Shown: one piece after another, positions 1-64,000 of the stretch | Layout: each line of letters begins with the position of its first letter | Position numbering within the stretch: the first letter of the stretch is position 1 | Origin: an uncultured Bacilli bacterium | GTDB taxonomy: Bacteria > Bacillota_I > Bacilli_A > RF39 > UBA660 | DNA: 64,000 bases | Reading direction: 5' to 3' | NCBI GenBank assembly: GCA_944371325.1 | Contig: CALVXO010000003.1 | Location: 1 to 64,000 of the forward strand | The notes under the pieces: generated by a model | What the model saw: only the letters and a program-made list of their open reading frames with translations | Database searches by the model: none | Told to the model about the DNA's origin: nothing | Position numbers and translations under genes: made by a program

Positions 1-1
1 T

Positions 2-85
2 TTTCTCGGCATAAACATGTTATCTGTAGAATATTATACTTATTCAAAAGTTGCACTTGACTTTTTAATTAAAAAAATAAATTAA
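2..85 (+). CDS. C-terminal end of an unidentified protein (cut by window edge)
   Basis: One reading frame is open from the window edge to a TAA at 83-85 and gives 27 residues that look like ordinary protein (a short Tyr-rich stretch, then a Lys-rich tail). The start lies outside the window. Nothing in the fragment identifies a family. The other frames are also short and open, so this is only a weak call. Confidence 0.25.
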   Translation, partial: FLGINMLSVEYYTYSKVALDFLIKKIN

Positions 86-105
86 TTAAAAAGTAACAAA
101 ATTGT

Positions 106-134
106 TTGTTATATAAGTTAATTTATAGTATAAT
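106..134 (+). promoter_or_regulatory. Promoter of the candidate type I toxin mRNA (locus 1)
   Basis: TTGTTA at 106-111, a 17-base spacer and TATAAT at 129-134 form a sigma-70/sigma-A type promoter. Transcription would start near 141, leaving a leader of about 58 nt before the small ORF at 199. The -35 matches consensus at four of six positions. Confidence 0.6.
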
Positions 135-198
135 TGTATATAGAGAATATTAACTGTTGAGTACTTGCCAAATTCTAAATGAAGGAGGCTTGATAATT

Positions 199-288
199 AT
201 GAAGAAAAAAGATTTATTAATCTCATATCTAATATTAATTATCATTTTATTAGCAATATCTTTATTGATATTATGTATAAAAAAATAG
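199..288 (+). CDS. Small hydrophobic peptide, candidate type I toxin (locus 1)
   Basis: A 29-residue ORF begins at an ATG eleven bases after a strong AGGAGG (183-188). The peptide has a basic N-terminus (MKKKD), one hydrophobic span of about 20 Leu/Ile-rich residues, and a CIKK end, so it should form a single membrane helix. Known type I toxins of Bacillota (TxpA/BsrG and Fst classes) have this size and shape, but I see no sequence identity to a named family. An antisense transcription unit overlaps its 3' end, and the 5' UTR can pair with the 3' UTR (155-168 with 331-344). Function is inferred from architecture. Confidence 0.7.
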   Translation: MKKKDLLISYLILIIILLAISLLILCIKK

Positions 289-313
289 TACTCAATCTAA
301 CAGATTAAGTACA
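289..313 (-). terminator. Terminator of the antisense RNA (locus 1)
   Basis: Read on the minus strand, GTACTTAATCT, a GTT loop and AGATTGAGTAC form an 11-bp stem with one G-U pair, followed by TATTTTTTTA. It lies just beyond the toxin stop codon, which places the end of the antisense RNA inside the last codons of the toxin. Confidence 0.65.
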
Positions 314-332
314 TCACTAAATTAAAATAGGT

Positions 333-374
333 GAGTACTCAACATGGAAAAGTTAAGTATTCCCTTTTTTTATT
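333..374 (+). terminator. Terminator of the toxin mRNA (locus 1)
   Basis: GAGTACTCAAC (333-343) pairs imperfectly with GTTAAGTATTC (352-362) around an 8-base loop and is followed by CCTTTTTTTATT. The 5' arm of this hairpin is also the segment that can pair with the mRNA leader, so the two structures compete. Confidence 0.5.
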
Positions 375-645
375 ATATGCAAGTTTCCTTGACAAATACA
401 TTGTATCATAAATTAATATCATTGTCAAAATAAATTAATTAGATAGTGAAACAATAATAACTATACAAAAAAATGAAAGTATGATATAATTCGATTATAA
501 TAAATATAACAATCTGATTGGCAATGATTTATGAATTTTTAAAATTTCAAAGTGAACTAAAAGAATTAGAGCTTTGTCTAAAAAACGATTAAAGAAATTT
601 GTTATGTTTTTAAATAGGTAAAATTAGTTTTGAGGAGAATTATAT
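375..645. other. Non-coding stretch upstream of the small membrane protein gene
   Basis: The left part holds the minus-strand antitoxin promoter (400-428). A TGATATAAT at 482-490 is a good extended -10 for the gene at 646, which would give a leader of about 150 nt. A 22-codon ORF at 524-592 lies in that leader but has no convincing ribosome binding site. Confidence 0.5.
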
Positions 646-1140
646 ATGATGTTAGAGATAGTTTTTATTTTAATTTTATATGTAAGCTGTAAATTTAATA
701 TATATTTTGATATTAGTTTTATTAATTTCATTATTTGCATTTGTTTTTTACTTATTTCATCATATATAGTTTTTAAAAGTGTTAAATCACCTAAGTTATA
801 TAATAAGATAATAAGTATATTGTTTTATATAATAATTATTCTAATGTTATTATTAATATTTTTTCATTGGTTTTTTAATTCTTCAATAGTAACTGAAAAG
901 ACTTATAAGGAAGCTTTAAATAATAATAATGAAATATTAAAAGTAATCTCTTATGACGATGGTGGCCAGAGTGGACCAACTTATGTTGTATATCAAAGAA
1001 AACTTTATTTTGGTTTGATTTGTGAAAATACTGTTAAAGTCAATTCTTCATTTGATGCTAATTTCAATTTAAATGAGATATACAATGAATTGAAAAATGA
1101 CAATAGTTTTTGCAAATATAATTCAAGGATTTTTAAATAA
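646..1140 (+). CDS. Small membrane protein of unknown function
   Basis: The 164-residue product has three predicted membrane helices in its first 90 residues (about 3-20, 27-42 and 56-76), then a soluble part of about 70 residues. That part contains a DDGGQSG turn and a YVVYQRKLYFG strand, somewhat like the DUF5412-type proteins of Bacillota, though I cannot confirm the family. The start follows GAGGAG at 632-637; ATG at 649 is an alternative. A hairpin terminator follows, so it is probably monocistronic. Confidence 0.7.
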   Translation: MMLEIVFILILYVSCKFNIYFDISFINFIICICFLLISSYIVFKSVKSPKLYNKIISILFYIIIILMLLLIFFHWFFNSSIVTEKTYKEALNNNNEILKVISYDDGGQSGPTYVVYQRKLYFGLICENTVKVNSSFDANFNLNEIYNELKNDNSFCKYNSRIFK

Positions 1141-1213
1141 ATTACAACAACAAGATTTGTTGCTGTTGTAAGATAATTGAATAGTATGTTGTAACTTTTA
1201 ATTATAAAAAAAG

Positions 1214-1251
1214 AAAACAGTATCAATTCTATAGATTTGATATTGTTTTTT
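1214..1251 (+). terminator. Rho-independent terminator after the 646 gene
   Basis: AAAACAGTATCAA pairs with TTGATATTGTTTT (one G-U pair) and runs into TTTTTT at 1246-1251. A second weaker inverted repeat (TTACAACA arms) lies at 1142-1171. Confidence 0.7.
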
Positions 1252-1380
1252 AGATGGTAGGGACGTATGAAATTTTTACAATTTATTAGTATGTATTTAT
1301 TAAGCTTTGACTATATTAAATAAAACGATTTTATAAAAAACAATAATTCAATATTTTATCTTTGTAAATATCATATTTCG

Positions 1381-1389
1381 TGATATAAT
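1381..1389 (+). promoter_or_regulatory. Extended -10 promoter of nusB-xseA-xseB
   Basis: TGATATAAT lies 28 bases before the nusB start codon, with an A-rich AAAAAGAGG ribosome site between. No good -35 is visible, as expected for an extended -10 promoter. Confidence 0.6.
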
Positions 1390-1416
1390 TAATATAATGA
1401 AAAAGAGGTTATATGT

Positions 1417-1830
1417 ATGGAACAATTAAATAGAAGTGAAGCAAGAAAAATTATTATGACTATTCTTTATCAAATAGTTGTTTATGATAAAAATAACATG
1501 ATTTATGAAGTAGAAGATGTTATAAAAGAAAACTTAGAAATTGATAATGAATTTGTTAAAGATATTGTATATGGTGTTATAACATATCAAAATAATTTAG
1601 ATAAAATTGCTAATAAATATTTAAATAATTGGACAATTGATCGTTTAGGTAGTACTGATATTGCTATTTTAAGAATGGGTATTTATGAATTATTATATAC
1701 TGATACTCCAAGTATTGTTTCAATTAATGAAGCAGTAGAACTAGCTAAAATATATAGTGATGAAAGTGTTGCTAAGATGATTAATGCGGTTTTAGATAAA
1801 GTATATCATGAGATGGTGGAACATGAATGA
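1417..1830 (+). CDS. nusB: Transcription antitermination/termination factor NusB
   Basis: NusB binds boxA RNA with ribosomal protein S10 and supports antitermination of rRNA transcription. The 137-residue product has the all-helical NusB fold signature: SEARKI near the N-terminus, DRLGSTDIAILRMGIYEL at about residues 74-92, and the conserved SINEAVELAKIYSDE segment near 107-121. Its length is normal for the family. It is the first gene of an operon with xseA, whose start lies inside the last codons of nusB. Confidence 0.97.
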   Translation: MEQLNRSEARKIIMTILYQIVVYDKNNMIYEVEDVIKENLEIDNEFVKDIVYGVITYQNNLDKIANKYLNNWTIDRLGSTDIAILRMGIYELLYTDTPSIVSINEAVELAKIYSDESVAKMINAVLDKVYHEMVEHE

Positions 1831-3160
1831 TAAGTATTTAAGTGTAAGTGTTATAAATAGATATATTAAACACGTAATAGATACAGATGCAAATCTGCAA
1901 AAAGTATTTATTAAAGGTGAAATATCTAATTTTAAAGCCCATTCAACTGGGCATTTATATTTTTCAATTAAAGATGAAACTAGTAAGATAAATGCGATTA
2001 TGTTTAATGGTAATGCTAGAAAATTAAACTTTAATCCAACTGATGGGACAAAAGTTTTAATAACTGGAAGAATTAGTGTTTATGAAGCAACTGGTAATTA
2101 TCAAATTTATGTTGACGAAATGATTGAAGATGGTGTTGGTAATTTATATATTGCTTTTGAAAAATTAAAAAAACAATTAGCAGCTGAAGGTTTATTTGAT
2201 AGTAAATATAAAAAGCCAATTCCTAAATATCCTACTAAAATAGGGGTAGTAACTGCTAATACAGGTGCTGCTATTAAAGATATATTATCAACGATCAAAA
2301 GAAGATTTCCTATTGGACAAGTTATATTATTTCCGAGTTTAGTGCAAGGTGATAATGCTGCTAAAGATATTGTTAAAAATATTAAATTAGCCAATACCTA
2401 TGATCTAGATGTTTTAATAGTTGGCCGCGGTGGTGGATCTATTGAAGATTTATGGCCATTTAATGAAGAAATAGTGGCGCGTGCTATATTTGATTCTAAA
2501 ATCCCAATTATTAGCGCAGTAGGCCATGAAGTTGATTTTACAATAGCTGATTTTGTAGCTGATTTAAGAGCACCAACTCCAACTGGAGCTGCTGAAATGG
2601 CTGTGCCTAATTTAGTTGATTTAAATAAATATATTGAACAATTAAAAATAAGACTAAGTTCGGATATAATAAAAAAAGTTAATATTTATAAATTAAATTT
2701 AGATAGTTTAAGAAACTCATATATACTTAAAAATCCAAGTATATTATTTGAAAACAAAAAACAAAATTTAGATTTAATAAGTAATAAAATAAATGAATTA
2801 TTGTTAAAAAAACTAGAACTAAAAAAACTACATTTAGATAGTTTAAAAAATTCATATATTTTAAAAAATCCTAATATGTTGTTTGAAAATAAAAAACAAA
2901 ATTTAATTTTATTAACTAAAGAATTAAATAAAACAATCAATTTAAAAATAGATAATAATGTTACTAAATTAAATACTATCATCGAAAAACTAGAACTTAT
3001 TAATCCTTTAAATGTTATGAAAAGAGGATTTAGTTTAACTTATAAAGATAATAAATTAATTAAAAGTGTCAAAAAAATTAAGAAAGATGATGAATTAAAT
3101 ATTAAATTTAATGATGGTAATATATTAGTAAATGTAAAGGAGATAAATAATGAAATTTGA
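1823..3160 (+). CDS. xseA: Exodeoxyribonuclease VII large subunit
   Basis: XseA is the catalytic subunit of exonuclease VII, which degrades single-stranded DNA from both ends. The 445-residue product shows the N-terminal OB fold (GEISNFKAHSTGHLYFSIKD) and the catalytic region with VGRGGGSIEDLWPFNEE and SAVGHEVDFTIADFVADLRAPTP. Next come the coiled-coil arm and the usual MKRGFSL segment near the C-terminus. I start it at 1823 (MNDKYLS), eight bases before the nusB stop and after GGTGG, rather than at the upstream ATG at 1808. The coiled-coil arm contains two nearly identical copies of a segment starting LDSLxNSYILKNP, 46 residues apart. It overlaps xseB by 11 bases. Confidence 0.96.
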   Translation: MNDKYLSVSVINRYIKHVIDTDANLQKVFIKGEISNFKAHSTGHLYFSIKDETSKINAIMFNGNARKLNFNPTDGTKVLITGRISVYEATGNYQIYVDEMIEDGVGNLYIAFEKLKKQLAAEGLFDSKYKKPIPKYPTKIGVVTANTGAAIKDILSTIKRRFPIGQVILFPSLVQGDNAAKDIVKNIKLANTYDLDVLIVGRGGGSIEDLWPFNEEIVARAIFDSKIPIISAVGHEVDFTIADFVADLRAPTPTGAAEMAVPNLVDLNKYIEQLKIRLSSDIIKKVNIYKLNLDSLRNSYILKNPSILFENKKQNLDLISNKINELLLKKLELKKLHLDSLKNSYILKNPNMLFENKKQNLILLTKELNKTINLKIDNNVTKLNTIIEKLELINPLNVMKRGFSLTYKDNKLIKSVKKIKKDDELNIKFNDGNILVNVKEINNEI

Positions 3161-3359
3161 AGAAAAAATTAAAAAATTAGAAGATATTGTTGCCACATTA
3201 GAAAGTGATACTAATGATTTAGAAGATTCAATTAACAAATATAGTGAAGCTATGAAATTAGTTAAAGAATGTGATGAACAATTAAAAAATATTGAAGAAA
3301 GTGTTAATAAAATAGTTAGTGAAAATGGTGAATTAGAAGACTTAAATATTGAAGAATAA
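3150..3359 (+). CDS. xseB: Exodeoxyribonuclease VII small subunit
   Basis: The 69-residue product is the usual length for XseB, which wraps around the coiled-coil arm of XseA. It has the family pattern of FEEKIKKLEDIV near the N-terminus, followed by an acidic helix with LEDSINKYSEAM and a C-terminal amphipathic helix. The start follows AAGGAG and overlaps the end of xseA, so the two are probably translationally coupled. A strong terminator overlaps its last codons and closes the operon. Confidence 0.95.
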   Translation: MKFEEKIKKLEDIVATLESDTNDLEDSINKYSEAMKLVKECDEQLKNIEESVNKIVSENGELEDLNIEE

Positions 3360-3369
3360 GTCTTTTTTC
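3337..3369 (+). terminator. Terminator of the nusB-xseA-xseB operon
   Basis: AAGACTTA (3337-3344) and TAAGTCTT (3357-3364) form a perfect 8-bp stem running into TCTTTTTTC. The 5' arm lies within the last codons of xseB. Confidence 0.8.
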
Positions 3370-3398
3370 TTGTCAATAATAAATAAATATTGTATACT
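3370..3398 (+). promoter_or_regulatory. Promoter of the RhuM-family gene
   Basis: TTGTCA at 3370-3375, a spacer of 17 and TATACT at 3393-3398 fit a sigma-A promoter at five of six positions in each hexamer. It begins directly after the preceding terminator. Confidence 0.7.
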
Positions 3399-3450
3399 TT
3401 TAATAGAAAATGATTAAAAGAATTAAAATGATAAGGAGATGTTATAGAAA

Positions 3451-4485
3451 ATGCAAAAAACACAAGAAAAATTAATTGGTAATGAAAATAATATTTTATT
3501 TTATAATGATGAAGAAGGAAATGTAACTGTCGAAGTATTACTTGAAAATGAAGATGTTTGGTTAAATATAGAAGCAATTTCAAAACTTTTTAATATTGAT
3601 AGAAGTGGTATTGTTAGGCATATCAATAATATTTATAAGGACGACGAATTAAATCAAAATTCAACTTGTGCAAAAATTGCACAAGTTCAAAAAGAAGGTA
3701 ATAGAGAAGTTAAAAGAGTTTATCCATATTATAATTTAGATATGATTATTTCTATTGGTTTTAGAGTTAATTCTAAAAAAGCAATAAAATTTAGAACTTG
3801 GGCGAATAAATTAATTAAAGAATATATGGTGCAAGGTTTTGCATTAAATGACGAGAGATTTATGAAAGCAAGAAAATCAGATCAAGAATATTTTAAAAGA
3901 TTACTTGAAAGAATTAAATTAATTCGTACAAGTGAAAGAATGTTTTATCAAAAGATTACTGATATTTTTGCAGAATGTTCTATGGATTATGATAGAAATA
4001 GTGATATGGCTATAACATTTTATAAAACAATTCAAAATAAATTTCATTATGCTATTACAGGACAAACAGCAATAGAAATTGTTTATAATAGAGTAGATTC
4101 TAAAAAAAATAATATGGGGCTTACTACTTGGGAAAATTCTCCTGATGGAAAAATATTAAAATCTGATTATATAATTGCTAAAAATTATTTAGATGAAAAA
4201 GAAATAAAAAATTTAAATAATTTGGTAAACTTATTTTTAGATATTGCTGAGAATAATGCTGAAAGAAATATACCGATGTACATGAATGATTGGACCAACG
4301 AGGTAGAAAATGCTTTGAAATTATTTCATTATGAAGTATTAGAAGGAAAAGGAAAGATTTCACATAAGCAAGCAGTAGAAAAGGCAGAAAGTGAATATGA
4401 AAAATACAAAGTGATTCAAGATAAAAATTATATTTCTGATTTTGATAAATTATTAAATGAAGCAAAACAAATAGAAAATAATTAA
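3451..4485 (+). CDS. RhuM-family virulence-type protein
   Basis: The 344-residue product has the complete RhuM-family layout. An N-terminal KilA-N/BRO-like part contains VWLNIEAISKLFNIDRSGIVRHINN and the KRVYPYYNLDMIISIGFRVNS block. It is followed by RTWANKLIKEYMVQGFALND and a C-terminal Fic-adjacent region with FYKTIQNKFHYAITGQTA and GLTTWENSPDGKI. RhuM was named in a Salmonella pathogenicity island, but its biochemical role is unknown; in many Bacillota it is a scattered accessory gene often near defence or mobile loci. It has its own promoter and is followed by an Imm-5-like gene, so this stretch looks acquired. Its composition does not differ obviously from its neighbours. Confidence 0.9.
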   Translation: MQKTQEKLIGNENNILFYNDEEGNVTVEVLLENEDVWLNIEAISKLFNIDRSGIVRHINNIYKDDELNQNSTCAKIAQVQKEGNREVKRVYPYYNLDMIISIGFRVNSKKAIKFRTWANKLIKEYMVQGFALNDERFMKARKSDQEYFKRLLERIKLIRTSERMFYQKITDIFAECSMDYDRNSDMAITFYKTIQNKFHYAITGQTAIEIVYNRVDSKKNNMGLTTWENSPDGKILKSDYIIAKNYLDEKEIKNLNNLVNLFLDIAENNAERNIPMYMNDWTNEVENALKLFHYEVLEGKGKISHKQAVEKAESEYEKYKVIQDKNYISDFDKLLNEAKQIENN

Positions 4486-4549
4486 AATTGTAATCAAAAC
4501 TAATAAAAATTGATAGAGTTTAAAATTATTTTATTTTTAGGAGAAAAAT

Positions 4550-5092
4550 ATGGATGTTATAATAGAAGTTAAGCAAAAATTAAAAAGAAAAAATCAAATT
4601 TTATTTGATAAAAAAAGTCTTTTTTTACAAGAGTTGATGTTTTTAATAAGTGAACAAAATCATAAAGTATTAACACTATGGGCTTTAGATTTAGCTCGTG
4701 AATTAGTTAATTATTTAGAAGAAAAATATCCAAATGAGGATAGATTTAAAATAGCTTTAGATAAAACTAGATTATGGTCACAAGGCGAAATTAAAATGCC
4801 TGAAGCTAAAAGAGCAATTTTAAATTGTCATGCTGTAGCTAAAGAATTAACCAATAAAGAAGATATTGCTTTATGTCATGCTATTGGTCAAGCATGTGGT
4901 GTTGTTCATACGGTTGGTCACGCAATAGGGCTTCCTATCTATGAACTAACAGCTATTGTTTATAAATATGGTATTGATAACTGCAAAGATGAATTAATAA
5001 ATAGAAAAAAAGAATATATAGATAAAATATATTATTATCAAGAACATTATAAAGAATATCAAAAATGGGCTAAATTTTATAATGAAAATTAA
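4550..5092 (+). CDS. Imm-5-like putative immunity protein
   Basis: The 180-residue, largely helical protein matches the pattern of the Imm-5 type 'putative immunity protein' family. It has LWALDLARELVNYLE, a PNEDRFKIALDKTRLWSQGEI block, AKRAILNCHAVAKE, and a His-containing segment HTVGHAIGLPIYELTAIVYKYG. Imm-5 proteins were proposed as antitoxins of polymorphic toxins, but many genomes, like this window, have no adjacent toxin, so the actual role is open. It starts after a GGAG ribosome site and is followed closely by a DUF1294 gene, probably in one transcript. Confidence 0.75.
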   Translation: MDVIIEVKQKLKRKNQILFDKKSLFLQELMFLISEQNHKVLTLWALDLARELVNYLEEKYPNEDRFKIALDKTRLWSQGEIKMPEAKRAILNCHAVAKELTNKEDIALCHAIGQACGVVHTVGHAIGLPIYELTAIVYKYGIDNCKDELINRKKEYIDKIYYYQEHYKEYQKWAKFYNEN

Positions 5093-5104
5093 AGGAAAAA
5101 TATA

Positions 5105-5386
5105 ATGATGATAACAAACATTTTATTTAAAAAATATATTCTAATGTATTTTGTTATAATAAATTTTATAACTTTTATAGTTTTTGCTCTTGACAAACTT
5201 TTTGCAATAAAGAAAAAATGGCGTTATAAAGTTGTTACGTTATTAGGATTATGTTTTATAGGTGGATCATTAGGTGGATTTTTGGCAATGCATTTATTTA
5301 GACACAAAACTAAGAAAAAAATTTTTGTAATTGGAGTTCCATTAATGTTAATAATTCAAATAATGATTTTGCTGTTTATTAAATAA
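5105..5386 (+). CDS. DUF1294 family membrane protein
   Basis: The 93-residue product has the DUF1294 pattern: a first membrane helix ending FALDKLFAIKKKWR, a LLGLCFIGGSLGGFLAMHLFRHKTKKK block, and a last helix. Family members are small inner-membrane proteins without an assigned function, often fused to cold-shock domains elsewhere. It begins 12 bases after the Imm-5-like gene; two adjacent ATG codons make the exact start uncertain by one residue. Confidence 0.9.
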   Translation: MMITNILFKKYILMYFVIINFITFIVFALDKLFAIKKKWRYKVVTLLGLCFIGGSLGGFLAMHLFRHKTKKKIFVIGVPLMLIIQIMILLFIK

Positions 5387-5432
5387 TATACAAATTTATT
5401 AGAGAAGAAGTGTTTTATTTTATTATAGAACC

Positions 5433-5464
5433 ATAAAACAGAACTAGTAAGTTTTGTTTTATTT
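5433..5464 (+). terminator. Terminator after the DUF1294 gene
   Basis: AAAACAGAAC and GTTTTGTTTT form a 10-bp stem (one G-U pair) with a TAGTAA loop; T-rich sequence follows. The next promoter's TGATATAAT (5466-5474) begins immediately after. Confidence 0.6.
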
Positions 5465-5516
5465 ATGATATAATACTTTTGATAGATAAGTAGGAATTTG
5501 AAAATGAGGTGTTTAT

Positions 5517-5930
5517 ATGAAAAATAAATCATTATTTATTGCAATTGCAATATTAAGTTTAATTTTTATATTCGTTGATAAATTTATTATAACATTAGAA
5601 TATGGTTGGTTAGAAATAATTCTTTTTGTAATATGTATTATATTATTAATTTTTAGCATAATAAAATTATTTCAATTATCAAAATTCTCAAAATCAGTAA
5701 AAATAATATTAGAAATAGTAACTATTTTAATTGTTATATGGTTTTCTTTATTAAGCATAGATTATAAAAGACATATAAATTTATATTCTCCACTATTTAG
5801 TATTGGTTATAAAGTAGTCGAGGACTATGACATGAATATAGAAAACGGCAGGGTAAATACAATTAAAAGTACATTTTATTTATTTGGTATTAAAATAAAT
5901 GAAGTTTATGTTGTAGTAGATTACTACTAA
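5517..5930 (+). CDS. Hypothetical membrane protein
   Basis: The 137-residue product has three hydrophobic spans (about residues 5-25, 29-50 and 62-82) and a short C-terminal extracytoplasmic part. That part holds the motif GYKVVEDYDMNI and a strand-rich end FGIKINEVYVVVDYY. It is not recognised. It has its own extended -10 promoter (5466-5474). Confidence 0.65.
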   Translation: MKNKSLFIAIAILSLIFIFVDKFIITLEYGWLEIILFVICIILLIFSIIKLFQLSKFSKSVKIILEIVTILIVIWFSLLSIDYKRHINLYSPLFSIGYKVVEDYDMNIENGRVNTIKSTFYLFGIKINEVYVVVDYY

Positions 5931-6033
5931 ATTATAATTTTATGATTTATTGTAAGTATTATATGACTAAATTGTAAGATTAATATAAATCTTTTTGTGA
6001 TATAATTAAAAATAAATAAAAGGAGTTGATAAA

Positions 6034-7155
6034 ATGGGTTATATTGAAGCAATTAAAACAGCAGTTGTTATTTTTCCTTTTATTGCTTTTTTATTTACAT
6101 TACCATTTATTTTACATCAATATCACAAATATGGAGCAATTCATAAATTTCGAACATTAATTATTTATTCATTTATTTTATATATGATTACTATTTATTT
6201 TTTAGTTATTTTGCCACTTCCGGCAATTGAAACAGTTACTAAACCAGAAAAAATAATGAATTTGATCCCATTTTCTTTTGTTGATGATTTTATAAATAAA
6301 AGTTCATTTATTATAAATGATCCTAATACTTATTTAAAAACATTAACTAGTTCAAGTTTTTATGTTGCCGCTTTTAATATATTAATGACTATACCATTTG
6401 GTATGTATTTAAGATATTATTTTAAATGTAGTTTAAAAAAAGTATTTTTCTTTAGCTTTTGTTTAAGTTTATTTTTTGAATTAACTCAATTAACAGGACT
6501 ATATTTTATCTATCCTTATCCATATCGTTTATTTGATGTTGATGATTTGATATTAAATACTTTAGGTGGTGTATTAGGTTATTTTATAATGGGATTAGTT
6601 GATAATTTTTTACCAACTCGTGATGAAATAGATAGGCAAGCAAAAGAGATTGGTAAAACAGTATCTGGTTTAAGAAGAGTTGTATTATTTTTTTTAGATA
6701 TGTTTATTTTTGTTATATTTACTATTTTATTAAGTATATTTACTAAAAAAGCCGTTTATATTTCTTTTGTAGTATATTATATTTTAATACCATATTTTAA
6801 AAATAATCAAACATTAGGTGGCATGTTTTTAAATGTTAGATTAGAATTTCCGAATAAAAGATTAATTAGATTAATATTTAGATCAATATTTATTTTTCTT
6901 TATTATTTTGTATTAATTTATTTTTTAATAATAGGTTCTATTTTTATAGTAAATTATTTAAATTTAAATACATTTATATCATTTATTTTATACTTTTTAA
7001 TTTTATTAGGAATATTTACTTTCTATTTAACAAATATAATAATAATTTTAAAATATAAAAAAATATTTTATGATAAATTATTTAAAACTACATATGAAAG
7101 TACAATTTTAATTGAAGAAGAAATTCATGATGAATTTGAAGGTGAAGAAAAATGA
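6034..7155 (+). CDS. VanZ-RDD fusion membrane protein
   Basis: The 373-residue protein joins two membrane domains. Residues 1-190 are VanZ-like: a multi-helix domain with LPLP, NLIPFSF and the conserved SLFFELTQLTGLYFIYPYPYRLFDVDDLILNTLGGVLGY. Residues 210-330 are an RDD domain (RRVVLFFLDMF, then TLGGMFLNVRL). VanZ proteins raise teicoplanin resistance in some bacteria; RDD proteins include Na+/H+ antiporter-like examples. Neither function can be assumed here. It starts after AAAAGGAG, has an extended -10 at 5998-6006, and overlaps a 59-residue membrane ORF by four bases. Confidence 0.88.
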   Translation: MGYIEAIKTAVVIFPFIAFLFTLPFILHQYHKYGAIHKFRTLIIYSFILYMITIYFLVILPLPAIETVTKPEKIMNLIPFSFVDDFINKSSFIINDPNTYLKTLTSSSFYVAAFNILMTIPFGMYLRYYFKCSLKKVFFFSFCLSLFFELTQLTGLYFIYPYPYRLFDVDDLILNTLGGVLGYFIMGLVDNFLPTRDEIDRQAKEIGKTVSGLRRVVLFFLDMFIFVIFTILLSIFTKKAVYISFVVYYILIPYFKNNQTLGGMFLNVRLEFPNKRLIRLIFRSIFIFLYYFVLIYFLIIGSIFIVNYLNLNTFISFILYFLILLGIFTFYLTNIIIILKYKKIFYDKLFKTTYESTILIEEEIHDEFEGEEK

Positions 7156-7331
7156 AAAAAGAGAAGGTATTTAGAATATTAACATTTATATTTATGATTT
7201 TAACTTTTATTGGAGCAGGATATGTATTATTAAATAAAGGACAAGTAAGTGCTGGATATGCAGTTATTCCAAGTTTATTTTGTGCTATATTTTCTCAATT
7301 GGCAGTTTATGAAAAATTTAAAAATAAATAG
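7152..7331 (+). CDS. Small two-helix membrane protein
   Basis: A 59-residue ORF starts in an ATGA overlap with the VanZ-RDD gene and is therefore likely translationally coupled. It has two hydrophobic spans (about residues 8-26 and 37-52), a charged N-terminus (KKEKVFR) and a basic end. It is not recognised. Confidence 0.65.
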   Translation: MKKEKVFRILTFIFMILTFIGAGYVLLNKGQVSAGYAVIPSLFCAIFSQLAVYEKFKNK

Positions 7332-7342
7332 GAGATATATTT

Positions 7343-7831
7343 ATGAAAAATAAAATATTTAATCCAATTATTATTTTTATAATTGGTTTGATATTAGGTA
7401 TTGCTTCAAAACTGTTTGATATTTATACAGAAATATTAGGAAATATATTTTCTGAATTTTCGATTTGGATTTTGTTTGGAACTTTAATATCTATATATAG
7501 TGATAATAAAAAGAAGGCAATGATAAATGTTTTTCTATTTTGTATAGGCATGTTAATAACTTATTATTTAACAGCATATATTACTCATTCTGTATATGGC
7601 TGGACATTTATTAAAGGTTGGACTTTGTTTGCCTGTGTTTCACCTGTATTTGCATATTTCACTTGGATGACAAAAGAAAAAGGAATTCTACCTATAATAA
7701 TTCGTTTAGGAATAATTGGAGTATCAGTATTTTCTAGTATGTTTTTATTTACTTTTGATATTTTTGATTTAATAATAAATTTAATATTAGTATATTTCTT
7801 GTTCTTTAAAAAAATAAAAAGATTTAATTAA
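7343..7831 (+). CDS. Hypothetical multi-pass membrane protein (possibly DUF6518-like)
   Basis: The 162-residue product has about five hydrophobic helices, begins with an IGLILGIASKLFDIYTEILGNIF segment, and contains YLTAYITHSVYGWTFIKGW. The GxxxGxxSKxxD start and central YY pattern recall the DUF6518 membrane family, but that match is from memory and uncertain. It follows the small two-helix gene by 11 bases with a GGAGATAT ribosome site and may be the last gene of the VanZ-RDD operon. Confidence 0.65.
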   Translation: MKNKIFNPIIIFIIGLILGIASKLFDIYTEILGNIFSEFSIWILFGTLISIYSDNKKKAMINVFLFCIGMLITYYLTAYITHSVYGWTFIKGWTLFACVSPVFAYFTWMTKEKGILPIIIRLGIIGVSVFSSMFLFTFDIFDLIINLILVYFLFFKKIKRFN

Positions 7832-7960
7832 ACTATTTTTTGTAGTATTTTATTAATATTAAGTATTATTTTTAATGTAATCCTTGAATGTTAATAAGCA
7901 TTGCTTGTAGCAACGAACTATTCTTTATATAATATTTGTAAAGAAAGGAGTTGTTCTAAA

Positions 7961-8470
7961 ATGTTAAAAGATAATATTAAATCAATAAGAAAATCAAAAG
8001 GAATTTCTCAAGAAGAACTTGCTATAAAGTTACATGTGGTTAGACAAACAATTTCTAAATGGGAACAAGGATTATCAGTACCTGATTCGGAAATGTTAAT
8101 TTCAATATCAGAAGTTCTTGAAACACCAGTAAGTACTTTATTAGGCGAAAATATTATTGAATCTAAAGTTGATGATTTAAAAGTAATTTCTGAAAAATTA
8201 GAGATAATAAACTTACAACTATCTCAAAGGAACAATACAAGAAGAAAAATAGTGCATTGGCTATTAGTTTCTTTATGCATAACCATAATATTAGTTTTTA
8301 TATTTTTGTTTCTATTAAATAGTTCTTATTTAAATTGGGATTATAATAATCCTGAAAAGGCTGTTTTAGGAGTTTCTTTACATTCATTTGAATGGCTATT
8401 TATGAGAATAGCACCAATAGTTCTTATCGGAATAATTATTGGAATTATTTTAACTCGAAAGAAAACTTAA
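7961..8470 (+). CDS. Membrane-anchored XRE-family transcription regulator
   Basis: The N-terminal 60 residues are a Cro/CI-type helix-turn-helix (IRKSKGISQEELAIKLHVVRQTISKWEQG). A short linker with LSQRNNTRRKI follows, then two C-terminal hydrophobic helices, with LNWDYNNPEKAVLG between them on the outer face or within the membrane. I start at 7961, behind AAAGGAG, rather than the in-frame codon at 7901, which would lengthen the HTH with unrelated residues. DNA-binding proteins tethered by helices like these are common in gut Bacillota and often control a neighbouring membrane gene. The target is not known. Confidence 0.85.
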   Translation: MLKDNIKSIRKSKGISQEELAIKLHVVRQTISKWEQGLSVPDSEMLISISEVLETPVSTLLGENIIESKVDDLKVISEKLEIINLQLSQRNNTRRKIVHWLLVSLCITIILVFIFLFLLNSSYLNWDYNNPEKAVLGVSLHSFEWLFMRIAPIVLIGIIIGIILTRKKT

Positions 8471-8529
8471 AATTGTTATATTGAAAATCATAATTTTAAA
8501 ATTTTTTATCGAAATGAATAATCATTAAA

Positions 8530-8561
8530 CAAACAAACTAATTTTGTTAGTTTGTTTTTTA
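8530..8561 (+). terminator. Terminator after the membrane-anchored XRE gene
   Basis: AACAAACTAA and TTAGTTTGTT form a 10-bp stem followed by TTTTTT. Confidence 0.75.
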
Positions 8562-8710
8562 TTTAAATAAAATTTTTATGATATAATAAAGACGATGAAA
8601 TTACTTGATAAAAATTATATACTAGTTAGTTTTTTAAAAATATCAAACTAAACTAACAGTCGAGAAAAAAATTCTTTATATGTAGTATAATGTTTTTGAG
8701 GTGAAAGTTT

Positions 8711-9724
8711 ATGGATAATAATAAAATTGGAAATTTTATTGCAAATCTTAGAAAAAAGAAAAATCTAACCCAACAAGAACTAGGCGACAAATTACACATA
8801 ACTGATAAAGCAGTAAGTAAGTGGGAACGAGGATTAAGTTTACCTGATATTACTATTCTTGAAAAACTAGCGGATGTATTGGATACTGATATTTATAGCA
8901 TTTTACAAATTGAAAAAAAGGAAAATATAGATATTGATAAACTATTGCAAGAAGAAAAAAACAAAATAAAAAAAATAATAATTAAAAAAATAATGTTTAT
9001 AATGATTCCAATAATAATTATTATTTGTATTATATTATTTAAATTATTACCTTTTGGTTATGATGTTTCTCATGTTAGATATACTCATAATGAAAATAAA
9101 CTAATTAATCTTGGGGTTCCTAAATTTTCATTTTATATGAAAAATAATGAAGATAGTTATTCATATAAAAGTTTAAGAGGAAAGAGTGTTTTGAAAAGTG
9201 AGGTAAAAGGATATTTAAATACTTTAGAACATATTTCTTGTAATAATACTACATATTATTATGATAATGATACTGATATTACAATTGTTGATTATTCTGT
9301 TAAAGGTAATATTATATATAATACCATTTCTTATAGTATTAAAAATAGAAATTATTGTGATGCTATAGAAATTAATGAATATAAAGAAAAATTAGGATAT
9401 CTAAATAGAATTTATACTATTTATAGCGAAAAATCAAATTTATCGATTTTCTTTAGTCCAAAGTTAGAACGAAAAGAAGAAAATAATTGGATAGCAAATT
9501 TAGAAATTTATTATCAAGGCGAAAAAGAAAATAAAGTAATTGAAGTTTCTTCTGGAACATTTGAAATAAAAAATGATGAATTAATTTATTATAGAACTAA
9601 CATAGAAGAAAAAGATAATAATATAGAAATTCCTAATGTATCAAGTTTTGTTATAAAAAATCGAAAATTAATACTTAAAGAAAACTATTTGGAAGACTAT
9701 GAAAAAAGTATTGTTTTACAGTAA
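8711..9724 (+). CDS. XRE-family regulator with membrane helix and extracytoplasmic domain
   Basis: The 337-residue protein has an XRE helix-turn-helix (residues 7-60: LRKKKNLTQQELGDKLHITDKAVSKWERG) and a Lys-rich linker. One membrane helix follows (about 96-117), then some 220 residues predicted to lie outside the cytoplasm, with no recognised domain. The layout suggests a one-component sensor that couples an external signal to DNA binding. The next gene starts 12 bases downstream and encodes another membrane protein with a large external domain, so the two probably work together. A proximal TATAAT lies at 8687-8692 and a distal TGATATAAT at 8579-8587. Confidence 0.8.
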   Translation: MDNNKIGNFIANLRKKKNLTQQELGDKLHITDKAVSKWERGLSLPDITILEKLADVLDTDIYSILQIEKKENIDIDKLLQEEKNKIKKIIIKKIMFIMIPIIIIICIILFKLLPFGYDVSHVRYTHNENKLINLGVPKFSFYMKNNEDSYSYKSLRGKSVLKSEVKGYLNTLEHISCNNTTYYYDNDTDITIVDYSVKGNIIYNTISYSIKNRNYCDAIEINEYKEKLGYLNRIYTIYSEKSNLSIFFSPKLERKEENNWIANLEIYYQGEKENKVIEVSSGTFEIKNDELIYYRTNIEEKDNNIEIPNVSSFVIKNRKLILKENYLEDYEKSIVLQ

Positions 9725-9735
9725 GGTGGTGAATT

Positions 9736-10860
9736 ATGAAAAAAATATTTAATAAAATTAAAAGTAATATCCTTTTGTATGATTTGATTTTTACTGTTGT
9801 TATTATATTAATTAACTTTATTTTATATTTAGTAAACTTAAGATTTAGATTATGGTTTATTATTATTATAATTTTAATATGCGCAATAGGATTTATAATT
9901 GGTATTTTCCAACAATTTTTTAAATCATCTGAAAATAAAAAAATAGCTGTAATAATGGTATTATTAATTTTTTCAGTTAGCACTATAATTATTATTATTC
10001 TTATGCCTTTTATTACTTTTGTATTCGCTTTTAGCTATAAGCCTGAACATACTGTAATTTTAGATAATAAAAAATATGTAGCAGTTGTTAGTTCCTTTCT
10101 TAATGTTGATGTAGACTATTATGACTATTATGGTCCTTTATTAATGGGAACTAAAATAAGAGTGCATGGTTATTTTGGCAATGGCGGATATGATCCTTTT
10201 GTTAATACAAATATAGCTGATCGTGTTGAGTACACATATTATGATGAAAATGGTAAAACAAAATTAATAAGAACTGAAATTTTTATTAGAGATAATAATG
10301 ATAATATAATAGATAAAATTATTTATGAAGATGATGTTAATAAAACAGATGAATTTAATGAAAACGATAATTATTTATTACCTGAAAATGAAGAAGTTTT
10401 GTATGAAAATAAATTTGATAATATAATTTTAAGAGTTGGTAGAATTGATTATGTTTCTGGTAAAAATATGTTAGTTAATGTTTTAAAAAGCAATGATAGT
10501 AAAAATTTTTATGTAGTATCAGAAGAAGCAATTCAAGTTAGTAATGAGGCTAAGTTTACTTTTTTAGCCGAGAATTTAGGGTTTATAATATCGACAGACA
10601 AAATTGATTTTGATTCTAATAAATCTAATTTGTATGTTACTAATAATGGTGGTAAGACATTTATGTCATCTAATTTTAAATACAAAAATAATAATGTTAG
10701 TTATCTAAATATAGATGGTATGCCTTATTATGAAGATAATAGTTTAAAACTAAAATGTTCAGTATATGAAATTAATCAAAATAAGGATGGATATGAAGAA
10801 AAAACATTAATATTTATAAGTAATGATAATGGATTGAATTGGATTTTAGAAAATAGTTAA
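9736..10860 (+). CDS. Membrane protein with external Asp-box-containing domain
   Basis: The 374-residue protein has three N-terminal hydrophobic helices (about 15-35, 40-60, 75-97), then a 275-residue domain likely outside the cell. Near the C-terminus are two Asp-box-like motifs, TNNGGKTF and SNDNGLNW (S-x-D-x-G-x-x-W type), which occur in beta-propeller loops of sialidases and many non-enzymatic proteins. Two copies are too few for a full sialidase. It is in an operon with the upstream membrane-bound XRE protein and may be its partner or target. No enzyme activity is claimed. Confidence 0.7.
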   Translation: MKKIFNKIKSNILLYDLIFTVVIILINFILYLVNLRFRLWFIIIIILICAIGFIIGIFQQFFKSSENKKIAVIMVLLIFSVSTIIIIILMPFITFVFAFSYKPEHTVILDNKKYVAVVSSFLNVDVDYYDYYGPLLMGTKIRVHGYFGNGGYDPFVNTNIADRVEYTYYDENGKTKLIRTEIFIRDNNDNIIDKIIYEDDVNKTDEFNENDNYLLPENEEVLYENKFDNIILRVGRIDYVSGKNMLVNVLKSNDSKNFYVVSEEAIQVSNEAKFTFLAENLGFIISTDKIDFDSNKSNLYVTNNGGKTFMSSNFKYKNNNVSYLNIDGMPYYEDNSLKLKCSVYEINQNKDGYEEKTLIFISNDNGLNWILENS

Positions 10861-10966
10861 AATATAACAAAATTTAATAATAATCTACTAATGATTATTT
10901 CAATGATTATAAAATTAAAATAATCTTTTTTTGTAAGTTTTTGGAAATAATAAAAAAGCATTTAAT

Positions 10967-10980
10967 TAAACAAATGTTCG
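10967..10980 (+). promoter_or_regulatory. LexA (DinR)-like SOS operator upstream of the Y-family polymerase
   Basis: TAAACAAATGTTCG matches the Gram-positive LexA consensus CGAACNNNNGTTCG at all but the first two positions, and the GTTCG half-site is intact. It directly abuts the extended -10 TGATATAAT (10981-10989), so bound repressor would block the promoter. Error-prone Y-family polymerase genes are classical SOS targets. Confidence 0.6.
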
Positions 10981-11005
10981 TGATATAATTATTATGGTGA
11001 TGGAT

Positions 11006-12502
11006 ATGGATAAAGTATATATATGTATTGATCTAAAAAGTTTTTATGCATCAGTTGAATGCGTTTTAAGAGATTTAGATCCTTTAAATACGAATTTAGT
11101 AGTAGCTGATGAATCAAGAACTGATAAAACTGTTTGCTTAGCAGTTAGTCCATCATTAAAACAATATGGAATAGGTGGTAGGGCAAGATTATTTGAAGTT
11201 AAGCAAAAAATAAAACAAATTAATTGTGAAAGAAAAAGGAATAATAATTATAAAAGTTTTGTTGGTAAATCATATTTGGATAGTGAATTAAAAAATAATA
11301 AGCATTTAGAATTAGATTTAATTATTGCACAACCGAGAATGGCTTATTATATAAAATATAGTACTAAAATATATAATGTTTATTTAAAGTATATTGCTAA
11401 AGAAGATATACTAGTTTATTCAATCGATGAAGTTTTTATTGATATAACAAACTATTTAAAACTATATAAATGTTCACCTACACAATTAGTTACTAAAATA
11501 GTTAAAGAAGTTTATGATTTAACAGGTATTACTGCAACAGCTGGAATTGGAACTAATATGTTTTTAGCTAAAGTTGCAATGGATATTGTTGCTAAAAAAA
11601 GTAAACCAAATGAATTTGGCGTTAGAATAGCTTGTTTAGATGAAACGACTTTTAGAAATAAATTATGGGATCATAAACCTATAACTGATTTTTGGCGTGT
11701 AGGAAAAGGAATTGCTGAAAAACTTGCTAAAAATAATATGTATACAATGGGTGATGTAGCAAGATGTTCACATTATAATGAAGATCTATTATATAAATTA
11801 TTTGGAATAAATGCTGAACTTTTAATCGATCATGCATGGGGATGGGAACCATGTACTATTGATATTGCTAAAAGTTATAAACCTACTACTACAAGTTTAA
11901 GTTCTGGTCAAGTATTACACTCACCTTATGATAATAAAAAATCGAGATTGATTGTAAGTGAAATGGCAGATAATTTAGCGCTAGATTTAGTAAATAAACA
12001 TTTAGTTACTAATCAATTAGTCTTAACAATTCAATATGATATAGAAAATTTAACTAATCCAAATATTGTTAATAAATATTTTGGAGAAATAACAGTAGAT
12101 TCTTATGGTAGAAAAATACCTAAACATTCTCATGGAACAATTAATTTAGATCATTTCACTTCTTCTTCAAAAGTTATCAGAGAAAATTTTATAAAATTAT
12201 TTGATAAAATTTCTAATCCATTGTTATTAATTAGAAAATTAAATTTATCAGTAAATAAATTAACTAATGAAAATAAGACAAAATCTTCATTTGAACAAAT
12301 AGATTTATTTACTAATTATGAAGAATTAGAAAGAAAAAAAGAATTAGAGATTATTCAAGAACAAAACGATAAAGAAATTGGAAAGGTTATGTTAAAAATA
12401 AAAAATAAATATGGTAAAAATGCAATATTAAAAGGGATGAATATTATAAAAGGAGCAACTACTATAGAAAGAAATAAACAAATTGGAGGTCATCATGAAT
12501 AA
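11006..12502 (+). CDS. Y-family DNA polymerase (UvrX/ImpB-type)
   Basis: This translesion polymerase copies past damaged bases. Sequence signatures are IDLKSFYASVECVLRDLDP at the N-terminus (first catalytic Asp), the YSIDEVFIDIT motif (catalytic Asp-Glu) and TAGIGTNMFLAKVAMDIVAKK. The later part carries the little-finger domain and ends in a Lys-rich tail. At about 498 residues it is longer than DinB and fits the UvrX/ImpB subgroup of Bacillota. The start at 11006 (MDKVYI) is preferred because GGTGAT precedes it; upstream ATGs at 10994 and 11000 are possible. A YolD-like gene overlaps its end, as in phage and Bacillus umuC-like operons. Confidence 0.93.
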   Translation: MDKVYICIDLKSFYASVECVLRDLDPLNTNLVVADESRTDKTVCLAVSPSLKQYGIGGRARLFEVKQKIKQINCERKRNNNYKSFVGKSYLDSELKNNKHLELDLIIAQPRMAYYIKYSTKIYNVYLKYIAKEDILVYSIDEVFIDITNYLKLYKCSPTQLVTKIVKEVYDLTGITATAGIGTNMFLAKVAMDIVAKKSKPNEFGVRIACLDETTFRNKLWDHKPITDFWRVGKGIAEKLAKNNMYTMGDVARCSHYNEDLLYKLFGINAELLIDHAWGWEPCTIDIAKSYKPTTTSLSSGQVLHSPYDNKKSRLIVSEMADNLALDLVNKHLVTNQLVLTIQYDIENLTNPNIVNKYFGEITVDSYGRKIPKHSHGTINLDHFTSSSKVIRENFIKLFDKISNPLLLIRKLNLSVNKLTNENKTKSSFEQIDLFTNYEELERKKELEIIQEQNDKEIGKVMLKIKNKYGKNAILKGMNIIKGATTIERNKQIGGHHE

Positions 12503-12896
12503 ATATAACGATATTATAAATTTACCACATCATGTATCAAAAACTAGATTACCCATGACTTTATATAATAGAGCAGCTCAATTTGCGCCTTTTGCAGCTT
12601 TAACAGGTTATGATGATGCCATTGAAGAAGCAGGAAGAATAACTAGTAAGAAAATAGAATTAGATGAAGAATTAAAAATTATATTAAATGAAAATATTAA
12701 AATAATAAATGATAATATAAAAGAAAAACCTAAAGCTATTATTACATATTTTGTTCCTGATAATAAAAAAATAGGTGGATCCTATAAAACAATAAATTGT
12801 AATATTAAAAGAATAGATGATATTAATAAGTGTATTATTTTAACTGACAATAAAAAAATACCTATAGATAATTTATTAAATATAGTTTTTGAATAG
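12495..12896 (+). CDS. YolD-like protein partnered with the Y-family polymerase
   Basis: The 133-residue product starts MNKYNDIINLPHHVSKTRLPM and contains NRAAQFAPFAALTGYDDAIEEA. This is typical of the short YolD-like/hypothetical proteins encoded next to UvrX polymerases in Bacillota. Its ATG at 12495 follows GGAGG and overlaps the polymerase stop by eight bases. Its role in translesion synthesis is not established, but the operon link is widely conserved. Confidence 0.85.
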   Translation: MNKYNDIINLPHHVSKTRLPMTLYNRAAQFAPFAALTGYDDAIEEAGRITSKKIELDEELKIILNENIKIINDNIKEKPKAIITYFVPDNKKIGGSYKTINCNIKRIDDINKCIILTDNKKIPIDNLLNIVFE

Positions 12897-12970
12897 TGTT
12901 ATAAAAAGTTATGATATAATATTATATGGAATATTAATAATTAAATTTTTAATAAGAAAAGGAGAGTTAT

Positions 12971-13471
12971 ATGAAAATAGCAGTTATTTATTCAAGCATT
13001 ACAGGTAACACTAAATTGTTAGCTGAGACTATTAAAAATGAAATAAAAGAAAATATAGTTTATTTTGGCAAGCCAACTGATGAAGAAATTGATGCGGATA
13101 TTTATTTTATTGGTTCTTGGACTAATAAAGGTGATGCGTCTGTTGATATTATAAATTATTTAAATAAATTAAAAAACAAGAAAATTGCCTATTTCGCAAC
13201 AGCCGGATATGGTGGTAGTAGTGAATATTATGATACATTATTTAACCGTGTAAAACAATATATTGATTCTTCTAATACTATTTTAGGTAGTTTTTATTGT
13301 CAAGGAAAAATGCCTATTCAAGTAAAAGAGCGTTATGTAAAAATGATAACTGAACATCCAGAAGATAAAAATTTAGAAGTAAGTCTTAAAAATTTCGAAG
13401 ATGCTCTTACACATCCAGATAAAAAAGATTTAGAAAACGTTAAAAATTGGGTAAACAAAATATTAAAATAA
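12971..13471 (+). CDS. Flavodoxin-family protein
   Basis: The 166-residue protein begins with a flavodoxin FMN-phosphate loop (IYSSITGNTKLLAE). It has the pattern FIGSWTNKGDAS, then AYFATAGYGG for the second FMN loop, and ends with SFYCQGKMPIQVKERYVKMI. These are marks of the ~165-residue flavodoxin subgroup common in gut Bacillota, some of which accompany bilirubin reductase (BilS). No bilR-like gene is in the window, so that role is not supported. It has its own extended -10 (TGATATAAT at 12912-12920). Confidence 0.88.
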   Translation: MKIAVIYSSITGNTKLLAETIKNEIKENIVYFGKPTDEEIDADIYFIGSWTNKGDASVDIINYLNKLKNKKIAYFATAGYGGSSEYYDTLFNRVKQYIDSSNTILGSFYCQGKMPIQVKERYVKMITEHPEDKNLEVSLKNFEDALTHPDKKDLENVKNWVNKILK

Positions 13472-13496
13472 ATATTATATTAAAAAGGGAGATAAA

Positions 13497-14495
13497 ATGA
13501 AAAATATTTTTAGATTAGGATTGTTTTTAATTATAAGTTTTGTTTTGATAAATTCTATTAAAGCAGCTACTAATCCTTATGCTCAATCAGGATCTTATGG
13601 TACTAATTGTACTTGGTATGCATGGAAGATGGCTTATGAAAAAGGAAAAGTTGCATTGCCAGGTTGGGGAAATGCAAAAACGTGGTACAATGAAGCTAAA
13701 AATGATGGTTATAAAGTTGGTAAAACTCCTAAAGCAAATTCAATTGTAGTATGGAGCAATTGGACAGAATATGGACATGTTGGTTATGTAGAAAAAGTTG
13801 AAGGGAAAAGTATTTATGTTTGGGATTCTACTGGCCCTTGTCTTGATAAAGAAGATCCAGAATTTATTGAATGTATGGCTAATAGTATAAATGAAGATAC
13901 TGATAAAATTTGCTATCAAAATGCTAAAAGAATTGCTTGTGAATATGATATTAATGATCAAGATTATGTTATAACCGGTTTTATTTATTTAGATGAAATA
14001 CCTAAAAAGGAAAATACTTCATCAAATAATTCATCAGATAAAAATGAAAAACCTACTGTTGTTACGAAATCTAACAATAACAATTTAAGTAATATTGAAA
14101 TTAGTGTAGGAAATATAAACTTTGATAAAAATATTTTAGAATATAATGTTGAAGTTTTAAATGATGTTGATATAATAACAATAAATGCAACTAAAGAAGA
14201 TGAAAAAGCAACTATTGAAGGAATAGGCGAATACGAATTAAACGTTGGTTTAAATGAATTTAAATTACTTGTAACTGCCGAAGATAATAGTAAGAAAGAA
14301 TATATTATTAAAGTAACAAGGAAAGAACCGGAAGTAAAAGAAGAAATTGAAGAAGATAAACAAGAAAAAATTGTAGAAAATATAGAAGAAGCTAATGAAA
14401 ATAATAGTAAAATAAACATTTATGCAATAGTTATTCCTTTAGTGGCTATTTTAGTAATTATTATATATTTTATTTCAAAAAAGAAAGGAAAGTAA
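13497..14495 (+). CDS. Secreted, membrane-anchored CHAP-domain protein
   Basis: The 332-residue protein has a signal peptide ending near SIKAA. Residues 25-165 are a CHAP amidase/peptidase domain with the catalytic Cys in GTNCTWYAW and His in YGHVGYVEKV. A Ser/Asn-rich linker follows, then a cadherin-like beta-sandwich at about 196-275 (LSNIEISVGNINFDKNILEYN, then EYIIKVTR). The rest is a Glu/Lys-rich spacer and a C-terminal membrane helix with KKKGK. CHAP enzymes cleave peptidoglycan cross-links or stem peptides, and the architecture fits cell-wall remodelling from the membrane surface. It is followed after two bases by an ASCH gene. Confidence 0.9.
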   Translation: MKNIFRLGLFLIISFVLINSIKAATNPYAQSGSYGTNCTWYAWKMAYEKGKVALPGWGNAKTWYNEAKNDGYKVGKTPKANSIVVWSNWTEYGHVGYVEKVEGKSIYVWDSTGPCLDKEDPEFIECMANSINEDTDKICYQNAKRIACEYDINDQDYVITGFIYLDEIPKKENTSSNNSSDKNEKPTVVTKSNNNNLSNIEISVGNINFDKNILEYNVEVLNDVDIITINATKEDEKATIEGIGEYELNVGLNEFKLLVTAEDNSKKEYIIKVTRKEPEVKEEIEEDKQEKIVENIEEANENNSKINIYAIVIPLVAILVIIIYFISKKKGK

Positions 14496-14497
14496 AA

Positions 14498-14845
14498 ATG
14501 ATTTATGAATTTAAATTACAACCAAAATATTATAATTACATATTAAATGGGACCAAAAGAATTGAATTAAGATTATATGATGAAAAAAGAAAATATATTA
14601 AATTAGGTGATACCATTAAATTTTTAAAAGAACCTGATTTAAAAGAATCCTTTAATGCTAAAATTATTGGATTAATAAGACATAATTCATTCGAACAATT
14701 AATTAATGATTTTGATATTTCTATTTTAGCTGATATTTCTACATCAAAAACTGAACTTCTAAATGAACTTGAAAAGTTTTATCCAAAAGAAAAACAAGAA
14801 AAATATGGTGTATTAGGTATTAGAGTAGATATTTACCAAAACTAA
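14498..14845 (+). CDS. ASCH-domain protein
   Basis: The 115-residue single-domain protein has the ASCH pattern. It has YYNYILNGTKRIELRLYDEKRK near the N-terminus, KLGDTIKFL as the conserved strand, and KYGVLGIRVD at the end. ASCH domains share the PUA-like fold and are predicted to bind RNA; some are ribonucleases or N4-acetylcytidine amidohydrolases (YqfB). It lies between a CHAP gene and a DUF3592 gene, which gives no functional hint. Confidence 0.88.
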   Translation: MIYEFKLQPKYYNYILNGTKRIELRLYDEKRKYIKLGDTIKFLKEPDLKESFNAKIIGLIRHNSFEQLINDFDISILADISTSKTELLNELEKFYPKEKQEKYGVLGIRVDIYQN

Positions 14846-14866
14846 TAGAAAAGAGATTAGATAAAA

Positions 14867-15877
14867 ATGAATAAAAAACTTGGATTAATATATAAATTAG
14901 TATTTGAATTAATTTTTACAGTATTATTATTTTATACTTTTATAAGAAATAACAGTTTTATTAATTTGATATTTTTACCTTTTATAATTTGCCTAGCTGG
15001 TGATATTGTAAAAACGATATTTTTATTAAAAGGTGATGATATAAATAATAGTTTTTTTGAAAAAATATCTATTGTTGGATTTTTCTCTTTTGTTTTTTTA
15101 TTTTTAATAATATGGACCTTTTTATCAATTTTAAGTAAAGATTATTCATTAATAATTATTTCTATTCCTTTTTGGTTAATTAGTGTTTTTTCTGTAAGAA
15201 AAAGATTACTTGGAAAAGAAGTAAAAATATTTAAAAATATCAATTTTAGTCAAATATTTCCTTATATATTTTTGAGTTTATTTATATTAATTGGTATTAT
15301 TATGCTATACTTTGGAACAAGTAGTTTATTAAAAAAAGTTATTAAAACAAGTAATTATGTTGAAACTGTTGGTTATTTTGTTGATTATGAAATATATAAT
15401 AGTGATGAAGATGGAACAACTTATAAATTGATTTATTCTTATACTATTGATGATAATGAATATACTATTTCAACTGATTATGGTACCGATATAATTCCTA
15501 AAGAAGGTAGTACTAGAAATATTAAATATAATCCAGATGATCCTAGCCAAGCAATTATAATTGGTGGTGGTAGTGAAATTATATTATTATTAATTGGTTT
15601 TATGTTTACAATAATTCCATTTATTATGCTTATAAATATATCACCTAAAATAAAAGAAAAAATAGACAAATTAAATTTTAATTTAATAACTTTATTAATA
15701 GGTATTGTATTCTTAATTATTGGTCTTATGGCTTTATATATGATGACAGGTACATTGTCAATTATAGAAATATATAAATCATTTAGTTTAAATTATTTAA
15801 TACCATATTTAATTTTAGTAATATTTATAATTGTAGGAATTTTATTAATTATAGGAAGTTTTAAAAAAAATGAATAA
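14867..15877 (+). CDS. DUF3592-domain membrane protein
   Basis: The 336-residue protein has N-terminal membrane helices (four within residues 10-110) and another near 130-150. A DUF3592-type extracytoplasmic beta domain follows (about 163-225, with VETVGYFVDYEI, YKLIYSYTIDDNEY and a YNPDDPSQAII end). Further helices at the C-terminus complete it. DUF3592 proteins are widespread in membranes and have no assigned function. It follows the ASCH gene by 21 bases and is probably co-transcribed. Confidence 0.82.
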   Translation: MNKKLGLIYKLVFELIFTVLLFYTFIRNNSFINLIFLPFIICLAGDIVKTIFLLKGDDINNSFFEKISIVGFFSFVFLFLIIWTFLSILSKDYSLIIISIPFWLISVFSVRKRLLGKEVKIFKNINFSQIFPYIFLSLFILIGIIMLYFGTSSLLKKVIKTSNYVETVGYFVDYEIYNSDEDGTTYKLIYSYTIDDNEYTISTDYGTDIIPKEGSTRNIKYNPDDPSQAIIIGGGSEIILLLIGFMFTIIPFIMLINISPKIKEKIDKLNFNLITLLIGIVFLIIGLMALYMMTGTLSIIEIYKSFSLNYLIPYLILVIFIIVGILLIIGSFKKNE

Positions 15878-15916
15878 TTTTATAATTTATCCACAAATTA
15901 AAATTGGAGGGAATTT

Positions 15917-16336
15917 ATGGATAAAAATGAAATTAATGTATTAGATGAATTAAATAAAGGTGCTTGTATGGGAATGGATGCAATTCATTTCGTATTAGAT
16001 AAAGTAGAGGATGATTAATTTAAAAAAATTTTAAATGAACAATATGAAAAATATAAATATATATCTACTAAAATAAATAAATTATATCCTGGTGAACCAC
16101 ATGAGACAAATGCAATTAATAAAGCTTTAACTTGGTATGGAGTTGAAATGAAAACTCTTATGGATAACAGTTCTTCTAAAATTGCTGAATTATTGCTTCA
16201 AGGAACTAATATGGGAATTATTGAAGGTAGAAAATTATTAAATCATAAAGAAACTGATGGGAAAGTTCATAAGTTAGTTCAAGAGTATGTTGATATGCAA
16301 GAAGAGATGATCGAAAAATTAAAACAATTTTTATAG
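15917..16336 (+). pseudogene. Small conserved helical protein gene interrupted by one in-frame TAA
   Basis: One frame from ATG 15917 (behind GGAGG) to TAG 16334-16336 encodes a 139-residue helical protein, broken only by TAA at 16016-16018. Upstream it reads MDKNEINVLDELNKGACMGM; downstream it continues FKKILNEQYEKYKY and ends with GTNMGIIEGRKLLNHKETDG and an amphipathic helix. This pattern fits a ferritin-like small-protein family of Clostridia and relatives. The context DDxFKKI suggests a GAA-to-TAA change at one base. Restart at the ATG at 16148 could yield a 62-residue product. It could also be a sequencing error. Confidence 0.75.
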
Positions 16337-16379
16337 AATAAGTTTATATTAAAAGTAATAAAATATAATGGTGATATTA

Positions 16380-16783
16380 ATGAAAATTAATTTTAAATCA
16401 TTATTATTATGTATCGTTATTACTTTTTTTATTGGTAGTTTTTTTGCTCTATTTATAGGTAGTAATTCATATGTTGATTTAAATAAAGCAATTGATGTTC
16501 CAGGTTATATATTATTTATGAAAGTTATGGATATAATAAAAAAAGTGCTATAAAAACTTATTTTTTACAATTATTAGTAAATTCTTTTTGGACATTGATA
16601 TTTTTTGGATTTAAATTATATTTATTTGGTTTTATTTGGATTTTATTATTAATAGTATTAGTTATTATTATGATTATTATATTTTATAATATTAATAAAT
16701 TTGCAGGATTAATTAATATTCCATATTTATTTTGGTTATTTTTTGCAGCATTTTTAAATTTATCTATTGTTATTTTAAATTAG
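16380..16783 (+). pseudogene. TspO/MBR family remnant (frameshift and internal deletion)
   Basis: The 5' part starts KINFKSLLLCIVITFFIGSFF and reads ALFIGSNSYVDLNKAIDVPGYILF, which resembles TspO's first helix and LNKPPL...P region. About 15 residues around the usual FPIVWTILYIL segment are missing. Near 16538-16545 an A-run shifts the frame, and the other frame continues with KTYFLQLLVNSFWTLIFFGF, FGFIWILLL, and INKFAGLINIPYLFWLFFAAFLN to the end. Those are the last three TspO helices, including the conserved W and the NKxAG...PYLxW motif. TspO binds tetrapyrroles or steroids in intact form. This copy is very likely non-functional. Confidence 0.75.
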
Positions 16784-16859
16784 AAATTATTGTAAATTAT
16801 AAATGATTATTTTTAGAGAATAATATAAATGTAGTCTATGTTAGAAAAGGAGATGTCTG

Positions 16860-17822
16860 ATGTTTAAAAAAGCACTTCTTTTCCTTCTTCTATTTGTTCC
16901 TTCTGTTGCTTTAGCTTATTCAGACTACGTTTATGTTGGTGGTGAAAACATCGGTATTGAATTAAAAGCAGATGGTGTTTTAATAGTTGGTTTTTACAAA
17001 GTAAATGATTCTTATATTGCTAGTGAAGCTGGATTACAAATAGGTGATAGAATTATTTCAATTAATAATCAAGAAATTAATTCTATTTATGATTTAACCA
17101 ATCAAATTAAAGCAAGTAATGGTAATATAAATATTACTTATGTTAGAGATAATCAAACTAAGACAACTGCTTTAACTTTACCAAAAGAAAATGATACCTA
17201 TAAAACAGGTATTTATGTTAAAGATAGTATTACAGGTATAGGTACATTAACTTATGTAGATCCTAATACAAAATTATTTGGTGCATTAGGTCACGAAATA
17301 ATCGATAGTAGAACTGGTCAGATTTTAAATATTTCTGGTGGTAGTATATATGAATCAAAAGTTACTGATATTGAACCAAGTTCTAATGGTATACCGGGTG
17401 AAAAGAATGCTCAAATAGATACTGAAAGTATTAATGGTACTATTTTTGAAAATACTATAAAAGGTATATTTGGTAATTATACAAGCGATTTCGATGATTC
17501 AAAACTTTATAAAGTTGCTAAACCTGATGAAATAAAAAAAGGTAAAGCTAAAATATTAACTGTTTTAGAAGATGATGTAGTAAAAGAATATGAAATTGAA
17601 ATTACTAAAATAAGTAAAAATCAAGATACTAAAAATTTATCATTTAAGATAACAGATTCTGAATTACTTCAAAAAACAAATGGTATAGTGCAGGGGATGA
17701 GTGGATCACCTATTATTCAAGATGACTACATAATAGGAGCGGTTACCCATGTCGTTGTTGATAATCCACATAAAGGTTATGGTATATTTATTACTACAAT
17801 GTTAGAAGAAGGAGAAAACTAA
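16860..17822 (+). CDS. spoIVB: SpoIVB-like PDZ serine peptidase
   Basis: The 320-residue secreted protein has a signal peptide (ending near ALA). A PDZ domain follows at about 40-110 (ASEAGLQIGDRIISINNQEI), then a C-terminal S55 peptidase domain. Catalytic residues are visible as GALGHEIID (His) and VQGMSGSPII (Ser). In spore formers SpoIVB is secreted from the forespore and triggers pro-sigma-K processing in the mother cell. It is shorter than the Bacillus protein (about 425 residues), lacking part of the N-terminus. The usual neighbours (recN, spo0A) are absent. Whether this organism sporulates cannot be told from the window. Confidence 0.88.
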   Translation: MFKKALLFLLLFVPSVALAYSDYVYVGGENIGIELKADGVLIVGFYKVNDSYIASEAGLQIGDRIISINNQEINSIYDLTNQIKASNGNINITYVRDNQTKTTALTLPKENDTYKTGIYVKDSITGIGTLTYVDPNTKLFGALGHEIIDSRTGQILNISGGSIYESKVTDIEPSSNGIPGEKNAQIDTESINGTIFENTIKGIFGNYTSDFDDSKLYKVAKPDEIKKGKAKILTVLEDDVVKEYEIEITKISKNQDTKNLSFKITDSELLQKTNGIVQGMSGSPIIQDDYIIGAVTHVVVDNPHKGYGIFITTMLEEGEN

Positions 17823-17843
17823 GAGGATATTTCCTCTTTTTTT
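17820..17843 (+). terminator. Terminator after the spoIVB-like gene
   Basis: AAGAGGA and TTCCTCTT form a 7-bp stem with a short loop, followed by TTTTTTT. The hairpin begins at the stop codon. Confidence 0.75.
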
Positions 17844-17916
17844 ATTGTAAATAATTAAATAACTTGATTTTTTTAAAAATATAAGTTATATATATTTATA
17901 AAAGGAGAGTTTAACT

Positions 17917-18252
17917 ATGGATATAAAAGAATTTTATGGTATTGGTATTGTAGATGTTTTTTGGAGATATGATGAATTTAACGAAAGTTGGAGAAAAGCT
18001 TTTATAGAAATATATATACCAAATGTTAAAGGATTATATTACGGACAGCAATATTGTATCAAATATTCTTTTTTGGAGAATGATAATGTTATAAATGAAG
18101 AAATATTTGAATCATCAAAATTAAATTTATCTTATAAAAAAATTGACAATGATTTATATGATGTGTCTATTTTGTCAGAACGGCATAAATTAAATAAAAA
18201 TCAATTATCAAGTTTAATAAATATTATAAATAAAAGAGAAAAGAACTTATAA
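17917..18252 (+). CDS. Hypothetical protein
   Basis: The 111-residue product is soluble and strand-rich, with GIVDVFWRYDEFNESWRKAF near the N-terminus and a helical end (LSSLINIINKREK). It starts after AAAGGAG. It is not recognised and has no helix-turn-helix, so it is not an obvious HipB for the kinase gene that follows 96 bases later. Confidence 0.6.
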   Translation: MDIKEFYGIGIVDVFWRYDEFNESWRKAFIEIYIPNVKGLYYGQQYCIKYSFLENDNVINEEIFESSKLNLSYKKIDNDLYDVSILSERHKLNKNQLSSLINIINKREKNL

Positions 18253-18301
18253 TTTGATTGATATTATAATTTTTATATTAATGTAAACAAAAATTAAAAT
18301 T

Positions 18302-18330
18302 GCTTGTTTTAAAAAAATAATATGTTATAA
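18302..18330 (+). promoter_or_regulatory. Promoter of the HipA-family kinase pair
   Basis: TTGTTT, a 16-base spacer and TATAAT precede the kinase ORF at 18349, with GGTG as the ribosome site. No inverted repeat that would suggest a HipB operator is evident. Confidence 0.5.
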
Positions 18331-18348
18331 TAAAATTGTGGTGAATTT

Positions 18349-19455
18349 ATGAGAACAAAGATAATAAAAGAAGAAATATATATGCCAGAACCAGTTGGGA
18401 AACAACCTAAATATTGGATTTGCGCTTATGGTAAGAGATTTTTATTTAAAATAGGTACTTTTAAAAGCGATAATACTCCAGTATATAATGATGTTTCCGA
18501 ATGTATGGCAGCAGACATAGCAAAACTTCTAGATATTCCAGTAGCTAAATATTATCTATGTGAAAATGATGGAGTAAAAGGCGTTTTAAGTTATGATTTT
18601 TTAGATAATGATTTAGAAGGCCCTAAAAAAGAAGAATTTGTTGATGGGGTAACTTTAATAAATTTAGTTGATCCTGGTTTTAAAAATACAAGTTTAGTTA
18701 ACCCTAAGACTCATCAATTATATACAGCTGAATTAGTTATTGAATCAGTTTTAAAATATAATTTAATGGCTGATGTTATTGATATGTTTGTATATGATTC
18801 ATTAATAGGAAATAGAGATAGAAATCCATCAAATTATGGAATAATTATTAATCATGAAAAAAATTCTATTAGATTAGCTCCACTTTATGATAATTGTACG
18901 TCATTAGGTGTTTCAATGGTAGATCATAGATTAAAAGCATGTATTGATGAAAATGGTAATATTATTGATGAAAAACAGTTAGATTTAGTTATCCATAAAC
19001 ATATAGTAGGTAAGATTACACTAGATAGATTTCATCAATATAAAGAAAAAAGAATCTGGGATAATTTAGAATCTAAAAGAATAATGGATTTAATAGATAG
19101 TAAGAAAAAAGAATTACTTGTTTTGTTAGAAGAAGGTAAAATTTCAAATAATGAATATCATAAAATTTTAAATAAAATTGGAGATACTTATCGTAAATAC
19201 GATGTTTCAACATTAGAATATCAGCAAATGATTAGCTATCTAACGCATTATTATCCAGAATATATAGAAGATATAATAGCTAAAATAGAACAAAATGTAA
19301 CTAGAGAAAATATTGATAAACTATTTGATTTTTATAAAGATGAATTACCAAAAGATCGATTAACTTTTGCAAAAGAATTAGTCCTTAGAAGAGCTAAATG
19401 GATTGTTGAATATTATAAAATCAATAAATATGAAAGTAGAGGTAAGTTATTATGA
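18349..19455 (+). CDS. HipA-family (HipT/CtkA-like) serine/threonine kinase
   Basis: The 368-residue protein has HipA-type kinase landmarks. RFLFKIGTF contains the ATP-anchoring Lys (about residue 30), and SECMAADIAKLLDIPVAKYYL is the early helix. Further on are the catalytic loop SLIGNRDRNPSNYG (Asp and Asn) and the metal-binding APLYDNCTSLG. It lacks the N-terminal HipA subdomain, which appears to be encoded by the next gene. HipA toxins phosphorylate aminoacyl-tRNA synthetases (GltX; TrpS for HipT). The substrate here is unknown. A helical C-terminal extension of about 100 residues is present. It overlaps the next gene by four bases (ATGA). Confidence 0.8.
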   Translation: MRTKIIKEEIYMPEPVGKQPKYWICAYGKRFLFKIGTFKSDNTPVYNDVSECMAADIAKLLDIPVAKYYLCENDGVKGVLSYDFLDNDLEGPKKEEFVDGVTLINLVDPGFKNTSLVNPKTHQLYTAELVIESVLKYNLMADVIDMFVYDSLIGNRDRNPSNYGIIINHEKNSIRLAPLYDNCTSLGVSMVDHRLKACIDENGNIIDEKQLDLVIHKHIVGKITLDRFHQYKEKRIWDNLESKRIMDLIDSKKKELLVLLEEGKISNNEYHKILNKIGDTYRKYDVSTLEYQQMISYLTHYYPEYIEDIIAKIEQNVTRENIDKLFDFYKDELPKDRLTFAKELVLRRAKWIVEYYKINKYESRGKLL

Positions 19456-19799
19456 ATGAAGTATATTTATTATGGGAATCTTATGAAACAAATAAACTAT
19501 TACCAATTGGTATTTTAAAACAAGTAAATGATAACTATTCATTTCAATATTTAAATGGTGCTAAACAAGCTATCGAACAAGGTTGCTTTCTACCTTTTCC
19601 TTATACTGAAAAAATATTATATTTTGATACTTTGCCTGACTTTTTTGAGCAAAGAATATTAAAAGGGGATTTTAATAGTCATAAATTCAATCTAAAAAAG
19701 GATAATAATAAATTAAATTATTTAGTTTATCGAGATTCTGTTAGAAATAGTGATAATTTTAAAATTGTAAGTGAAGAAAAATTTAATAAATTATTCTAA
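19452..19799 (+). CDS. HipA N-subdomain-like (HipS-type) partner protein
   Basis: The 115-residue product resembles the first subdomain of HipA: VYLLWESYETNKLLPIGILKQ followed by YSFQYLNGAKQAIEQG and FPYTEKILYFDTLPDFFEQRI. The last part matches the HipA N-lobe pattern ending in FFxxRIL. In the tripartite HipBST system a separate HipS of this kind neutralises the kinase HipT. Here the gene order is kinase first, then HipS-like, with ATGA coupling. The antitoxin role is inferred. Confidence 0.65.
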   Translation: MNEVYLLWESYETNKLLPIGILKQVNDNYSFQYLNGAKQAIEQGCFLPFPYTEKILYFDTLPDFFEQRILKGDFNSHKFNLKKDNNKLNYLVYRDSVRNSDNFKIVSEEKFNKLF

Positions 19800-19800
19800 A

Positions 19801-19827
19801 ACAAAAAGAGGTTTAATCCTCTTTTTA
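19801..19827 (+). terminator. Bidirectional terminator between the kinase pair and the DUF4044-like gene
   Basis: AAAAAGAGG, TTTAAT, CCTCTTTTT form a perfect 9-bp stem with A and T runs on both sides, so it can stop both the plus-strand operon and the short minus-strand gene. Confidence 0.8.
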
Positions 19828-19914
19828 TATCAAAACTAATGAAGCTACAGTAGATATAACCATGATTGCTAACATAACTATAGCCATTATTTTTCCTATT
19901 TTTTCGTTTTTCAC
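19825..19914 (-). CDS. DUF4044-like small membrane protein
   Basis: A 29-codon ORF starts at GTG (19914) after an AAGGTG ribosome site, with TATAAT about 20 bases upstream on the minus strand. The peptide begins KNEKIGKIMA and continues as a single hydrophobic helix with MLAIMVISTVASLVL. That fits the short, one-helix DUF4044 proteins of Bacillota. It is an isolated gene lying opposite the surrounding plus-strand genes. Function unknown. Confidence 0.65.
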   Translation of the reverse strand: MKNEKIGKIMAIVMLAIMVISTVASLVLI

Positions 19915-20000
19915 TTTAATCACCTTAATTAATTATACTATATTTTTTATAAAAAAGGAATATTTTTATTTAAATTTAATATCTTTAAATAGGTGAAAAT

Positions 20001-20612
20001 ATGGACAAACTAAAAATAAAAATAAATAAAAAAATATTCGTGTTTTTATTTGTATTAATGATAATAGGAATAATTGCGGGATCTATATTTACAACAATTT
20101 TAAATAATTCTGATAAACAATTAATAATAAATCATTTAAATGAATTTATAGATAATATTAACAATAATAAATTAGATTATTTATTTTCTTTAAAAAATAA
20201 TTTGATCACTAATATTAGTTATGTAATATTAATATGGTTGTTAGGTATTTCTGTTATCGGATTACCTATTATAATTATTATGTTTTTTACTAAATGTTTT
20301 ATTTTAGGTTTTAGTGTAGGATCTGTTTTAACTACATTTAAATTAAAAGGCATATTAGTAAGTTTAGTATATGTTTTTCCAGGTCAAGTTATTAGTTTAT
20401 TATTTTTGTTATTATTAATGATGTATTCAATGAGTTTTACTTTTAAAATGATGTATGCAATATTAAAGAAAAAATCATTAGATTTTAAATTAATAATGAA
20501 TAAATATTTTAAAATATTATTACTCGTTTTAATTGTAATTATCTCAATGAGTTTATATGATACTTATCTAATGCCAAGATTAATAAAACTTTTAATTCCT
20601 TTTATTATGTGA
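20001..20612 (+). CDS. spoIIM: Stage II sporulation protein M-like membrane protein
   Basis: The 203-residue protein has five hydrophobic helices and the SpoIIM landmarks. These are FVFLFVLMIIGIIAGSIF at the start, GLPIIIIMFFTKCFILGFSVG in the middle, and GILVSLVYVFPGQVISLLFLL. In spore formers SpoIIM joins SpoIID and SpoIIP in the engulfment peptidoglycan machine; SpoIIM-type (DUF95) proteins also occur in non-spore formers. It lies just upstream of mnmA. Confidence 0.85.
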   Translation: MDKLKIKINKKIFVFLFVLMIIGIIAGSIFTTILNNSDKQLIINHLNEFIDNINNNKLDYLFSLKNNLITNISYVILIWLLGISVIGLPIIIIMFFTKCFILGFSVGSVLTTFKLKGILVSLVYVFPGQVISLLFLLLLMMYSMSFTFKMMYAILKKKSLDFKLIMNKYFKILLLVLIVIISMSLYDTYLMPRLIKLLIPFIM

Positions 20613-20635
20613 TATAATGTTTTCGGTGAAGAAGT

Positions 20636-21736
20636 ATGAAAAAAGTTGTCGTTGGTATGTCAGGTGGTGTCGATAGTAGTGTAGCAGCTATATTACTTAA
20701 AGAACAAGGCTATGAAGTAATAGGTTTATTTATGCGTAATTGGGATGCTTCATTAAATAACGATATCTTAGGTAATCCTACTTTAAACAATAATATTTGT
20801 CCGCAAGAACAAGATTATAACGATGCTATAGAAGTTTGTAAAAAAATAGGTATTCCATTACATAGAGTAGATTTTGTAAAAGAATATTGGGATTATGTAT
20901 TTACTTACTTTTTAGATGAGTTAAAAAAAGGAAGAACTCCTAATCCAGATATAATGTGTAATAAATATATTAAATTTGACATGTTTGCTAAAGAAGCAGT
21001 TAAATTAGGTGCTGATTATATTGCTACTGGTCATTACGCAAGAATGGTTGATGGAAAATTATTAAGAGGAGTAGATGATAATAAGGATCAAACTTATTTC
21101 TTATCTCAGGTATCTAAGGAACAATTAAAAAATGTATTATTTCCAGTTGGCCATTTAAATAAAAAAGAAGTAAGAGAAATTGCTAGTAAATATGATTTAA
21201 TAACAGCTAATAAAAAGGATTCGACTGGTATCTGTTTTATTGGTGAAAGAAATATTACAAAATTTTTAGAAAATTATTTACCTAATACTCCTGGTGATAT
21301 TGTTAATATTGAAACTAATGAAGTTATAGGTAAACATATTGGGTTAATGTATTATACAATAGGTCAAAGAAGAGGATTAAACATTGGCGGTTATGAAGAT
21401 AGAATGTTTGTTGTTGGTAAAGATCTAGATAAAAATATATTATATATATCTTTAGGCAACAGTGAATATTTATATAGTGATTCATGTATCGTAACTGATA
21501 TTAATTGGTTAGGAGATGAAAAGGTTTATAAATGTACGGCTAAATTTAGATATCGTCAACCAGATAATGATGTTGAATTAGAATTTATTGATGATTACAT
21601 ATTAGTTAAATATCCTCAAAAAGTTAAATCAGTAACACCTGGTCAAGCGTGTGTATTTTATTTAGGTGAACAATGCTTAGGTGGAGGAATTATCAAGGAA
21701 GTAAGAAAAAATGGTGAAAAACTTTGGTATCTCTAA
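20636..21736 (+). CDS. mnmA: tRNA-specific 2-thiouridylase MnmA
   Basis: MnmA adds sulfur to U34 of tRNA-Lys, -Glu and -Gln. The 366-residue protein has the PP-loop ATP site [14 protein letters not shown] at its start. It also has the two catalytic cysteines in [16 protein letters not shown] and [11 protein letters not shown], plus [14 protein letters not shown] and [10 protein letters not shown]. Length is normal. The extended -10 TGATATAAT (20610-20618) lies 17 bases before the start. A terminator overlaps its stop. The sulfur donor would be a cysteine desulfurase such as SufS or an IscS elsewhere. Confidence 0.97.
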
Positions 21737-21746
21737 AGTTTTTTTC
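21717..21746 (+). terminator. Terminator after mnmA
   Basis: AAAACTTT and AAAGTTTT form an 8-bp stem around GGTATCTCT-type loop sequence, followed by a run of T at 21739-21745. Confidence 0.7.
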
Positions 21747-21765
21747 ATATACTTTTACTTTACGC

Positions 21766-21793
21766 TTGACAATTGACAATAATGTGGTAAAAT
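21766..21793 (+). promoter_or_regulatory. Promoter of the 21815 HTH-protein gene
   Basis: A perfect TTGACA (21766-21771), spacer of 16 and TAAAAT (21788-21793) lie just upstream of a strong AGGAGGG ribosome site. Confidence 0.75.
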
Positions 21794-21814
21794 TATTATA
21801 GGAGGGTTAACAAA

Positions 21815-22585
21815 ATGAACAAATTAAATGAATTGTTACATGAACTTGGCATATCTAAAGTAAAATTAGCTAAATTTTTAGGGGTATCTAGACAAATGAT
21901 ATACAATTATTTGGAACTAGATAATATTAATAAATGGCCAAAAGATAAGAAAGTATTATTATTAAATTTATTAGGAGTAAAATCAGCTGAAGAAATTAAT
22001 AAAATAAAAATTACTACTGATTATATATATGAAGTAGATGATAGACTTAATTCTTTAGCAAAATCTAATGAAGGAGAAAATAATTTAGCATTAGACGGCT
22101 TAGGTAAAAAACAAAAAATATTATTACAAGATATTATAGAATTATTAAAAGAAAAAGTTGAAGACGAAAACGATAGTGATGGATATTATACATTATTGTA
22201 TTTGTATCATTATCTACAATCAATTGATAATTCTAAAGAATTGAAATATATTTTAGGTTATGTATCTAAAGCGGCTGGTTTTACAAAACCAATGGAGTTT
22301 GTTTTTGATGAAGAACAACAATTTACTTTTGAAAGTATTTTATTTTCAGCATTTTCATTGTATAATGGTGGTGGAGCTTCTAAAACTAAATTAGCAGCTT
22401 CACATGAAAGATTTGTAGCTCAAATTGAACATAAAATAGAAGAAAAGATGAGTAGAACAATGGAATTAAATACTGTTAAAGTTCAAGCTTTAAAAGAATT
22501 AGGTTATACTGAAATAAATGAAAATAATGCTACTGAAGTATTTGAAAAAATAGCAGAAATTCAATCAAGAAAAGTAACTAATTAA
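21815..22585 (+). CDS. Putative DNA-binding protein with N-terminal HTH
   Basis: The 256-residue protein begins with a helix-turn-helix-like segment (LLHELGISKVKLAKFLGVSRQMIYNYLEL, residues 7-35). A helical middle and a longer C-terminal helical region with HERFVAQIEHKIEEKMSRTMEL follow. The family is not recognised. It stands alone between a consensus promoter and a terminator, so it is probably well expressed. Regulatory function is inferred from the HTH only. Confidence 0.75.
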   Translation: MNKLNELLHELGISKVKLAKFLGVSRQMIYNYLELDNINKWPKDKKVLLLNLLGVKSAEEINKIKITTDYIYEVDDRLNSLAKSNEGENNLALDGLGKKQKILLQDIIELLKEKVEDENDSDGYYTLLYLYHYLQSIDNSKELKYILGYVSKAAGFTKPMEFVFDEEQQFTFESILFSAFSLYNGGGASKTKLAASHERFVAQIEHKIEEKMSRTMELNTVKVQALKELGYTEINENNATEVFEKIAEIQSRKVTN

Positions 22586-22626
22586 GTGGTGATGTTTATG
22601 GAAAAAAGTAATATAATAAAATTTTA

Positions 22627-22657
22627 AGAGCAATAGGTTTATTGTCTCTTTTTTTGT
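22627..22657 (+). terminator. Terminator after the HTH-protein gene
   Basis: AGAGCAAT and ATTGTCTCT pair with one bulged base and are followed by TTTTTTT. Confidence 0.65.
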
Positions 22658-22674
22658 AGATAGGAGTATTTTAA

Positions 22675-23070
22675 ATGGATGTAACAAATTTAATGATTAA
22701 AAAATTTAATATTAAAGAATTAGGATATGATTTTATGGGATATTCTTTGCAATCAGAATCTGTTTTAACTTTTCACCATCTAATTATTCCAAATAGATTA
22801 GGTGGCCGCAGAGTAATGGATAATGGAGCTATTTTATGTGGTGATACAGCACATACATATCTTCATTTAATAGAATCACTAAACCAACATACCTTTAATT
22901 TAATAACTAGTGAAATGATTGATATGAATGTAAGAAGAAAATTAAGCATTTATAATTTAAAAAGAATTAACGAAATTTTATGTGAATTTGAAAGATTATA
23001 TGGAGATAAAAAAAACTCTAAAGATCAACCTCTTATAAAAGAAAAATATAAAGAAAGAATATTTACTTAA
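22675..23070 (+). CDS. HNH-like protein of unknown function
   Basis: The 131-residue protein holds a segment resembling an HNH fold: LTFHHLIIPNRLGG, then DNGAILCGDTAHTYLHLIE. The paired His, the central Asn and the later His match the HNH spacing, but zinc-binding Cys pairs are lacking. Small proteins of this type are common in gut Bacillota. Nuclease activity is not established. Confidence 0.6.
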   Translation: MDVTNLMIKKFNIKELGYDFMGYSLQSESVLTFHHLIIPNRLGGRRVMDNGAILCGDTAHTYLHLIESLNQHTFNLITSEMIDMNVRRKLSIYNLKRINEILCEFERLYGDKKNSKDQPLIKEKYKERIFT

Positions 23071-23195
23071 ATTGTAAATTTATATGTAAAAAAATATATA
23101 AATTATAAAAGAATATTGATTATATTTTATTTTTTGATATACTAGGAAATAGTATTATTTAAAAAGACATATTATTAAGTAGTTGGAGGTATTGT

Positions 23196-24557
23196 ATGAA
23201 AAGACATTTAAATAGAAGAGGCAAAATATTAGTTTTAAGTTTGAGCTTAATTATTTTAATAAGTGGTATATTTGTAATAAAGGGATTAAATAAAAAGGAA
23301 GAATTACATATATTGGAAAGTACAGATAATTATGATTTAAAAATTGATTATCCTGATGTAGAAAATAAAGAAATAAAGAAAAAAATTGATGAATATGTAA
23401 AAAAACAAAAGGATGATTTTCTTAATAATGTTAAAGCTGTAGAGGATATTGAACAACCAAAATATGATTTTAATTTAAGTGTTAATGTAAATGATTATAA
23501 AGATATATCACATATTTATATGTTAACATATGCATATACCGGTGGTAATCACTACACAAGAGATGATACAAGTTATTACTATGATAATAAAACTAAAGAT
23601 TTTGTAGATTTAAAGTACTTTTTTAAAGATGAAGAATCATTTAAAAAATTATCTAATATTGCTTATTACTATGTTTTAGAATTGAAGGATAAAAATTTTG
23701 ATGAATTATGGGTAAAAAAAGGAACTGATCCAACAATTGATAATTATAGACATTTTATGTTTTCAGATGAAGGATTAGAGATTTTATTCCCTCCTTATCA
23801 AGTATCATCTTGGGCAGATGGAGAAATTAAAATAACTATACCTTATGAAGAAATAAATGATTTATTAAAAGATGAATATCAAAATGAAAGTGTTGAAAAA
23901 GAAGTTGTAAGTGTTATTCCAGAAATAAGAGACCTAAGTAAATATAAAGATAAAAAATTAATTGCATTTACTTTTGATGATGGCCCTAGTGAAACTAATA
24001 CAAATTATTTATTAGATAATTTAGATAAGTATGATGCTAAAGTAACGTTCTTTGTTCTAGGAAGTAGAGTAGAAAGTAATAGTGAGGTTATTAAAAGAGC
24101 TTATCTAGAAGGTAATGATATTGGAAGTCATACTTATAATCATCGAAATTTAAATTTATTAAGTGATGTTGCTTTAATGGATGAAGTTAAAAAAACTAAT
24201 GAAGCTATTAAAGAGGTAATTGGTACGAGTCCAACTTTATTAAGACCTCCTTATGGTAACTTAACTGATCATGGTAAAGAACTTGCTAATATGAGTATTG
24301 TTTTATGGAATATTGATCCTTTAGATTGGAAATATAAAGATAAAAATAGAGTAGCTCAAGAAATAATTGAACATGCTCATGATGGTGCTATTGTATTAGT
24401 TCATGATATATATAAATCATCAGTAGAAGGTGCTTTACTTGCAATGGAAGAATTACAAAAAGAAGGTTATGCTTTTGTAACAATTAATGAAATGGCTCAA
24501 CTAAGAGGTATTAAATTAGATACAACAACATCATATTTCAGTATGAAAAAACAGTAA
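23196..24557 (+). CDS. Membrane-anchored polysaccharide (peptidoglycan) deacetylase, PdaC-like
   Basis: The 453-residue protein has an N-terminal anchor helix (about 10-28). A DUF3298/DUF4163-type domain follows (about 35-225, YTGGNHYTRDDTSYYYD, EGLEILFPPYQVSSWADG), then a NodB deacetylase domain (250-440). NodB motifs are FTFDDGPSE (metal Asp and base Asp), SHTYNH (metal His pair), LRPPYGN, WNIDPLDW and VLVHD. B. subtilis PdaC has this domain order and deacetylates MurNAc in peptidoglycan. The enzyme probably acts outside the membrane on the cell wall. It ends at a strong terminator. Confidence 0.93.
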   Translation: MKRHLNRRGKILVLSLSLIILISGIFVIKGLNKKEELHILESTDNYDLKIDYPDVENKEIKKKIDEYVKKQKDDFLNNVKAVEDIEQPKYDFNLSVNVNDYKDISHIYMLTYAYTGGNHYTRDDTSYYYDNKTKDFVDLKYFFKDEESFKKLSNIAYYYVLELKDKNFDELWVKKGTDPTIDNYRHFMFSDEGLEILFPPYQVSSWADGEIKITIPYEEINDLLKDEYQNESVEKEVVSVIPEIRDLSKYKDKKLIAFTFDDGPSETNTNYLLDNLDKYDAKVTFFVLGSRVESNSEVIKRAYLEGNDIGSHTYNHRNLNLLSDVALMDEVKKTNEAIKEVIGTSPTLLRPPYGNLTDHGKELANMSIVLWNIDPLDWKYKDKNRVAQEIIEHAHDGAIVLVHDIYKSSVEGALLAMEELQKEGYAFVTINEMAQLRGIKLDTTTSYFSMKKQ

Positions 24558-24576
24558 AATTTTACTGTTTTTTGTA
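24544..24576 (+). terminator. Terminator shared by convergent genes at 24557 and 24562
   Basis: AAAACAGTAAAA and TTTTACTGTTTT form a near-perfect 12-bp palindrome with T-runs on both sides, so it serves both strands. Confidence 0.85.
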
Positions 24577-25938
24577 TGTTATATTATAACAGCTTGGTCC
24601 CATAATACAATTACCATCCATGTCAAATCTTGAACCATGACAAGGACAATCCCAGGTTAATTCTATATCATTAAATAATAAATTACATTTTAAATGAGGA
24701 CATTTATTATATACTATATGTTTTTTATTATCTTTATCAATATAAATACCTACATTGTCATTATTAATTTTAGTAAATATAACATTTTTAGAATTCCATT
24801 TTTTATTAGGTATTAATTTATTTTCAATAAGTGTTTTAAAAGTTAACAATAAATTATTAATATTATTTATTTTGAATATTAAGTTTCTTTTTGGAGAAAA
24901 TAATTCATATTCTTTATTATATAAAATAATATCACTTAATATTTTGCCGGCTATTGTACCATTAGTCATACCCCAAGTATTATAACCAGTTCCAATTAAT
25001 AAATTATCTTTTAATTTTCCTATAATAGGTAAGTGATCTGTAGTTATAATATCATGATTAGACCATATATATTCTATATCACCATAAATACTAGCTTCTT
25101 TAATTAAATTATTAAAATTTATATTTTCATTATATTTATTAGTAATTTTATGTGAACCGTTTAAATAAATTAAATTATCATTATAATATCGCATTGATAT
25201 TGTAGGTATTTTAGACGTTATTGAAGATATTTTTTTGTTTTTAACGTTTTTAACACTACATAAATAAGATCTTTCTAAATAACAATGAATTGGAATTAAT
25301 AATGGAAATAAGAAAAAAGGATAGTGGCAAGCTAAAATAATTTTTTTAGCTTTTATTTTATATTTATCTGTATAAACTAAATCATGGATTTTAATAACAT
25401 TTGTCTTTTCATATATTTCAATATTGTTTTTTAATAATATTTCTTTTAATTTTAATAAATATTTAATTGGATGAAATACATAAGTATCTTTAACTGAAAT
25501 AGAATTTTCATTAATATTTACTTTAATATTAAATGATTCTAATATTTCTTTTTCTTTTATTAAATTATCTTTATTTTTATCATAAACAAATGATTCTACT
25601 TGTTCTAAATTGCAATCAATATTTTCTTTTTCTATTATATCTTTAATAATATTAATAGCTTGCAACTGATATTTTAAATAGGGCAGTGCCTTATCTTTTA
25701 ATTTAGTATATATTAATTCTTGTAAATAGGTTATTTTAGCAGTTGATTTTGATGTAGCTCCGCATCCTATTTGATTTTTTTCTACAATAACTACTTTTAA
25801 GTTTTTATTCATTAAATGATAAGCGGTAGTTAAACCTGTTATTCCACCACCAATTATTAAAACATCACATTCTATATCTTTATCTAATTTATTTACTTTG
25901 TTTTGATAATCTTTCATCCAAATACTTTGTTTTTTCAT
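24562..25938 (-). CDS. FAD-dependent oxidoreductase with C-terminal Rieske domain
   Basis: The 458-residue protein has a DAO-type FAD domain with CDVLIIGGGITGLTTAYHL at residues 24-42 and VVIVEKNQIGCGATSKSTAKI behind it. It has GTGYNTWGMTNG near residue 330. A C-terminal Rieske [2Fe-2S] domain reads NKCPHLKC, then WDCPCHGSRFD (C-x-H and C-x-x-H ligands). Similar proteins exist in Bacillus (YhfW) and Clostridia; their substrates are unknown. The fusion implies electron transfer between a flavin and the iron-sulfur cluster. It is encoded alone on the minus strand. Confidence 0.92.
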   Translation of the reverse strand: MKKQSIWMKDYQNKVNKLDKDIECDVLIIGGGITGLTTAYHLMNKNLKVVIVEKNQIGCGATSKSTAKITYLQELIYTKLKDKALPYLKYQLQAINIIKDIIEKENIDCNLEQVESFVYDKNKDNLIKEKEILESFNIKVNINENSISVKDTYVFHPIKYLLKLKEILLKNNIEIYEKTNVIKIHDLVYTDKYKIKAKKIILACHYPFFLFPLLIPIHCYLERSYLCSVKNVKNKKISSITSKIPTISMRYYNDNLIYLNGSHKITNKYNENINFNNLIKEASIYGDIEYIWSNHDIITTDHLPIIGKLKDNLLIGTGYNTWGMTNGTIAGKILSDIILYNKEYELFSPKRNLIFKINNINNLLLTFKTLIENKLIPNKKWNSKNVIFTKINNDNVGIYIDKDNKKHIVYNKCPHLKCNLLFNDIELTWDCPCHGSRFDMDGNCIMGPSCYNITYKKQ

Positions 25939-26012
25939 ACTATCACCAATATTATTATGGATAATATTATTATTTGTATGTTATAATTAATATAAGGATA
26001 TAGGTGAGTTTA

Positions 26013-26408
26013 ATGAAAATATTGAAAAATATTATAGCAATTATTTTATCAATAGTAATAACACTTTTATTTTTTGAAATTACTAATTGGTATCATTTAG
26101 GTGATGAGTTAACACTATTTATTATATTTAGATTGTTAACATTTTTTACATTGTTATCTTCAATATTTATAGTATTAATTAATAAATTATTTAAAACTTC
26201 ATTAATAATTGGTTTAATTCCATTTGTGTTTGCTTTATTTGTAGGTATTTATTTTGCAATAACAGGATTTTCTGGATTATGTTTTTGTGGTAATTTTTAT
26301 GGATTTAAAGCATTTATAGAAAGTATAATTTTATATTCTCAGAACTTTTATCAAAACTATATTTTAGGGTTTATTTTAATAATTATTTTCATTGTCAAAA
26401 ACCATTAA
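26013..26408 (+). CDS. Hypothetical four-helix membrane protein
   Basis: The 131-residue product has four predicted membrane helices and a GFSGLCFCGNFYG loop between the last two. I start at ATG 26013 behind GGTGAG rather than the upstream GTG. Not recognised. Confidence 0.65.
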   Translation: MKILKNIIAIILSIVITLLFFEITNWYHLGDELTLFIIFRLLTFFTLLSSIFIVLINKLFKTSLIIGLIPFVFALFVGIYFAITGFSGLCFCGNFYGFKAFIESIILYSQNFYQNYILGFILIIIFIVKNH

Positions 26409-26430
26409 CAAAAAAGGTTAATAGTTTTTA
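26397..26430 (+). terminator. Terminator after the 26013 gene
   Basis: AAAACCATTAAC and GTTAATAGTTTT pair with one mismatch and lead into TTTATTTG. The consensus promoter of the next gene starts two bases later. Confidence 0.65.
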
Positions 26431-26431
26431 T

Positions 26432-26459
26432 TTGACAAACATCCTAAAAATGTTATAAT
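26432..26459 (+). promoter_or_regulatory. Consensus promoter of the 26482 gene
   Basis: TTGACA at 26432-26437, 16-base spacer, TGTTATAAT extended -10 ending at 26459. The leader would be only about 15 nt and contains TTAGGGGGA as the ribosome site. Confidence 0.8.
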
Positions 26460-26481
26460 AATGCGAAGTTAGGGGGACTTT

Positions 26482-27054
26482 ATGGAAAATAGTTTATATG
26501 TTAAATATTTTGAAGATATGATTATTAAAATAGAAAAAAGGAAAATAACATTAAACGAATTTATTAATTATTGTTTACGTTTAGAAAAAGCGGTTAAACA
26601 AAGTTATATTGAAAATCCATTAAAATATGCAGTTAAGTTATTAGAAGCCAGAGTAGAACCTATTAAAACTAATAATAATATTAAAATATATAAATCTTTT
26701 AAATTATATTTAATTAATTTGTCTATTACAATAGCAAGAAAACCTGAATACTGTAAAATACTTGACTCAGAATATGAAAAGATTTTTAATGAAATGGAAA
26801 ATATGATTTTATTAGGCAGTATTTCATATGAAAAATTTGTTGAATTTTATAAAATTGTTAAATTAACTATAAATTTTCCTACGAAATCAATTAATTTAGC
26901 AAAAATTATTCAATTGTTGATAAATTCAAATGTTAATGCGGCATCAACTGATGAATATAATCAAATTAAAAAAATAAAAAAAGATTTAACTACTAAATAT
27001 AAAGAACTTAAACTCGCCGATATAAATAAGCAAAAAAGATATAATATATATTAA
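26482..27054 (+). CDS. Hypothetical helical protein
   Basis: The 190-residue product is predicted all-helical and Lys-rich (YFEDMIIKIEKRKITLNEFI at the N-terminus; LLINSNVNAAS late). Not recognised. It is driven by a consensus promoter and ends at a shared terminator. Its TTAGGGGGA ribosome site resembles that of the incomplete ORF at 62972. Confidence 0.65.
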   Translation: MENSLYVKYFEDMIIKIEKRKITLNEFINYCLRLEKAVKQSYIENPLKYAVKLLEARVEPIKTNNNIKIYKSFKLYLINLSITIARKPEYCKILDSEYEKIFNEMENMILLGSISYEKFVEFYKIVKLTINFPTKSINLAKIIQLLINSNVNAASTDEYNQIKKIKKDLTTKYKELKLADINKQKRYNIY

Positions 27055-27088
27055 AAATGATTGAAATTAACTCAATCATTTTTTTGTA
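27052..27088 (+). terminator. Terminator shared by convergent 26482 gene and rarA
   Basis: AAAAATGATTGA, AATTAAC, TCAATCATTTTT form a 12-bp stem flanked by A and T runs usable on both strands. Confidence 0.85.
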
Positions 27089-28283
27089 ATTTTTCTAATT
27101 TATCATATATACTTTTTAAAGTAGTTTCATATTTACTTGTAGTTTTAGGGACGTAATATTTTCTATTTTTAATTTTATCAGGTAAATATTGTTGCTTAAC
27201 AAAAGCATTAGGGTAATCATGAGGATATTTATAATCTTTTGAATTTGTTTTAATATGATTAGGAACATTACCAGTATTACCATTTCTAATATCTAATAAG
27301 GCATTATCTAAGGCAACATGAGCAGAATTAGATTTAGGGGACAAAGCAAGTTCTACTATAACTGTAGCAAGTGGGATTCTTGCTTCAGGTAATCCTAATC
27401 GTTCACAAGCATTAATGCAAGCATCTACTTTAGGTCCCATCGAAGGATTAGCAAGTCCAATATCTTCATAAGCAATAACTGTCATTCTCCGATAAATACT
27501 ATCTAAATCTTCTGCTTCAATTAATCTAGCTAAATAATGTAAACTAGCGTTAACATCACTACCTCTAATTGATTTTTGAAAAGCTGATAAAACATCATAA
27601 TGACCATCTTCATTTTTATCATGAAAGAATACAGGTTTACTATTTATTTTTTTTATATGTTCAACATTTACTATTTTATCACTACTAGAATAGTAAGATA
27701 CTTCTAACAAATTATAAGCAAATCTTAAGTCTCCTCCGGATAATTTAACAATATAATTAATTGCTTCGTCGTCAATTTGAATATCTTCTAAATATCTAAT
27801 ACCTTTTTTTAAAGCTTCTTTAATATCTTCATCATTTAGTTCTTTTAATTCAAATATTTGACATCTACTTCTAATAGCAGGATTTATTTTATGATATGGA
27901 TTAGATGTAGTCATACCTATCAAAGTAATTAATCCATTTTCTAAATATGGTAATAATAAATCTTGTTTATCTTTATTTAACCTATGAATTTCATCCATAA
28001 TGATAATATATTCATTATTATATTTAGCTTCTGCAATCGCATCATCAAAATCTTTTTTATTATTAATAACAGCATTTAATAAAATATATTTATAACCTAA
28101 TTCATTTACAATGGCAGTAGCGATACTCGTTTTACCAATACCAGGTTTACCATATAAAATCATTGAAAATAATTTTTTATTTTTAACTAAATTAGTTAAT
28201 ATTTTATCTTTACCAATTAAATGTTTCTGACCAACTATATCATCTAATTTAGTAGGTCTTAAAATATGTGCTAAAGGTTCCAT
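27072..28283 (-). CDS. rarA: Replication-associated recombination protein A (RarA/MgsA)
   Basis: RarA is a AAA+ clamp-loader-like ATPase acting at stalled replication forks. The sequence has RPTKLDDIVGQKHLIG, Walker A LYGKPGIGKTSIA, Walker B YIIIMDEIHRLNK, sensor 1 TTSNPYH and arginine finger PAIRSRCQIF. The C-terminal family block has FQKSIRGSDVNASLHYLARLIEAED and IAYEDIGLANP. I start at ATG 28283 (MEPLA) behind GGTGAT. Length (403) is normal. It is divergent from xerD with a short shared promoter region. Confidence 0.96.
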   Translation of the reverse strand: MEPLAHILRPTKLDDIVGQKHLIGKDKILTNLVKNKKLFSMILYGKPGIGKTSIATAIVNELGYKYILLNAVINNKKDFDDAIAEAKYNNEYIIIMDEIHRLNKDKQDLLLPYLENGLITLIGMTTSNPYHKINPAIRSRCQIFELKELNDEDIKEALKKGIRYLEDIQIDDEAINYIVKLSGGDLRFAYNLLEVSYYSSSDKIVNVEHIKKINSKPVFFHDKNEDGHYDVLSAFQKSIRGSDVNASLHYLARLIEAEDLDSIYRRMTVIAYEDIGLANPSMGPKVDACINACERLGLPEARIPLATVIVELALSPKSNSAHVALDNALLDIRNGNTGNVPNHIKTNSKDYKYPHDYPNAFVKQQYLPDKIKNRKYYVPKTTSKYETTLKSIYDKLEKLQKND

Positions 28284-28358
28284 ATATATCACCACACACT
28301 ATTTTATCAAAATTATTAAAAAATTGATAGAGTGTGATATAATTATATAGGTGATAAT

Positions 28359-29264
28359 ATGAATTTTATACCAAATAAAGATGAATTTAATAATAAAGCT
28401 TTAGAATTTAAAACATATTTATTAATTGACAAAAAATATAGTAATGAAACTATTAATTCTTATATGAATGATCTATATAAATATTATAAATATATTAGTA
28501 AAAAAAATTTAAATATTAATAGTATCAAAAGAAAAGATATAATGGATTACACTAAATATTTAAGAGAACAACAACTTTCTACTAGTTCAATTAATCATAA
28601 TGTATCAGTTTTAAGAACATTTTACAAATTTTTAGTATTGTCTAATAGATTCGTAACTGATCCAATGGAGTATTTAGAAGTACCAAAATTAAGAAAAAGT
28701 TTACCAAAAGTATTATCAATTGATGAAGTTAAAAAATTATTAGATATCGATTTAGTAGATAAATATAGTTACCGAAATAAAGCCATGTTAGAATTAATGT
28801 ATGCTACTGGCCTTAGAGTAAGTGAATTAGTTAATTTAAAACTAAATGATATTGATTTAGATAGCGATTTAATTAGAACTTTAGGTAAAGGAAGCAAAGA
28901 AAGAATAATTCCAATTGGTGATTATGCTATATACTATTTAAAAAAATACATATTGGAATACCGAAAAGAACTACTTAAAACTAATACCGATTATATATTT
29001 TTAAATAATCATGGTAAAAAATTATCGAGACAAAGTTTTTATAAATTAGTAAAAGAATTAGCGATTAAAAAAAATATTAAAACAGAATTTTCTCCTCATA
29101 CTTTAAGACATTCTTTCGCAACTCATTTACTTGATAGAGGAGCTGATATAGTAAGTATCAAAGAAATGTTAGGTCATAGTTCATTATCTACTACACAAAT
29201 ATATACTCATATTTCAAATCAAAAATTAAAAGATGAATATACCAAATTCCATCCTCACGGATAA
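28359..29264 (+). CDS. xerD: Tyrosine recombinase XerD-like
   Basis: The 301-residue protein has a SAM-like core-binding N-terminal domain and a C-terminal catalytic domain. Catalytic residues are in ATGLRVSEL (Arg), SPHTLRHSFATHLL (His, Arg), GHSSLSTTQIYTH (His and the nucleophilic Tyr). The C-terminus (KLKDEYTKFHP) resembles Bacillus XerD more than XerC, and the window has a second copy at 61189 that resembles XerC. Together they would resolve chromosome dimers at dif. It overlaps the AlkD-like gene by 32 bases. Confidence 0.9.
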   Translation: MNFIPNKDEFNNKALEFKTYLLIDKKYSNETINSYMNDLYKYYKYISKKNLNINSIKRKDIMDYTKYLREQQLSTSSINHNVSVLRTFYKFLVLSNRFVTDPMEYLEVPKLRKSLPKVLSIDEVKKLLDIDLVDKYSYRNKAMLELMYATGLRVSELVNLKLNDIDLDSDLIRTLGKGSKERIIPIGDYAIYYLKKYILEYRKELLKTNTDYIFLNNHGKKLSRQSFYKLVKELAIKKNIKTEFSPHTLRHSFATHLLDRGADIVSIKEMLGHSSLSTTQIYTHISNQKLKDEYTKFHPHG

Positions 29265-29928
29265 TTTAGAACTAATTGAATATTTGTTTAGTATTAAAGA
29301 TGATGAATATAAAAAATTTAATGAAAGAATTATTAAAACCAATAATATAATTGGAGTTAGAATTCCTATTTTAAAGAAAATAGCAAAAGAAATAGCTAAA
29401 AAAGATTATTTAACTTTTATTAAAAATAATAAACATAAATATTATGAAGAAATTATGCTTCATGGATTAGTTATTACTTATTTAAAAGATTATAATGAAT
29501 CGATTAAATTATTTGATGATTATATTAATTATATTGATTCTTGGGCTACTTGTGATTCAGTTGTTTTAAATTATAAAATTATTAATAAAAATTTAGATAA
29601 GTACTTAATTAAAATTAAAGAGTATTTAAAAAATGATAAACCATTTATTAATAGAGTAGGGATAGTATCATTATTTTACTATTTAAATGATGATTATATT
29701 GATGAAGTGCTTGACATGGTAAATTGTATTAAAAGTGATGAATATTACGTTAAAATGGCTATTGCATGGCTTATTTCAATGTGTTTAGTAAAATACTATG
29801 ATAAAACATTACAATTTTTAAATAATTGCAATTTAGATGATTGGACATATAATAAATCATTACAGAAAGCAATAGAATCATATAAAATTAAAAATAAAGA
29901 TTATCTAAGAAAATTAAAACGAATTTGA
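29233..29928 (+). CDS. AlkD-like DNA alkylation repair protein
   Basis: The 231-residue protein has the HEAT-like repeat pattern of AlkD glycosylases: IIGVRIPILKKIAKEIAK at the start, EEIMLHGLVI, then DSWATCDSV with the conserved Trp and Asp, and YYVKMAIAWLISMC. AlkD removes positively charged alkylated bases. The conserved Trp of the DSWA motif is present. The start at 29233 lies inside xerD in another frame, 32 bases before the xerD stop, so translation is probably coupled. Confidence 0.88.
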   Translation: MNIPNSILTDNLELIEYLFSIKDDEYKKFNERIIKTNNIIGVRIPILKKIAKEIAKKDYLTFIKNNKHKYYEEIMLHGLVITYLKDYNESIKLFDDYINYIDSWATCDSVVLNYKIINKNLDKYLIKIKEYLKNDKPFINRVGIVSLFYYLNDDYIDEVLDMVNCIKSDEYYVKMAIAWLISMCLVKYYDKTLQFLNNCNLDDWTYNKSLQKAIESYKIKNKDYLRKLKRI

Positions 29929-29953
29929 CACATACAATTATATACGATACTAT
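29925..29953 (+). promoter_or_regulatory. Promoter of the 29970 lipoprotein gene
   Basis: TTGACA (29925-29930) overlaps the stop codon of the AlkD-like gene, followed by a 17-base spacer and TACTAT (29948-29953). The start codon is then reached after about 10-15 nt. Confidence 0.7.
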
Positions 29954-29969
29954 GTACTTAGGTGATGCT

Positions 29970-30281
29970 ATGAAAAAAATATTATTTTTATTTATCTGTT
30001 TGTTGTTTATAACAGGATGTGGTACTAAAGTATACGACTACAAAGTAGAAGATTGGAAAATGGAAGTAACTGAGTCAAGTGATAAGCAAGATAAAATTGT
30101 AAAAGAAATTATTAATATTTGGGAAGATAACGATGAAGTTTATACTGTTAATATGGAAGTAACTCAATCATCTGTTAAAGGACATATTAATCTTTATATT
30201 GAAGAAAATCCTGATACAGAAAAAACTATATTTGAAATTGCTTGTGAAATAGTTGGTGTAGATTATAATAAATATAAATAA
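29970..30281 (+). CDS. Small lipoprotein of unknown function
   Basis: The 103-residue protein begins MKKILFLFICLLFITGCGT, a lipoprotein signal with lipobox FITGC. The mature part has two YxVxMEVTxSS-like strands (WKMEVTESS and VNMEVTQSS), suggesting an internal repeat of about 35 residues. I start at ATG 29970 behind GGTGAT; an upstream in-frame ATG lies in promoter sequence. Not recognised. Confidence 0.7.
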   Translation: MKKILFLFICLLFITGCGTKVYDYKVEDWKMEVTESSDKQDKIVKEIINIWEDNDEVYTVNMEVTQSSVKGHINLYIEENPDTEKTIFEIACEIVGVDYNKYK

Positions 30282-30307
30282 ATTGCAAAAACTGCAATTT
30301 TTTTACA
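30280..30307 (+). terminator. Terminator after the lipoprotein gene
   Basis: AAATTGCA, AAAAC, TGCAATTT form an 8-bp stem followed by TTTTT. Confidence 0.7.
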
Positions 30308-30386
30308 ATAATGTGATAAAAACTGCAAAATATTATACAAAAGTGTGATAATTTATAGAATAATTACTGCAAAAATGTGATATAAT
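30288..30386 (+). repeat. Three tandem repeats (ACTGCAAA...TGTGATA) upstream of the DUF4143 ATPase
   Basis: Three copies of a unit with ACTGCAA and TGTGATA ends lie head to tail: about 30288-30318, 30319-30351 and 30364-30383. The first two are about 31 bases and the third is shortened so that its TGTGATA forms the extended -10 TGATATAAT (30378-30386). This arrangement suggests binding sites for a regulator that covers the promoter. Confidence 0.6.
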
Positions 30387-30406
30387 GATTAAAAAGGGAT
30401 GATTTT

Positions 30407-31708
30407 ATGCAAAGATTTATGACAGATAAACTAATTGAATGGAAAAATAGTAAAACGAGAAAGCCTTTAATTTTAAAAGGCGCTCGGCAAGTAGGTAAAA
30501 CTTTTTTACTAAAATCATTTGGTGAAAAATATTATAATAATGTTGCTTATTTTAATTTTGACCACGATGAAGGATTAGCTGATTTATTTAATAATACCAA
30601 AGATCCAAAAAGAATAATTGAACAATTAATATTGGTAAATGGTGATAAAATAGAACCATTAAATACATTGATAATTTTTGATGAAATTCAAGAATGTCCC
30701 AATGCTTTAAACTCATTAAAATATTTTTGCGAAGAAGCTAACGAATATCATATTGCTTGTGCTGGCTCATTATTAGGAATAAGACTATCTAAAACTTCCT
30801 TTCCAGTTGGTAAAGTAGATTTTTTAAATTTATATCCAATGTCATTTAGTGAATTTTTAATTGCAGATGATTGTCAAAATTTAGTAGATTATATGAGGCA
30901 AAAAAAAGATATTTCAGAAATACCACTAATTTTTGAAGAACAATTAATGGAAAAATTAAAAGCTTACTATATTGTTGGAGGAATGCCAGAAGCTGTTTAT
31001 ATTTGGGTTATGGAAAAAGATATTGCTAAAGTTAATTATATTCAAAAAAATATTTTAGAAGCTTATGAAAGTGATTTTTCTAAACATACAGATAGTAGTG
31101 AGGCTAATAAAATATCTTTAATTTGGAATGGGATCCCAGCCCAACTTGCTAAAGAAAATAAAAAATTTATTTATCAAGTTATTAAAGAAGGGGCTCGCGC
31201 ACGTGAATATGAAAATGCTTTAAATTGGCTTAATGATGCTAATTTAATAACAAAATGTTACAATGTTTCTAAATGTGCCTTTCCTTTAAAAGCGTATTAT
31301 GATTTATCTGCTTTTAAAATTTATATGAATGATGTTGGATTATTAAGACAAATGGCTAATTTAGATAGTAAAATAATTTTAGAAGGTAATAAATTATTAG
31401 AAGAATTTAAAGGAGCATTTACAGAAAATTATGTTATTAACACTTTAACATATTTATATAATACTGTCCCAAATTACTACACATTTGATCGTAACGAAAT
31501 AGATTTTGTAATTCAAAGAGATAACAAAATTATTCCAATTGAAGTTAAATCAAACAAAAATACTAATCATAATAGTTTAACTAAATATAATTCAAATAAT
31601 GATAATTTAATATCTTACCGTTTTTCCGCTAACAATTTAAAAAAAGATGGCAAGATAATAAATGTTCCGTTATATTTTATCGAATATATTGATAATCTAA
31701 ATATTTAA
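30407..31708 (+). CDS. AAA ATPase with DUF4143 domain
   Basis: The 433-residue protein has an AAA_14 P-loop (LKGARQVGKTFLL) and Walker B (TLIIFDEIQECPNAL). It also has a sensor CAGSLLGI and the family block FLNLYPMSFSEFL. The C-terminal DUF4143 part is nuclease-like: GAFTENYVINTL, then FDRNEIDFVIQRDNKIIPIEVKS (E, D, E-x-K arrangement of restriction-type folds). Proteins of this class are frequent, often multi-copy, and proposed to act in defence or plasmid/phage interactions, but the function is unproven. The E-V-K motif is intact. Expression is probably controlled by the upstream repeats. Confidence 0.88.
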   Translation: MQRFMTDKLIEWKNSKTRKPLILKGARQVGKTFLLKSFGEKYYNNVAYFNFDHDEGLADLFNNTKDPKRIIEQLILVNGDKIEPLNTLIIFDEIQECPNALNSLKYFCEEANEYHIACAGSLLGIRLSKTSFPVGKVDFLNLYPMSFSEFLIADDCQNLVDYMRQKKDISEIPLIFEEQLMEKLKAYYIVGGMPEAVYIWVMEKDIAKVNYIQKNILEAYESDFSKHTDSSEANKISLIWNGIPAQLAKENKKFIYQVIKEGARAREYENALNWLNDANLITKCYNVSKCAFPLKAYYDLSAFKIYMNDVGLLRQMANLDSKIILEGNKLLEEFKGAFTENYVINTLTYLYNTVPNYYTFDRNEIDFVIQRDNKIIPIEVKSNKNTNHNSLTKYNSNNDNLISYRFSANNLKKDGKIINVPLYFIEYIDNLNI

Positions 31709-31733
31709 CTTAATACTTGTTATTAAGTTTTTA
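31707..31733 (+). terminator. Terminator after the DUF4143 ATPase gene
   Basis: AACTTAATA and TATTAAGTT form a 9-bp stem around CTTGT, followed by TTTTATTT. It begins at the stop codon. Confidence 0.75.
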
Positions 31734-31763
31734 TTTACTCATATAATTTTATAGGTGATATCG

Positions 31764-32498
31764 ATGGATAATATATCATTTGCTTTTATACTAACTATAT
31801 TAGCAGGATTATCAACTATGATCGGATCAATATTTATATTTAAGAAAAAAAATGAAAATATAATAGTTGGCTCACTTGCTTTTGCATCAGGAGTAATGTT
31901 TACAGTATCAATTACTGATTTAATACCAGAATCATATAATTTATTAATTAATATTTTTCCTAAATTCCCGGCTATTATATATATGTTAATATTTGTTGTG
32001 AGCGGTATTATATTTTCTATGTTAATAGATAAATATATTCCAACAGACAATAATTTATATAGAGTAGGGATATTTGCTATGTTAGCTATAATTATTCATA
32101 ATATACCAGAAGGTATAGCTACTTTTATGGCTACTAATACTAATATAATGCTAGGAATATCTTTAACTATTGCTATTGCACTACATAATATACCAGAAGG
32201 TATTAGTATATCTATTCCTATATATTATGCTACTAATAGTAAATTTAAAGCTATTTTTTATACGTTTATATCTGCTATATCAGAACCATTTGGAGCATTA
32301 TTAACCTATTTATTTTTAAGTAATTATATTAATGATAGAATCATGGGATTTTTATTTGGTATTATAGCAGGTATTATGATTCATATTTCAATGTATGAAT
32401 TACTTCCAACTTCTAAAAGTTATAATAAATTAAATATAACTTATCTATTTTTTATATTAGGAGTAATACTTATGTTATTAAATCACTTTGCTTTTTAA
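31764..32498 (+). CDS. zupT: ZIP-family metal transporter
   Basis: The 244-residue protein has eight hydrophobic helices and both ZIP metal-binding motifs: IIHNIPEGIATFMA and ALHNIPEGISISIPIYY. ZupT-type transporters import zinc and other divalent metals. The start at 31764 (MDNISF) follows GGTGAT; an upstream GTG at 31755 is less likely. It has its own promoter region and is followed by an unrelated peptidase gene. Confidence 0.93.
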   Translation: MDNISFAFILTILAGLSTMIGSIFIFKKKNENIIVGSLAFASGVMFTVSITDLIPESYNLLINIFPKFPAIIYMLIFVVSGIIFSMLIDKYIPTDNNLYRVGIFAMLAIIIHNIPEGIATFMATNTNIMLGISLTIAIALHNIPEGISISIPIYYATNSKFKAIFYTFISAISEPFGALLTYLFLSNYINDRIMGFLFGIIAGIMIHISMYELLPTSKSYNKLNITYLFFILGVILMLLNHFAF

Positions 32499-32538
32499 TA
32501 TTAAATGTGCTATAATATCCGGCTAAAGAAGGGATATT

Positions 32539-33759
32539 ATGAAACCAATCAGTGAAATGAATTTATTAGAAATATTTACTATAATTTTTAATAAAAAAAA
32601 TAAAATATCATGCTCAAAATTTAAAAATATCGATTTAAAAAGTTTATATAAAAGAGCATATGAATTTTATTGTATAAATACTGGACAAAATATATATGAT
32701 GAAGAAAAAATATATAATTGGATGATAGAAAAATCAAGTTATTCATTTTTAACTTTATTACTTGATGTAAAATTAGATTACTTATTAGAAAAAGATAAAT
32801 TTATGTTTTATAATTTACCAGCAATGATTAATATTATGCATGAATTTCTCAATACTTGTTCTATTGATAAAAGTAATATTACTAATACACAAACTATTTC
32901 TAAAGAAAAAACTAATAGTTTAGTACATGAAATATTAAAACAAATTGACCCATCTCTTGAATGGCTAAAAATATATGAAGAATGTAGAAAAAACAATAAA
33001 ATAATATATATAAATGAATATAATGAAGATCAATTAAAAGAATTAGCTCATAAATTATATTTAAGTAAAATTCCTCATGAAGATTCATGTATATGTTTAC
33101 CTAATAACACACATTATATTATTTTAAATTATAAAAACAATTTATATGATACTATTTCTACTATCCATGAATTTATTCATTATATTATTGAAACAAAATC
33201 AATAAAAAAGCCACTTTTATTAACTGAATTTTTTTCTATTTTTTACGAATTGTATTCATTATATTTTTTAAAAAAACAAGGTTTTGATTTAAAGGAATTA
33301 ACAAATATATATCAAAATGAAAGAATTCGTGATTTATACATGATTGGACTAGAAATAGACCCATTATTTAAATATATTAAAACATTTGTTGAAAAAAACT
33401 GTATTTCATTTGAAGATGACTTTAATTATTATGTAGATTTATTAGAAAAATTAAATAAAAAAAACGAAGATAATTTATCTCCTAAAAAACTTGCTTATAA
33501 AAGATGTGAAAAATATATTATTTCACTTTTAAATAATGATTTTTTTGAATCGTATCCTTATGTAATAGGATCTTATTTATCATTTGAAGCTATGTCAAAT
33601 TTAAATAAAAAAACATTAGAAAAAATAAAAGGATTTATCGATAGTGATAATATTGATCCATACGATTTATTTAAATTCGTTGGATGTGATGTAGAAAAAT
33701 TAGAGATTAAAAGAGTAGGGGGAGAAGAAAAAACATTACAAAAAGAAAAAAGACAATAA
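32539..33759 (+). CDS. Putative zinc metallopeptidase (HEXXH protein)
   Basis: The 406-residue protein is helical and contains one zinc-protease motif, STIHEFIHYIIE (H-E-x-x-H). It is followed about 20 residues later by LLTEFFSIFYELYS, where the first Glu could be the third zinc ligand as in M3 oligoendopeptidases (E-x-x-S-x-x-x-E). The overall sequence is otherwise not recognised and there is no signal peptide, so it would act in the cytoplasm. The C-terminal tail is Lys/Glu-rich. Confidence 0.65.
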   Translation: MKPISEMNLLEIFTIIFNKKNKISCSKFKNIDLKSLYKRAYEFYCINTGQNIYDEEKIYNWMIEKSSYSFLTLLLDVKLDYLLEKDKFMFYNLPAMINIMHEFLNTCSIDKSNITNTQTISKEKTNSLVHEILKQIDPSLEWLKIYEECRKNNKIIYINEYNEDQLKELAHKLYLSKIPHEDSCICLPNNTHYIILNYKNNLYDTISTIHEFIHYIIETKSIKKPLLLTEFFSIFYELYSLYFLKKQGFDLKELTNIYQNERIRDLYMIGLEIDPLFKYIKTFVEKNCISFEDDFNYYVDLLEKLNKKNEDNLSPKKLAYKRCEKYIISLLNNDFFESYPYVIGSYLSFEAMSNLNKKTLEKIKGFIDSDNIDPYDLFKFVGCDVEKLEIKRVGGEEKTLQKEKRQ

Positions 33760-33774
33760 AACCGTCTTTTTTTC
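33743..33774 (+). terminator. Terminator after the metallopeptidase gene
   Basis: AAAAAGAC and GTCTTTTT form an 8-bp stem, with T-runs on both strands; the minus-strand small gene at 33787 may use it too. Confidence 0.75.
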
Positions 33775-33786
33775 TTGGGTTAAAAC

Positions 33787-33918
33787 TTATTCAAAATCAT
33801 AATTTGAAGAAGTATTAGCGTTTGTAGATTCTTGTTTGTTCATGTTAGAATCCATTTTTTTGTTTTCTTTACATGATTTATTAGAATTACAATTTTTTGC
33901 TTGTTTATTCTTTTTCAT
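33787..33918 (-). CDS. Small Asn/Lys/Ser-rich protein
   Basis: A 43-codon ORF starts at ATG (33918) after a GGGTGAT ribosome site and ends at TAA. The peptide is very hydrophilic (KKNKQAKNCNSNKS at the N-terminus, then TNANTSSNYDFE). It has two cysteines (CNSNKSC). Short Asn/Lys-rich ORFs of this kind occur in Bacillota as unnamed proteins. It has no recognised domain. Confidence 0.55.
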   Translation of the reverse strand: MKKNKQAKNCNSNKSCKENKKMDSNMNKQESTNANTSSNYDFE

Positions 33919-34036
33919 TTTATCACCCATTAATATTATTGACAGTTTATTTAATTTTATTTATTAATATAATTGTTAAAATATGGAATATTTGATATAA
34001 TACAGGAAATAATAATTATAAAGTAGGTGTTTAAAA

Positions 34037-34996
34037 ATGAATTCTTCAGATAAAATAGAATTTTTTAAACAAACAATCTTATATAATTGTTATATAACAT
34101 TATTATCTTTATTTGATAATAAAGAATTAGTTATCAAAAAAATAGATAATCAAAGTAAAAACATTTATAAATCTTTAAAATATATTAATAAAAATAATAA
34201 TGTTGAAAATGAATATATTTGCTTTTATTTTTTGTTAAAATATTTAAGTATTCCAAATATTGATTTTATTGATTTATATAATAATGGTGCAAAAAAATTA
34301 GTATATAATGGTTTAATAATTGAAGAAAAATTAAATGATAAATTTAATTATTATGGACAATTAATGAACGAAATAGGTTTAGATTTACTTGCTAATATAT
34401 GTTTAATGAAAAAATATAAAACAATTGCAATTAAAACTTATGATGACTTTTTATATACTTCAACATGGATATATAATAAAAGAAAACATTTTAGAACGAT
34501 TATTAGATTATTGGTATTAGCTATGAATAATGATTTTTATCATATTTGTGTAAAGTTTAATAAGAGTTTTATTGATAATAAGATCTATTTAAAAACTATT
34601 AAAGGATATTTATATCAAACAGTTTTACCAAATGACTTTTTATATGGTTTAATATATGACGGATTATATACAGAAAAACAATTTGATAAATATAGTAGTA
34701 AAGGTGATTATAAATTATTATGTGAAAAATTAGATGTTTTATATCATAATAATATAATTGATAAATCTATTGTTAAAGAAGCAATTATAGTAATTATTGC
34801 AATGTACAAAAATAAAATATATTATTTAGAGCATTATAAGGTAATTAATGATGAAATTAAAAACAACTTATTTAATAAATTTAATTTTATTTTGAAACAA
34901 GCAATTAAAGAATTTGAATTAAAATTTACCAAAGAAGATATAATAAATATAAATAAATATGTTATCAAATCAAAAAAAAGATTTAAAATCAATTAG
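34037..34996 (+). CDS. Hypothetical helical protein
   Basis: The 319-residue product is Lys/Asn/Tyr-rich and helical, without signal peptide or membrane helix. N-terminal part: FFKQTILYNCYITLLSLFDNK; C-terminal part: FNKFNFILKQAIKEFEL. Not recognised. It has its own extended -10 (TGATATAAT at 33993-34001) and ends at a terminator shared with holA. Confidence 0.65.
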   Translation: MNSSDKIEFFKQTILYNCYITLLSLFDNKELVIKKIDNQSKNIYKSLKYINKNNNVENEYICFYFLLKYLSIPNIDFIDLYNNGAKKLVYNGLIIEEKLNDKFNYYGQLMNEIGLDLLANICLMKKYKTIAIKTYDDFLYTSTWIYNKRKHFRTIIRLLVLAMNNDFYHICVKFNKSFIDNKIYLKTIKGYLYQTVLPNDFLYGLIYDGLYTEKQFDKYSSKGDYKLLCEKLDVLYHNNIIDKSIVKEAIIVIIAMYKNKIYYLEHYKVINDEIKNNLFNKFNFILKQAIKEFELKFTKEDIININKYVIKSKKRFKIN

Positions 34997-35036
34997 TTAA
35001 CATAATATATATTATCGGAAGTTAAATAGTTATTAA

Positions 35037-35063
35037 AAAAGACATATAGTAGTGTCTTTTTAT
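35037..35063 (+). terminator. Terminator shared by the 34037 gene and holA
   Basis: AAAAAGACA and TGTCTTTTT form a 9-bp stem around TATAGTAG, with A and T runs usable on both strands. Confidence 0.8.
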
Positions 35064-35998
35064 AATGCTAAAATAAATAATTCTAAGCCTAATTGTTTAT
35101 CTATTTTTCCAGTTTTAATAGATATATCTAAATCAGCTAATTCTTTCAAATAATTTAATAATACATTAGAATCATATTTTTTTGAATTTTGATTAGCTAA
35201 TTTAACTCTATATGGATGTATTTTTAATATACTAGCAATATTATTTTCGGTATATCCATTTAAATATAATTGTTTAACTTGATACATTATCCTTATTTGA
35301 TTTGCTAAGGCAATTATAATAGCAATTGGTTCTTCGTTTAATTTAATTCGATCTTGATATAACATTATAGCATCATTTTTATTTTTATTTATAATAGCAT
35401 CAATTAATTTAAAATTATTAACTTCTAATGATTTAGATATTAAATTAGTTATATCTTCTTTAGTTATATTTTTATCTTTATCCTTATATATTTTTATTTT
35501 ATCAATTTCAGTAGCAAGTAGGGTAGTATCATCCCCTACTCGTTCTAATAAATATTTTATATTGTCAGTTGAAATATTATATTCACCAAATAATTCTTTT
35601 ACCAATGAAAGATTATCAATATTATTAAATTCTTTAACAATACCTATTTTTTTAATTAATTTTGTTATTTTTTTTCTTTCATCTAATTTATCATTGTTAA
35701 CAATAAAAATTAATATTGTATTATCATTTATATTATTTAAATAATTTTCCAAAATTGTTGAATCTTGTTCTAAAGCCTTTTTAGTTGTCCCAGTAAATAT
35801 ATAACTATTATTAACAATAATAATTTTTTTATCATCAAATAATGACATACTACTAGCATCATTAATTATATCAGTTAAATATGTATTGGTTAAATCATAT
35901 TTATTTATATTTATTTCATCAATTTTATTATCTTTAATTATTTTATTTATTTCTTTATTTATTAAATAATTAATTGATCCATATAATATATATACCAT
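35060..35998 (-). CDS. holA: DNA polymerase III subunit delta
   Basis: HolA opens the beta clamp in the clamp loader. The 312-residue product has the delta-subunit pattern: an N-terminal YILYGSINYLINKEI, a SMSLFDDKKIIIVNN block, then SLVKELFGEY, and the C-terminal domain with NNFKLIDAIINKNKNDAIMLYQDRI. It ends in DLDISIKTGKIDKQLGLELFIL. The degenerate P-loop-like region is typical. I start at 35998 behind AGGTGAG. It is upstream and divergent from toxin-antitoxin locus 2. Confidence 0.93.
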   Translation of the reverse strand: MVYILYGSINYLINKEINKIIKDNKIDEININKYDLTNTYLTDIINDASSMSLFDDKKIIIVNNSYIFTGTTKKALEQDSTILENYLNNINDNTILIFIVNNDKLDERKKITKLIKKIGIVKEFNNIDNLSLVKELFGEYNISTDNIKYLLERVGDDTTLLATEIDKIKIYKDKDKNITKEDITNLISKSLEVNNFKLIDAIINKNKNDAIMLYQDRIKLNEEPIAIIIALANQIRIMYQVKQLYLNGYTENNIASILKIHPYRVKLANQNSKKYDSNVLLNYLKELADLDISIKTGKIDKQLGLELFILAL

Positions 35999-36055
35999 AC
36001 CACTCACCTACTTCATTATACTATAAATTTAGCAAAAATTAAAGTAAATTTATAG

Positions 36056-36084
36056 TTGACAAAATATATTGGTTAATTTATAAT
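36056..36084 (+). promoter_or_regulatory. Consensus promoter of toxin-antitoxin locus 2 (mRNA side)
   Basis: TTGACA (36056-36061), exactly 17 bases, TATAAT (36079-36084). Transcription should start near 36091. Confidence 0.85.
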
Positions 36085-36119
36085 TAATATTGAGATATGT
36101 TTAATAGTTAGGTGTTTTG

Positions 36120-36136
36120 CTCCGTATGAAACGGAG
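36120..36136 (+). promoter_or_regulatory. Hairpin sequestering the ribosome site of the leader ORF
   Basis: CTCCGT (36120-36125) and ACGGAG (36131-36136) form a perfect 6-bp hairpin whose 3' arm contains most of the GGAGG that precedes the ATG at 36146. Ribosome-site masking of this kind is typical for type I toxin mRNAs. Confidence 0.6.
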
Positions 36137-36145
36137 GTGATCTTT

Positions 36146-36238
36146 ATGAATTTTAAATTAAACGAAAGGAATAAAGATGCAATTAATCGTTGTATTCGCA
36201 ATGATTGTATTTTATACAGTTATTGTTTTAAAAAATAA
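36146..36238 (+). CDS. Leader ORF overlapping the candidate toxin (locus 2)
   Basis: This 30-codon ORF follows GGAGGTGAT at normal spacing. Its product is Cys- and basic-residue-rich (NRCIRNDCILYSYCF) and not hydrophobic. It covers most of the 22-residue ORF at 36177 in another frame, so its translation could open the second ribosome site (AAAGGA at 36166-36171). It may be a regulatory leader like mok in hok/sok, or itself the toxin. Both are inferences. Confidence 0.5.
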   Translation: MNFKLNERNKDAINRCIRNDCILYSYCFKK

Positions 36239-36245
36239 AGATTAA
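36177..36245 (+). CDS. Small hydrophobic peptide, candidate type I toxin (locus 2)
   Basis: A 22-residue peptide starts at ATG 36177 behind AAAGGA. It is one hydrophobic helix (MQLIVVFAMIVFYTVIVL) with a KNKD end. The size and the convergent antisense transcript (see 36245-36361) match type I toxins. It shares no sequence with the 29-residue peptide of locus 1. The overlapping leader ORF has the stronger ribosome site. Confidence 0.6.
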   Translation: MQLIVVFAMIVFYTVIVLKNKD

Positions 36246-36252
36246 AAAATCA

Positions 36253-36282
36253 AAACACCGAATCATCTTTGAAACGGTGTTT
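36253..36282 (-). terminator. Terminator of the antisense RNA (locus 2)
   Basis: A perfect 8-bp stem with a 14-base loop; on the minus strand it runs into TGATTTTTTAAT. One arm (CAAAACACC at 36251-36259 on the plus strand) is also fully complementary to GGTGTTTTG (36111-36119) in the toxin mRNA leader. Confidence 0.7.
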
Positions 36283-36296
36283 GCCTAAAAAATAAT

Positions 36297-36346
36297 GAGC
36301 AGACATCTAACATTGCAATATTAAATGTATCTCTTTTTATTATATG
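36297..36346 (+). terminator. Possible terminator of the locus 2 toxin mRNA
   Basis: ACATT and AATGT with flanking AGA/TCT form a weak hairpin followed by CTTTTTATT. It is the only candidate downstream of the ORFs on the plus strand. Confidence 0.35.
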
Positions 36347-36411
36347 AAATTTCTTCCATCTATATACATTATATAACATATAATTAATTTTGTCAAATAC
36401 TTTATTTTTAA

Positions 36412-37053
36412 TTAATTTTTTCTTTTACCAAATAAACTTAATAATTTTAAGAATAAGTTAATAAAATCTAAATATAGTTCTAAAGCACCATATATGGCTA
36501 AATTATCTTGTGGAAATGTATCTAAATTGTATTTTACTTTTTGAATATCGTAAGCTGTATATCCTAAAAATATAACAATTCCTACTATAGTAAGTATCAA
36601 ATCAAATGTTTCATTGCCAACAAACATATTAATTAAACTACAAATTATAATTGCAAATAATCCCATAAACAAAAATGTACTAAATTTACTTAAATCAATT
36701 TTAGTAAAATATCCTATTAAAGCAAATGAACCAAATAATAATGCAGTTATTCCGAACACATAAATCATTGAATATAGTTCATAAGCTAAAAATAAATAAG
36801 AAAATGTAAGTCCTGTTACAAATGAATAAAGTAAAAAACATATTTTAGCAGTTGTACTACTCATAGTACGTATTTTAAGTGAAAAGAATATAACTAATCC
36901 TATTTCAATTATTGCATAGATAATAAATGGTACTTGAGCAACTAACAATAAAATATCATAACTATTAGATACTGCATAACCTGTTAAAAATGTTACTAAT
37001 AATCCTATAAACATCCAACCAAACATTTTAGAATAAACTTCTCTTAATTCCAT
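36412..37053 (-). CDS. BI-1/YccA (Bax inhibitor-1) family membrane protein
   Basis: The 213-residue protein has seven hydrophobic helices. It shows the family pattern: VYSKMFGWMFIGLLVTFLTGY at the start, RTMSSTTAKICFLLYSFVTGLTFSYLF, and near the C-terminus GYTAYDIQKVKY, then NLAIYGALELYLDFINLFL. YetJ of Bacillus, of this family, is a pH-sensitive calcium leak channel. It follows an AGGAGGGAT ribosome site; locus 2 antisense promoter lies just behind its stop. Confidence 0.93.
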   Translation of the reverse strand: MELREVYSKMFGWMFIGLLVTFLTGYAVSNSYDILLLVAQVPFIIYAIIEIGLVIFFSLKIRTMSSTTAKICFLLYSFVTGLTFSYLFLAYELYSMIYVFGITALLFGSFALIGYFTKIDLSKFSTFLFMGLFAIIICSLINMFVGNETFDLILTIVGIVIFLGYTAYDIQKVKYNLDTFPQDNLAIYGALELYLDFINLFLKLLSLFGKRKN

Positions 37054-37087
37054 ATAAATCCCTCCTACTATTAATTATATCATAATG

Positions 37088-37114
37088 TATATAAAAAAGC
37101 ATCTAAAATGCTTT
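37088..37114 (-). terminator. Terminator after the histidine kinase gene
   Basis: On the minus strand AAAAGCAT, TTTAG, ATGCTTTT form an 8-bp stem followed by TTATA. Confidence 0.7.
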
Positions 37115-38475
37115 TATATTTCAAAATAGAAAGTTGTACCTTTATCTAGTTCACTTTCAACTCCATATTTGAATTTATGACTTTCTAGTATAGTTTTAAC
37201 AATTGATAATCCTATTCCAGTACCAATAACATTTCTTTTATGTTTTTTCTTAGAATGATAGTATTTTTTCCAAATATGAGGTAAATCTTCTTTCTTAATA
37301 CCTTTACCAGTATCTTTTATTTCAATTCTTATTTTCTTACCTTTAATTACATTGATAATTACCCTATTATCTTCACCAGTATAATTAATTGCATTATTAA
37401 TCAAATTATAGATAACTTGTTCTATTTTCTTTTTGTCAGCATTGATAATTACTTCTTTAGGTGTATTTACTTCAAAAATATATCCTTCAGTTTCTTTGTA
37501 TATACTATATCTTTTAATAATATTATTAATTAATGTAACTAGATCAAACTCTTCTTTATTAATAGTATCTTTGTTAGCCTGAATTTTAGATAATGTTAAA
37601 AGATCTTCAACTAATATATTTAAACGTTCTGATTCTTCAATTATAACATTTAAATTAGCATTTCTTTTTTCTTCATTATTATAATTTAAATCTCTAATCA
37701 TTTCAGCATAACCTTTAATCATAGTAAGTGGTGTTTTAAGATCATGAGATACATTAGCTAATAAATCTCTTCTTAATTCATCAGTATGCTCTAATTCATT
37801 TTTAGCATAATTCAAAGTATTAGCAAGTTCATCTATTTCTGATATTTTAGAATTATTATCAAATTTAAAATTATAGTTGCCATTAGCTAGTTTTAAAGCA
37901 TTATCGTTCATTTTTTCAATTGGCTTACTAATTCTTTTAGATATAAAGTAACCAATTATGAAAGCTAATATAACAACAATAAATGTTACTATAATTAATT
38001 GATTAGATAATATTGAAATAGTATTATCTAGTGGTTCTAAAGAGGCATTAACAAATATTATAATATCATCACTATATTTTCTTGCATATATCAATGTTTT
38101 AGTATCAAATAAAGGATTTATTAATTTATATGTTTTTTCATTTACATCACTATTATAAAAATCATTTTTATATTGATAATTACTTATTAAGCAACCACGA
38201 TTTGATTCATTAGAACTATATATAGTCATTCGATTTTTAACTACTTCAATACAAACATTATCTTCATAAGATATTTTATCTAAGTAATCAGAATCATCAT
38301 TGTAGTTTCGAATAATTTCTAATGTTGTCTTTTTTATCTGATCTTCTTTACTAAGTTCATAATATTTATTAATAAATATTACTTGAAATAACCATAAAAA
38401 TAAAATAATTATGAATGTAAAAATAATTAAATAAAACCAAATGTGTCTTTTTAAAGAATTTTCATTTAATTTCAA
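37114..38475 (-). CDS. Sensor histidine kinase
   Basis: The 453-residue protein has a first membrane helix (about 13-31), an extracytoplasmic domain of about 110 residues, a second helix (153-173) and HAMP (KRISKPIEKMNDNALKLANG). The HisKA box is NVSHDLKTPLTMIKGYAEM with the phosphorylated His. The HATPase domain has NLINNAINYT (N box), IKDTGKGIKKEDLPHIW (G1) and GTGIGLSIVKTI (G2). It pairs with the response regulator whose gene overlaps its start by 14 bases. The signal is not known; it lies next to an extracytosolic flavin cluster and may sense redox or envelope state. Confidence 0.94.
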   Translation of the reverse strand: MKLNENSLKRHIWFYLIIFTFIIILFLWLFQVIFINKYYELSKEDQIKKTTLEIIRNYNDDSDYLDKISYEDNVCIEVVKNRMTIYSSNESNRGCLISNYQYKNDFYNSDVNEKTYKLINPLFDTKTLIYARKYSDDIIIFVNASLEPLDNTISILSNQLIIVTFIVVILAFIIGYFISKRISKPIEKMNDNALKLANGNYNFKFDNNSKISEIDELANTLNYAKNELEHTDELRRDLLANVSHDLKTPLTMIKGYAEMIRDLNYNNEEKRNANLNVIIEESERLNILVEDLLTLSKIQANKDTINKEEFDLVTLINNIIKRYSIYKETEGYIFEVNTPKEVIINADKKKIEQVIYNLINNAINYTGEDNRVIINVIKGKKIRIEIKDTGKGIKKEDLPHIWKKYYHSKKKHKRNVIGTGIGLSIVKTILESHKFKYGVESELDKGTTFYFEI

Positions 38476-39118
38476 ATTTATATCCCATTCCTCTAACTGT
38501 TTGAATTAAATCGCGATAATCACCTAGATTATTTCGTAACATTTTAATATGCGTATCAATAGTACGGTCATCACCAAAAAAGTCATAACCCCATATTTTA
38601 GATAATAATTCTTCTCTAGATAATGCTACATTTTTATTATTTATAAAATAAACCAACAAGTCATATTCTTTCGGAGTTAATTTGATTTCTTCATCTTTAA
38701 TATAAACAACATGTCCTTTAAAATCGACTTTTAAATCTTGATATATATAAGTATCAGTTAAATTATTAAATCTTTTAGTAACTGCTTTTATTCTTGCCAT
38801 TAATTCCTTAGGACTAAAAGGTTTAGTGACATAATCATCAACACCTAAATTAAAGCCGATTAATTTATCATATTCTTCATTTCTTGCGGATAAGATAATA
38901 GTTGGAATATTATATTTTTTAATCTCATTATAGGCAGTTAATCCATCCATATTAGGCATCATTATATCTAGTATTACAATATCAACTTTATTATTTTTTA
39001 TTATGTCTAAAGCTTCTTTTCCATCAGATGCTTCTAAAACATCATATTTTTCATTTAAGCAATATTCTTTAATTAATATTCTAATTCTTTCTTCATCATC
39101 TACAACTAATACTGTCAT
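38462..39118 (-). CDS. OmpR/PhoB-family response regulator
   Basis: The 218-residue protein has a receiver domain with the acidic pocket VVDDEERI and phospho-Asp in DIVILDIMMPNMDGL. It also has the switch residues LSARNE and VDDYVTKPFSPKELM. A winged-helix DNA-binding domain follows, with KLTPKEYDLLVYF, WGYDFFGDDRTIDTHIKMLRNN and VRGMGYKFE. The start is ATG 39118 behind GGTGAG. It is co-transcribed with the histidine kinase. A direct repeat of TTTCAT/TTTCACAT type 11 bases apart lies upstream (39140-39165), which would fit autoregulation. Confidence 0.95.
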   Translation of the reverse strand: MTVLVVDDEERIRILIKEYCLNEKYDVLEASDGKEALDIIKNNKVDIVILDIMMPNMDGLTAYNEIKKYNIPTIILSARNEEYDKLIGFNLGVDDYVTKPFSPKELMARIKAVTKRFNNLTDTYIYQDLKVDFKGHVVYIKDEEIKLTPKEYDLLVYFINNKNVALSREELLSKIWGYDFFGDDRTIDTHIKMLRNNLGDYRDLIQTVRGMGYKFEIK

Positions 39119-39167
39119 CATCTCACCTCTTTATTAATTATACACTAAAAATGTGAAATATAAATGA

Positions 39168-39197
39168 AAAATAGATTTGAATTTCAAATCTATTTTG
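39168..39197 (-). terminator. Terminator after the FMN-binding lipoprotein gene
   Basis: AAAATAGATTTGAA and TTCAAATCTATTTT form a near-perfect palindrome of about 14 bp, followed by T on the minus strand. It separates the flavin cluster from the two-component genes. Confidence 0.85.
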
Positions 39198-39636
39198 CTT
39201 TATTTAAGGCATCTTCTAATGCAGCATATAATGCATCTACTCTAATTGTACAAGTACTTACTGCATCTGTATAACCGTCTTCATCAACATTTAAAAAATC
39301 AATGCCTTGATTATCAATTACAGCTTGTTCTAATGCTTCAACTTGTTCATACCATTCATAATCAGCTTGGCCATAACTACTATTTCCTTTTTTCATTCCA
39401 TATTCATCACCTAATGTTTTTTTAGTAGTTTCTACGTCATCTTTAACATATGTTGTATCTAAGTAAACATCAGTAATTTTACCTTCAGCATCAATAGTAA
39501 CTTTAGCGGTTGCTGTATTTTCTTCGCCACCATAATTATCTACTGCACTACCTTCATATGTTCCTTCTTTTAATGAATTAGATCCACATCCTGTAAGCAA
39601 AACTGAAACTAATAATAAACTTAAAATCTTTTTCAT
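39190..39636 (-). CDS. FMN-binding lipoprotein (PplA-like half)
   Basis: The 148-residue protein has a lipoprotein signal (LLLVSVLLTGCGS) and one FMN_bind domain: KEGTYEGSAVDNYGG, then TAKVTIDAEGKITDVYL. Near the C-terminus DAVSTCTIRVDAL is the D-x-x-S/T-x-x-T site where ApbE attaches FMN by a phosphoester bond. Listeria PplA carries two such domains; this one has one. It would be a surface electron carrier. It is the last gene of the apbE cluster. Confidence 0.9.
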   Translation of the reverse strand: MKKILSLLLVSVLLTGCGSNSLKEGTYEGSAVDNYGGEENTATAKVTIDAEGKITDVYLDTTYVKDDVETTKKTLGDEYGMKKGNSSYGQADYEWYEQVEALEQAVIDNQGIDFLNVDEDGYTDAVSTCTIRVDALYAALEDALNKAK

Positions 39637-39671
39637 TTACATTCCTCCTATGTTTTAATTATAAAATATTT

Positions 39672-40175
39672 TTATTCAAAAGACAATACTCCATTATAAA
39701 ATTTTATCAATTGTTTACAAATCAAACCGACTAATATACCTGTTGGAATTGAAAATAATAGTAACCAAGGTAAATAATATATCATTGAACTCATTTGTAA
39801 TAACAAAATAGACGTTAAAACTTGACCTGTACTATGGGCAATAGATCCTATAATACTGACACCAACGATAGATAACTTTAAAAAATTTTTAGCTAAAAAC
39901 ATACAAATTATACTAAATATTACACCACTTAAACTGAAGAAAAAAGTTGTACTAAATAAACCAGTTCTTAAAATGCCCACTAAAAATACTCTCAAAATAC
40001 CAACATAAAAAGCATCTTTTAAACTAAATTGATAAATTATAAATAATGTCACAATATTAGCAAGTCCTAGTTTTAAGCCTGGTATATAACCATTAAATAA
40101 TGGTAGGCTTGCTTCTATTACGTTTAAAGCAACCGATAATGCTAATAACATTGACAGTCTTGTAAATTTTTTCAA
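39672..40175 (-). CDS. Gx transporter family (Hpre_diP_synt_I) membrane protein
   Basis: The 167-residue protein has about five membrane helices and the family motifs LALSVALNVIEASLP and GYIPGLKLGLANIVTLFII. The Gx family was once named heptaprenyl diphosphate synthase component I but is a putative ECF-like S-component membrane protein. Such genes are regularly next to apbE, NusG-II domain and FMN-binding lipoprotein genes. It may import a flavin precursor, but this is inferred. Confidence 0.88.
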   Translation of the reverse strand: MKKFTRLSMLLALSVALNVIEASLPLFNGYIPGLKLGLANIVTLFIIYQFSLKDAFYVGILRVFLVGILRTGLFSTTFFFSLSGVIFSIICMFLAKNFLKLSIVGVSIIGSIAHSTGQVLTSILLLQMSSMIYYLPWLLLFSIPTGILVGLICKQLIKFYNGVLSFE

Positions 40176-40176
40176 G

Positions 40177-40527
40177 TTAACTCACCTCAGCATCTAATTC
40201 ATTATTTGGTAACTCAATTATTATTTTATTTGGTAGGCAAACAATCGATTCACCGCTTTTAGAGATAAATCCTTGTTTAGAACATAAATGATATGGACTA
40301 TTTTCTTCTACTACTCTTATTTGATTATTTAAAACTTCTATTACTACTTTACCATTTTCACCATCAACTTCATATGTTTTATCAATACTTAAATCAATTT
40401 CTAATAATAATTCATTTTCGTAATATACATTAGCTATATTAGCTTTTTTTCTAAATAAAGAAAAAGAAAATAATAAAATAATTACTATTAAAACAATAAC
40501 TATTAATTTTATATCATTTTTATTCAT
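40177..40527 (-). CDS. NusG domain II-containing membrane-anchored protein
   Basis: The 116-residue protein has an N-terminal anchor helix (about 6-22), then a NusG_II domain. That domain has YEVDGENGKVVIEVLNNQIRVVEENSPYHLC, then SKQGFISKSGESIVCLPNKIIIEL. The two Cys are typical for the family. It lies outside the membrane and its role in flavin systems is unknown. The start at 40527 overlaps apbE by eight bases (behind GTGAT). Confidence 0.88.
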   Translation of the reverse strand: MNKNDIKLIVIVLIVIILLFSFSLFRKKANIANVYYENELLLEIDLSIDKTYEVDGENGKVVIEVLNNQIRVVEENSPYHLCSKQGFISKSGESIVCLPNKIIIELPNNELDAEVS

Positions 40528-41431
40528 AATTATCACTTTTTATAATTTGATTTTCATTAGTAAACCAGATAACTTTAACATCATAATCTTTTATAAATTC
40601 TTTTCCTTTATCTATATCCATTAAAAACAAAGTAGTTGATAAAATATCACATAGTCCACTATCTTTACCTATAACAGTCACACTTTTCATATTGTTAGCA
40701 GGATATAAAGTATTAGGATCAATAATATGATGATACATTACACCATTATATTCATAAAATCTTTCATAGCCACCAGAAGTTACAACACTAATATTTTCGT
40801 CTTTAACAACTTCAAATGTTTCATTACTAATTGGACTGGCAATACCAATATTATAATATCCTTTATTACTTTTTCCTGCTTTTACATTACCACCAGCATT
40901 AATTAAATAATAATCAATACCAACGCTTTCTAAATAGTTGCCGGCTTTTTCCGTAACATATCCTTTAACAATAGCACCTAAATCAATGTTAACTTTATCA
41001 TTTAAAATTTTATCATTTTCCATTTTTAATGATTCTATTTTAACATCATCTAAATTAGGTAAACTAACAGGATTTTCTCTAAAATCGTGCCATATTTTAG
41101 TTAAATTACCGATATTAATATTTAATAATCCATCTGTTTTAATATCCCATTCATAACCGATTTTAATTAATTCTAATAATTCATCCGATATTTCATAATT
41201 AACATCATTATTTAATTTAGATAATTCACTATTAGAATCATAAAAATCAGTTAATTCTTCATATTTTTGATATAATTTATCTAAATAATCAAAGGCTTCA
41301 TTAGCTTTTGTTTCACTTACATTATATAATTTAATATTTATAATAGTGTCCATATAAAATAAATTTTTACTATATTCTTGTTTACCACAGCCTGTTAATA
41401 ATAATAGTAATATTAATAATATTTTCTTCAT
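40520..41431 (-). CDS. apbE: FAD:protein FMN transferase (ApbE)
   Basis: ApbE moves FMN from FAD onto Thr/Ser of extracytosolic proteins such as the FMN-binding lipoprotein of this cluster. The 303-residue lipoprotein has the lipobox LLTGCG, then FYMDTIINIKLYN, and NVDLGAIVKGYVTEKAGNYLES in the nucleotide-binding region (read as NIDLGAIVKGY). Next are YYLINAGGNVKAG and the conserved metal site HIIDPNTLYP. The C-terminal segment has SGLCDILSTTLFLMD. Start at 41431 (MKKILL), behind GTGATGAT. It is the first gene of the flavin cluster. Confidence 0.93.
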   Translation of the reverse strand: MKKILLILLLLLTGCGKQEYSKNLFYMDTIINIKLYNVSETKANEAFDYLDKLYQKYEELTDFYDSNSELSKLNNDVNYEISDELLELIKIGYEWDIKTDGLLNINIGNLTKIWHDFRENPVSLPNLDDVKIESLKMENDKILNDKVNIDLGAIVKGYVTEKAGNYLESVGIDYYLINAGGNVKAGKSNKGYYNIGIASPISNETFEVVKDENISVVTSGGYERFYEYNGVMYHHIIDPNTLYPANNMKSVTVIGKDSGLCDILSTTLFLMDIDKGKEFIKDYDVKVIWFTNENQIIKSDNYE

Positions 41432-41472
41432 AATCATCACTACTTAATTATAACAAAAAAAGACAAAATTTT

Positions 41473-42663
41473 CTAGATAATTTCATCTTTAATATTTTTA
41501 TTATTTAAAACTTTTACTAAATAATCTATTTCTTCTTTAGTGTTATAAAAGTATAAACTTATTCTACATGTGTTTTTAATGCCTAAATCATCTTTTAAAA
41601 TTTTAGCACAATGATTGCCAGCTCTTACACAAATATTATATTTATTTAAGTAAATTGCAAGATCTTGCGCGAATATATCTTTAATATTAAAAGTTATAAT
41701 ACCACTTTCACTATTTTCATTATAAATAATAATATCTTTTACTTCTTTTAATTTTTTTACAGCATATTTTTTTAAATCTTTTTCATATTTTGATATATTA
41801 TCCATTCCAATACTATTTAAGTATTTAATAGCTTCGCCTAAACCGATTACACCAGCTATATTAGGTGTTCCTGCTTCTAATAAAGAAGGTATTTCATTAT
41901 ATACTCTAGTTCCATCAAATTGAAAACTAGCATTCATCCCACCACCAAATATAATTGGTTTAATATTATTTAATAATTCTTCTTTACCATATAAAACACC
42001 AACACCAGTTGGTCCTAACATTTTATGAGCTGAAAAAGCTAAAAAATCTATATCTAAATCTTGCACATCAATCTTAGTATGAGCAACACTTTGAGCACCA
42101 TCTATTATAATTAATATATTTTTACTATGAGCATATTTTATTATTTCTTTAATAGGTCTAATATCCCCTACTACATTAGTAATATGAGCAATACTTATTA
42201 CTTTAGTTTTATCTGTTATACTGTTTTTAACATTATCTAAAGTTACTTCTAAATTAGTTAAAGGAATATAATTTATTTTAATATTTATTTCATCTTTTAA
42301 TTCAAACCAAGGTAATACATTAGATGCGTGTTCACTTTTAGTTATTAATACTTCATCATTTTCTTTTAAGTAATTTCTGAAATAACCAAATATTATTTTA
42401 TTTAATGAGTCAGTAGCTCCACTAGTAAAAATTATTTCTTTATTTTTTTTTGCATTTATAAATTCTTTTATTAAAGTTCTAGTACCTTCATATTTATTAT
42501 CAACTTCAAGTGATAAATCATAATCACCACGATGCGCATTAGCACTATAATTATTGTAATAATTAGAAATACTATCAGCTATACATCTTGGCTTTAATGA
42601 AGTAGCACCATTATCTAGATATATTATATTTTTAGTTAAAATATTAAAATCATCACGATTCAT
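41473..42663 (-). CDS. sufS: Cysteine desulfurase SufS
   Basis: SufS takes sulfur from cysteine for iron-sulfur cluster assembly with PLP as cofactor. The 396-residue protein has IYLDNGATSLKPRC, the substrate-binding HRGDYDLS, the PLP Lys in DFLAFSAHKMLGPTGVGVLYG and the catalytic Cys in CVRAGNHCAK. It begins four bases after sufD. A sufU or sufE-like partner is not downstream; the next gene is apbE. Confidence 0.96.
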   Translation of the reverse strand: MNRDDFNILTKNIIYLDNGATSLKPRCIADSISNYYNNYSANAHRGDYDLSLEVDNKYEGTRTLIKEFINAKKNKEIIFTSGATDSLNKIIFGYFRNYLKENDEVLITKSEHASNVLPWFELKDEINIKINYIPLTNLEVTLDNVKNSITDKTKVISIAHITNVVGDIRPIKEIIKYAHSKNILIIIDGAQSVAHTKIDVQDLDIDFLAFSAHKMLGPTGVGVLYGKEELLNNIKPIIFGGGMNASFQFDGTRVYNEIPSLLEAGTPNIAGVIGLGEAIKYLNSIGMDNISKYEKDLKKYAVKKLKEVKDIIIYNENSESGIITFNIKDIFAQDLAIYLNKYNICVRAGNHCAKILKDDLGIKNTCRISLYFYNTKEEIDYLVKVLNNKNIKDEII

Positions 42664-42667
42664 TTAT

Positions 42668-43417
42668 TCACCTCCAATACTTTTTAAAATGATTAGCTAA
42701 AGTTTTATTTATTTTATTTTTAATAAAACCTTCTATTAATAATTTATTAGCCATTATTTTATCGATACCTAATCTTTGCATATAAAATAATTCTTCATCC
42801 TTAAATGAACCAATCAAAGCACTATGATTAGCAATTGTATCAACTTCATCAATTAATAAATTAGGTCTTATTAAACATTCTTTATCTGTTAAATTGATTA
42901 TTCTATTTTGTTGATTAACTACACAGTTCTTATTACCATTTGAAACATAAGATGTAACAGTAAAATATAAATTACCACTTATATTAACACCATTAGTTAT
43001 GATATCACTTGTAGTATTTTTAGTATTATGATTAACAACAATATCATATTTTTCATTATTTTTACAAACGGTTTTTAAAATGAAATTAACTTTAGAATTT
43101 ATACCATTTAAATTAATTATATTTCGTTCATTTATAATATCACTATCACTTATTTCCGTAATATTTAATATACTATTTTGATTTAACTTATATTTAGTTA
43201 ATATTTTAGTTTTATCTTTTTTAATTACAACCAAATCCAATTTAACATTATCTAATAATTCAACATTTACATCTAATTTAATTTCTTTATCAATTATTAA
43301 TTCTAGTTTAGTATTTTTAATTACTTTTAATTTTAATTTATTTATTATATCTTCTTTATATTTATATTCAATATTTTTTAAATCAAATTGATTATTAGAT
43401 ATTATTATTCTATTCAT
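42668..43417 (-). CDS. sufD: SufD-like Fe-S scaffold protein
   Basis: The 249-residue protein is short for SufD (usually over 400 in Bacillus) but has the SufBD core: LDNVKLDLVVIKKD, NINGVNISGNLYFTVT, INLTDKECLIRPNLLIDEVDTIANHSALIGSFKDEELFYMQRLGI and the C-terminal LLIEGFIKNKINK. The conserved His of ANHSALIG is present. The N-terminal part of the family is missing, as in several AT-rich Bacilli. It overlaps sufC by eight bases. Confidence 0.88.
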   Translation of the reverse strand: MNRIIISNNQFDLKNIEYKYKEDIINKLKLKVIKNTKLELIIDKEIKLDVNVELLDNVKLDLVVIKKDKTKILTKYKLNQNSILNITEISDSDIINERNIINLNGINSKVNFILKTVCKNNEKYDIVVNHNTKNTTSDIITNGVNISGNLYFTVTSYVSNGNKNCVVNQQNRIINLTDKECLIRPNLLIDEVDTIANHSALIGSFKDEELFYMQRLGIDKIMANKLLIEGFIKNKINKTLANHFKKYWR

Positions 43418-44174
43418 TTCTATTATTTTCCTTTATAGCAAATTCACTAGAATTATAACCTTTTGTTTCAATTTCTTTTACTAAACTACTATCACCACTT
43501 TTAATTATATTACCATTTTTTAATATATGAACATAATCAGGTTTTATATAGTCTAATAATCTTTGATAATGAGTAATCACAATTAGCATTGGTTTAAATT
43601 CATTAAAATATTCCATAACATTATTTCCAACTATTCTTAAACTATCAACATCAAGTCCAGAATCTATTTCATCTAAAATAACTAAAGAAGGTTCTAACAT
43701 ATACATTTGTAATATTTCATTTTTCTTTCTTTCACCACCAGAAAAACCAACATTAACACTTCGATGAATCATTTCTTTATCCATTTTTAATTTTGAAACA
43801 GTATTTTCTAATTTTTTAATAAAATCAAATAATTTAAAATTAGTTCCTTCTTTTATATGACAAGCTGTTCTAAGTAAATCTGCATTTGTAACACCTTCAA
43901 TTTCTAAAGGCATTTGCATACTTAAAAATAGACCTAATCCAGCTCTTTCATCAGTAGTATATTCATTTATTATAGTATCATCATATTTAATAGTTCCTTC
44001 AATTATTTTATAATTTGGATCACCCATTATAACTTTTGATAAAGTTGATTTCCCAGTTCCATTAGGCCCCATGATAGCGTGAATTTCTCCAGATTTAACT
44101 TCTAAATTAAAGTTTTTTAAAATTATTTTATTTTCTATTTCAACAGTTAAATTTTCGATTTTTAATATATGCAT
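43410..44174 (-). CDS. sufC: SUF system ATPase SufC
   Basis: The 254-residue ABC ATPase has Walker A HAIMGPNGTGKSTLSK, the SufC-specific LGLFLSMQMPLEIEGVTNADLLR, the ABC signature VGFSGGERKKNEILQM and Walker B SLVILDEIDSGLDVDSLRIV. The His of ITHYQRLL follows. SufC drives the SufBCD scaffold complex. I start at 44174 (MHILKIEN) behind GGTGAT. It is first in the suf operon. Confidence 0.96.
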   Translation of the reverse strand: MHILKIENLTVEIENKIILKNFNLEVKSGEIHAIMGPNGTGKSTLSKVIMGDPNYKIIEGTIKYDDTIINEYTTDERAGLGLFLSMQMPLEIEGVTNADLLRTACHIKEGTNFKLFDFIKKLENTVSKLKMDKEMIHRSVNVGFSGGERKKNEILQMYMLEPSLVILDEIDSGLDVDSLRIVGNNVMEYFNEFKPMLIVITHYQRLLDYIKPDYVHILKNGNIIKSGDSSLVKEIETKGYNSSEFAIKENNRNE

Positions 44175-44283
44175 AATATCACCAATACAATTATACACTA
44201 AAAAAAACTATTTTTTAAGTAAAACTGCATAATTTTATTAATATTTAATCAATATTAATATAGAATATTCGCAGATATTCACA

Positions 44284-44309
44284 AAATCTAGATAAACTAG
44301 ATTTTTTTT
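44284..44309 (+). terminator. Terminator-like hairpin just upstream of the HIT gene
   Basis: AAATCTAG, ATAAA, CTAGATTT form an 8-bp stem followed by TTTTTT. It directly precedes the HIT gene's extended -10 (44309-44317). No plus-strand gene lies upstream (sufC diverges), so it may close a short leader RNA or serve as an operator. Confidence 0.5.
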
Positions 44310-44335
44310 GATATAATTATAATGGAGGTAATAAT

Positions 44336-44695
44336 ATGGATTGTTTATTTTGTAAAATTATTAATAAGGAAATTCCATCATATAAAATATATGAAGATGA
44401 TATTGTATATGCATTTTTAGATATTAATCCTGATAGTGTTGGTCACACTTTAATTATACCTAAAAAGCATTATCTAGATTTGGATGATATCGATATAAAT
44501 ACATTAAAACATATAATGGAGATAGCTAAAATGCTTAAAAAAAGAATAGAAGAAAGATTAAATTGCGATGGATTAACTCTTATTCAAAATAGTGGTCAAA
44601 TTCAAGAAGTAAAACATTTTCATCTTCATTTAAAACCTTTTTACAAAAATAAAAAAGATAAAACTTTAGAAGAAGTATATGAATTATTAAAATAA
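44336..44695 (+). CDS. HIT-family nucleotide-binding protein (HinT-like)
   Basis: The 119-residue protein begins CLFCKIINKEIPSYKIYEDD and ends with the histidine triad VKHFHLHLKPFY. Also VGHTLIIPKKHYLDL. HIT proteins hydrolyse adenosine 5'-phosphoramidates or similar. Start at 44336 follows GGAGG. It has its own promoter (TGATATAAT) and terminator. Confidence 0.95.
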   Translation: MDCLFCKIINKEIPSYKIYEDDIVYAFLDINPDSVGHTLIIPKKHYLDLDDIDINTLKHIMEIAKMLKKRIEERLNCDGLTLIQNSGQIQEVKHFHLHLKPFYKNKKDKTLEEVYELLK

Positions 44696-44711
44696 TTATA
44701 CTTCTTTTTGT
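44666..44711 (+). terminator. Terminator after the HIT gene
   Basis: AGAAGTATA and TATACTTCT form a 9-bp outer stem with AATTAT/ATAATT inside, followed by TTTTTG. It begins within the last codons. Confidence 0.7.
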
Positions 44712-44717
44712 TTTATC

Positions 44718-46841
44718 TTATTTTAAAGCTTCCTTACGAGATAAATTAAGTCTACCTTTTTTGTCATAACCTAAAGATTTAACAATTATTTCATCTCCCA
44801 CCTTAACTACATCACTTGGTTTTTCAACACGTTCTTTAGCTAAATGAGAAACATGAACTAATCCTTCAACACCAGGCCAAAGTTCTACAAAACAACCAAA
44901 ATCTTCAACTTTTACAACTTTACCAGTATAAATCTTACCTGTTTCAACTTCTCTAACAACATCTTTTATCATATTAGCTGTTTTTTCAATTATATCTTTA
45001 TCAGTGTGATAAATTATTACTCTTCCATCATCTTCTAAATCAACTTTAACAGCATTAATATCAGTTACAGCATTTACATTACTAGCTTCTAAAATGATTT
45101 TAGTAATCATTTCACCACCTTTACCAATAACATCTTTAATCTTATTTGGATCAATTGTAAATGTCATCATTTTTGGTGCATATTTACTTACTTCTTTACG
45201 TGGTTCTTTAATTTGTTTAGCAATAACTTTTAATATTTCTAATCTTGCTTTATGAGCTTGCGCTAAAGCTTCTTTTAGAATTTGTTTAGTTATACCTTTA
45301 ATTTTAATATCCATTTGTAATGCACAAATACCATTTTTAGTACCTGCCACTTTAAAGTCCATATCTCCTAAATGGTCTTCTAATCCTTGAATATCGGTTA
45401 AAATAGTATAATCATCACCACTAGTAATTAATCCCATAGCAATACCAGCTACAGGTGCTTTAATAGGAACACCAGCAGCCATTAAACTCATACAACCAGC
45501 ACAAATACTTGCTTGACTACTACTACCATTAGATTCCAATATTTCAGATACAACTCTTATTGTATAAGGGAATTCTTCTTCAGAAGGTATTACTTGTAAT
45601 AATGCTCTTTCACCTAATGCACCATGACCAATTTCTCTTCTACCAGGAGCACCATATCTACCTGTTTCTCCTACTGAAAATTGAGGGAAATTGTAATGTA
45701 ATATAAATCTTTTAGAATCTTCAATTCCTAAGCCATCTAATATTTGATGTTCACCTAATGCACCTAATGTAGTTACTGATAAACTTTGTGTTTCTCCTCT
45801 TGTAAATAAAGCAGAGCCATGAGTTCTAGGTAACAAATCAATAGCAGTAGATAAAGGTCTTATTTCAGTCATCTTTCTACCATCGGCTCTTATTTTTTCT
45901 TTAACTACTATATTTCTAAATACTTCATATTTAACATTTTCAAATATATTAGCTACTTTAGTTAATAATTCTTTTAATTCATCTTCTTTTAAAGATTCAT
46001 CAGTATATTTTTCTAATAAATTTTCTTTAATTTCATCTAATTTAGCATATTTTTCTAACTTGTCTTTAATTCTTAAAGCTTTATCAATATCATCTTTAAT
46101 CAAGTTAGTTACTTCATTAGTTAATTCTTCAGATATTTCTAATTTAGGATAATCATATTTTTCTACACCGATTTCTTCAATTATTTTTTCTTGAAATTCA
46201 ATTAATTCTTTAATTGCTTCATGTCCAAACATTAAAGCTTCTAGCATATCTTCTTCACTAACTTCTTTAGCACCTGCTTCAACCATATTGATAGCTTCTT
46301 TAGTACCAGATACAGTTAAATCAATATCTGATTTTTCTGCTTCTTCAACGGTTGGATTAATAACAAATTTGCCATCAACTCTTCCTACTTTAACTCCGGC
46401 TACTGGACCATTAAAAGGTACTTGACTTATACAAGTAGCTAAAGATGAACCAAATAAAGCAGTTATTTCCGGACTATTGTCTTGATCGACTGACAAAACT
46501 GTATTTACTATTTGAACTTCATTTTTAAAATCTTCTGGGAATAATGGCCTCATTGGTCTATCAATCATACGTGCTGCTAGAGTAGCGTTTTCCGTAGGTC
46601 TTCCTTCTCTTTTAATAAATCCGCCAGGTATTTTACCTACTGAATATAATTTTTCATTATATAAAACTGTTAATGGGAAAAAATCAGCTAATAAATTAAC
46701 ATTTTTAGACATAACAACAGTAGATAAAATAACTGTATCTCCATATCTTACTAATACTGCACCATGAGCTTGTTTAGCTAATTCTCCATTTTCAACTATA
46801 ATCTTTCTTCCTCTAAAATCTAATTCAAATGTTTTCTTCAT
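44718..46841 (-). CDS. pnp: Polyribonucleotide nucleotidyltransferase (PNPase)
   Basis: PNPase degrades RNA from the 3' end by phosphorolysis. The 707-residue protein has two RNase PH domains ([22 protein letters not shown] in the first; [20 protein letters not shown] and VAGIAMGLI in the second). A KH domain follows ([20 protein letters not shown]), then S1 ([29 protein letters not shown]). I start at 46841 (MKKTFEL) behind AGGAGG; the upstream in-frame start is not supported. It follows rpsO as in most Bacillota. Confidence 0.97.
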
Positions 46842-46850
46842 AATTCCTCC

Positions 46851-46878
46851 TATAAAAAAAGACACTTAAAAAGAGTGC
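46851..46878 (-). terminator. Hairpin between rpsO and pnp
   Basis: On the minus strand AGGCACT and AGTGTCT pair (one G-U) around CTTTTTA and are followed by TTTTTTT; the pnp ribosome site AGGAGG comes directly after. It probably reduces read-through from rpsO to pnp. Confidence 0.7.
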
Positions 46879-47148
46879 CTACTTTCTTAAATTTAATTCT
46901 TTGATTACTTTTCTGTATCTTGTTACATCATGTTTTAATAAGTAATTTAATAAGCTTCTTCTTTGACCTACTTTTTTAAGTAACCCACGTCTTGAATGGA
47001 AATCATGAGTGTGTTCTTTTAAATGTTCAGTTAAAGTGTTTATTTCATCTGTTAAGATAGCGATTTGAACTTCAATACTACCAGTATCTTGTTCATTTTT
47101 ACCAAATTTCTTAACTAATTCTGCTTTTCTTTCTTTAGTTAAAGCCAT
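46879..47148 (-). CDS. rpsO: 30S ribosomal protein S15
   Basis: The 89-residue product is full-length S15: [23 protein letters not shown] at the start, [19 protein letters not shown] with the 16S rRNA-binding residues, and [19 protein letters not shown]. It binds early to the 16S central domain. Ribosome site AAAGGAG lies 12 bases upstream. Confidence 0.98.
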
Positions 47149-47262
47149 TTTTAAATCTCCTTTCTTATATATTTGCTCAAATCCAAGAAATAAACCGGAG
47201 AAGATTCAATTCCTAGAAATAAGTACTATTTAATAATACACTATATTTAATAAAAAGTAAAT
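47149..47262 (-). promoter_or_regulatory. rpsO promoter and structured leader
   Basis: A promoter with TTTACT and TATTAT 17 bases apart lies at the distal end (about 47258-47230). The leader of about 75 nt can fold into a hairpin: CUAGGAA with UUCUUGG outside, AAUC with GGUU inside, around a UUCUCC loop. rpsO leaders of many bacteria are bound by S15 for autoregulation; this one may be too, but it does not visibly match a known class. Confidence 0.45.
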
Positions 47263-47264
47263 AG

Positions 47265-48125
47265 TTAAATAAACATTTTATAAGGTTTTAGCTTATTTTC
47301 TTCCCTTTTATATAATGCAATAACATCATCATCGATAAATAATACATATTCTTGATTATAAATATTATCTAATATTTGACCATTCCTAACTTTAAACTTT
47401 AACTTATCATCAACTTTAACAGTAAAATAATCTTTTAAAGCTTCTTTAATTAGTATTATTTTATAGTTATTATTTTTAATATCTTCTAAAGTATAAGAAT
47501 CTTTAATGTTAAAATTACCTTGTTCTATTCTTGTTAAATTTTTCATTGTTCCAATAGTATTTAATTTAGAAGCAATATCATTAATTAAACTTCTAATATA
47601 AGTACCCTTACTTACTTTACAAGTAAATTTAAATACTGTTTTTTTATCAATATAATTTAATTCATCTAATTTAATTTCTTTAATAGTTACCATTCTTTTA
47701 GGTAAAATGACTTTTTCATTATTTCTAGCATATTCATATAACTTTTTGCCATTTATTTTAACAGCAGAATAAATAGGAACTTCTTGATTATATGATCCAA
47801 TAAAAGAATTTAAAGTATTAATAATATCTTCTTTTTTATAATAAGTATCACATTTTTCTAAAACATTACCAGTTATATCTAAAGTATCTGTTTTTATACC
47901 TAAAATAACCTCTGCTTGATAAACTTTTTCTTCACTAGTTATTATTTCACTTAACTTAGTTGCTTTATTGATAGTTAAAACTAAAACACCAGTTGCAATA
48001 GGATCTAATGTTCCAGTATGACCTATTTTTTTAGTTTTAAATATTTTTGATACTTCATTAACTACATCTCTACTTGTTACATCCTTTGGCTTATTAACAA
48101 CCAATAATCCACTAGTCTCGATCAT
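47265..48125 (-). CDS. truB: tRNA pseudouridine(55) synthase TruB
   Basis: TruB makes pseudouridine 55 in the T loop. The 286-residue protein has LLVVNKPKDVTSRDVVNEV, the catalytic Asp in GHTGTLDPIATGVLVL, YQAEVILGIKTDTLDITG, the motif QEVPIYSAVKINGKKLYEYAR, and CKVSKGTYIRSLINDIA. Length fits. It overlaps the YugP-like gene by 14 bases; ribF, a frequent downstream partner, is not here. Confidence 0.97.
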   Translation of the reverse strand: MIETSGLLVVNKPKDVTSRDVVNEVSKIFKTKKIGHTGTLDPIATGVLVLTINKATKLSEIITSEEKVYQAEVILGIKTDTLDITGNVLEKCDTYYKKEDIINTLNSFIGSYNQEVPIYSAVKINGKKLYEYARNNEKVILPKRMVTIKEIKLDELNYIDKKTVFKFTCKVSKGTYIRSLINDIASKLNTIGTMKNLTRIEQGNFNIKDSYTLEDIKNNNYKIILIKEALKDYFTVKVDDKLKFKVRNGQILDNIYNQEYVLFIDDDVIALYKREENKLKPYKMFI

Positions 48126-48789
48126 TTAATATTAAAACTAATCTTAATAATTGTAATAAGTTAGAAACTAATCCTGCTACATATGTCATAGCAGCCGCAA
48201 ATAAGACTTTGCTTACTTGTTCATGTTCATTGTTATCAATTAAACCTAAAGAAATTAACTGTTCTTTTGCTCGTTTAGAAGCATCAAATTCAACAGGTAA
48301 TGTAACCAATTGAAATAAAATAGATACACCTAAAATTAAGATACTTATTTTTAAATAACTAGTTAAACCAGCAAATATAGAAATAAATAAGCCAAAATAA
48401 CCTAAATATGAAACTAAATTAACAAAAGGAACTAAAGCAGATCTAATCTTCATAAAAGTATATCCCTCTTTATCTTGAATAGCATGACCACATTCATGAG
48501 CGGCAACACCTACTGAAGAAATAGACTCTTCATGAAAAATAGCACTAGATAATCTAATAACTTTTCTAGATGGATCATAATGATCTGTTAATTCTCCTTT
48601 AGTTTCAACTACATAAACATCTTTTAACCCATTAGCATCTAATATTTTTCTCGCTACTTCTTGACCAGTTAAATTAGATTTTACTTTATATTCTCTATAT
48701 TTTTTATAATTACCAGTTACATTAAATTGGGCCCATAAAACAATTATTAAACCTAATAAACCTAAACCATAATATGTAAATATATCCAT
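48112..48789 (-). CDS. Zinc metallopeptidase of the YugP (neutral zinc metallopeptidase) family
   Basis: The 225-residue membrane protein has an N-terminal helix, YDPSRKVIRLSSAIFHEESISSVGVAAHECGHAIQ with the HECGH zinc motif, and further helices to the end (LVPFVNLVSYLG, LPVEFDASKRAKEQL). The third ligand is probably the Glu in LPVEFDASKRA. YugP-like proteins are conserved in Bacillota; substrate unknown. The 14-base overlap with truB and 1-base overlap with cysS mark an operon. Confidence 0.92.
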   Translation of the reverse strand: MDIFTYYGLGLLGLIIVLWAQFNVTGNYKKYREYKVKSNLTGQEVARKILDANGLKDVYVVETKGELTDHYDPSRKVIRLSSAIFHEESISSVGVAAHECGHAIQDKEGYTFMKIRSALVPFVNLVSYLGYFGLFISIFAGLTSYLKISILILGVSILFQLVTLPVEFDASKRAKEQLISLGLIDNNEHEQVSKVLFAAAMTYVAGLVSNLLQLLRLVLILNDRD

Positions 48790-50186
48790 TAAATCACCTC
48801 GTATATTGTACCTTCTCTGGTATCTTTTATTTTAATATTTTTACTTTCTAACTCTTTTCTTATATTATCAGCTTTTTCATAATCTTTATTCAGTTTAGCT
48901 AACTTTCTTTCTTCTAATTTTTCATTAATATATTTTATTAATTCTTCATCTAATTTCTTTTCATTATTTAATAAATTTAATGATAATACTTTATCATAAT
49001 CTTTAATCACTTCTAATTTAGTACTATCACTTGTATCTTCTTTTAATATATCATATAAACAAGTTAACATTAAAGAAGTATTTAAATCATTACCAATTGC
49101 ATCTTTAAATTTATTTTGATATTTTTTTACAATTTCATTATCAATATTTCCATCTTCTTTTATATTTTTAATCTTATTTAATAATTTATTATAAGTGTTA
49201 GTAGCTTTGTCTAAAGCATCATAACTAAATACTAATTGATTACGATAATGTGATTGCAAACAAAAAAATCTATATGCTAAAGGATTATAACCCTTACTTT
49301 CCAATAAAGATACTGTTAAAAATTCACCTTTACTTTTACTCATCTTACCAGTAGAATCATTTAAATGTTCACCATGTAACCAATAATTACACCATTTATG
49401 ACCTAAATAAGCTTCTGATTGCGCTATTTCATTAGTATGATGAGGAAATATATTATCAACACCACCACAATGAATATCTAAGTATTCACCTAAATAATTA
49501 ATTGATAAACCTGAACATTCAATATGCCATCCAGGGTATCCAACTCCCCAAGGGCTATCCCATTTCATTGTTTGATTTTCAAACTTACTAATAGTAAACC
49601 ATAATCCAAAATCATAAGGATTTTTTTTATGAATATCTTCACTAACATCATCTCTAGCACCAATTATTAATTCATCTGGATTTTTACCTGATAATTTGTA
49701 ATAATCTTTAGCTTTTGAAATGTCAAAATAAACATTACCATTTGATATATAAGCATATCCTTCACCTAATAGTTTACTAACCATTTTTATATAAACATCG
49801 ATATGTTCTGATGCTTTTTCAACTATTTTAGGTTTTCTTATATTTAATTTATTGCAATCATCAAAAAAAGCTTTAGTATAAAAATCTGCTATTTCATAAA
49901 CAGTTTTATGTTCTCTAATAGCACCTTTAATCATCTTATCTTCGCCCGTATCAGCATCACTAGACATATGACCTACATCAGTTATATTCATACATCTTTT
50001 TACATTATAACCTAAATATTCTAATCCTTTTTCTAGAATATCTTCAAATATATAAGTCCTTAAATTACCAATATGAGCATAATGATAAACTGTAGGCCCA
50101 CAAGTATATAATGTAACCAAATCTTTATTATTAGGTATAAATTCTTCAACTTTTTTATTTAATGTGTTATATAGTTTCACATTCAA
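48789..50186 (-). CDS. cysS: Cysteinyl-tRNA synthetase
   Basis: The 465-residue class I synthetase has the HIGH-type YAHIGNLRTYIFEDI with CGPTVYHY before it, and the zinc-binding GWHIECSGLSINYLG and HHTNEIAQSEA. It also has the KMSKS loop GKMSKSKGEF and an anticodon-binding helical C-terminus. No T-box leader is visible in the 50 bases upstream; the extended -10 TGATATAAT lies near 50203-50211. Confidence 0.97.
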   Translation of the reverse strand: MNVKLYNTLNKKVEEFIPNNKDLVTLYTCGPTVYHYAHIGNLRTYIFEDILEKGLEYLGYNVKRCMNITDVGHMSSDADTGEDKMIKGAIREHKTVYEIADFYTKAFFDDCNKLNIRKPKIVEKASEHIDVYIKMVSKLLGEGYAYISNGNVYFDISKAKDYYKLSGKNPDELIIGARDDVSEDIHKKNPYDFGLWFTISKFENQTMKWDSPWGVGYPGWHIECSGLSINYLGEYLDIHCGGVDNIFPHHTNEIAQSEAYLGHKWCNYWLHGEHLNDSTGKMSKSKGEFLTVSLLESKGYNPLAYRFFCLQSHYRNQLVFSYDALDKATNTYNKLLNKIKNIKEDGNIDNEIVKKYQNKFKDAIGNDLNTSLMLTCLYDILKEDTSDSTKLEVIKDYDKVLSLNLLNNEKKLDEELIKYINEKLEERKLAKLNKDYEKADNIRKELESKNIKIKDTREGTIYEVI

Positions 50187-50228
50187 TCACCTTCTACATT
50201 ATTATATCATATAGAAATATAAAATAAA

Positions 50229-50253
50229 ACAAAAAACGCATTATTGCGTTTTT
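50229..50253 (-). terminator. Terminator after the J-domain-like gene
   Basis: AAAAACGCA and TGCGTTTTT form a 9-bp stem around ATAA/TTAT with T-runs on the minus strand; it lies at the stop codon of the 50241 gene. Confidence 0.8.
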
Positions 50254-51353
50254 GTTAAAGTTTTTTCTTCTTCCAAACATTTTAAAGATTCATGATTAAT
50301 GATTTCTCCTAAATATTTAGAACCGTTTACTACTGCTGGACTTTCTTGTGATCCTTCAGTAAGCGCTTTAATTATAGTTTTATTTTCAGATGTTACATAT
50401 CTTGCATCTCTATATAATTCAGCAAACCAATACCAATATTGTTCAGATAATAATCCACCACCATTAGTTAATGAATAGTTTTGATAATTTTCATCTGTAA
50501 TTTTACCATTACCCATATAAAATTCTGTTATAAGTTTAAATGAACGTTGGAATTCTTCGTCAGTCATTGTACCATCATTTAATTTTTTTCTTAAACTTTG
50601 GAATTCTTTATCAATCTCACTAATGATTTTTTTATCTTGTTCATCATAAACTAATGGAACTAATGAAACATATTCCCCATTTGTTATATCATGTTGACCA
50701 ACATTACTTGCATAACTATACATATTTTGGATTTCTTCTATCATATTTAAATCTTTGTTTTCCCACATAGTTTTAATATCGTCTTGATCCAAATAATCTA
50801 TATTTGATACAAATAAAGCTGATCTAATAATTGTAGGGTCTACATTTAATCCTTTTGCTTTATTATCTTCTAATATTTCTTGAGTTTTTTGTTCAATATT
50901 ATTAGCATTTAATAATTTTTCTTCTACAACAACTTCTGGTACTTCTTCAACTGGTACAGTAGAAGATATTGGTGTTACTGTTGGTTCAGCATTTCTTGAT
51001 TTACCTGAATTATTAGTTTTATTTCCGATTAAATATCCGGCAAATACTGCAGCTAAAACTAAAGAAGCTAGTTTAATCTTACCACCATGTTTTTTGAAAA
51101 ATCCTTTTGATTTTTTGTTAACTTTTAAATTTTTAACTGGCTTTAATGTCTTATCATATTCAGCTCTTTTTTCATCATCACATAAAGTTTCAGCAGCATT
51201 TAATAATTCTCTAAATTCTCTTTCTTTAGTTGGATCTTCTTCAGCAAATCCATCAGGATAGTTTTTATTAACGATTGAATTAAAAGCATTTCTAATTTCT
51301 TCTTTAGATGCATTTCTTGATACACCTAACATATCATAATAATTTTTTTCCAT
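50241..51353 (-). CDS. Membrane-anchored J-like domain protein with degenerate HPD motif
   Basis: The 370-residue protein begins with a J-domain-like segment (YYDMLGVSRNASKEEIRNAFNSI, then FRELLNAAETLCDDEKRAEYDKTL). The HPD signature needed to stimulate DnaK reads YPD (NKNYPDGF), so the essential His is missing. A membrane helix follows (about 110-125, KLASLVLAAVFAGYLIG). Then comes a large, probably extracellular region with a Pro/Val/Glu linker and helical part (NANNIEQKTQEILEDNKAKG). I start at 51353 behind AGAGGGGGAA. Its upstream region is nearly a copy of that of the surface-protein gene at 53656. Not a standard DnaJ; function unknown. Confidence 0.75.
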   Translation of the reverse strand: MEKNYYDMLGVSRNASKEEIRNAFNSIVNKNYPDGFAEEDPTKEREFRELLNAAETLCDDEKRAEYDKTLKPVKNLKVNKKSKGFFKKHGGKIKLASLVLAAVFAGYLIGNKTNNSGKSRNAEPTVTPISSTVPVEEVPEVVVEEKLLNANNIEQKTQEILEDNKAKGLNVDPTIIRSALFVSNIDYLDQDDIKTMWENKDLNMIEEIQNMYSYASNVGQHDITNGEYVSLVPLVYDEQDKKIISEIDKEFQSLRKKLNDGTMTDEEFQRSFKLITEFYMGNGKITDENYQNYSLTNGGGLLSEQYWYWFAELYRDARYVTSENKTIIKALTEGSQESPAVVNGSKYLGEIINHESLKCLEEEKTLTKTQ

Positions 51354-51381
51354 ATTAATTCCCCCTCTTTTTTTGTGATAT

Positions 51382-51471
51382 ATACTACCACAATATATCA
51401 TTTATGTCAAATTTACATTATTTCTCTCAAGTTGTTGCTAACTATTATAGCATTTTTATTTTTTTTGTCAA
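51382..51471 (-). promoter_or_regulatory. Duplicated tandem-promoter cassette, copy A
   Basis: On the minus strand: P1 is TTGACA (51471-51466), 16 bases, TATAAT (51449-51444). The element GCAACAACTTGAGAG (51438-51424) starts at about +1 of P1. P2 is TTGACA (51410-51405), 17 bases, TAGTAT (51387-51382). The same order occurs at 53687-53782. The element could be an operator or part of a leader RNA. Confidence 0.7.
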
Positions 51472-51496
51472 ATTTAAAAAAATTTTTTAAAATATC

Positions 51497-51525
51497 TTGC
51501 ATATTATATATAAATGTGTTATTAT
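51497..51525 (+). promoter_or_regulatory. Promoter of the tRNA pair
   Basis: TTGCAT (51497-51502), 17 bases, TATTAT (51520-51525), ending about 19 bases before the first tRNA. Confidence 0.65.
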
Positions 51526-51544
51526 ATTGGAGTATTAGTTGAAC

Positions 51545-51621
51545 GGACCCTTAGCTCAGTTGGTTAGAGCATCCGGCTCATAACCGGGCGGTCGTAGGTT
51601 CGAGTCCTACAGGGTCCACCA
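51545..51621 (+). tRNA. tRNA with CAT anticodon (probably tRNA-Ile2, alternatively elongator tRNA-Met)
   Basis: The 77-base gene has acceptor arms GGACCCT/AGGGTCC, D arm TAGCTCAGTTGGTTAGAGC and T arm GTAGGTTCGAGTCCTAC. The anticodon loop CTCATAA sits in a CCGG-type stem, and CCA is encoded. The body is close to the Bacillus/Staphylococcus CAU tRNA that is modified by TilS to read AUA, but a tRNA-Met identity is not excluded. Confidence 0.9.
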
Positions 51622-51626
51622 CTTAT

Positions 51627-51711
51627 GCGAGTGTGGCGAAATTGGCAGACGCACTAGACTTAGGATCTAGCGCCTTATGGCATGGGGGTTCAAGTCCCTT
51701 CACTCGCACCA
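51627..51711 (+). tRNA. tRNA-Leu (TAG)
   Basis: The 85-base gene has acceptor GCGAGTG/CACTCGC, a Leu-type D arm (GGCGAAATTGGCAGACGC), anticodon stem CTAGA/TCTAG with TAG, a long variable arm (CGCCTTATGGCATG), T arm GGGTTCAAGTCCC, and encoded CCA. It reads CUA/CUN codons. Confidence 0.95.
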
Positions 51712-51725
51712 GTAAGCTTAAAATA

Positions 51726-51749
51726 TCAACCTAAGAGGTTGTTTTTTTT
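51726..51749 (+). terminator. Terminator after the tRNA pair
   Basis: CAACC, TAAGA, GGTTG followed by TTTTTTT. Confidence 0.75.
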
Positions 51750-51753
51750 ATAA

Positions 51754-51782
51754 AAAAATCCTTTTATAAGGATTTATTTTTG
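51754..51782 (-). terminator. Terminator after the 51774 gene
   Basis: AAATCCTT and AAGGATTT form an 8-bp stem around TTAT or ATAA, with T-runs on the minus strand. Confidence 0.7.
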
Positions 51783-52193
51783 TAACATTTTTAATAAATT
51801 AATTTTGAACATATCTTTTTCTTGATTTTCTTTTGATACCATAACACCTTTATATGTTGTTAATTCAGATTGATGTCCTTCTCCTAAAATTCCTTCAGGA
51901 GTTATTTTATCTAACATTACTATTTTCTCAGAAAAATAAACAGTATAATGTAATTTTATATCGCCATGAACTTTTGAAAACATTATATCAGTAGGCAATT
52001 TTAATTCATAATTTTTTGAATTATTTTCTTCATTGGTAGAAACTATTTCCCCTAAAAATTTTCCTTCTTTAAATGATGGATAATATGAAAAATATAACTT
52101 TTTATATGCTAACATATTGTATTTTTTTAACGATCTTTCATACTTTCTAAATTCATTTTCATTTACATATTCAAATAAATAAGCATCTTTCAT
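51774..52193 (-). CDS. Hypothetical protein
   Basis: The 139-residue protein is soluble with alternating strands (FLGEIVSTNEENNSKNYELKL, IKLHYTVYFSEKIVMLDKI) and a GEGHQSELTTYKGVMV segment. I start at 52193 (MKDAYLFEY) behind GAGGTG; the upstream in-frame extension lies in promoter sequence with TTGACT and TAAAAT 16 bases apart. Not recognised. Confidence 0.65.
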   Translation of the reverse strand: MKDAYLFEYVNENEFRKYERSLKKYNMLAYKKLYFSYYPSFKEGKFLGEIVSTNEENNSKNYELKLPTDIMFSKVHGDIKLHYTVYFSEKIVMLDKITPEGILGEGHQSELTTYKGVMVSKENQEKDMFKINLLKMLQK

Positions 52194-52256
52194 ATTATCG
52201 CACCTCGATTCTCTCCTATTCTTCTTAATTTTAACATAACAATAATTAAAAGTCAA

Positions 52257-52288
52257 ACAAAAAAGAAGCAAGTTTACACTTCTTTTTT
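52257..52288 (-). terminator. Terminator after the 52274 surface-protein gene
   Basis: AAAAAAGAAG and CTTCTTTTTT form a 10-bp stem; it overlaps the stop codon of the surface protein gene. Confidence 0.75.
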
Positions 52289-53656
52289 ATTTCCTGTTAA
52301 ATAATAGCCTTGACTTAATAATGTTTGGTCATTTTTACTTGTACTCCATTTATAATAAGTACCAGCAACAGTTAATTGTTTACGAGTTCTATATCTATAA
52401 TAAGTCACATATCCTTTGACTGGAACTTGTCTAGTTTTTTGAACTTCTACAACAACTTTATAAGGAACTTTAGTAGTTACTGTTTCATAAATTGGCTCAT
52501 AAGTAACACTACCACCTGTTCTTTTTACACAGTTGCTTCCTTCTAATGTATAACCAGGATAAGCTGCACAAGAATATGATGTACTACCGCTACTATAAGA
52601 TCTTGTATATTTTTTATATGTATAAGTTGTAACGTTTTGACAAACATTAGAACAATCTACTGTTGTTTTGTGACTGACATATTCATATTTAACTGTATTA
52701 CTATCATATAATGGTGAATTACTAGTTACAACAGTTTGGAATACCCAACTACCATAACCGCCTCCACCAGATGAAACAACTTGAGCTGGTTTGGTATCAA
52801 CAGATCCACCACTAGTTACAGGTCTAGAACCAATTTGAACTTGAGTAGTTTGCTCTTTATATCTAACTTCAATTTCGTAATCAGTATATGTTTGAGTTTT
52901 ATATCCTGTAACTTCTAATCTTTTTTCAATTTCAACTTGTCTTAAGTTAGTAACACTTATTCTATCTTTTGACCAGCTAGACCAAGGTCCCCAGCTAGAA
53001 TAACTATTTTGAACATCTAAACGATATTCATATTTATATTTTTTATTAACTACTGGTGTGCCAGGTTCATCATCAGGCTCATCATCAGGTTTATTATCAG
53101 GTTTATTATCAGGTTTATCAGTCTTACCAGAATTATCTGGTTTTGTTATTGGTGTTGTTTCTTCTTTCATACAAATTTCAGAATCACAGTAATCATAACA
53201 TCCCATATATACAATGATATAATCTTCATAATCTGAACATGATAATTGAACTTTCATTTGATATTCATCATTCATTTTAGTAACTTTAACATATGACTTA
53301 TTAACGTCACAACTTTGATTGTTACTATCTTTAAATGATAATACTAATTTTTTCTCTAACATTTCCTTTAATGTTAATGTTACAGAATCACCAATTTTTT
53401 GTGGTAATCTAGCATTTGTAAAATAACCTTGAGCAGCATCACGCATACTTTCTATGTTATCTGCAAATAATCTACCATAAAGTGCTTGTAATTGTTCACT
53501 TAATTCACTACTTAATTCGTCCTTACCAACAAAATTATCACTCAAATAACCTTTTGTTGGAAATAACCAAATCATAATTAAAATAAACAAGACAATCATA
53601 AATAACTGTAATATAATGTCTCTTACTGTAAAAGTATTTTTTCTTTCTTCATACAT
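52274..53656 (-). CDS. Membrane-anchored surface protein of unknown function
   Basis: The 460-residue protein has a cytoplasmic tail, one membrane helix (about 14-30), and an extracellular helical part with five Cys (CDVNK, SCSDYED, GCYDYCDSEIC). A Pro/Asp-rich repeat region follows (KPDNKPDNKPDDEPDDEPG). Then comes a strand-rich domain of about 260 residues with WGPWSSWSKD, a thrombospondin-like W-x-x-W, and repeated T-T-x-Y/V-x-Y motifs. The DNA of the Pro/Asp repeats is a short tandem repeat (53059-53121) that can vary in length. Its promoter region is copy B of the cassette upstream of the J-like gene. Function unknown. Confidence 0.75.
   Translation of the reverse strand: MYEERKNTFTVRDIILQLFMIVLFILIMIWLFPTKGYLSDNFVGKDELSSELSEQLQALYGRLFADNIESMRDAAQGYFTNARLPQKIGDSVTLTLKEMLEKKLVLSFKDSNNQSCDVNKSYVKVTKMNDEYQMKVQLSCSDYEDYIIVYMGCYDYCDSEICMKEETTPITKPDNSGKTDKPDNKPDNKPDDEPDDEPGTPVVNKKYKYEYRLDVQNSYSSWGPWSSWSKDRISVTNLRQVEIEKRLEVTGYKTQTYTDYEIEVRYKEQTTQVQIGSRPVTSGGSVDTKPAQVVSSGGGGYGSWVFQTVVTSNSPLYDSNTVKYEYVSHKTTVDCSNVCQNVTTYTYKKYTRSYSSGSTSYSCAAYPGYTLEGSNCVKRTGGSVTYEPIYETVTTKVPYKVVVEVQKTRQVPVKGYVTYYRYRTRKQLTVAGTYYKWSTSKNDQTLLSQGYYLTGNKKEV
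53059..53121 (-). repeat. Short tandem repeat encoding a Pro/Asp linker
   Basis: Units of 12 bases (plus strand TTATCAGGTTTA-like and TCATCAGGCTCA-like) encode KPDN/EPDD repeats, about five copies. Such arrays change length by slippage. Confidence 0.7.
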
Positions 53657-53686
53657 AATAATTCCCCCTCTTTTTTTATGTCGTAT

Positions 53687-53782
53687 ATACTATCATAAAA
53701 TTCGTTAATTGTCAAATAACAAAATTTTACAATATCTCTCAGTTGTTGCCGTATATTATATCATCTTTTTTTATTTTGTCAA
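53687..53782 (-). promoter_or_regulatory. Duplicated tandem-promoter cassette, copy B
   Basis: P1 is TTGACA (53782-53777), 16 bases, TATAAT (53760-53755). The element GGCAACAACTGAGAG (53750-53736) starts at about +1 of P1. P2 is TTGACA (53715-53710), 17 bases, TAGTAT (53692-53687). The leader after P2 ends in AAAAAAAGAGGGGGAATTA before the ATG, as in copy A. P1 overlaps the end of the Smr gene. Confidence 0.7.
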
Positions 53783-54043
53783 ATCGACACTAACTAGCGT
53801 ACATCCAACATTAAACGGATGAATTTTAAATTCAATAACTTTTTTATTCTTAGATAGTACCAATTGGGTAGTATCCTTTAATATTCCACTACCTATTCCA
53901 TGAATAATCACAATAAGTTTGTTCTTCATTTTTATATTATCATTGATAAAATCATTAATTGCTACCCTTGCAGTTTCTCTATCAAATCCATGTAGATCTA
54001 AGGATGGCAAATTATCAATAAATATTAAATCATTTAAATTCAT
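53771..54043 (-). CDS. Stand-alone Smr-domain protein
   Basis: The 90-residue product is a single Smr domain: LDLHGFDRETARVAINDFI, then KLIVIIHGIGSGILK, and FNVGCTLVSVDL. Smr domains of MutS2 and others nick or bind branched DNA or mRNA; recent work ties MutS2/SmrB to collided ribosomes. The LDLHG and HGxGxG motifs are intact. I start at 54043 (MNLNDL); the gene overlaps the PfkB gene by 14 bases and is probably coupled. Confidence 0.85.
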   Translation of the reverse strand: MNLNDLIFIDNLPSLDLHGFDRETARVAINDFINDNIKMKNKLIVIIHGIGSGILKDTTQLVLSKNKKVIEFKIHPFNVGCTLVSVDLTK

Positions 54044-54917
54044 TATATACTGCTTCCATTTCTTCTTTTGTAGGTATTGAATTTCTAGTTCCAATTCTAC
54101 TTACTGATATAGCGCCTGCATAATTAGCTAATTGTAAGGCATATTTTGGATCATATCCGTTGGCTAAATAATATGTTAAAGCACCATGAAATATATCGCC
54201 TGCACCAGTTGAATCAACAGATTTTAGTTTTATTGACTTAATAATTTCATAATTATATAAACATCCTTTATCTTCTAAAGTTACAACTATTTCGTTATTA
54301 AATATCTCTTTTAATTTTGAATAAACATTTTTAATTGTATCAAAATCATCATAATCAAATTTTATATTAGTAACTTTTTCTGCAAATTCTTTTGAACATG
54401 CAACCCATTTTACCATCTTGCATAGTTCAATAACTTCATTTGTATCTCTTCCTGCATCGATAATAGATAATGCATCAGGATATTTAGATAATATATATTT
54501 ACTCATTTCATATTCTTGACCATCAATTAATATAACATCTGGAGTAAAATCTAATTCGAATTTATTCATTTCAACTTTTTTTGGCTTATAAGCAAAAGTT
54601 GTTCTTGAGCCATTTTGTTTATTTGCTAAAACAAAACTTGATGTTGTACTATGATTATCTCTTAACTCTAAATATTTTGTATTAACATTAACATTTTCAA
54701 ATTCTTCTTTTATTTTATGGCCATAAAAATCATTTCCAACTATTCCTGCAAAATAAACATCACTTCCCCAACTACCTAATAAATAAGCAGCCGTACTAGC
54801 AGGTCCGCCACCACATTCAATTCTCTCTTGAACTCTATTTTTAGTATTTTCTACTGGATATTCATCCAATGGTAAAGTTATATCATAAGTAGCATGTCCT
54901 AAACATAATATTTTCAT
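54030..54917 (-). CDS. PfkB-family carbohydrate kinase
   Basis: The 295-residue protein has the ribokinase-like fold marks: GGGPASTAAYLLGSWG (substrate site), FAGIVGNDFYG, and the catalytic motif DSTGAGDIFHGALTYYLANG with the Asp base and anion hole. Substrate cannot be named; sequences close to this are often labelled sugar or ribokinase-like. A hairpin (AATCTAA/TTAGATT, 54930-54948) sits between an AAAGGA and its start. Confidence 0.9.
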   Translation of the reverse strand: MKILCLGHATYDITLPLDEYPVENTKNRVQERIECGGGPASTAAYLLGSWGSDVYFAGIVGNDFYGHKIKEEFENVNVNTKYLELRDNHSTTSSFVLANKQNGSRTTFAYKPKKVEMNKFELDFTPDVILIDGQEYEMSKYILSKYPDALSIIDAGRDTNEVIELCKMVKWVACSKEFAEKVTNIKFDYDDFDTIKNVYSKLKEIFNNEIVVTLEDKGCLYNYEIIKSIKLKSVDSTGAGDIFHGALTYYLANGYDPKYALQLANYAGAISVSRIGTRNSIPTKEEMEAVYNEFK

Positions 54918-54929
54918 TTTATCACATAT

Positions 54930-54948
54930 AATCTAATTAATTTAGATT
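54930..54948 (-). promoter_or_regulatory. Inverted repeat in the PfkB leader
   Basis: AATCTAA, ATTAA, TTAGATT form a perfect 7-bp hairpin just after AAAGG and 12 bases before the ATG. A similar AAAGGAATC hairpin lies before the 55439 gene. Confidence 0.5.
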
Positions 54949-55013
54949 CCTTTCTTTCTGTAAATATTTTATCATTTTTAGGACTACTATTCAATATTTG
55001 ATTTTAAATAAAA

Positions 55014-55037
55014 TAAAAAAGTAGACAAAACTACTTT
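55014..55037 (-). terminator. Terminator after the 55038 gene
   Basis: AAAAGTAG and CTACTTTT form an 8-bp stem around TTTTGT, with T-runs on the minus strand. Confidence 0.75.
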
Positions 55038-55439
55038 TTACATTTTAAATAATTTAGTAAAACTTTCAGTATTATTTTCCTTATCAAAATAAATTCCTTT
55101 TTGTGATGCTGAATTACGAGAAATTCTTCCTTCATCAATAAAACTCATCAAATCAATATTATCGTATTCTGAAACTTTATAAGCAAAAAGTTTAAATGGT
55201 ATATTAAATTTATCAGATAATTCAATAAATGCCATTAATCCTTTTTCTTTTAATAAATTTAACAACTCAATATCATTAGGTAATAGTAAGGTTGTAATAA
55301 ATAAATTTTTTTCACTTTCTTCAATTGGAAATTCTGCAATAAACTTTATTTTTTCTTCATCTGATAATGATTTAAAGTATTCTACAGAGTTATAAGCTGA
55401 ATTTTTTACTAAGCAATATCTTGTTATATAATTTTCCAT
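55038..55439 (-). CDS. Hypothetical protein
   Basis: The 133-residue product is acidic and mainly helical (SLSDEEKIKFIAEFPIEESEK, LLNLLKEKGLMAFIEL). It ends with a small basic part that has SASQKGIYFDKENN. Not recognised. A 16-base palindrome (55451-55466) lies between an AAAGGA and the start; the weak GTGAG is the nearest ribosome site. Confidence 0.6.
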   Translation of the reverse strand: MENYITRYCLVKNSAYNSVEYFKSLSDEEKIKFIAEFPIEESEKNLFITTLLLPNDIELLNLLKEKGLMAFIELSDKFNIPFKLFAYKVSEYDNIDLMSFIDEGRISRNSASQKGIYFDKENNTESFTKLFKM

Positions 55440-55450
55440 AGTTTACTCAC

Positions 55451-55466
55451 ATCAATTTAAATTGAT
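55451..55466 (-). promoter_or_regulatory. Perfect 16-base palindrome before the 55439 gene
   Basis: ATCAATTTAAATTGAT is fully self-complementary. It follows AAAGGA on the minus strand and precedes the ATG by 11 bases, so it may be an operator or a leader hairpin. Confidence 0.5.
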
Positions 55467-55616
55467 TCCTTTCTATTTAATAATATACATGTTACAAAAT
55501 TTATTACATTAAAACAAATTTGAAAACATATTGAACATTATATCACAAATAAAAATAAAATCAAATTTTATTAATGAAATATCTTTAATTCATAAACACA
55601 CATACTATTTTCTCAT

Positions 55617-55643
55617 AAAAAAGATTATCACAACAGATAATCA
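55617..55643 (-). terminator. Terminator after the 55670 gene
   Basis: GATTATC and GATAATC form a 7-bp stem around TGTTGT; TTTTTT follows on the minus strand. Confidence 0.7.
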
Positions 55644-55669
55644 AATTTGTTTAGTTATTTAACATTAAA

Positions 55670-56068
55670 CTAATATTTAAATATTTCTAAAGATATAACT
55701 TTTTCTAATTTTTTTAACTCATCTGGTTGTAACTTATGAACAGTCCTATACTGATTAAATAATTTATTTTCTTTACTCAAAATTAATGGCTTTTCATAAT
55801 CAATATATTTTATTTTTACATCAACAGTATTTTTGTTGTTGCAATATTCCGAAGGACTATTTCTTAAAATATAAGGTTCCTTTACAATCACACCCCAGGA
55901 ATATATTCCTGATTCTTTATTTCTACATTGTTTTCCAACATGTAATAATACTATATCATTTAATTTCATTTCTTTAGTAGCCAACATATGTTCAACATGA
56001 TTTATATTTTTTACATTATTAAACATATTCCATTGCTTTAAATTAACAGGCTCAAAAAAATAATTCAT
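55670..56068 (-). CDS. EVE/PUA-like domain protein
   Basis: The 132-residue protein starts MNYFFEPVNLKQW and has MKLNDIVLLHVGKQC, then SGIYSWGVIVKEPYI, which fits the beta-barrel core of EVE/PUA-like domains that bind modified nucleotides. The helical C-terminus (QPDELKKLEKVI) is typical. The start at 56068 follows GGAGTGG. EVE proteins often accompany restriction systems; none is visible here. Confidence 0.65.
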   Translation of the reverse strand: MNYFFEPVNLKQWNMFNNVKNINHVEHMLATKEMKLNDIVLLHVGKQCRNKESGIYSWGVIVKEPYILRNSPSEYCNNKNTVDVKIKYIDYEKPLILSKENKLFNQYRTVHKLQPDELKKLEKVISLEIFKY

Positions 56069-56195
56069 AATTTCCACTCCTAATCACAAAAAAATAAACA
56101 CTTTTTAATTTTATAACATTTTTTTATATTAATAGCCTATTTTCACTTAAATTAGACACCATTAATGTTTACTTATCTAATAATATAATTATAGC

Positions 56196-56228
56196 ACAAA
56201 AAAAGACTAAATCTTATAATTTAGCCTT
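56196..56228 (-). terminator. Terminator after ppdK
   Basis: On the minus strand GGCTAAAT and ATTTAGTC pair (one G-U) around TATAAG and run into TTTTTTT. Confidence 0.75.
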
Positions 56229-58848
56229 AATTTTCTTTTACAACTGCTTGAGCAGCAGCAAGTCTAGCAATTGGTACTCTAAATGGAGAACAAGATACAT
56301 AATTTAAACCAACTTTATGGCAGAATTCAACACTTGATGGTTCCCCACCATGTTCACCACATATACCTAAAGTTATATCAGGTCTAGTTGATTTACCTTT
56401 GCGAGCAGCCATTTCAACTAATTGTCCAACACCAGTTTGATCTAATTTAGCAAATGGATCACTTTCAAATATTTTTTTATCATAGTAATCGTTTAAGAAT
56501 TTACCAGCATCATCTCTTGAGAATCCATAAGTCATTTGTGTTAAGTCGTTAGTACCAAAACTGAAGAATTCAGCTTGTTTAGCAATTTCGTCAGCTGTTA
56601 AAGCAGCTCTTGGAATTTCAATCATTGTACCGATTTCATACTTCATTTTAATATTATTTTCTTTTAATATTTTATCAGCAGTTTCAACTACTATTTTTTT
56701 AACATATTCTAATTCTTTTACATCACCAACTAATGGTATCATAATTTCAGGAGTTACATTCATTCCTTTTTTATTTACATTAATTGCAGCTTCAATAACA
56801 GCTCTTGTTTGCATTCTAGCAATTTCAGGATAAGTAATTGCTAATCTACATCCACGATGTCCCATCATTGGGTTAAATTCTTTTAAAGCATCAATTCTAT
56901 TTTGAATAATTTCTAAACTTATATTTAAGCTTTTAGCTAATGGTTCCATTTCTTCTTTAGTATGAGGTAAGAATTCATGTAATGGTGGATCTAGATATCT
57001 AATAACAACTGGATCTCCTTCCATTGCTTCAAATAATTTTTCAAAGTCTCCTCTTTGATAAGGTAAAATTTTATCTAAAGCTTCTTCTCTTTGTTCTAAA
57101 GTATCTGCTAATATCATTCTTCTAAAGTTAAAGATTCTATCAGTCTCAAAGAACATGTGTTCAGTACGACATAATCCAATACCTTCAGCACCGAATTTTC
57201 TTGCTTGAATAGCATCTTTTGGTGTATCAGCATTAGCTCTAACTTTTAATCTTCTAGTTTCATCGGCCCATTTCATAAATGTTTCAAAGTCACCACTGAT
57301 ACTAGCTTCTACTGTTTTAACATTTTCACCATAGACATTACCAGTAGATCCATCGATTGATAAATAATCTCCTTCTTTAAATACTAAACCATCTTTAGTT
57401 TTTAAAGTTTTCTTTTCTTCATCAATGATTAATTCACCGCAACCAGATACACAGCATCTACCCATACCACGAGCAACAACAGCGGCATGTGATGTCATTC
57501 CACCTCTAATAGTTAAAATACCATTTGCATCATTCATACCTTGAATATCTTCAGGTGAAGTTTCTAATCTTACTAATAAAGTTTCTTCTCCTCTTTTTTT
57601 AGCTTCACTTACATCACTAGCAGTAAAATAAATTTTACCAGCACCTGCACCAGGTGAAGCCGCTAATCCTTTAGCAATAACTTTAGCTTTCTTTAATGCT
57701 TCAGTATCAAACATTGGATGTAATAATTGATCTAATTGTTTAGGCTCAACTTTAAGTAAAGCTTCTTTAGGAGTAATCATACCTTCATTTACTAAATCAA
57801 CAGCAACTTTTAAAGCAGCTTGAGCAGTTCTTTTACCATTTCTAGTTTGTAACATAAATAGTTTACCATTTTCAATAGTAAATTCCATATCTTGCATATC
57901 TTTATAATGATTTTCTAATGTTTTAGCTATTTCACTAAATTGTTTATAAACATCAGGCATAACATCTTTTAAAGTTGAAATAGGTTGTGGTGTTCTAATA
58001 CCAGCAACAACATCTTCTCCTTGTGCATTAATTAAATATTCACCATATAGTTTATTTTCTCCTGTTGCAGGGTTTCTTGTAAATGCAACACCAGTACCTG
58101 ATTTATCGCCACTATTACCATAAACCATTTCTTGAACATTAACAGCAGTTCCCCAACTACCTGGAATATCATTCATTCTTCTATAAATGATAGCTCTTTC
58201 GTTATTCCATGATCTAAACACAGCCGTAACTGCTTCAATTAATTGAACTTTAGGATCTTGTGGGAATTCTTCACCAGCTAATTTTTTATAAATATCTTTA
58301 AATTTTTTAGTTATTTCTTTCATATCATCAGCGTTTAAATCTGTATCATATGTAACACCTTTTTTTTCTTTAAATTCATCTAAAACTCTTTCAAAACTAG
58401 ATTTTGGATATCCTTTTACAACATCTGCAAACATTTGAATGAATCTTCTATATGAATCATAAACGAATCTAGGATTATTTATTTTTTCACTAAAGTTTTT
58501 AGCTACTTCATCATTTAATCCTAAATTAAGTACAGTATCCATCATACCAGGCATACTAGCTCTAGCGCCACTTCTTACTGATACTAATAATGGATTATTT
58601 AAATCTCCCATTTTTTTACCTGAAGTTTTTTCTAAGTTAGCTAATTTAGTCATAATTTGTTCAATAACTTCATCAGCTATCTTTTCACCATCATCATAAT
58701 ATTTATTACAAGCTTCAGTTGTAACTGTAAATCCATCAGGAACAGGTAGTCCAATACTTTTCATTTCTGCTAAATTGGCACCTTTACCACCTAATAGATT
58801 TCTCATATCTTTGTTTCCTTCATTAAAAGAATAAACATATTGTGTCAT
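56227..58848 (-). CDS. ppdK: Pyruvate, phosphate dikinase
   Basis: PpdK interconverts pyruvate + ATP + Pi with PEP + AMP + PPi. The 873-residue protein has an N-terminal ATP-grasp domain with LLGGKGANLAEM. The phospho-His domain has GGMTSHAAVVARGMGRCCVSG with the reactive His. The C-terminal TIM barrel has GAEGIGLCRTEHMFF, EIGTMIEIPRAAL, FSFGTNDLTQMTYGFSRDD and LGICGEHGGEP. Length is full. Start at 58848 (MTQYVY) behind GGAGGG. In anaerobic gut Bacillota the enzyme often replaces pyruvate kinase in glycolysis; this is inferred here. Confidence 0.97.
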   Translation of the reverse strand: MTQYVYSFNEGNKDMRNLLGGKGANLAEMKSIGLPVPDGFTVTTEACNKYYDDGEKIADEVIEQIMTKLANLEKTSGKKMGDLNNPLLVSVRSGARASMPGMMDTVLNLGLNDEVAKNFSEKINNPRFVYDSYRRFIQMFADVVKGYPKSSFERVLDEFKEKKGVTYDTDLNADDMKEITKKFKDIYKKLAGEEFPQDPKVQLIEAVTAVFRSWNNERAIIYRRMNDIPGSWGTAVNVQEMVYGNSGDKSGTGVAFTRNPATGENKLYGEYLINAQGEDVVAGIRTPQPISTLKDVMPDVYKQFSEIAKTLENHYKDMQDMEFTIENGKLFMLQTRNGKRTAQAALKVAVDLVNEGMITPKEALLKVEPKQLDQLLHPMFDTEALKKAKVIAKGLAASPGAGAGKIYFTASDVSEAKKRGEETLLVRLETSPEDIQGMNDANGILTIRGGMTSHAAVVARGMGRCCVSGCGELIIDEEKKTLKTKDGLVFKEGDYLSIDGSTGNVYGENVKTVEASISGDFETFMKWADETRRLKVRANADTPKDAIQARKFGAEGIGLCRTEHMFFETDRIFNFRRMILADTLEQREEALDKILPYQRGDFEKLFEAMEGDPVVIRYLDPPLHEFLPHTKEEMEPLAKSLNISLEIIQNRIDALKEFNPMMGHRGCRLAITYPEIARMQTRAVIEAAINVNKKGMNVTPEIMIPLVGDVKELEYVKKIVVETADKILKENNIKMKYEIGTMIEIPRAALTADEIAKQAEFFSFGTNDLTQMTYGFSRDDAGKFLNDYYDKKIFESDPFAKLDQTGVGQLVEMAARKGKSTRPDITLGICGEHGGEPSSVEFCHKVGLNYVSCSPFRVPIARLAAAQAVVKEN

Positions 58849-58901
58849 ATATCTTGCCCTCCTCATTATCTAACACAATTAAATTATAACATATATATAT
58901 T

Positions 58902-58928
58902 AAAAAAAGAATAAAAACTTATTCTTTT
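58902..58928 (-). terminator. Terminator between the DUF2207 gene and ppdK
   Basis: AAAAAGAATAA and TTATTCTTTTT form an 11-bp stem around GTTT; T-runs follow on the minus strand. Confidence 0.8.
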
Positions 58929-58938
58929 TACATAATTT

Positions 58939-60579
58939 TTAACGGCTTCCACCGCCTCCACCACCGAAGGAACCTCCTCCTCCGCCACCTGCTGAGAATC
59001 CGCCGCCACCAGATGAATAAGACTGAGCTCTACTTCTAGCAGTATTAGCAGCTGATACTGATCTTGTTGAAATAGTATTTAAGAATATAATAGTGTCAAA
59101 ATCAACATTATCTAAATTTTCAATATATTCAGGATATAGCTTTTTAAATTGTTTTGCCACTTTATCTGCCATACCAAATATGTAAGCAAACATTAAATAT
59201 TCATCCCATAATTTAACTTCAATTGCTTCTTTTGTATCGATAGAAGAAAATTCTTCTAAAAATAATTTTAACCCATATAATTTTTTAGAATCTTCATATA
59301 AAATATCATCCATAACATTTTTATATTTACATTCTTTACGATTAGTTCTTTTATAAATATGACCTTGTTTTTTTAATTCTCTAATTTTATTATTTTTAAT
59401 TCGATCAAATAAATTTAAATACTTACTATAATTTTTTTTAGCCCATTTTTCTAATTCTTTTGACTCTAGTATTCCATCAATACTTGCTTTATACATCATA
59501 TCATATAGTTCTTGTTCTTCTTTTATATCTAATTTAACATCTTTATTAAGAACTATTTTAGTAGATTTTTCTTTTAATATTTGGACTTTATCTTCTTTAA
59601 TCCATTTAAGCAATATTGCACCTAATATACTAGCCGAAGATTTTAACCATTTATTTAAACTAGCTAATGCATTAGCATAATATATATCTTTATTACAAGG
59701 AATATCTCTAAATAAAGGAGTGTTTTTTTTAGTTATTTTTTTATTATCTTTATATCCATATAAAGAATTACGCGCTATTATAAAAATGATAATAAAAGGA
59801 ATAAAATACATTAAAAAGTTTAAAATTCCGAAAATAAAATTTATTATATTTGAAGAATTATTTGAATAATCATAATCATAAGAACCTTGTTCTGCTTTAT
59901 TATATACTTCATCAAATGTATCGTATTTAGTAGTATTAGTAGTATTAAATGTGTTTAATGGGAATTTTGCTAATAAAACAGCATAATTTCCATCCATATT
60001 TCCTTCATTAGACATATATATCTTACCATCATAAACATAGGCATACCCTTTATATCCATAACCCCATACATCTAAAGTATCAGGGAAATCATAAAAACTA
60101 GATATTTCTAGTGTAAAATTATCAAAATTAACATTAGATAATTTATCAATAAAATTATAATATATTACTTGAGCATCATCAGTATTAAATATAAAATTAC
60201 TTAATCTATATTCTAATTTAAAGGTATGATTTTTATAATCATATTTACCAAAACATAATTCTAAGCCATCATAAGTTTTATTGATACCATAATATCCTTT
60301 TTTTTCATTTAGAGATTCATCAACATCCCAATTTTTATATGTTAGTAAATCACCATCCATATATACTTTGAAATTAGATAATTCCATATTACCCATATTG
60401 TTTAAAACTTTGTACCATTCAGTTCCGTCAGTTCCTTTAACATTCCATATTTCTTCTATATTAGCGTTACCATTTTCATCTAAATATACTTTTATATCTA
60501 TACTATAGATGTTGTTTTTAGCAGAAACAACACTAATACTAAATAGAAATGTAACAATCAAAAATATAATTTTTTTCAT
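58939..60579 (-). CDS. DUF2207 family membrane protein
   Basis: The 546-residue protein has a signal peptide (FLFSISVVSA), then an extracytoplasmic DUF2207 domain (YSIDIKVYLDENGNANIEEIW, LSNFIFNTDDAQVIYYNFI). A membrane helix follows (about 250-270), then a cytoplasmic helical part (LASLNKWLKSSASILGAILLKW). The end is Gly/Ser-rich (GGGGSFGGGG). DUF2207 proteins are widespread in Gram-positive bacteria with unknown function; the Gly-rich end is common in them. It follows tdk by four bases. Confidence 0.9.
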   Translation of the reverse strand: MKKIIFLIVTFLFSISVVSAKNNIYSIDIKVYLDENGNANIEEIWNVKGTDGTEWYKVLNNMGNMELSNFKVYMDGDLLTYKNWDVDESLNEKKGYYGINKTYDGLELCFGKYDYKNHTFKLEYRLSNFIFNTDDAQVIYYNFIDKLSNVNFDNFTLEISSFYDFPDTLDVWGYGYKGYAYVYDGKIYMSNEGNMDGNYAVLLAKFPLNTFNTTNTTKYDTFDEVYNKAEQGSYDYDYSNNSSNIINFIFGILNFLMYFIPFIIIFIIARNSLYGYKDNKKITKKNTPLFRDIPCNKDIYYANALASLNKWLKSSASILGAILLKWIKEDKVQILKEKSTKIVLNKDVKLDIKEEQELYDMMYKASIDGILESKELEKWAKKNYSKYLNLFDRIKNNKIRELKKQGHIYKRTNRKECKYKNVMDDILYEDSKKLYGLKLFLEEFSSIDTKEAIEVKLWDEYLMFAYIFGMADKVAKQFKKLYPEYIENLDNVDFDTIIFLNTISTRSVSAANTARSRAQSYSSGGGGFSAGGGGGGSFGGGGGGSR

Positions 60580-60583
60580 TATC

Positions 60584-61186
60584 TCACCTTTTTAATATTT
60601 TTTTAAATTCTTTTGAATGTGGTATTAAAACCTTATTTAAAAAACAAGTTTCACATAAAGGATCATAAGATTCATCGGCACCTATTAATACTTGATTTCC
60701 ATCATATACATATTCCCCATTTACTTTTCTTGCATTAAATCTTGCTTTTTTCCCACAATCACAAACAGCTACTAATTCATTTAATGAATCAGCATATCTT
60801 ATTAAAGCTTCACTTCCTTTAAACAAGTTACCTTTAAAATCGACTTTTAAACCATAACAAATAGCAGGAATATCAAAATGCTTAGTTATAATTACTAATT
60901 CATAAACTTGTCTTTCGGTTAAAAATTGTGATTCATCAATTACTAAACAAGTTAAGTTATCATATTTTTTAATATAATCAATTAAACTTTCATCTGGTTT
61001 TAAAACTATATCTACTTCTTTAGATATACCAATTCTTGAAGTAACTGAATCATTTCCTTTAGTATCTATAGAAGGCTTAATCAATAAAGCTTTCATTCCT
61101 CTTGAATTATATTTGTAAGCTGTTTCAATAACTTCTATTGTTTTTCCAGCACTCATTGCTCCATAATTAAAATATAACTTTGCCAT
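60584..61186 (-). CDS. tdk: Thymidine kinase
   Basis: The 200-residue protein has P-loop YGAMSAGKTIEVI, the lid CLVIDESQFL, and GLKVDFKGNLFKGSEAL. A zinc ribbon is formed by CDCGKKARFNARK and DPLCETCF, four Cys in all. It phosphorylates thymidine in the salvage pathway. It overlaps nothing but starts three bases after xerC's stop. Confidence 0.96.
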   Translation of the reverse strand: MAKLYFNYGAMSAGKTIEVIETAYKYNSRGMKALLIKPSIDTKGNDSVTSRIGISKEVDIVLKPDESLIDYIKKYDNLTCLVIDESQFLTERQVYELVIITKHFDIPAICYGLKVDFKGNLFKGSEALIRYADSLNELVAVCDCGKKARFNARKVNGEYVYDGNQVLIGADESYDPLCETCFLNKVLIPHSKEFKKILKR

Positions 61187-61188
61187 AA

Positions 61189-62061
61189 CTACCTCCTTGC
61201 CCGTGGATGAGCGTCCAAATACACTTTTCTTAAATGTTCATTAGAAACATGCGTATATATACCAGTAGTAGATATATTTTCATGACCTAATAATTCTTGA
61301 ACTATTTTTAAATCAGCACCTTCATTTAATAAATGAGTTGCGAAAGTATGCCTTAATGTATGCGGTGATATATTTAATTTTAAACAACTTTTCTTAACTA
61401 TATCATCGATAATCATTCTAATTGCTCGATCAGTAATTTTATTACCGAATTTATTTAATAATAAGTAATCACTATCTTTATTTAATATTGGTCTACTTTT
61501 AGTCAAATATTCTTCCAATAAATTACTACATACTTTTCCATATAAAACAAATCTTTCCTTATTCCCTTTACCTAAAATAAGAATACGATTATTACTAAAA
61601 TCTATATCATTTAATTTGATATTTACTAATTCACTAACTCTCATACCACACGAATATAAAAGTTCTAAAATGAGTAAATTTCTTAAACCTAAGACATCAT
61701 TTTTATCAGGAATACTAAATAAAATTTCTAAATCATTATAATTAATATAATTAGGTAATTTTTTTTCTACCTTAGGATTACTAATTAATAAACAAGGATT
61801 TTTTTTAATAACTTCTGTTTTAGTTAAATATTTACAAAAACTTTTTAAACTACTTATATGCCTAGCAATACTTTTATTAGTATATTTTTTATTATGTAAA
61901 AATTGTAAATATGATCTAATAAAATTATAATCAATTTTTTTAATACTAATATTTTTACAATAATCTTTAAATTGATTTAAATCTTTTTGATAACTTAAAA
62001 TGGTATTATTAGAATATCCTTTATTTTCTAAATATTTATAAAAATCATTTAGTTCTTTCAT
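61189..62061 (-). CDS. xerC: Tyrosine recombinase XerC-like
   Basis: The 290-residue protein has the core-binding N-terminal domain and catalytic residues in SCGMRVSELVNI (Arg), SPHTLRHTFATHLL (His, Arg) and GHENISTTGIYTHVS (His, Tyr). Its end (EHLRKVYLDAHPRA) resembles Bacillus XerC. It probably works with the XerD-like protein at 28359. It overlaps the 62045 gene by 17 bases. Confidence 0.9.
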   Translation of the reverse strand: MKELNDFYKYLENKGYSNNTILSYQKDLNQFKDYCKNISIKKIDYNFIRSYLQFLHNKKYTNKSIARHISSLKSFCKYLTKTEVIKKNPCLLISNPKVEKKLPNYINYNDLEILFSIPDKNDVLGLRNLLILELLYSCGMRVSELVNIKLNDIDFSNNRILILGKGNKERFVLYGKVCSNLLEEYLTKSRPILNKDSDYLLLNKFGNKITDRAIRMIIDDIVKKSCLKLNISPHTLRHTFATHLLNEGADLKIVQELLGHENISTTGIYTHVSNEHLRKVYLDAHPRARR

Positions 62062-62839
62062 TTGTACCTAATCCATCTGGCTTTCTATCTATCGAAATAC
62101 CCATTGCATGCATTCTACTTAACTCATCTAAATCAAAAGGTATTTCTTCATCATAATATGAAATACCATCTATATTATAAAAATTAGGTTCATTATTATC
62201 TTCTAAAGTACGTACAACAGAATCTTTACTTACTTTTGGTTTTGAAGTTTTAGTTTGTTTATATATAGCATCAATAGTTTTTAAATTTCTCTTCTTTCTT
62301 TCAATTTCATAAGCTTTAATCATAATTCTTAAAACATCATAAAAATAATTTTTGTCTCTTTTTAATTCTCTTCTTAAAAAATCTGTTTGACTTACTACTT
62401 TATAATTAGTATATTTTATTTCTCTACATAAAAAAGGCGAAATCAACTTTCTAAAGCCATGTTGATTATAACCAATTTTTTCTAATTCTAAAAACTTAAT
62501 CATAGTACCTTTATCTTTAATTAATTCTTTAAATGCAACTAAATGTTTTTTATACAATACTCTTCTTTCAACATACTCTATAGTCTTATTATTTTCTTTT
62601 ACTTCTAAAACAACAATTCTTCCTCTAAATTTTCTACCAGTATTTCTAATAATCGAATTAATATAATTTTTATTTTGTTCTAAAAAAGCATCGATTTGTT
62701 TTTTATAATACTCCCTTATTTGCTCTGAATTCTCAAATTTTTTAGTTGTAAATTCATCTATTTTAACAGCATCATCACGCATCAATGTTAAACTTAATTT
62801 ACACTCATCATCTAATACCAAACTTAATGTTCTTTCCAT
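62045..62839 (-). CDS. Hypothetical protein upstream of xerC
   Basis: The 264-residue product begins MERTLSLVLDDECKLSLTLMRDD, is basic and helical, and has an FRGRIVVLEVKENNKTIEYVERRV strand segment. It ends in a low-complexity tail with EIPFDLDELSRMHAMGISID. Start at 62839 (MERT) behind AGGTG. The 17-base overlap with xerC links it to that operon. Not recognised. Confidence 0.65.
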   Translation of the reverse strand: MERTLSLVLDDECKLSLTLMRDDAVKIDEFTTKKFENSEQIREYYKKQIDAFLEQNKNYINSIIRNTGRKFRGRIVVLEVKENNKTIEYVERRVLYKKHLVAFKELIKDKGTMIKFLELEKIGYNQHGFRKLISPFLCREIKYTNYKVVSQTDFLRRELKRDKNYFYDVLRIMIKAYEIERKKRNLKTIDAIYKQTKTSKPKVSKDSVVRTLEDNNEPNFYNIDGISYYDEEIPFDLDELSRMHAMGISIDRKPDGLGTNERTK

Positions 62840-62971
62840 ACTATTCACCTACTAAAAGTATACAAAAATTAAAAAATATAGTCAAGAAAATTTTGATATT
62901 TAAAAATATTATTTAAATAGAAATTACTTTAAAAATATGATATAATAATACTTCGTTTAGGGGGAAAAAAT

Positions 62972-64000
62972 ATGACTTATAAAGAATTTATGGAAATAAT
63001 ACCTGATGAAACTAAAGATTTTATAAACGAATTAATTCCATATCTAAATTATTATGATAGAAAAGAAATCGATATAAACGATTTGACTATACCATTTGAA
63101 GCTACTATTTTTTTACTAACAATTAGTGCATTACTTAAAGATCCATATTATAAAAACATTCTTATCAATTGTGGTATCAAAAACAGTAAAGAAATTAAAA
63201 ATCTCGTTTTAGAAAAAAAATCAATTGAAAAAAATGAAGAATATTTTAATGATAATTATTATAACTTTTTAATTTGTAATGAAAAAAAAGATTATTCTTC
63301 TTTAACACCACTAGATTTACTAATTGATTTAACAAAAAAACTTATACAAAAAATCGAACCACACACAACTCCTGTATTTTCAAATCAAATTTATAATGTA
63401 GAAAATAAATTTTTTGTTAAAAAATTAGAAGATTTTTTAAAGGATTTAATTAGAGTAAATAATAATATTAAAAATGAACAAATAAAAAAAGAAATATTTA
63501 GTAATACAAATATCGATGTAATAAATTTTTTAGATAACGCTAGTAAAATAAAAACAATTATTAATTCTTATTTAGTAAAAAAAGATAAAATTTTAGAAGA
63601 TCAAGACTTAACTGCTTTATCAGTTCTTATAGCAATTTTTTATACTAATTCAAAAGAATGTAATCAAATTAAAGAAGTATTAAATGACATTGGTATCACT
63701 ATTGAAGACATATTTAATAAATTAGGTATAGATAAAATAAAACAATCTGATATTGAAGATATTATTCCAAACTATTTAAATTTAAATAATGAATATGAAA
63801 ATTATTTTGATAACAGTAGTAATGAAACTATATTAAATATTTTTAAAAAGATATTTGATCGTAAAATTACCAATTCATTTGCTATCGAAGATTTATTTAA
63901 AAAAATGAATATCTACTTTGACCAATTTAAAGATTTTGATAATTTAATTACTGTAAACATAATTAGAGGATTATTATTTGACTTACCTAAGAAAACCCAA
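62972..64000 (+). CDS. Incomplete ORF with possible Clp-N-like helical repeats (runs off window)
   Basis: An ATG at 62972, behind TTTAGGGGGA and TGATATAAT at 62938-62946, opens a frame that has no stop before the window ends (343 codons). The protein is helical. It has two similar segments spaced about 170 residues apart: TIPFEATIFLLTISALLKD and DLTALSVLIAIFYTNSKECNQ, followed by VLNDIGITIEDIFNKLGI. The second resembles the Clp N-terminal repeat. It could be the N-terminal part of a Clp-like or other AAA protein. This is a tentative guess. Confidence 0.5.
   Translation, partial: MTYKEFMEIIPDETKDFINELIPYLNYYDRKEIDINDLTIPFEATIFLLTISALLKDPYYKNILINCGIKNSKEIKNLVLEKKSIEKNEEYFNDNYYNFLICNEKKDYSSLTPLDLLIDLTKKLIQKIEPHTTPVFSNQIYNVENKFFVKKLEDFLKDLIRVNNNIKNEQIKKEIFSNTNIDVINFLDNASKIKTIINSYLVKKDKILEDQDLTALSVLIAIFYTNSKECNQIKEVLNDIGITIEDIFNKLGIDKIKQSDIEDIIPNYLNLNNEYENYFDNSSNETILNIFKKIFDRKITNSFAIEDLFKKMNIYFDQFKDFDNLITVNIIRGLLFDLPKKTQ

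Follow-up and report, generated by a model that had tools for sequence, protein, structure and literature searches.

The locus described here raises the question of how a HipA-type kinase could be controlled when no HipB-like DNA-binding protein is encoded beside it. In the window, that is, the whole 64,000-nucleotide stretch analysed from contig CALVXO010000003.1 of an uncultured gut Bacilli bacterium, two genes follow one another on the forward strand. Gene A (18349–19455, + strand) encodes a 368-residue Ser/Thr kinase of the HipA fold that lacks N-subdomain 1 and is the predicted toxin. Gene B (19452–19799, + strand), which overlaps A by the sequence ATGA and whose translation is coupled through it, encodes a 115-residue HipS-like protein, the predicted antitoxin. 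We consider the pair probably to be a two-gene, HipB-less toxin–antitoxin operon of the HipA type, with the hipJS architecture and derived from a hipIN-type module that lost its HIRAN domain.

At the sequence level, A matches the Pfam family HipA_C weakly but significantly (9.9e-8) and the PADLOC profile PDC-M03A strongly (2e-39). B reaches only 0.048 against Couple_hipA in Pfam; it matches PDC-M03B at 1.6e-14, covering the first 118 of 245 profile positions, and PADLOC already lists the two together as the candidate defence pair PDC-M03. Structures were predicted with a pLDDT of 81 for A and 80 for B, rows from phage and plasmid records having been left out. The model of A is matched best by CtkA (Z 26.8), followed by Legionella HipT (19.8), and can be laid over HipA residues 122–437 with Z 18–19. 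That of B is matched best by HipS from E. coli (Z 9.8) and Legionella (9.4) and also fits HipA residues 2–110, the first unrelated chain scoring 3.7. Thus A and B are the two parts of one HipA, the persistence kinase, split in the manner of HipT and HipS; on the structure models, which decide the matter, they tile HipA, A as residues 122–437 and B as residues 2–110. An earlier note, made from the letters of the DNA, had read the locus as a split HipA with the kinase first and an ATGA-coupled HipS-like gene second. Coordinates and models agree with it, and the expected fold of HipA subdomain 1, or HipS, is borne out for B. Foldseek alone gave no meaningful match for B, HipS lying outside its top rows, and the sequence profile of B returned four weak matches from the whole PDB, two of which are HipS or HipA N-domain proteins. 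The assignment of B to HipS is based on VIA-align, sequence profiles and adjacency.

Computation shows that the active site of A is intact. The catalytic loop GNRDRNPSNYG (18808–18840, + strand; residues 154–164) contains Asp157 and Asn162, and the metal-binding Tyr-Asp-Asn (18886–18894, + strand) contains Asp181 within the site LYDNCTS (residues 179–185), both as claimed before. These three residues, and likewise the catalytic Lys34, are invariant among the 30 kinases compared. An autophosphorylated serine near the kinase N-terminus, which the earlier note had proposed to look for, is absent: the Gly-rich loop EPVGKQPK (18388–18411, + strand; residues 14–21) contains neither Ser nor Thr, and VGKQPK is unchanged in the window and its six intact relatives, i.e. 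in seven genomes. The hipI kinases of the same family have GSR or GTR at this loop in the alignment. They are also about 84 residues shorter than A by the same comparison, and the intact copies of A in six other genomes measure 368 residues too, as against 279–321 in the published short Hip kinase families (PMC8262856). The extra length is in loops of the C-lobe. Much of it falls in one region (18907–19218, + strand; approximately residues 187–290, placed by alignment and model) that is modelled partly as a helical hairpin and partly with low confidence, and most of the remainder is found at about residues 311–330.

In E. coli, HipS reaches into the active site of HipT, which its Glu63 and Trp65 contact and block (PMC10627512). 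True hipBST HipS proteins of the same class keep the Glu and mostly a bulky residue (PEGW or PEGY); in B, the aligned positions are Lys71 and Asp73. Inhibition by B, if any, would thus proceed via other contacts, for which Phe74, invariant in eight sequences and situated in a low-confidence loop, is a candidate residue. B can be aligned with HipN across the whole linker and terminates at the onset of HIRAN. No HIRAN was matched in B by Pfam, and no relics of it were seen behind B, where the DNA is the same as in genomes lacking the pair. Five related B-type proteins do carry HIRAN (PF08797, 1e-12 to 1e-15), and one HIRAN-bearing relative matches PDC-M03B, a profile of the HipN type (HipS-like plus HIRAN), at 3.8e-68.

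The pair is organised as an operon of its own. A terminator of spoIVB (17821–17838, + strand) separates it from the upstream gene, and a putative vegetative (sigma-A) promoter, recognised by consensus match only, lies at 18304–18331 (+ strand; TTGTTT, a 16-nt spacer and TGTTATAAT, the -10 being at 18326–18331). The -10 hexamer TATAAT is kept in seven of the eight pair-bearing genomes (TACAAT in G010), and the scar left by the deletion in G009 retains it too. On the 3' side of B, a terminator hairpin (19803–19826, + strand; AAAAAGAGG TTTAAT CCTCTTTTT) folds at -10 kcal/mol with a z of -4.7 and is common to a convergent ORF of 29 residues. The latter, a membrane ORF at 19825–19914 (- strand; VKNEKIGKIMAIVMLAIMVISTVASLVLI), lies in DNA that is kept also in pair-less genomes. 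A sporulation operon is unsupported, given that spoIVB has its own terminator and the promoter of A looks vegetative.

That no helix-turn-helix gene belongs to the pair, as the earlier note held, stands. The 111-residue gene upstream was rejected as a third component: it has no Pfam match, occurs in only five of 18 genomes, two of which are now without the pair, and is found in two of the seven other pair-bearing genomes. The HTH gene at 21815 was rejected as a distant HipB, being a core gene that 19 of 20 genomes carry whether or not they have the pair. At the promoter of A, the search for an operator-like inverted repeat yielded only A+T-rich pairs of a chance-like kind. Control through DNA binding is thus not apparent at the locus, and we infer that a DNA-binding regulator encoded elsewhere is probably absent as well.

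Some observations on these neighbours are recorded here in their own right. The HTH protein (21815–22585, 256 residues) shares 100% identity with its counterparts in two further species of the genus, its neighbours being far less conserved. The 111-residue gene of the window is a relative of a 114-residue gene in a mobile-looking cassette of about 1.5 kb (L045:4341-5931 and L047:4129-5618), which comprises ORFs of 233 and 114 residues and a reverse one of 76. Two species share the cassette almost unchanged, although the genes that flank it differ clearly more between them. At its end, the final 112 bp of spoIVB are repeated as a second copy. The cassette seems to be a recently moved element that duplicated the 3' end of spoIVB.

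Eighteen genomes of the genus were examined, their records including Candidatus Faecisoma merdavium. The pair occupies a single chromosomal site, between spoIVB and spoIIM, in eight of them, 3' of spoIVB wherever the contigs show it, and in all eight the kinase comes first and a HipS-only gene second. The usual order after B is the convergent 29-residue ORF, a SpoIIM-like gene and mnmA, with other genes in G001 and G010. Seven genomes have the pair intact; in G010, B is intact and the kinase is frameshifted in an A-run, which may be an assembly error. No pair lies between spoIVB and spoIIM in another seven, one genome could not be called, and in G009 and G014 a deletion has removed both genes, leaving a scar in which codon ~28 of A is joined to codon ~107 of B. 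No genome of the genus was seen to have this kinase intact without B. The two scars and the state of G010, few as these genomes are, fit the leftovers expected of a toxin–antitoxin pair. In G014 (L135/L110), a transposase-like gene with CAGACTGTTGACAAATA-like inverted ends sits inside the terminator of the scar.

Selection on both genes is purifying, with a median dN/dS of 0.13 for A and 0.23 for B. The synonymous divergence of A resembles that of mnmA (0.57 vs 0.52) and spoIIM, with less for spoIVB. The pair is thus accessory but mostly vertically inherited, and its recent horizontal transfer is unsupported. Outside the genus, scans with narrow patterns found no close relatives in genome contigs, viral contigs, plasmids or phages. 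Within the wider kinase clade, the neighbourhood survey suggested by the earlier note found a HipS-like gene adjoining the kinase in all 22 loci examined. The loci surveyed are the eight of the genus, five hipIN loci from genus and family, L011, a C. difficile phage, two plasmid types, four viral contigs (one kinase of which reads as two ORFs) and two pairs with the HipS-like gene first. B has a single plasmid match, a gene that immediately follows a plasmid match of A.

How, then, does the pair relate to known Hip systems? Gerdes, Baerentsen and Brodersen described ten Hip gene organisations in 2021 (PMC8262856). Two of these are without HTH, namely hipIN, a kinase followed by HipN (HipS-like plus HIRAN), and hipJS, a kinase followed by HipS, and deletion of HIRAN from hipIN was suggested as the origin of hipJS (PMC8262856). 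The earlier note had rightly set the pair apart from hipBST, but it considered hipBST only; the gene order is published as hipJS and its HIRAN version as hipIN. The novelty that it implied is mostly mistaken, since kinase-first, HipB-less operons were already in print (PMC8262856) and in PADLOC as PDC-M03.

With hipJS, the pair shares a first-placed, clade XI-like kinase without N-subdomain 1, a HipS-only gene directly downstream and the lack of an HTH/HipB gene. It differs in the length of the kinase (368 residues vs the published 279–321) and in that the HipS of hipJS is reported to branch with hipBST HipS, whereas B, by profile, appears nearer to the HipN domain. With hipIN (PDC-M03), it has in common the gene order and a HipI-type kinase; indeed, no closer relatives were found than its kinase and the HipS-like half of HipN. 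HIRAN is missing from the pair, however, the kinase is about 84 residues longer and the partner has 115 residues vs ~225. The hipBST systems of E. coli O127 and Legionella likewise have a kinase core and a HipS-fold partner on separate proteins, but the gene order is reversed in the window, HipB is absent, the inhibitory Glu63/Trp65 are not kept in B and the Gly-rich loop of A has no SxS motif. In true hipBST loci of the class, the order is still B-S-T and an HTH gene is included. CtkA of H. pylori is the top structural match of A, yet by sequence profile it resembles the other kinase group, from which the tree separates A. Finally, hipL also has a kinase followed by a HipS-like domain, but as one fused protein with HIRAN rather than two genes without it.

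In a kinase tree of 48 rows, the pair kinases form one clade (100/100), which groups only with the hipIN kinases and two S-first kinases (84/92, a moderate support for the hipIN grouping, with long branches present) and is separate from the CtkA/HipG-like kinases. Profile comparison aligns B with the HipS-like half of HipN at E 7.6e-12 over 107 columns, and with the HipBST HipS of the same class at E 1.4e-4 over 66 columns. A tree constrained to unite B with HipBST HipS and HipA was not rejected at the 5% level (p 0.077). With both partners nearest to hipIN and HIRAN missing, descent from hipIN seems the best account of the pair. Loss from a hipIN ancestor would be the simplest reading of these sequences, in a direction that we infer. 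The pair is therefore a relative of the described hipJS order with a few unusual traits, a variant of a published kind.

Other Hip-type pairs were met along the way. The same genus has true hipIN pairs (L012, L028, L040 and L043), each with a HIRAN partner of 224–225 residues; those in L028 and L043 directly precede an rpsF-like gene, followed in L043 by ssb and rpsR. CtkA/HipG-like kinases occur in L019, L030, L060, L061, L062, L066 and L070, each followed by a partner of 257–301 residues that has a very weak HipS-like profile match in five of the seven (1e-3 to 1e-6). The S-first pairs (L041:1489-2609 in G010 and L021:1194-2283 in G023) have HipS-like genes of 98 and 102 residues overlapping a kinase of 275–276, and no HTH gene was seen upstream within the stretch available. 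This order is absent from the ten organisations of Gerdes 2021 (PMC8262856).

By analogy with HipBST, from which kinase activity, target and inhibition are transferred, free A would act as a Ser/Thr protein kinase on an essential target, probably part of the translation apparatus (an aminoacyl-tRNA synthetase, for example), whose phosphorylation would stop growth. B would sit on the kinase N-lobe where HipA has its N-subdomain 1 and keep A inactive. In view of the kinase-first order and the ATGA coupling, B would be translated from the mRNA of A immediately after it. As neither an HTH nor a HIRAN domain is present, control would be exerted by protein stoichiometry and the turnover of B, not by DNA binding. 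A bolder and rather doubtful extension is that the pair constitutes a minimal Hip system without HTH and HIRAN, wherein a HipS that has no Trp/Glu wedge controls a kinase without an autophosphorylation site by a different contact, and the choice of target or the sensing passed to the enlarged C-lobe once HIRAN had gone.

The toxin–antitoxin reading would be compatible with a role in anti-phage abortive infection, whereby a phage frees the kinase and the cell shuts down, the sensor being B or the enlarged C-lobe. Such a role has been proposed for hipIN, the HipA and HIRAN pair was counted as predicted phage defence in a 2025 paper (PMC11706625), and PADLOC lists the present pair as a defence candidate. 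Related hipIN pairs are located next to an integrase on a C. difficile phage, on viral contigs and inside a restriction-modification-like cluster on a Rhodococcus plasmid, and the pair site gains and loses other genes too. The pair, however, is surrounded by genes for housekeeping and sporulation, none of those adjoining being recognisable as a defence gene, HIRAN, the proposed DNA-end sensor, is missing, and phages, plasmids and viral contigs gave no close match; we regard a defence role as a tentative suggestion.

Somewhat less probable still, and in our view unlikely, is a domesticated regulatory kinase, for instance in sporulation, B being the cofactor that its N-lobe requires and no antitoxin, i.e. 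a HipA-like kinase in two pieces. The fixed site between spoIVB and the SpoIIM-like gene, a selection on A as strong as that on spoIVB, its mostly vertical inheritance (0.57 vs 0.52 for mnmA) and the missing HipS Trp65 in B would all suit such a kinase. Against this, the pair is absent or lost in nine of the 18 genomes, whereas spoIVB is always present, the promoter looks vegetative, and spoIVB has a terminator of its own. As for chance neighbours or the decayed remnants of a hipBST that lost hipB, the order and the missing HTH gene do differ from hipBST; but A and B group with hipIN, both are under purifying selection and true hipBST of the class runs B-S-T with an HTH gene, which makes this explanation highly improbable.

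In the literature searched, we found no hipIN or hipJS module that had been put to an experimental test. The pair lends support, from a clear lineage, to the published conjecture that kinase operons with HipS alone descend from hipIN operons that shed HIRAN. It also offers a small system for asking what HIRAN adds, and whether HipS can inhibit without the tryptophan wedge.
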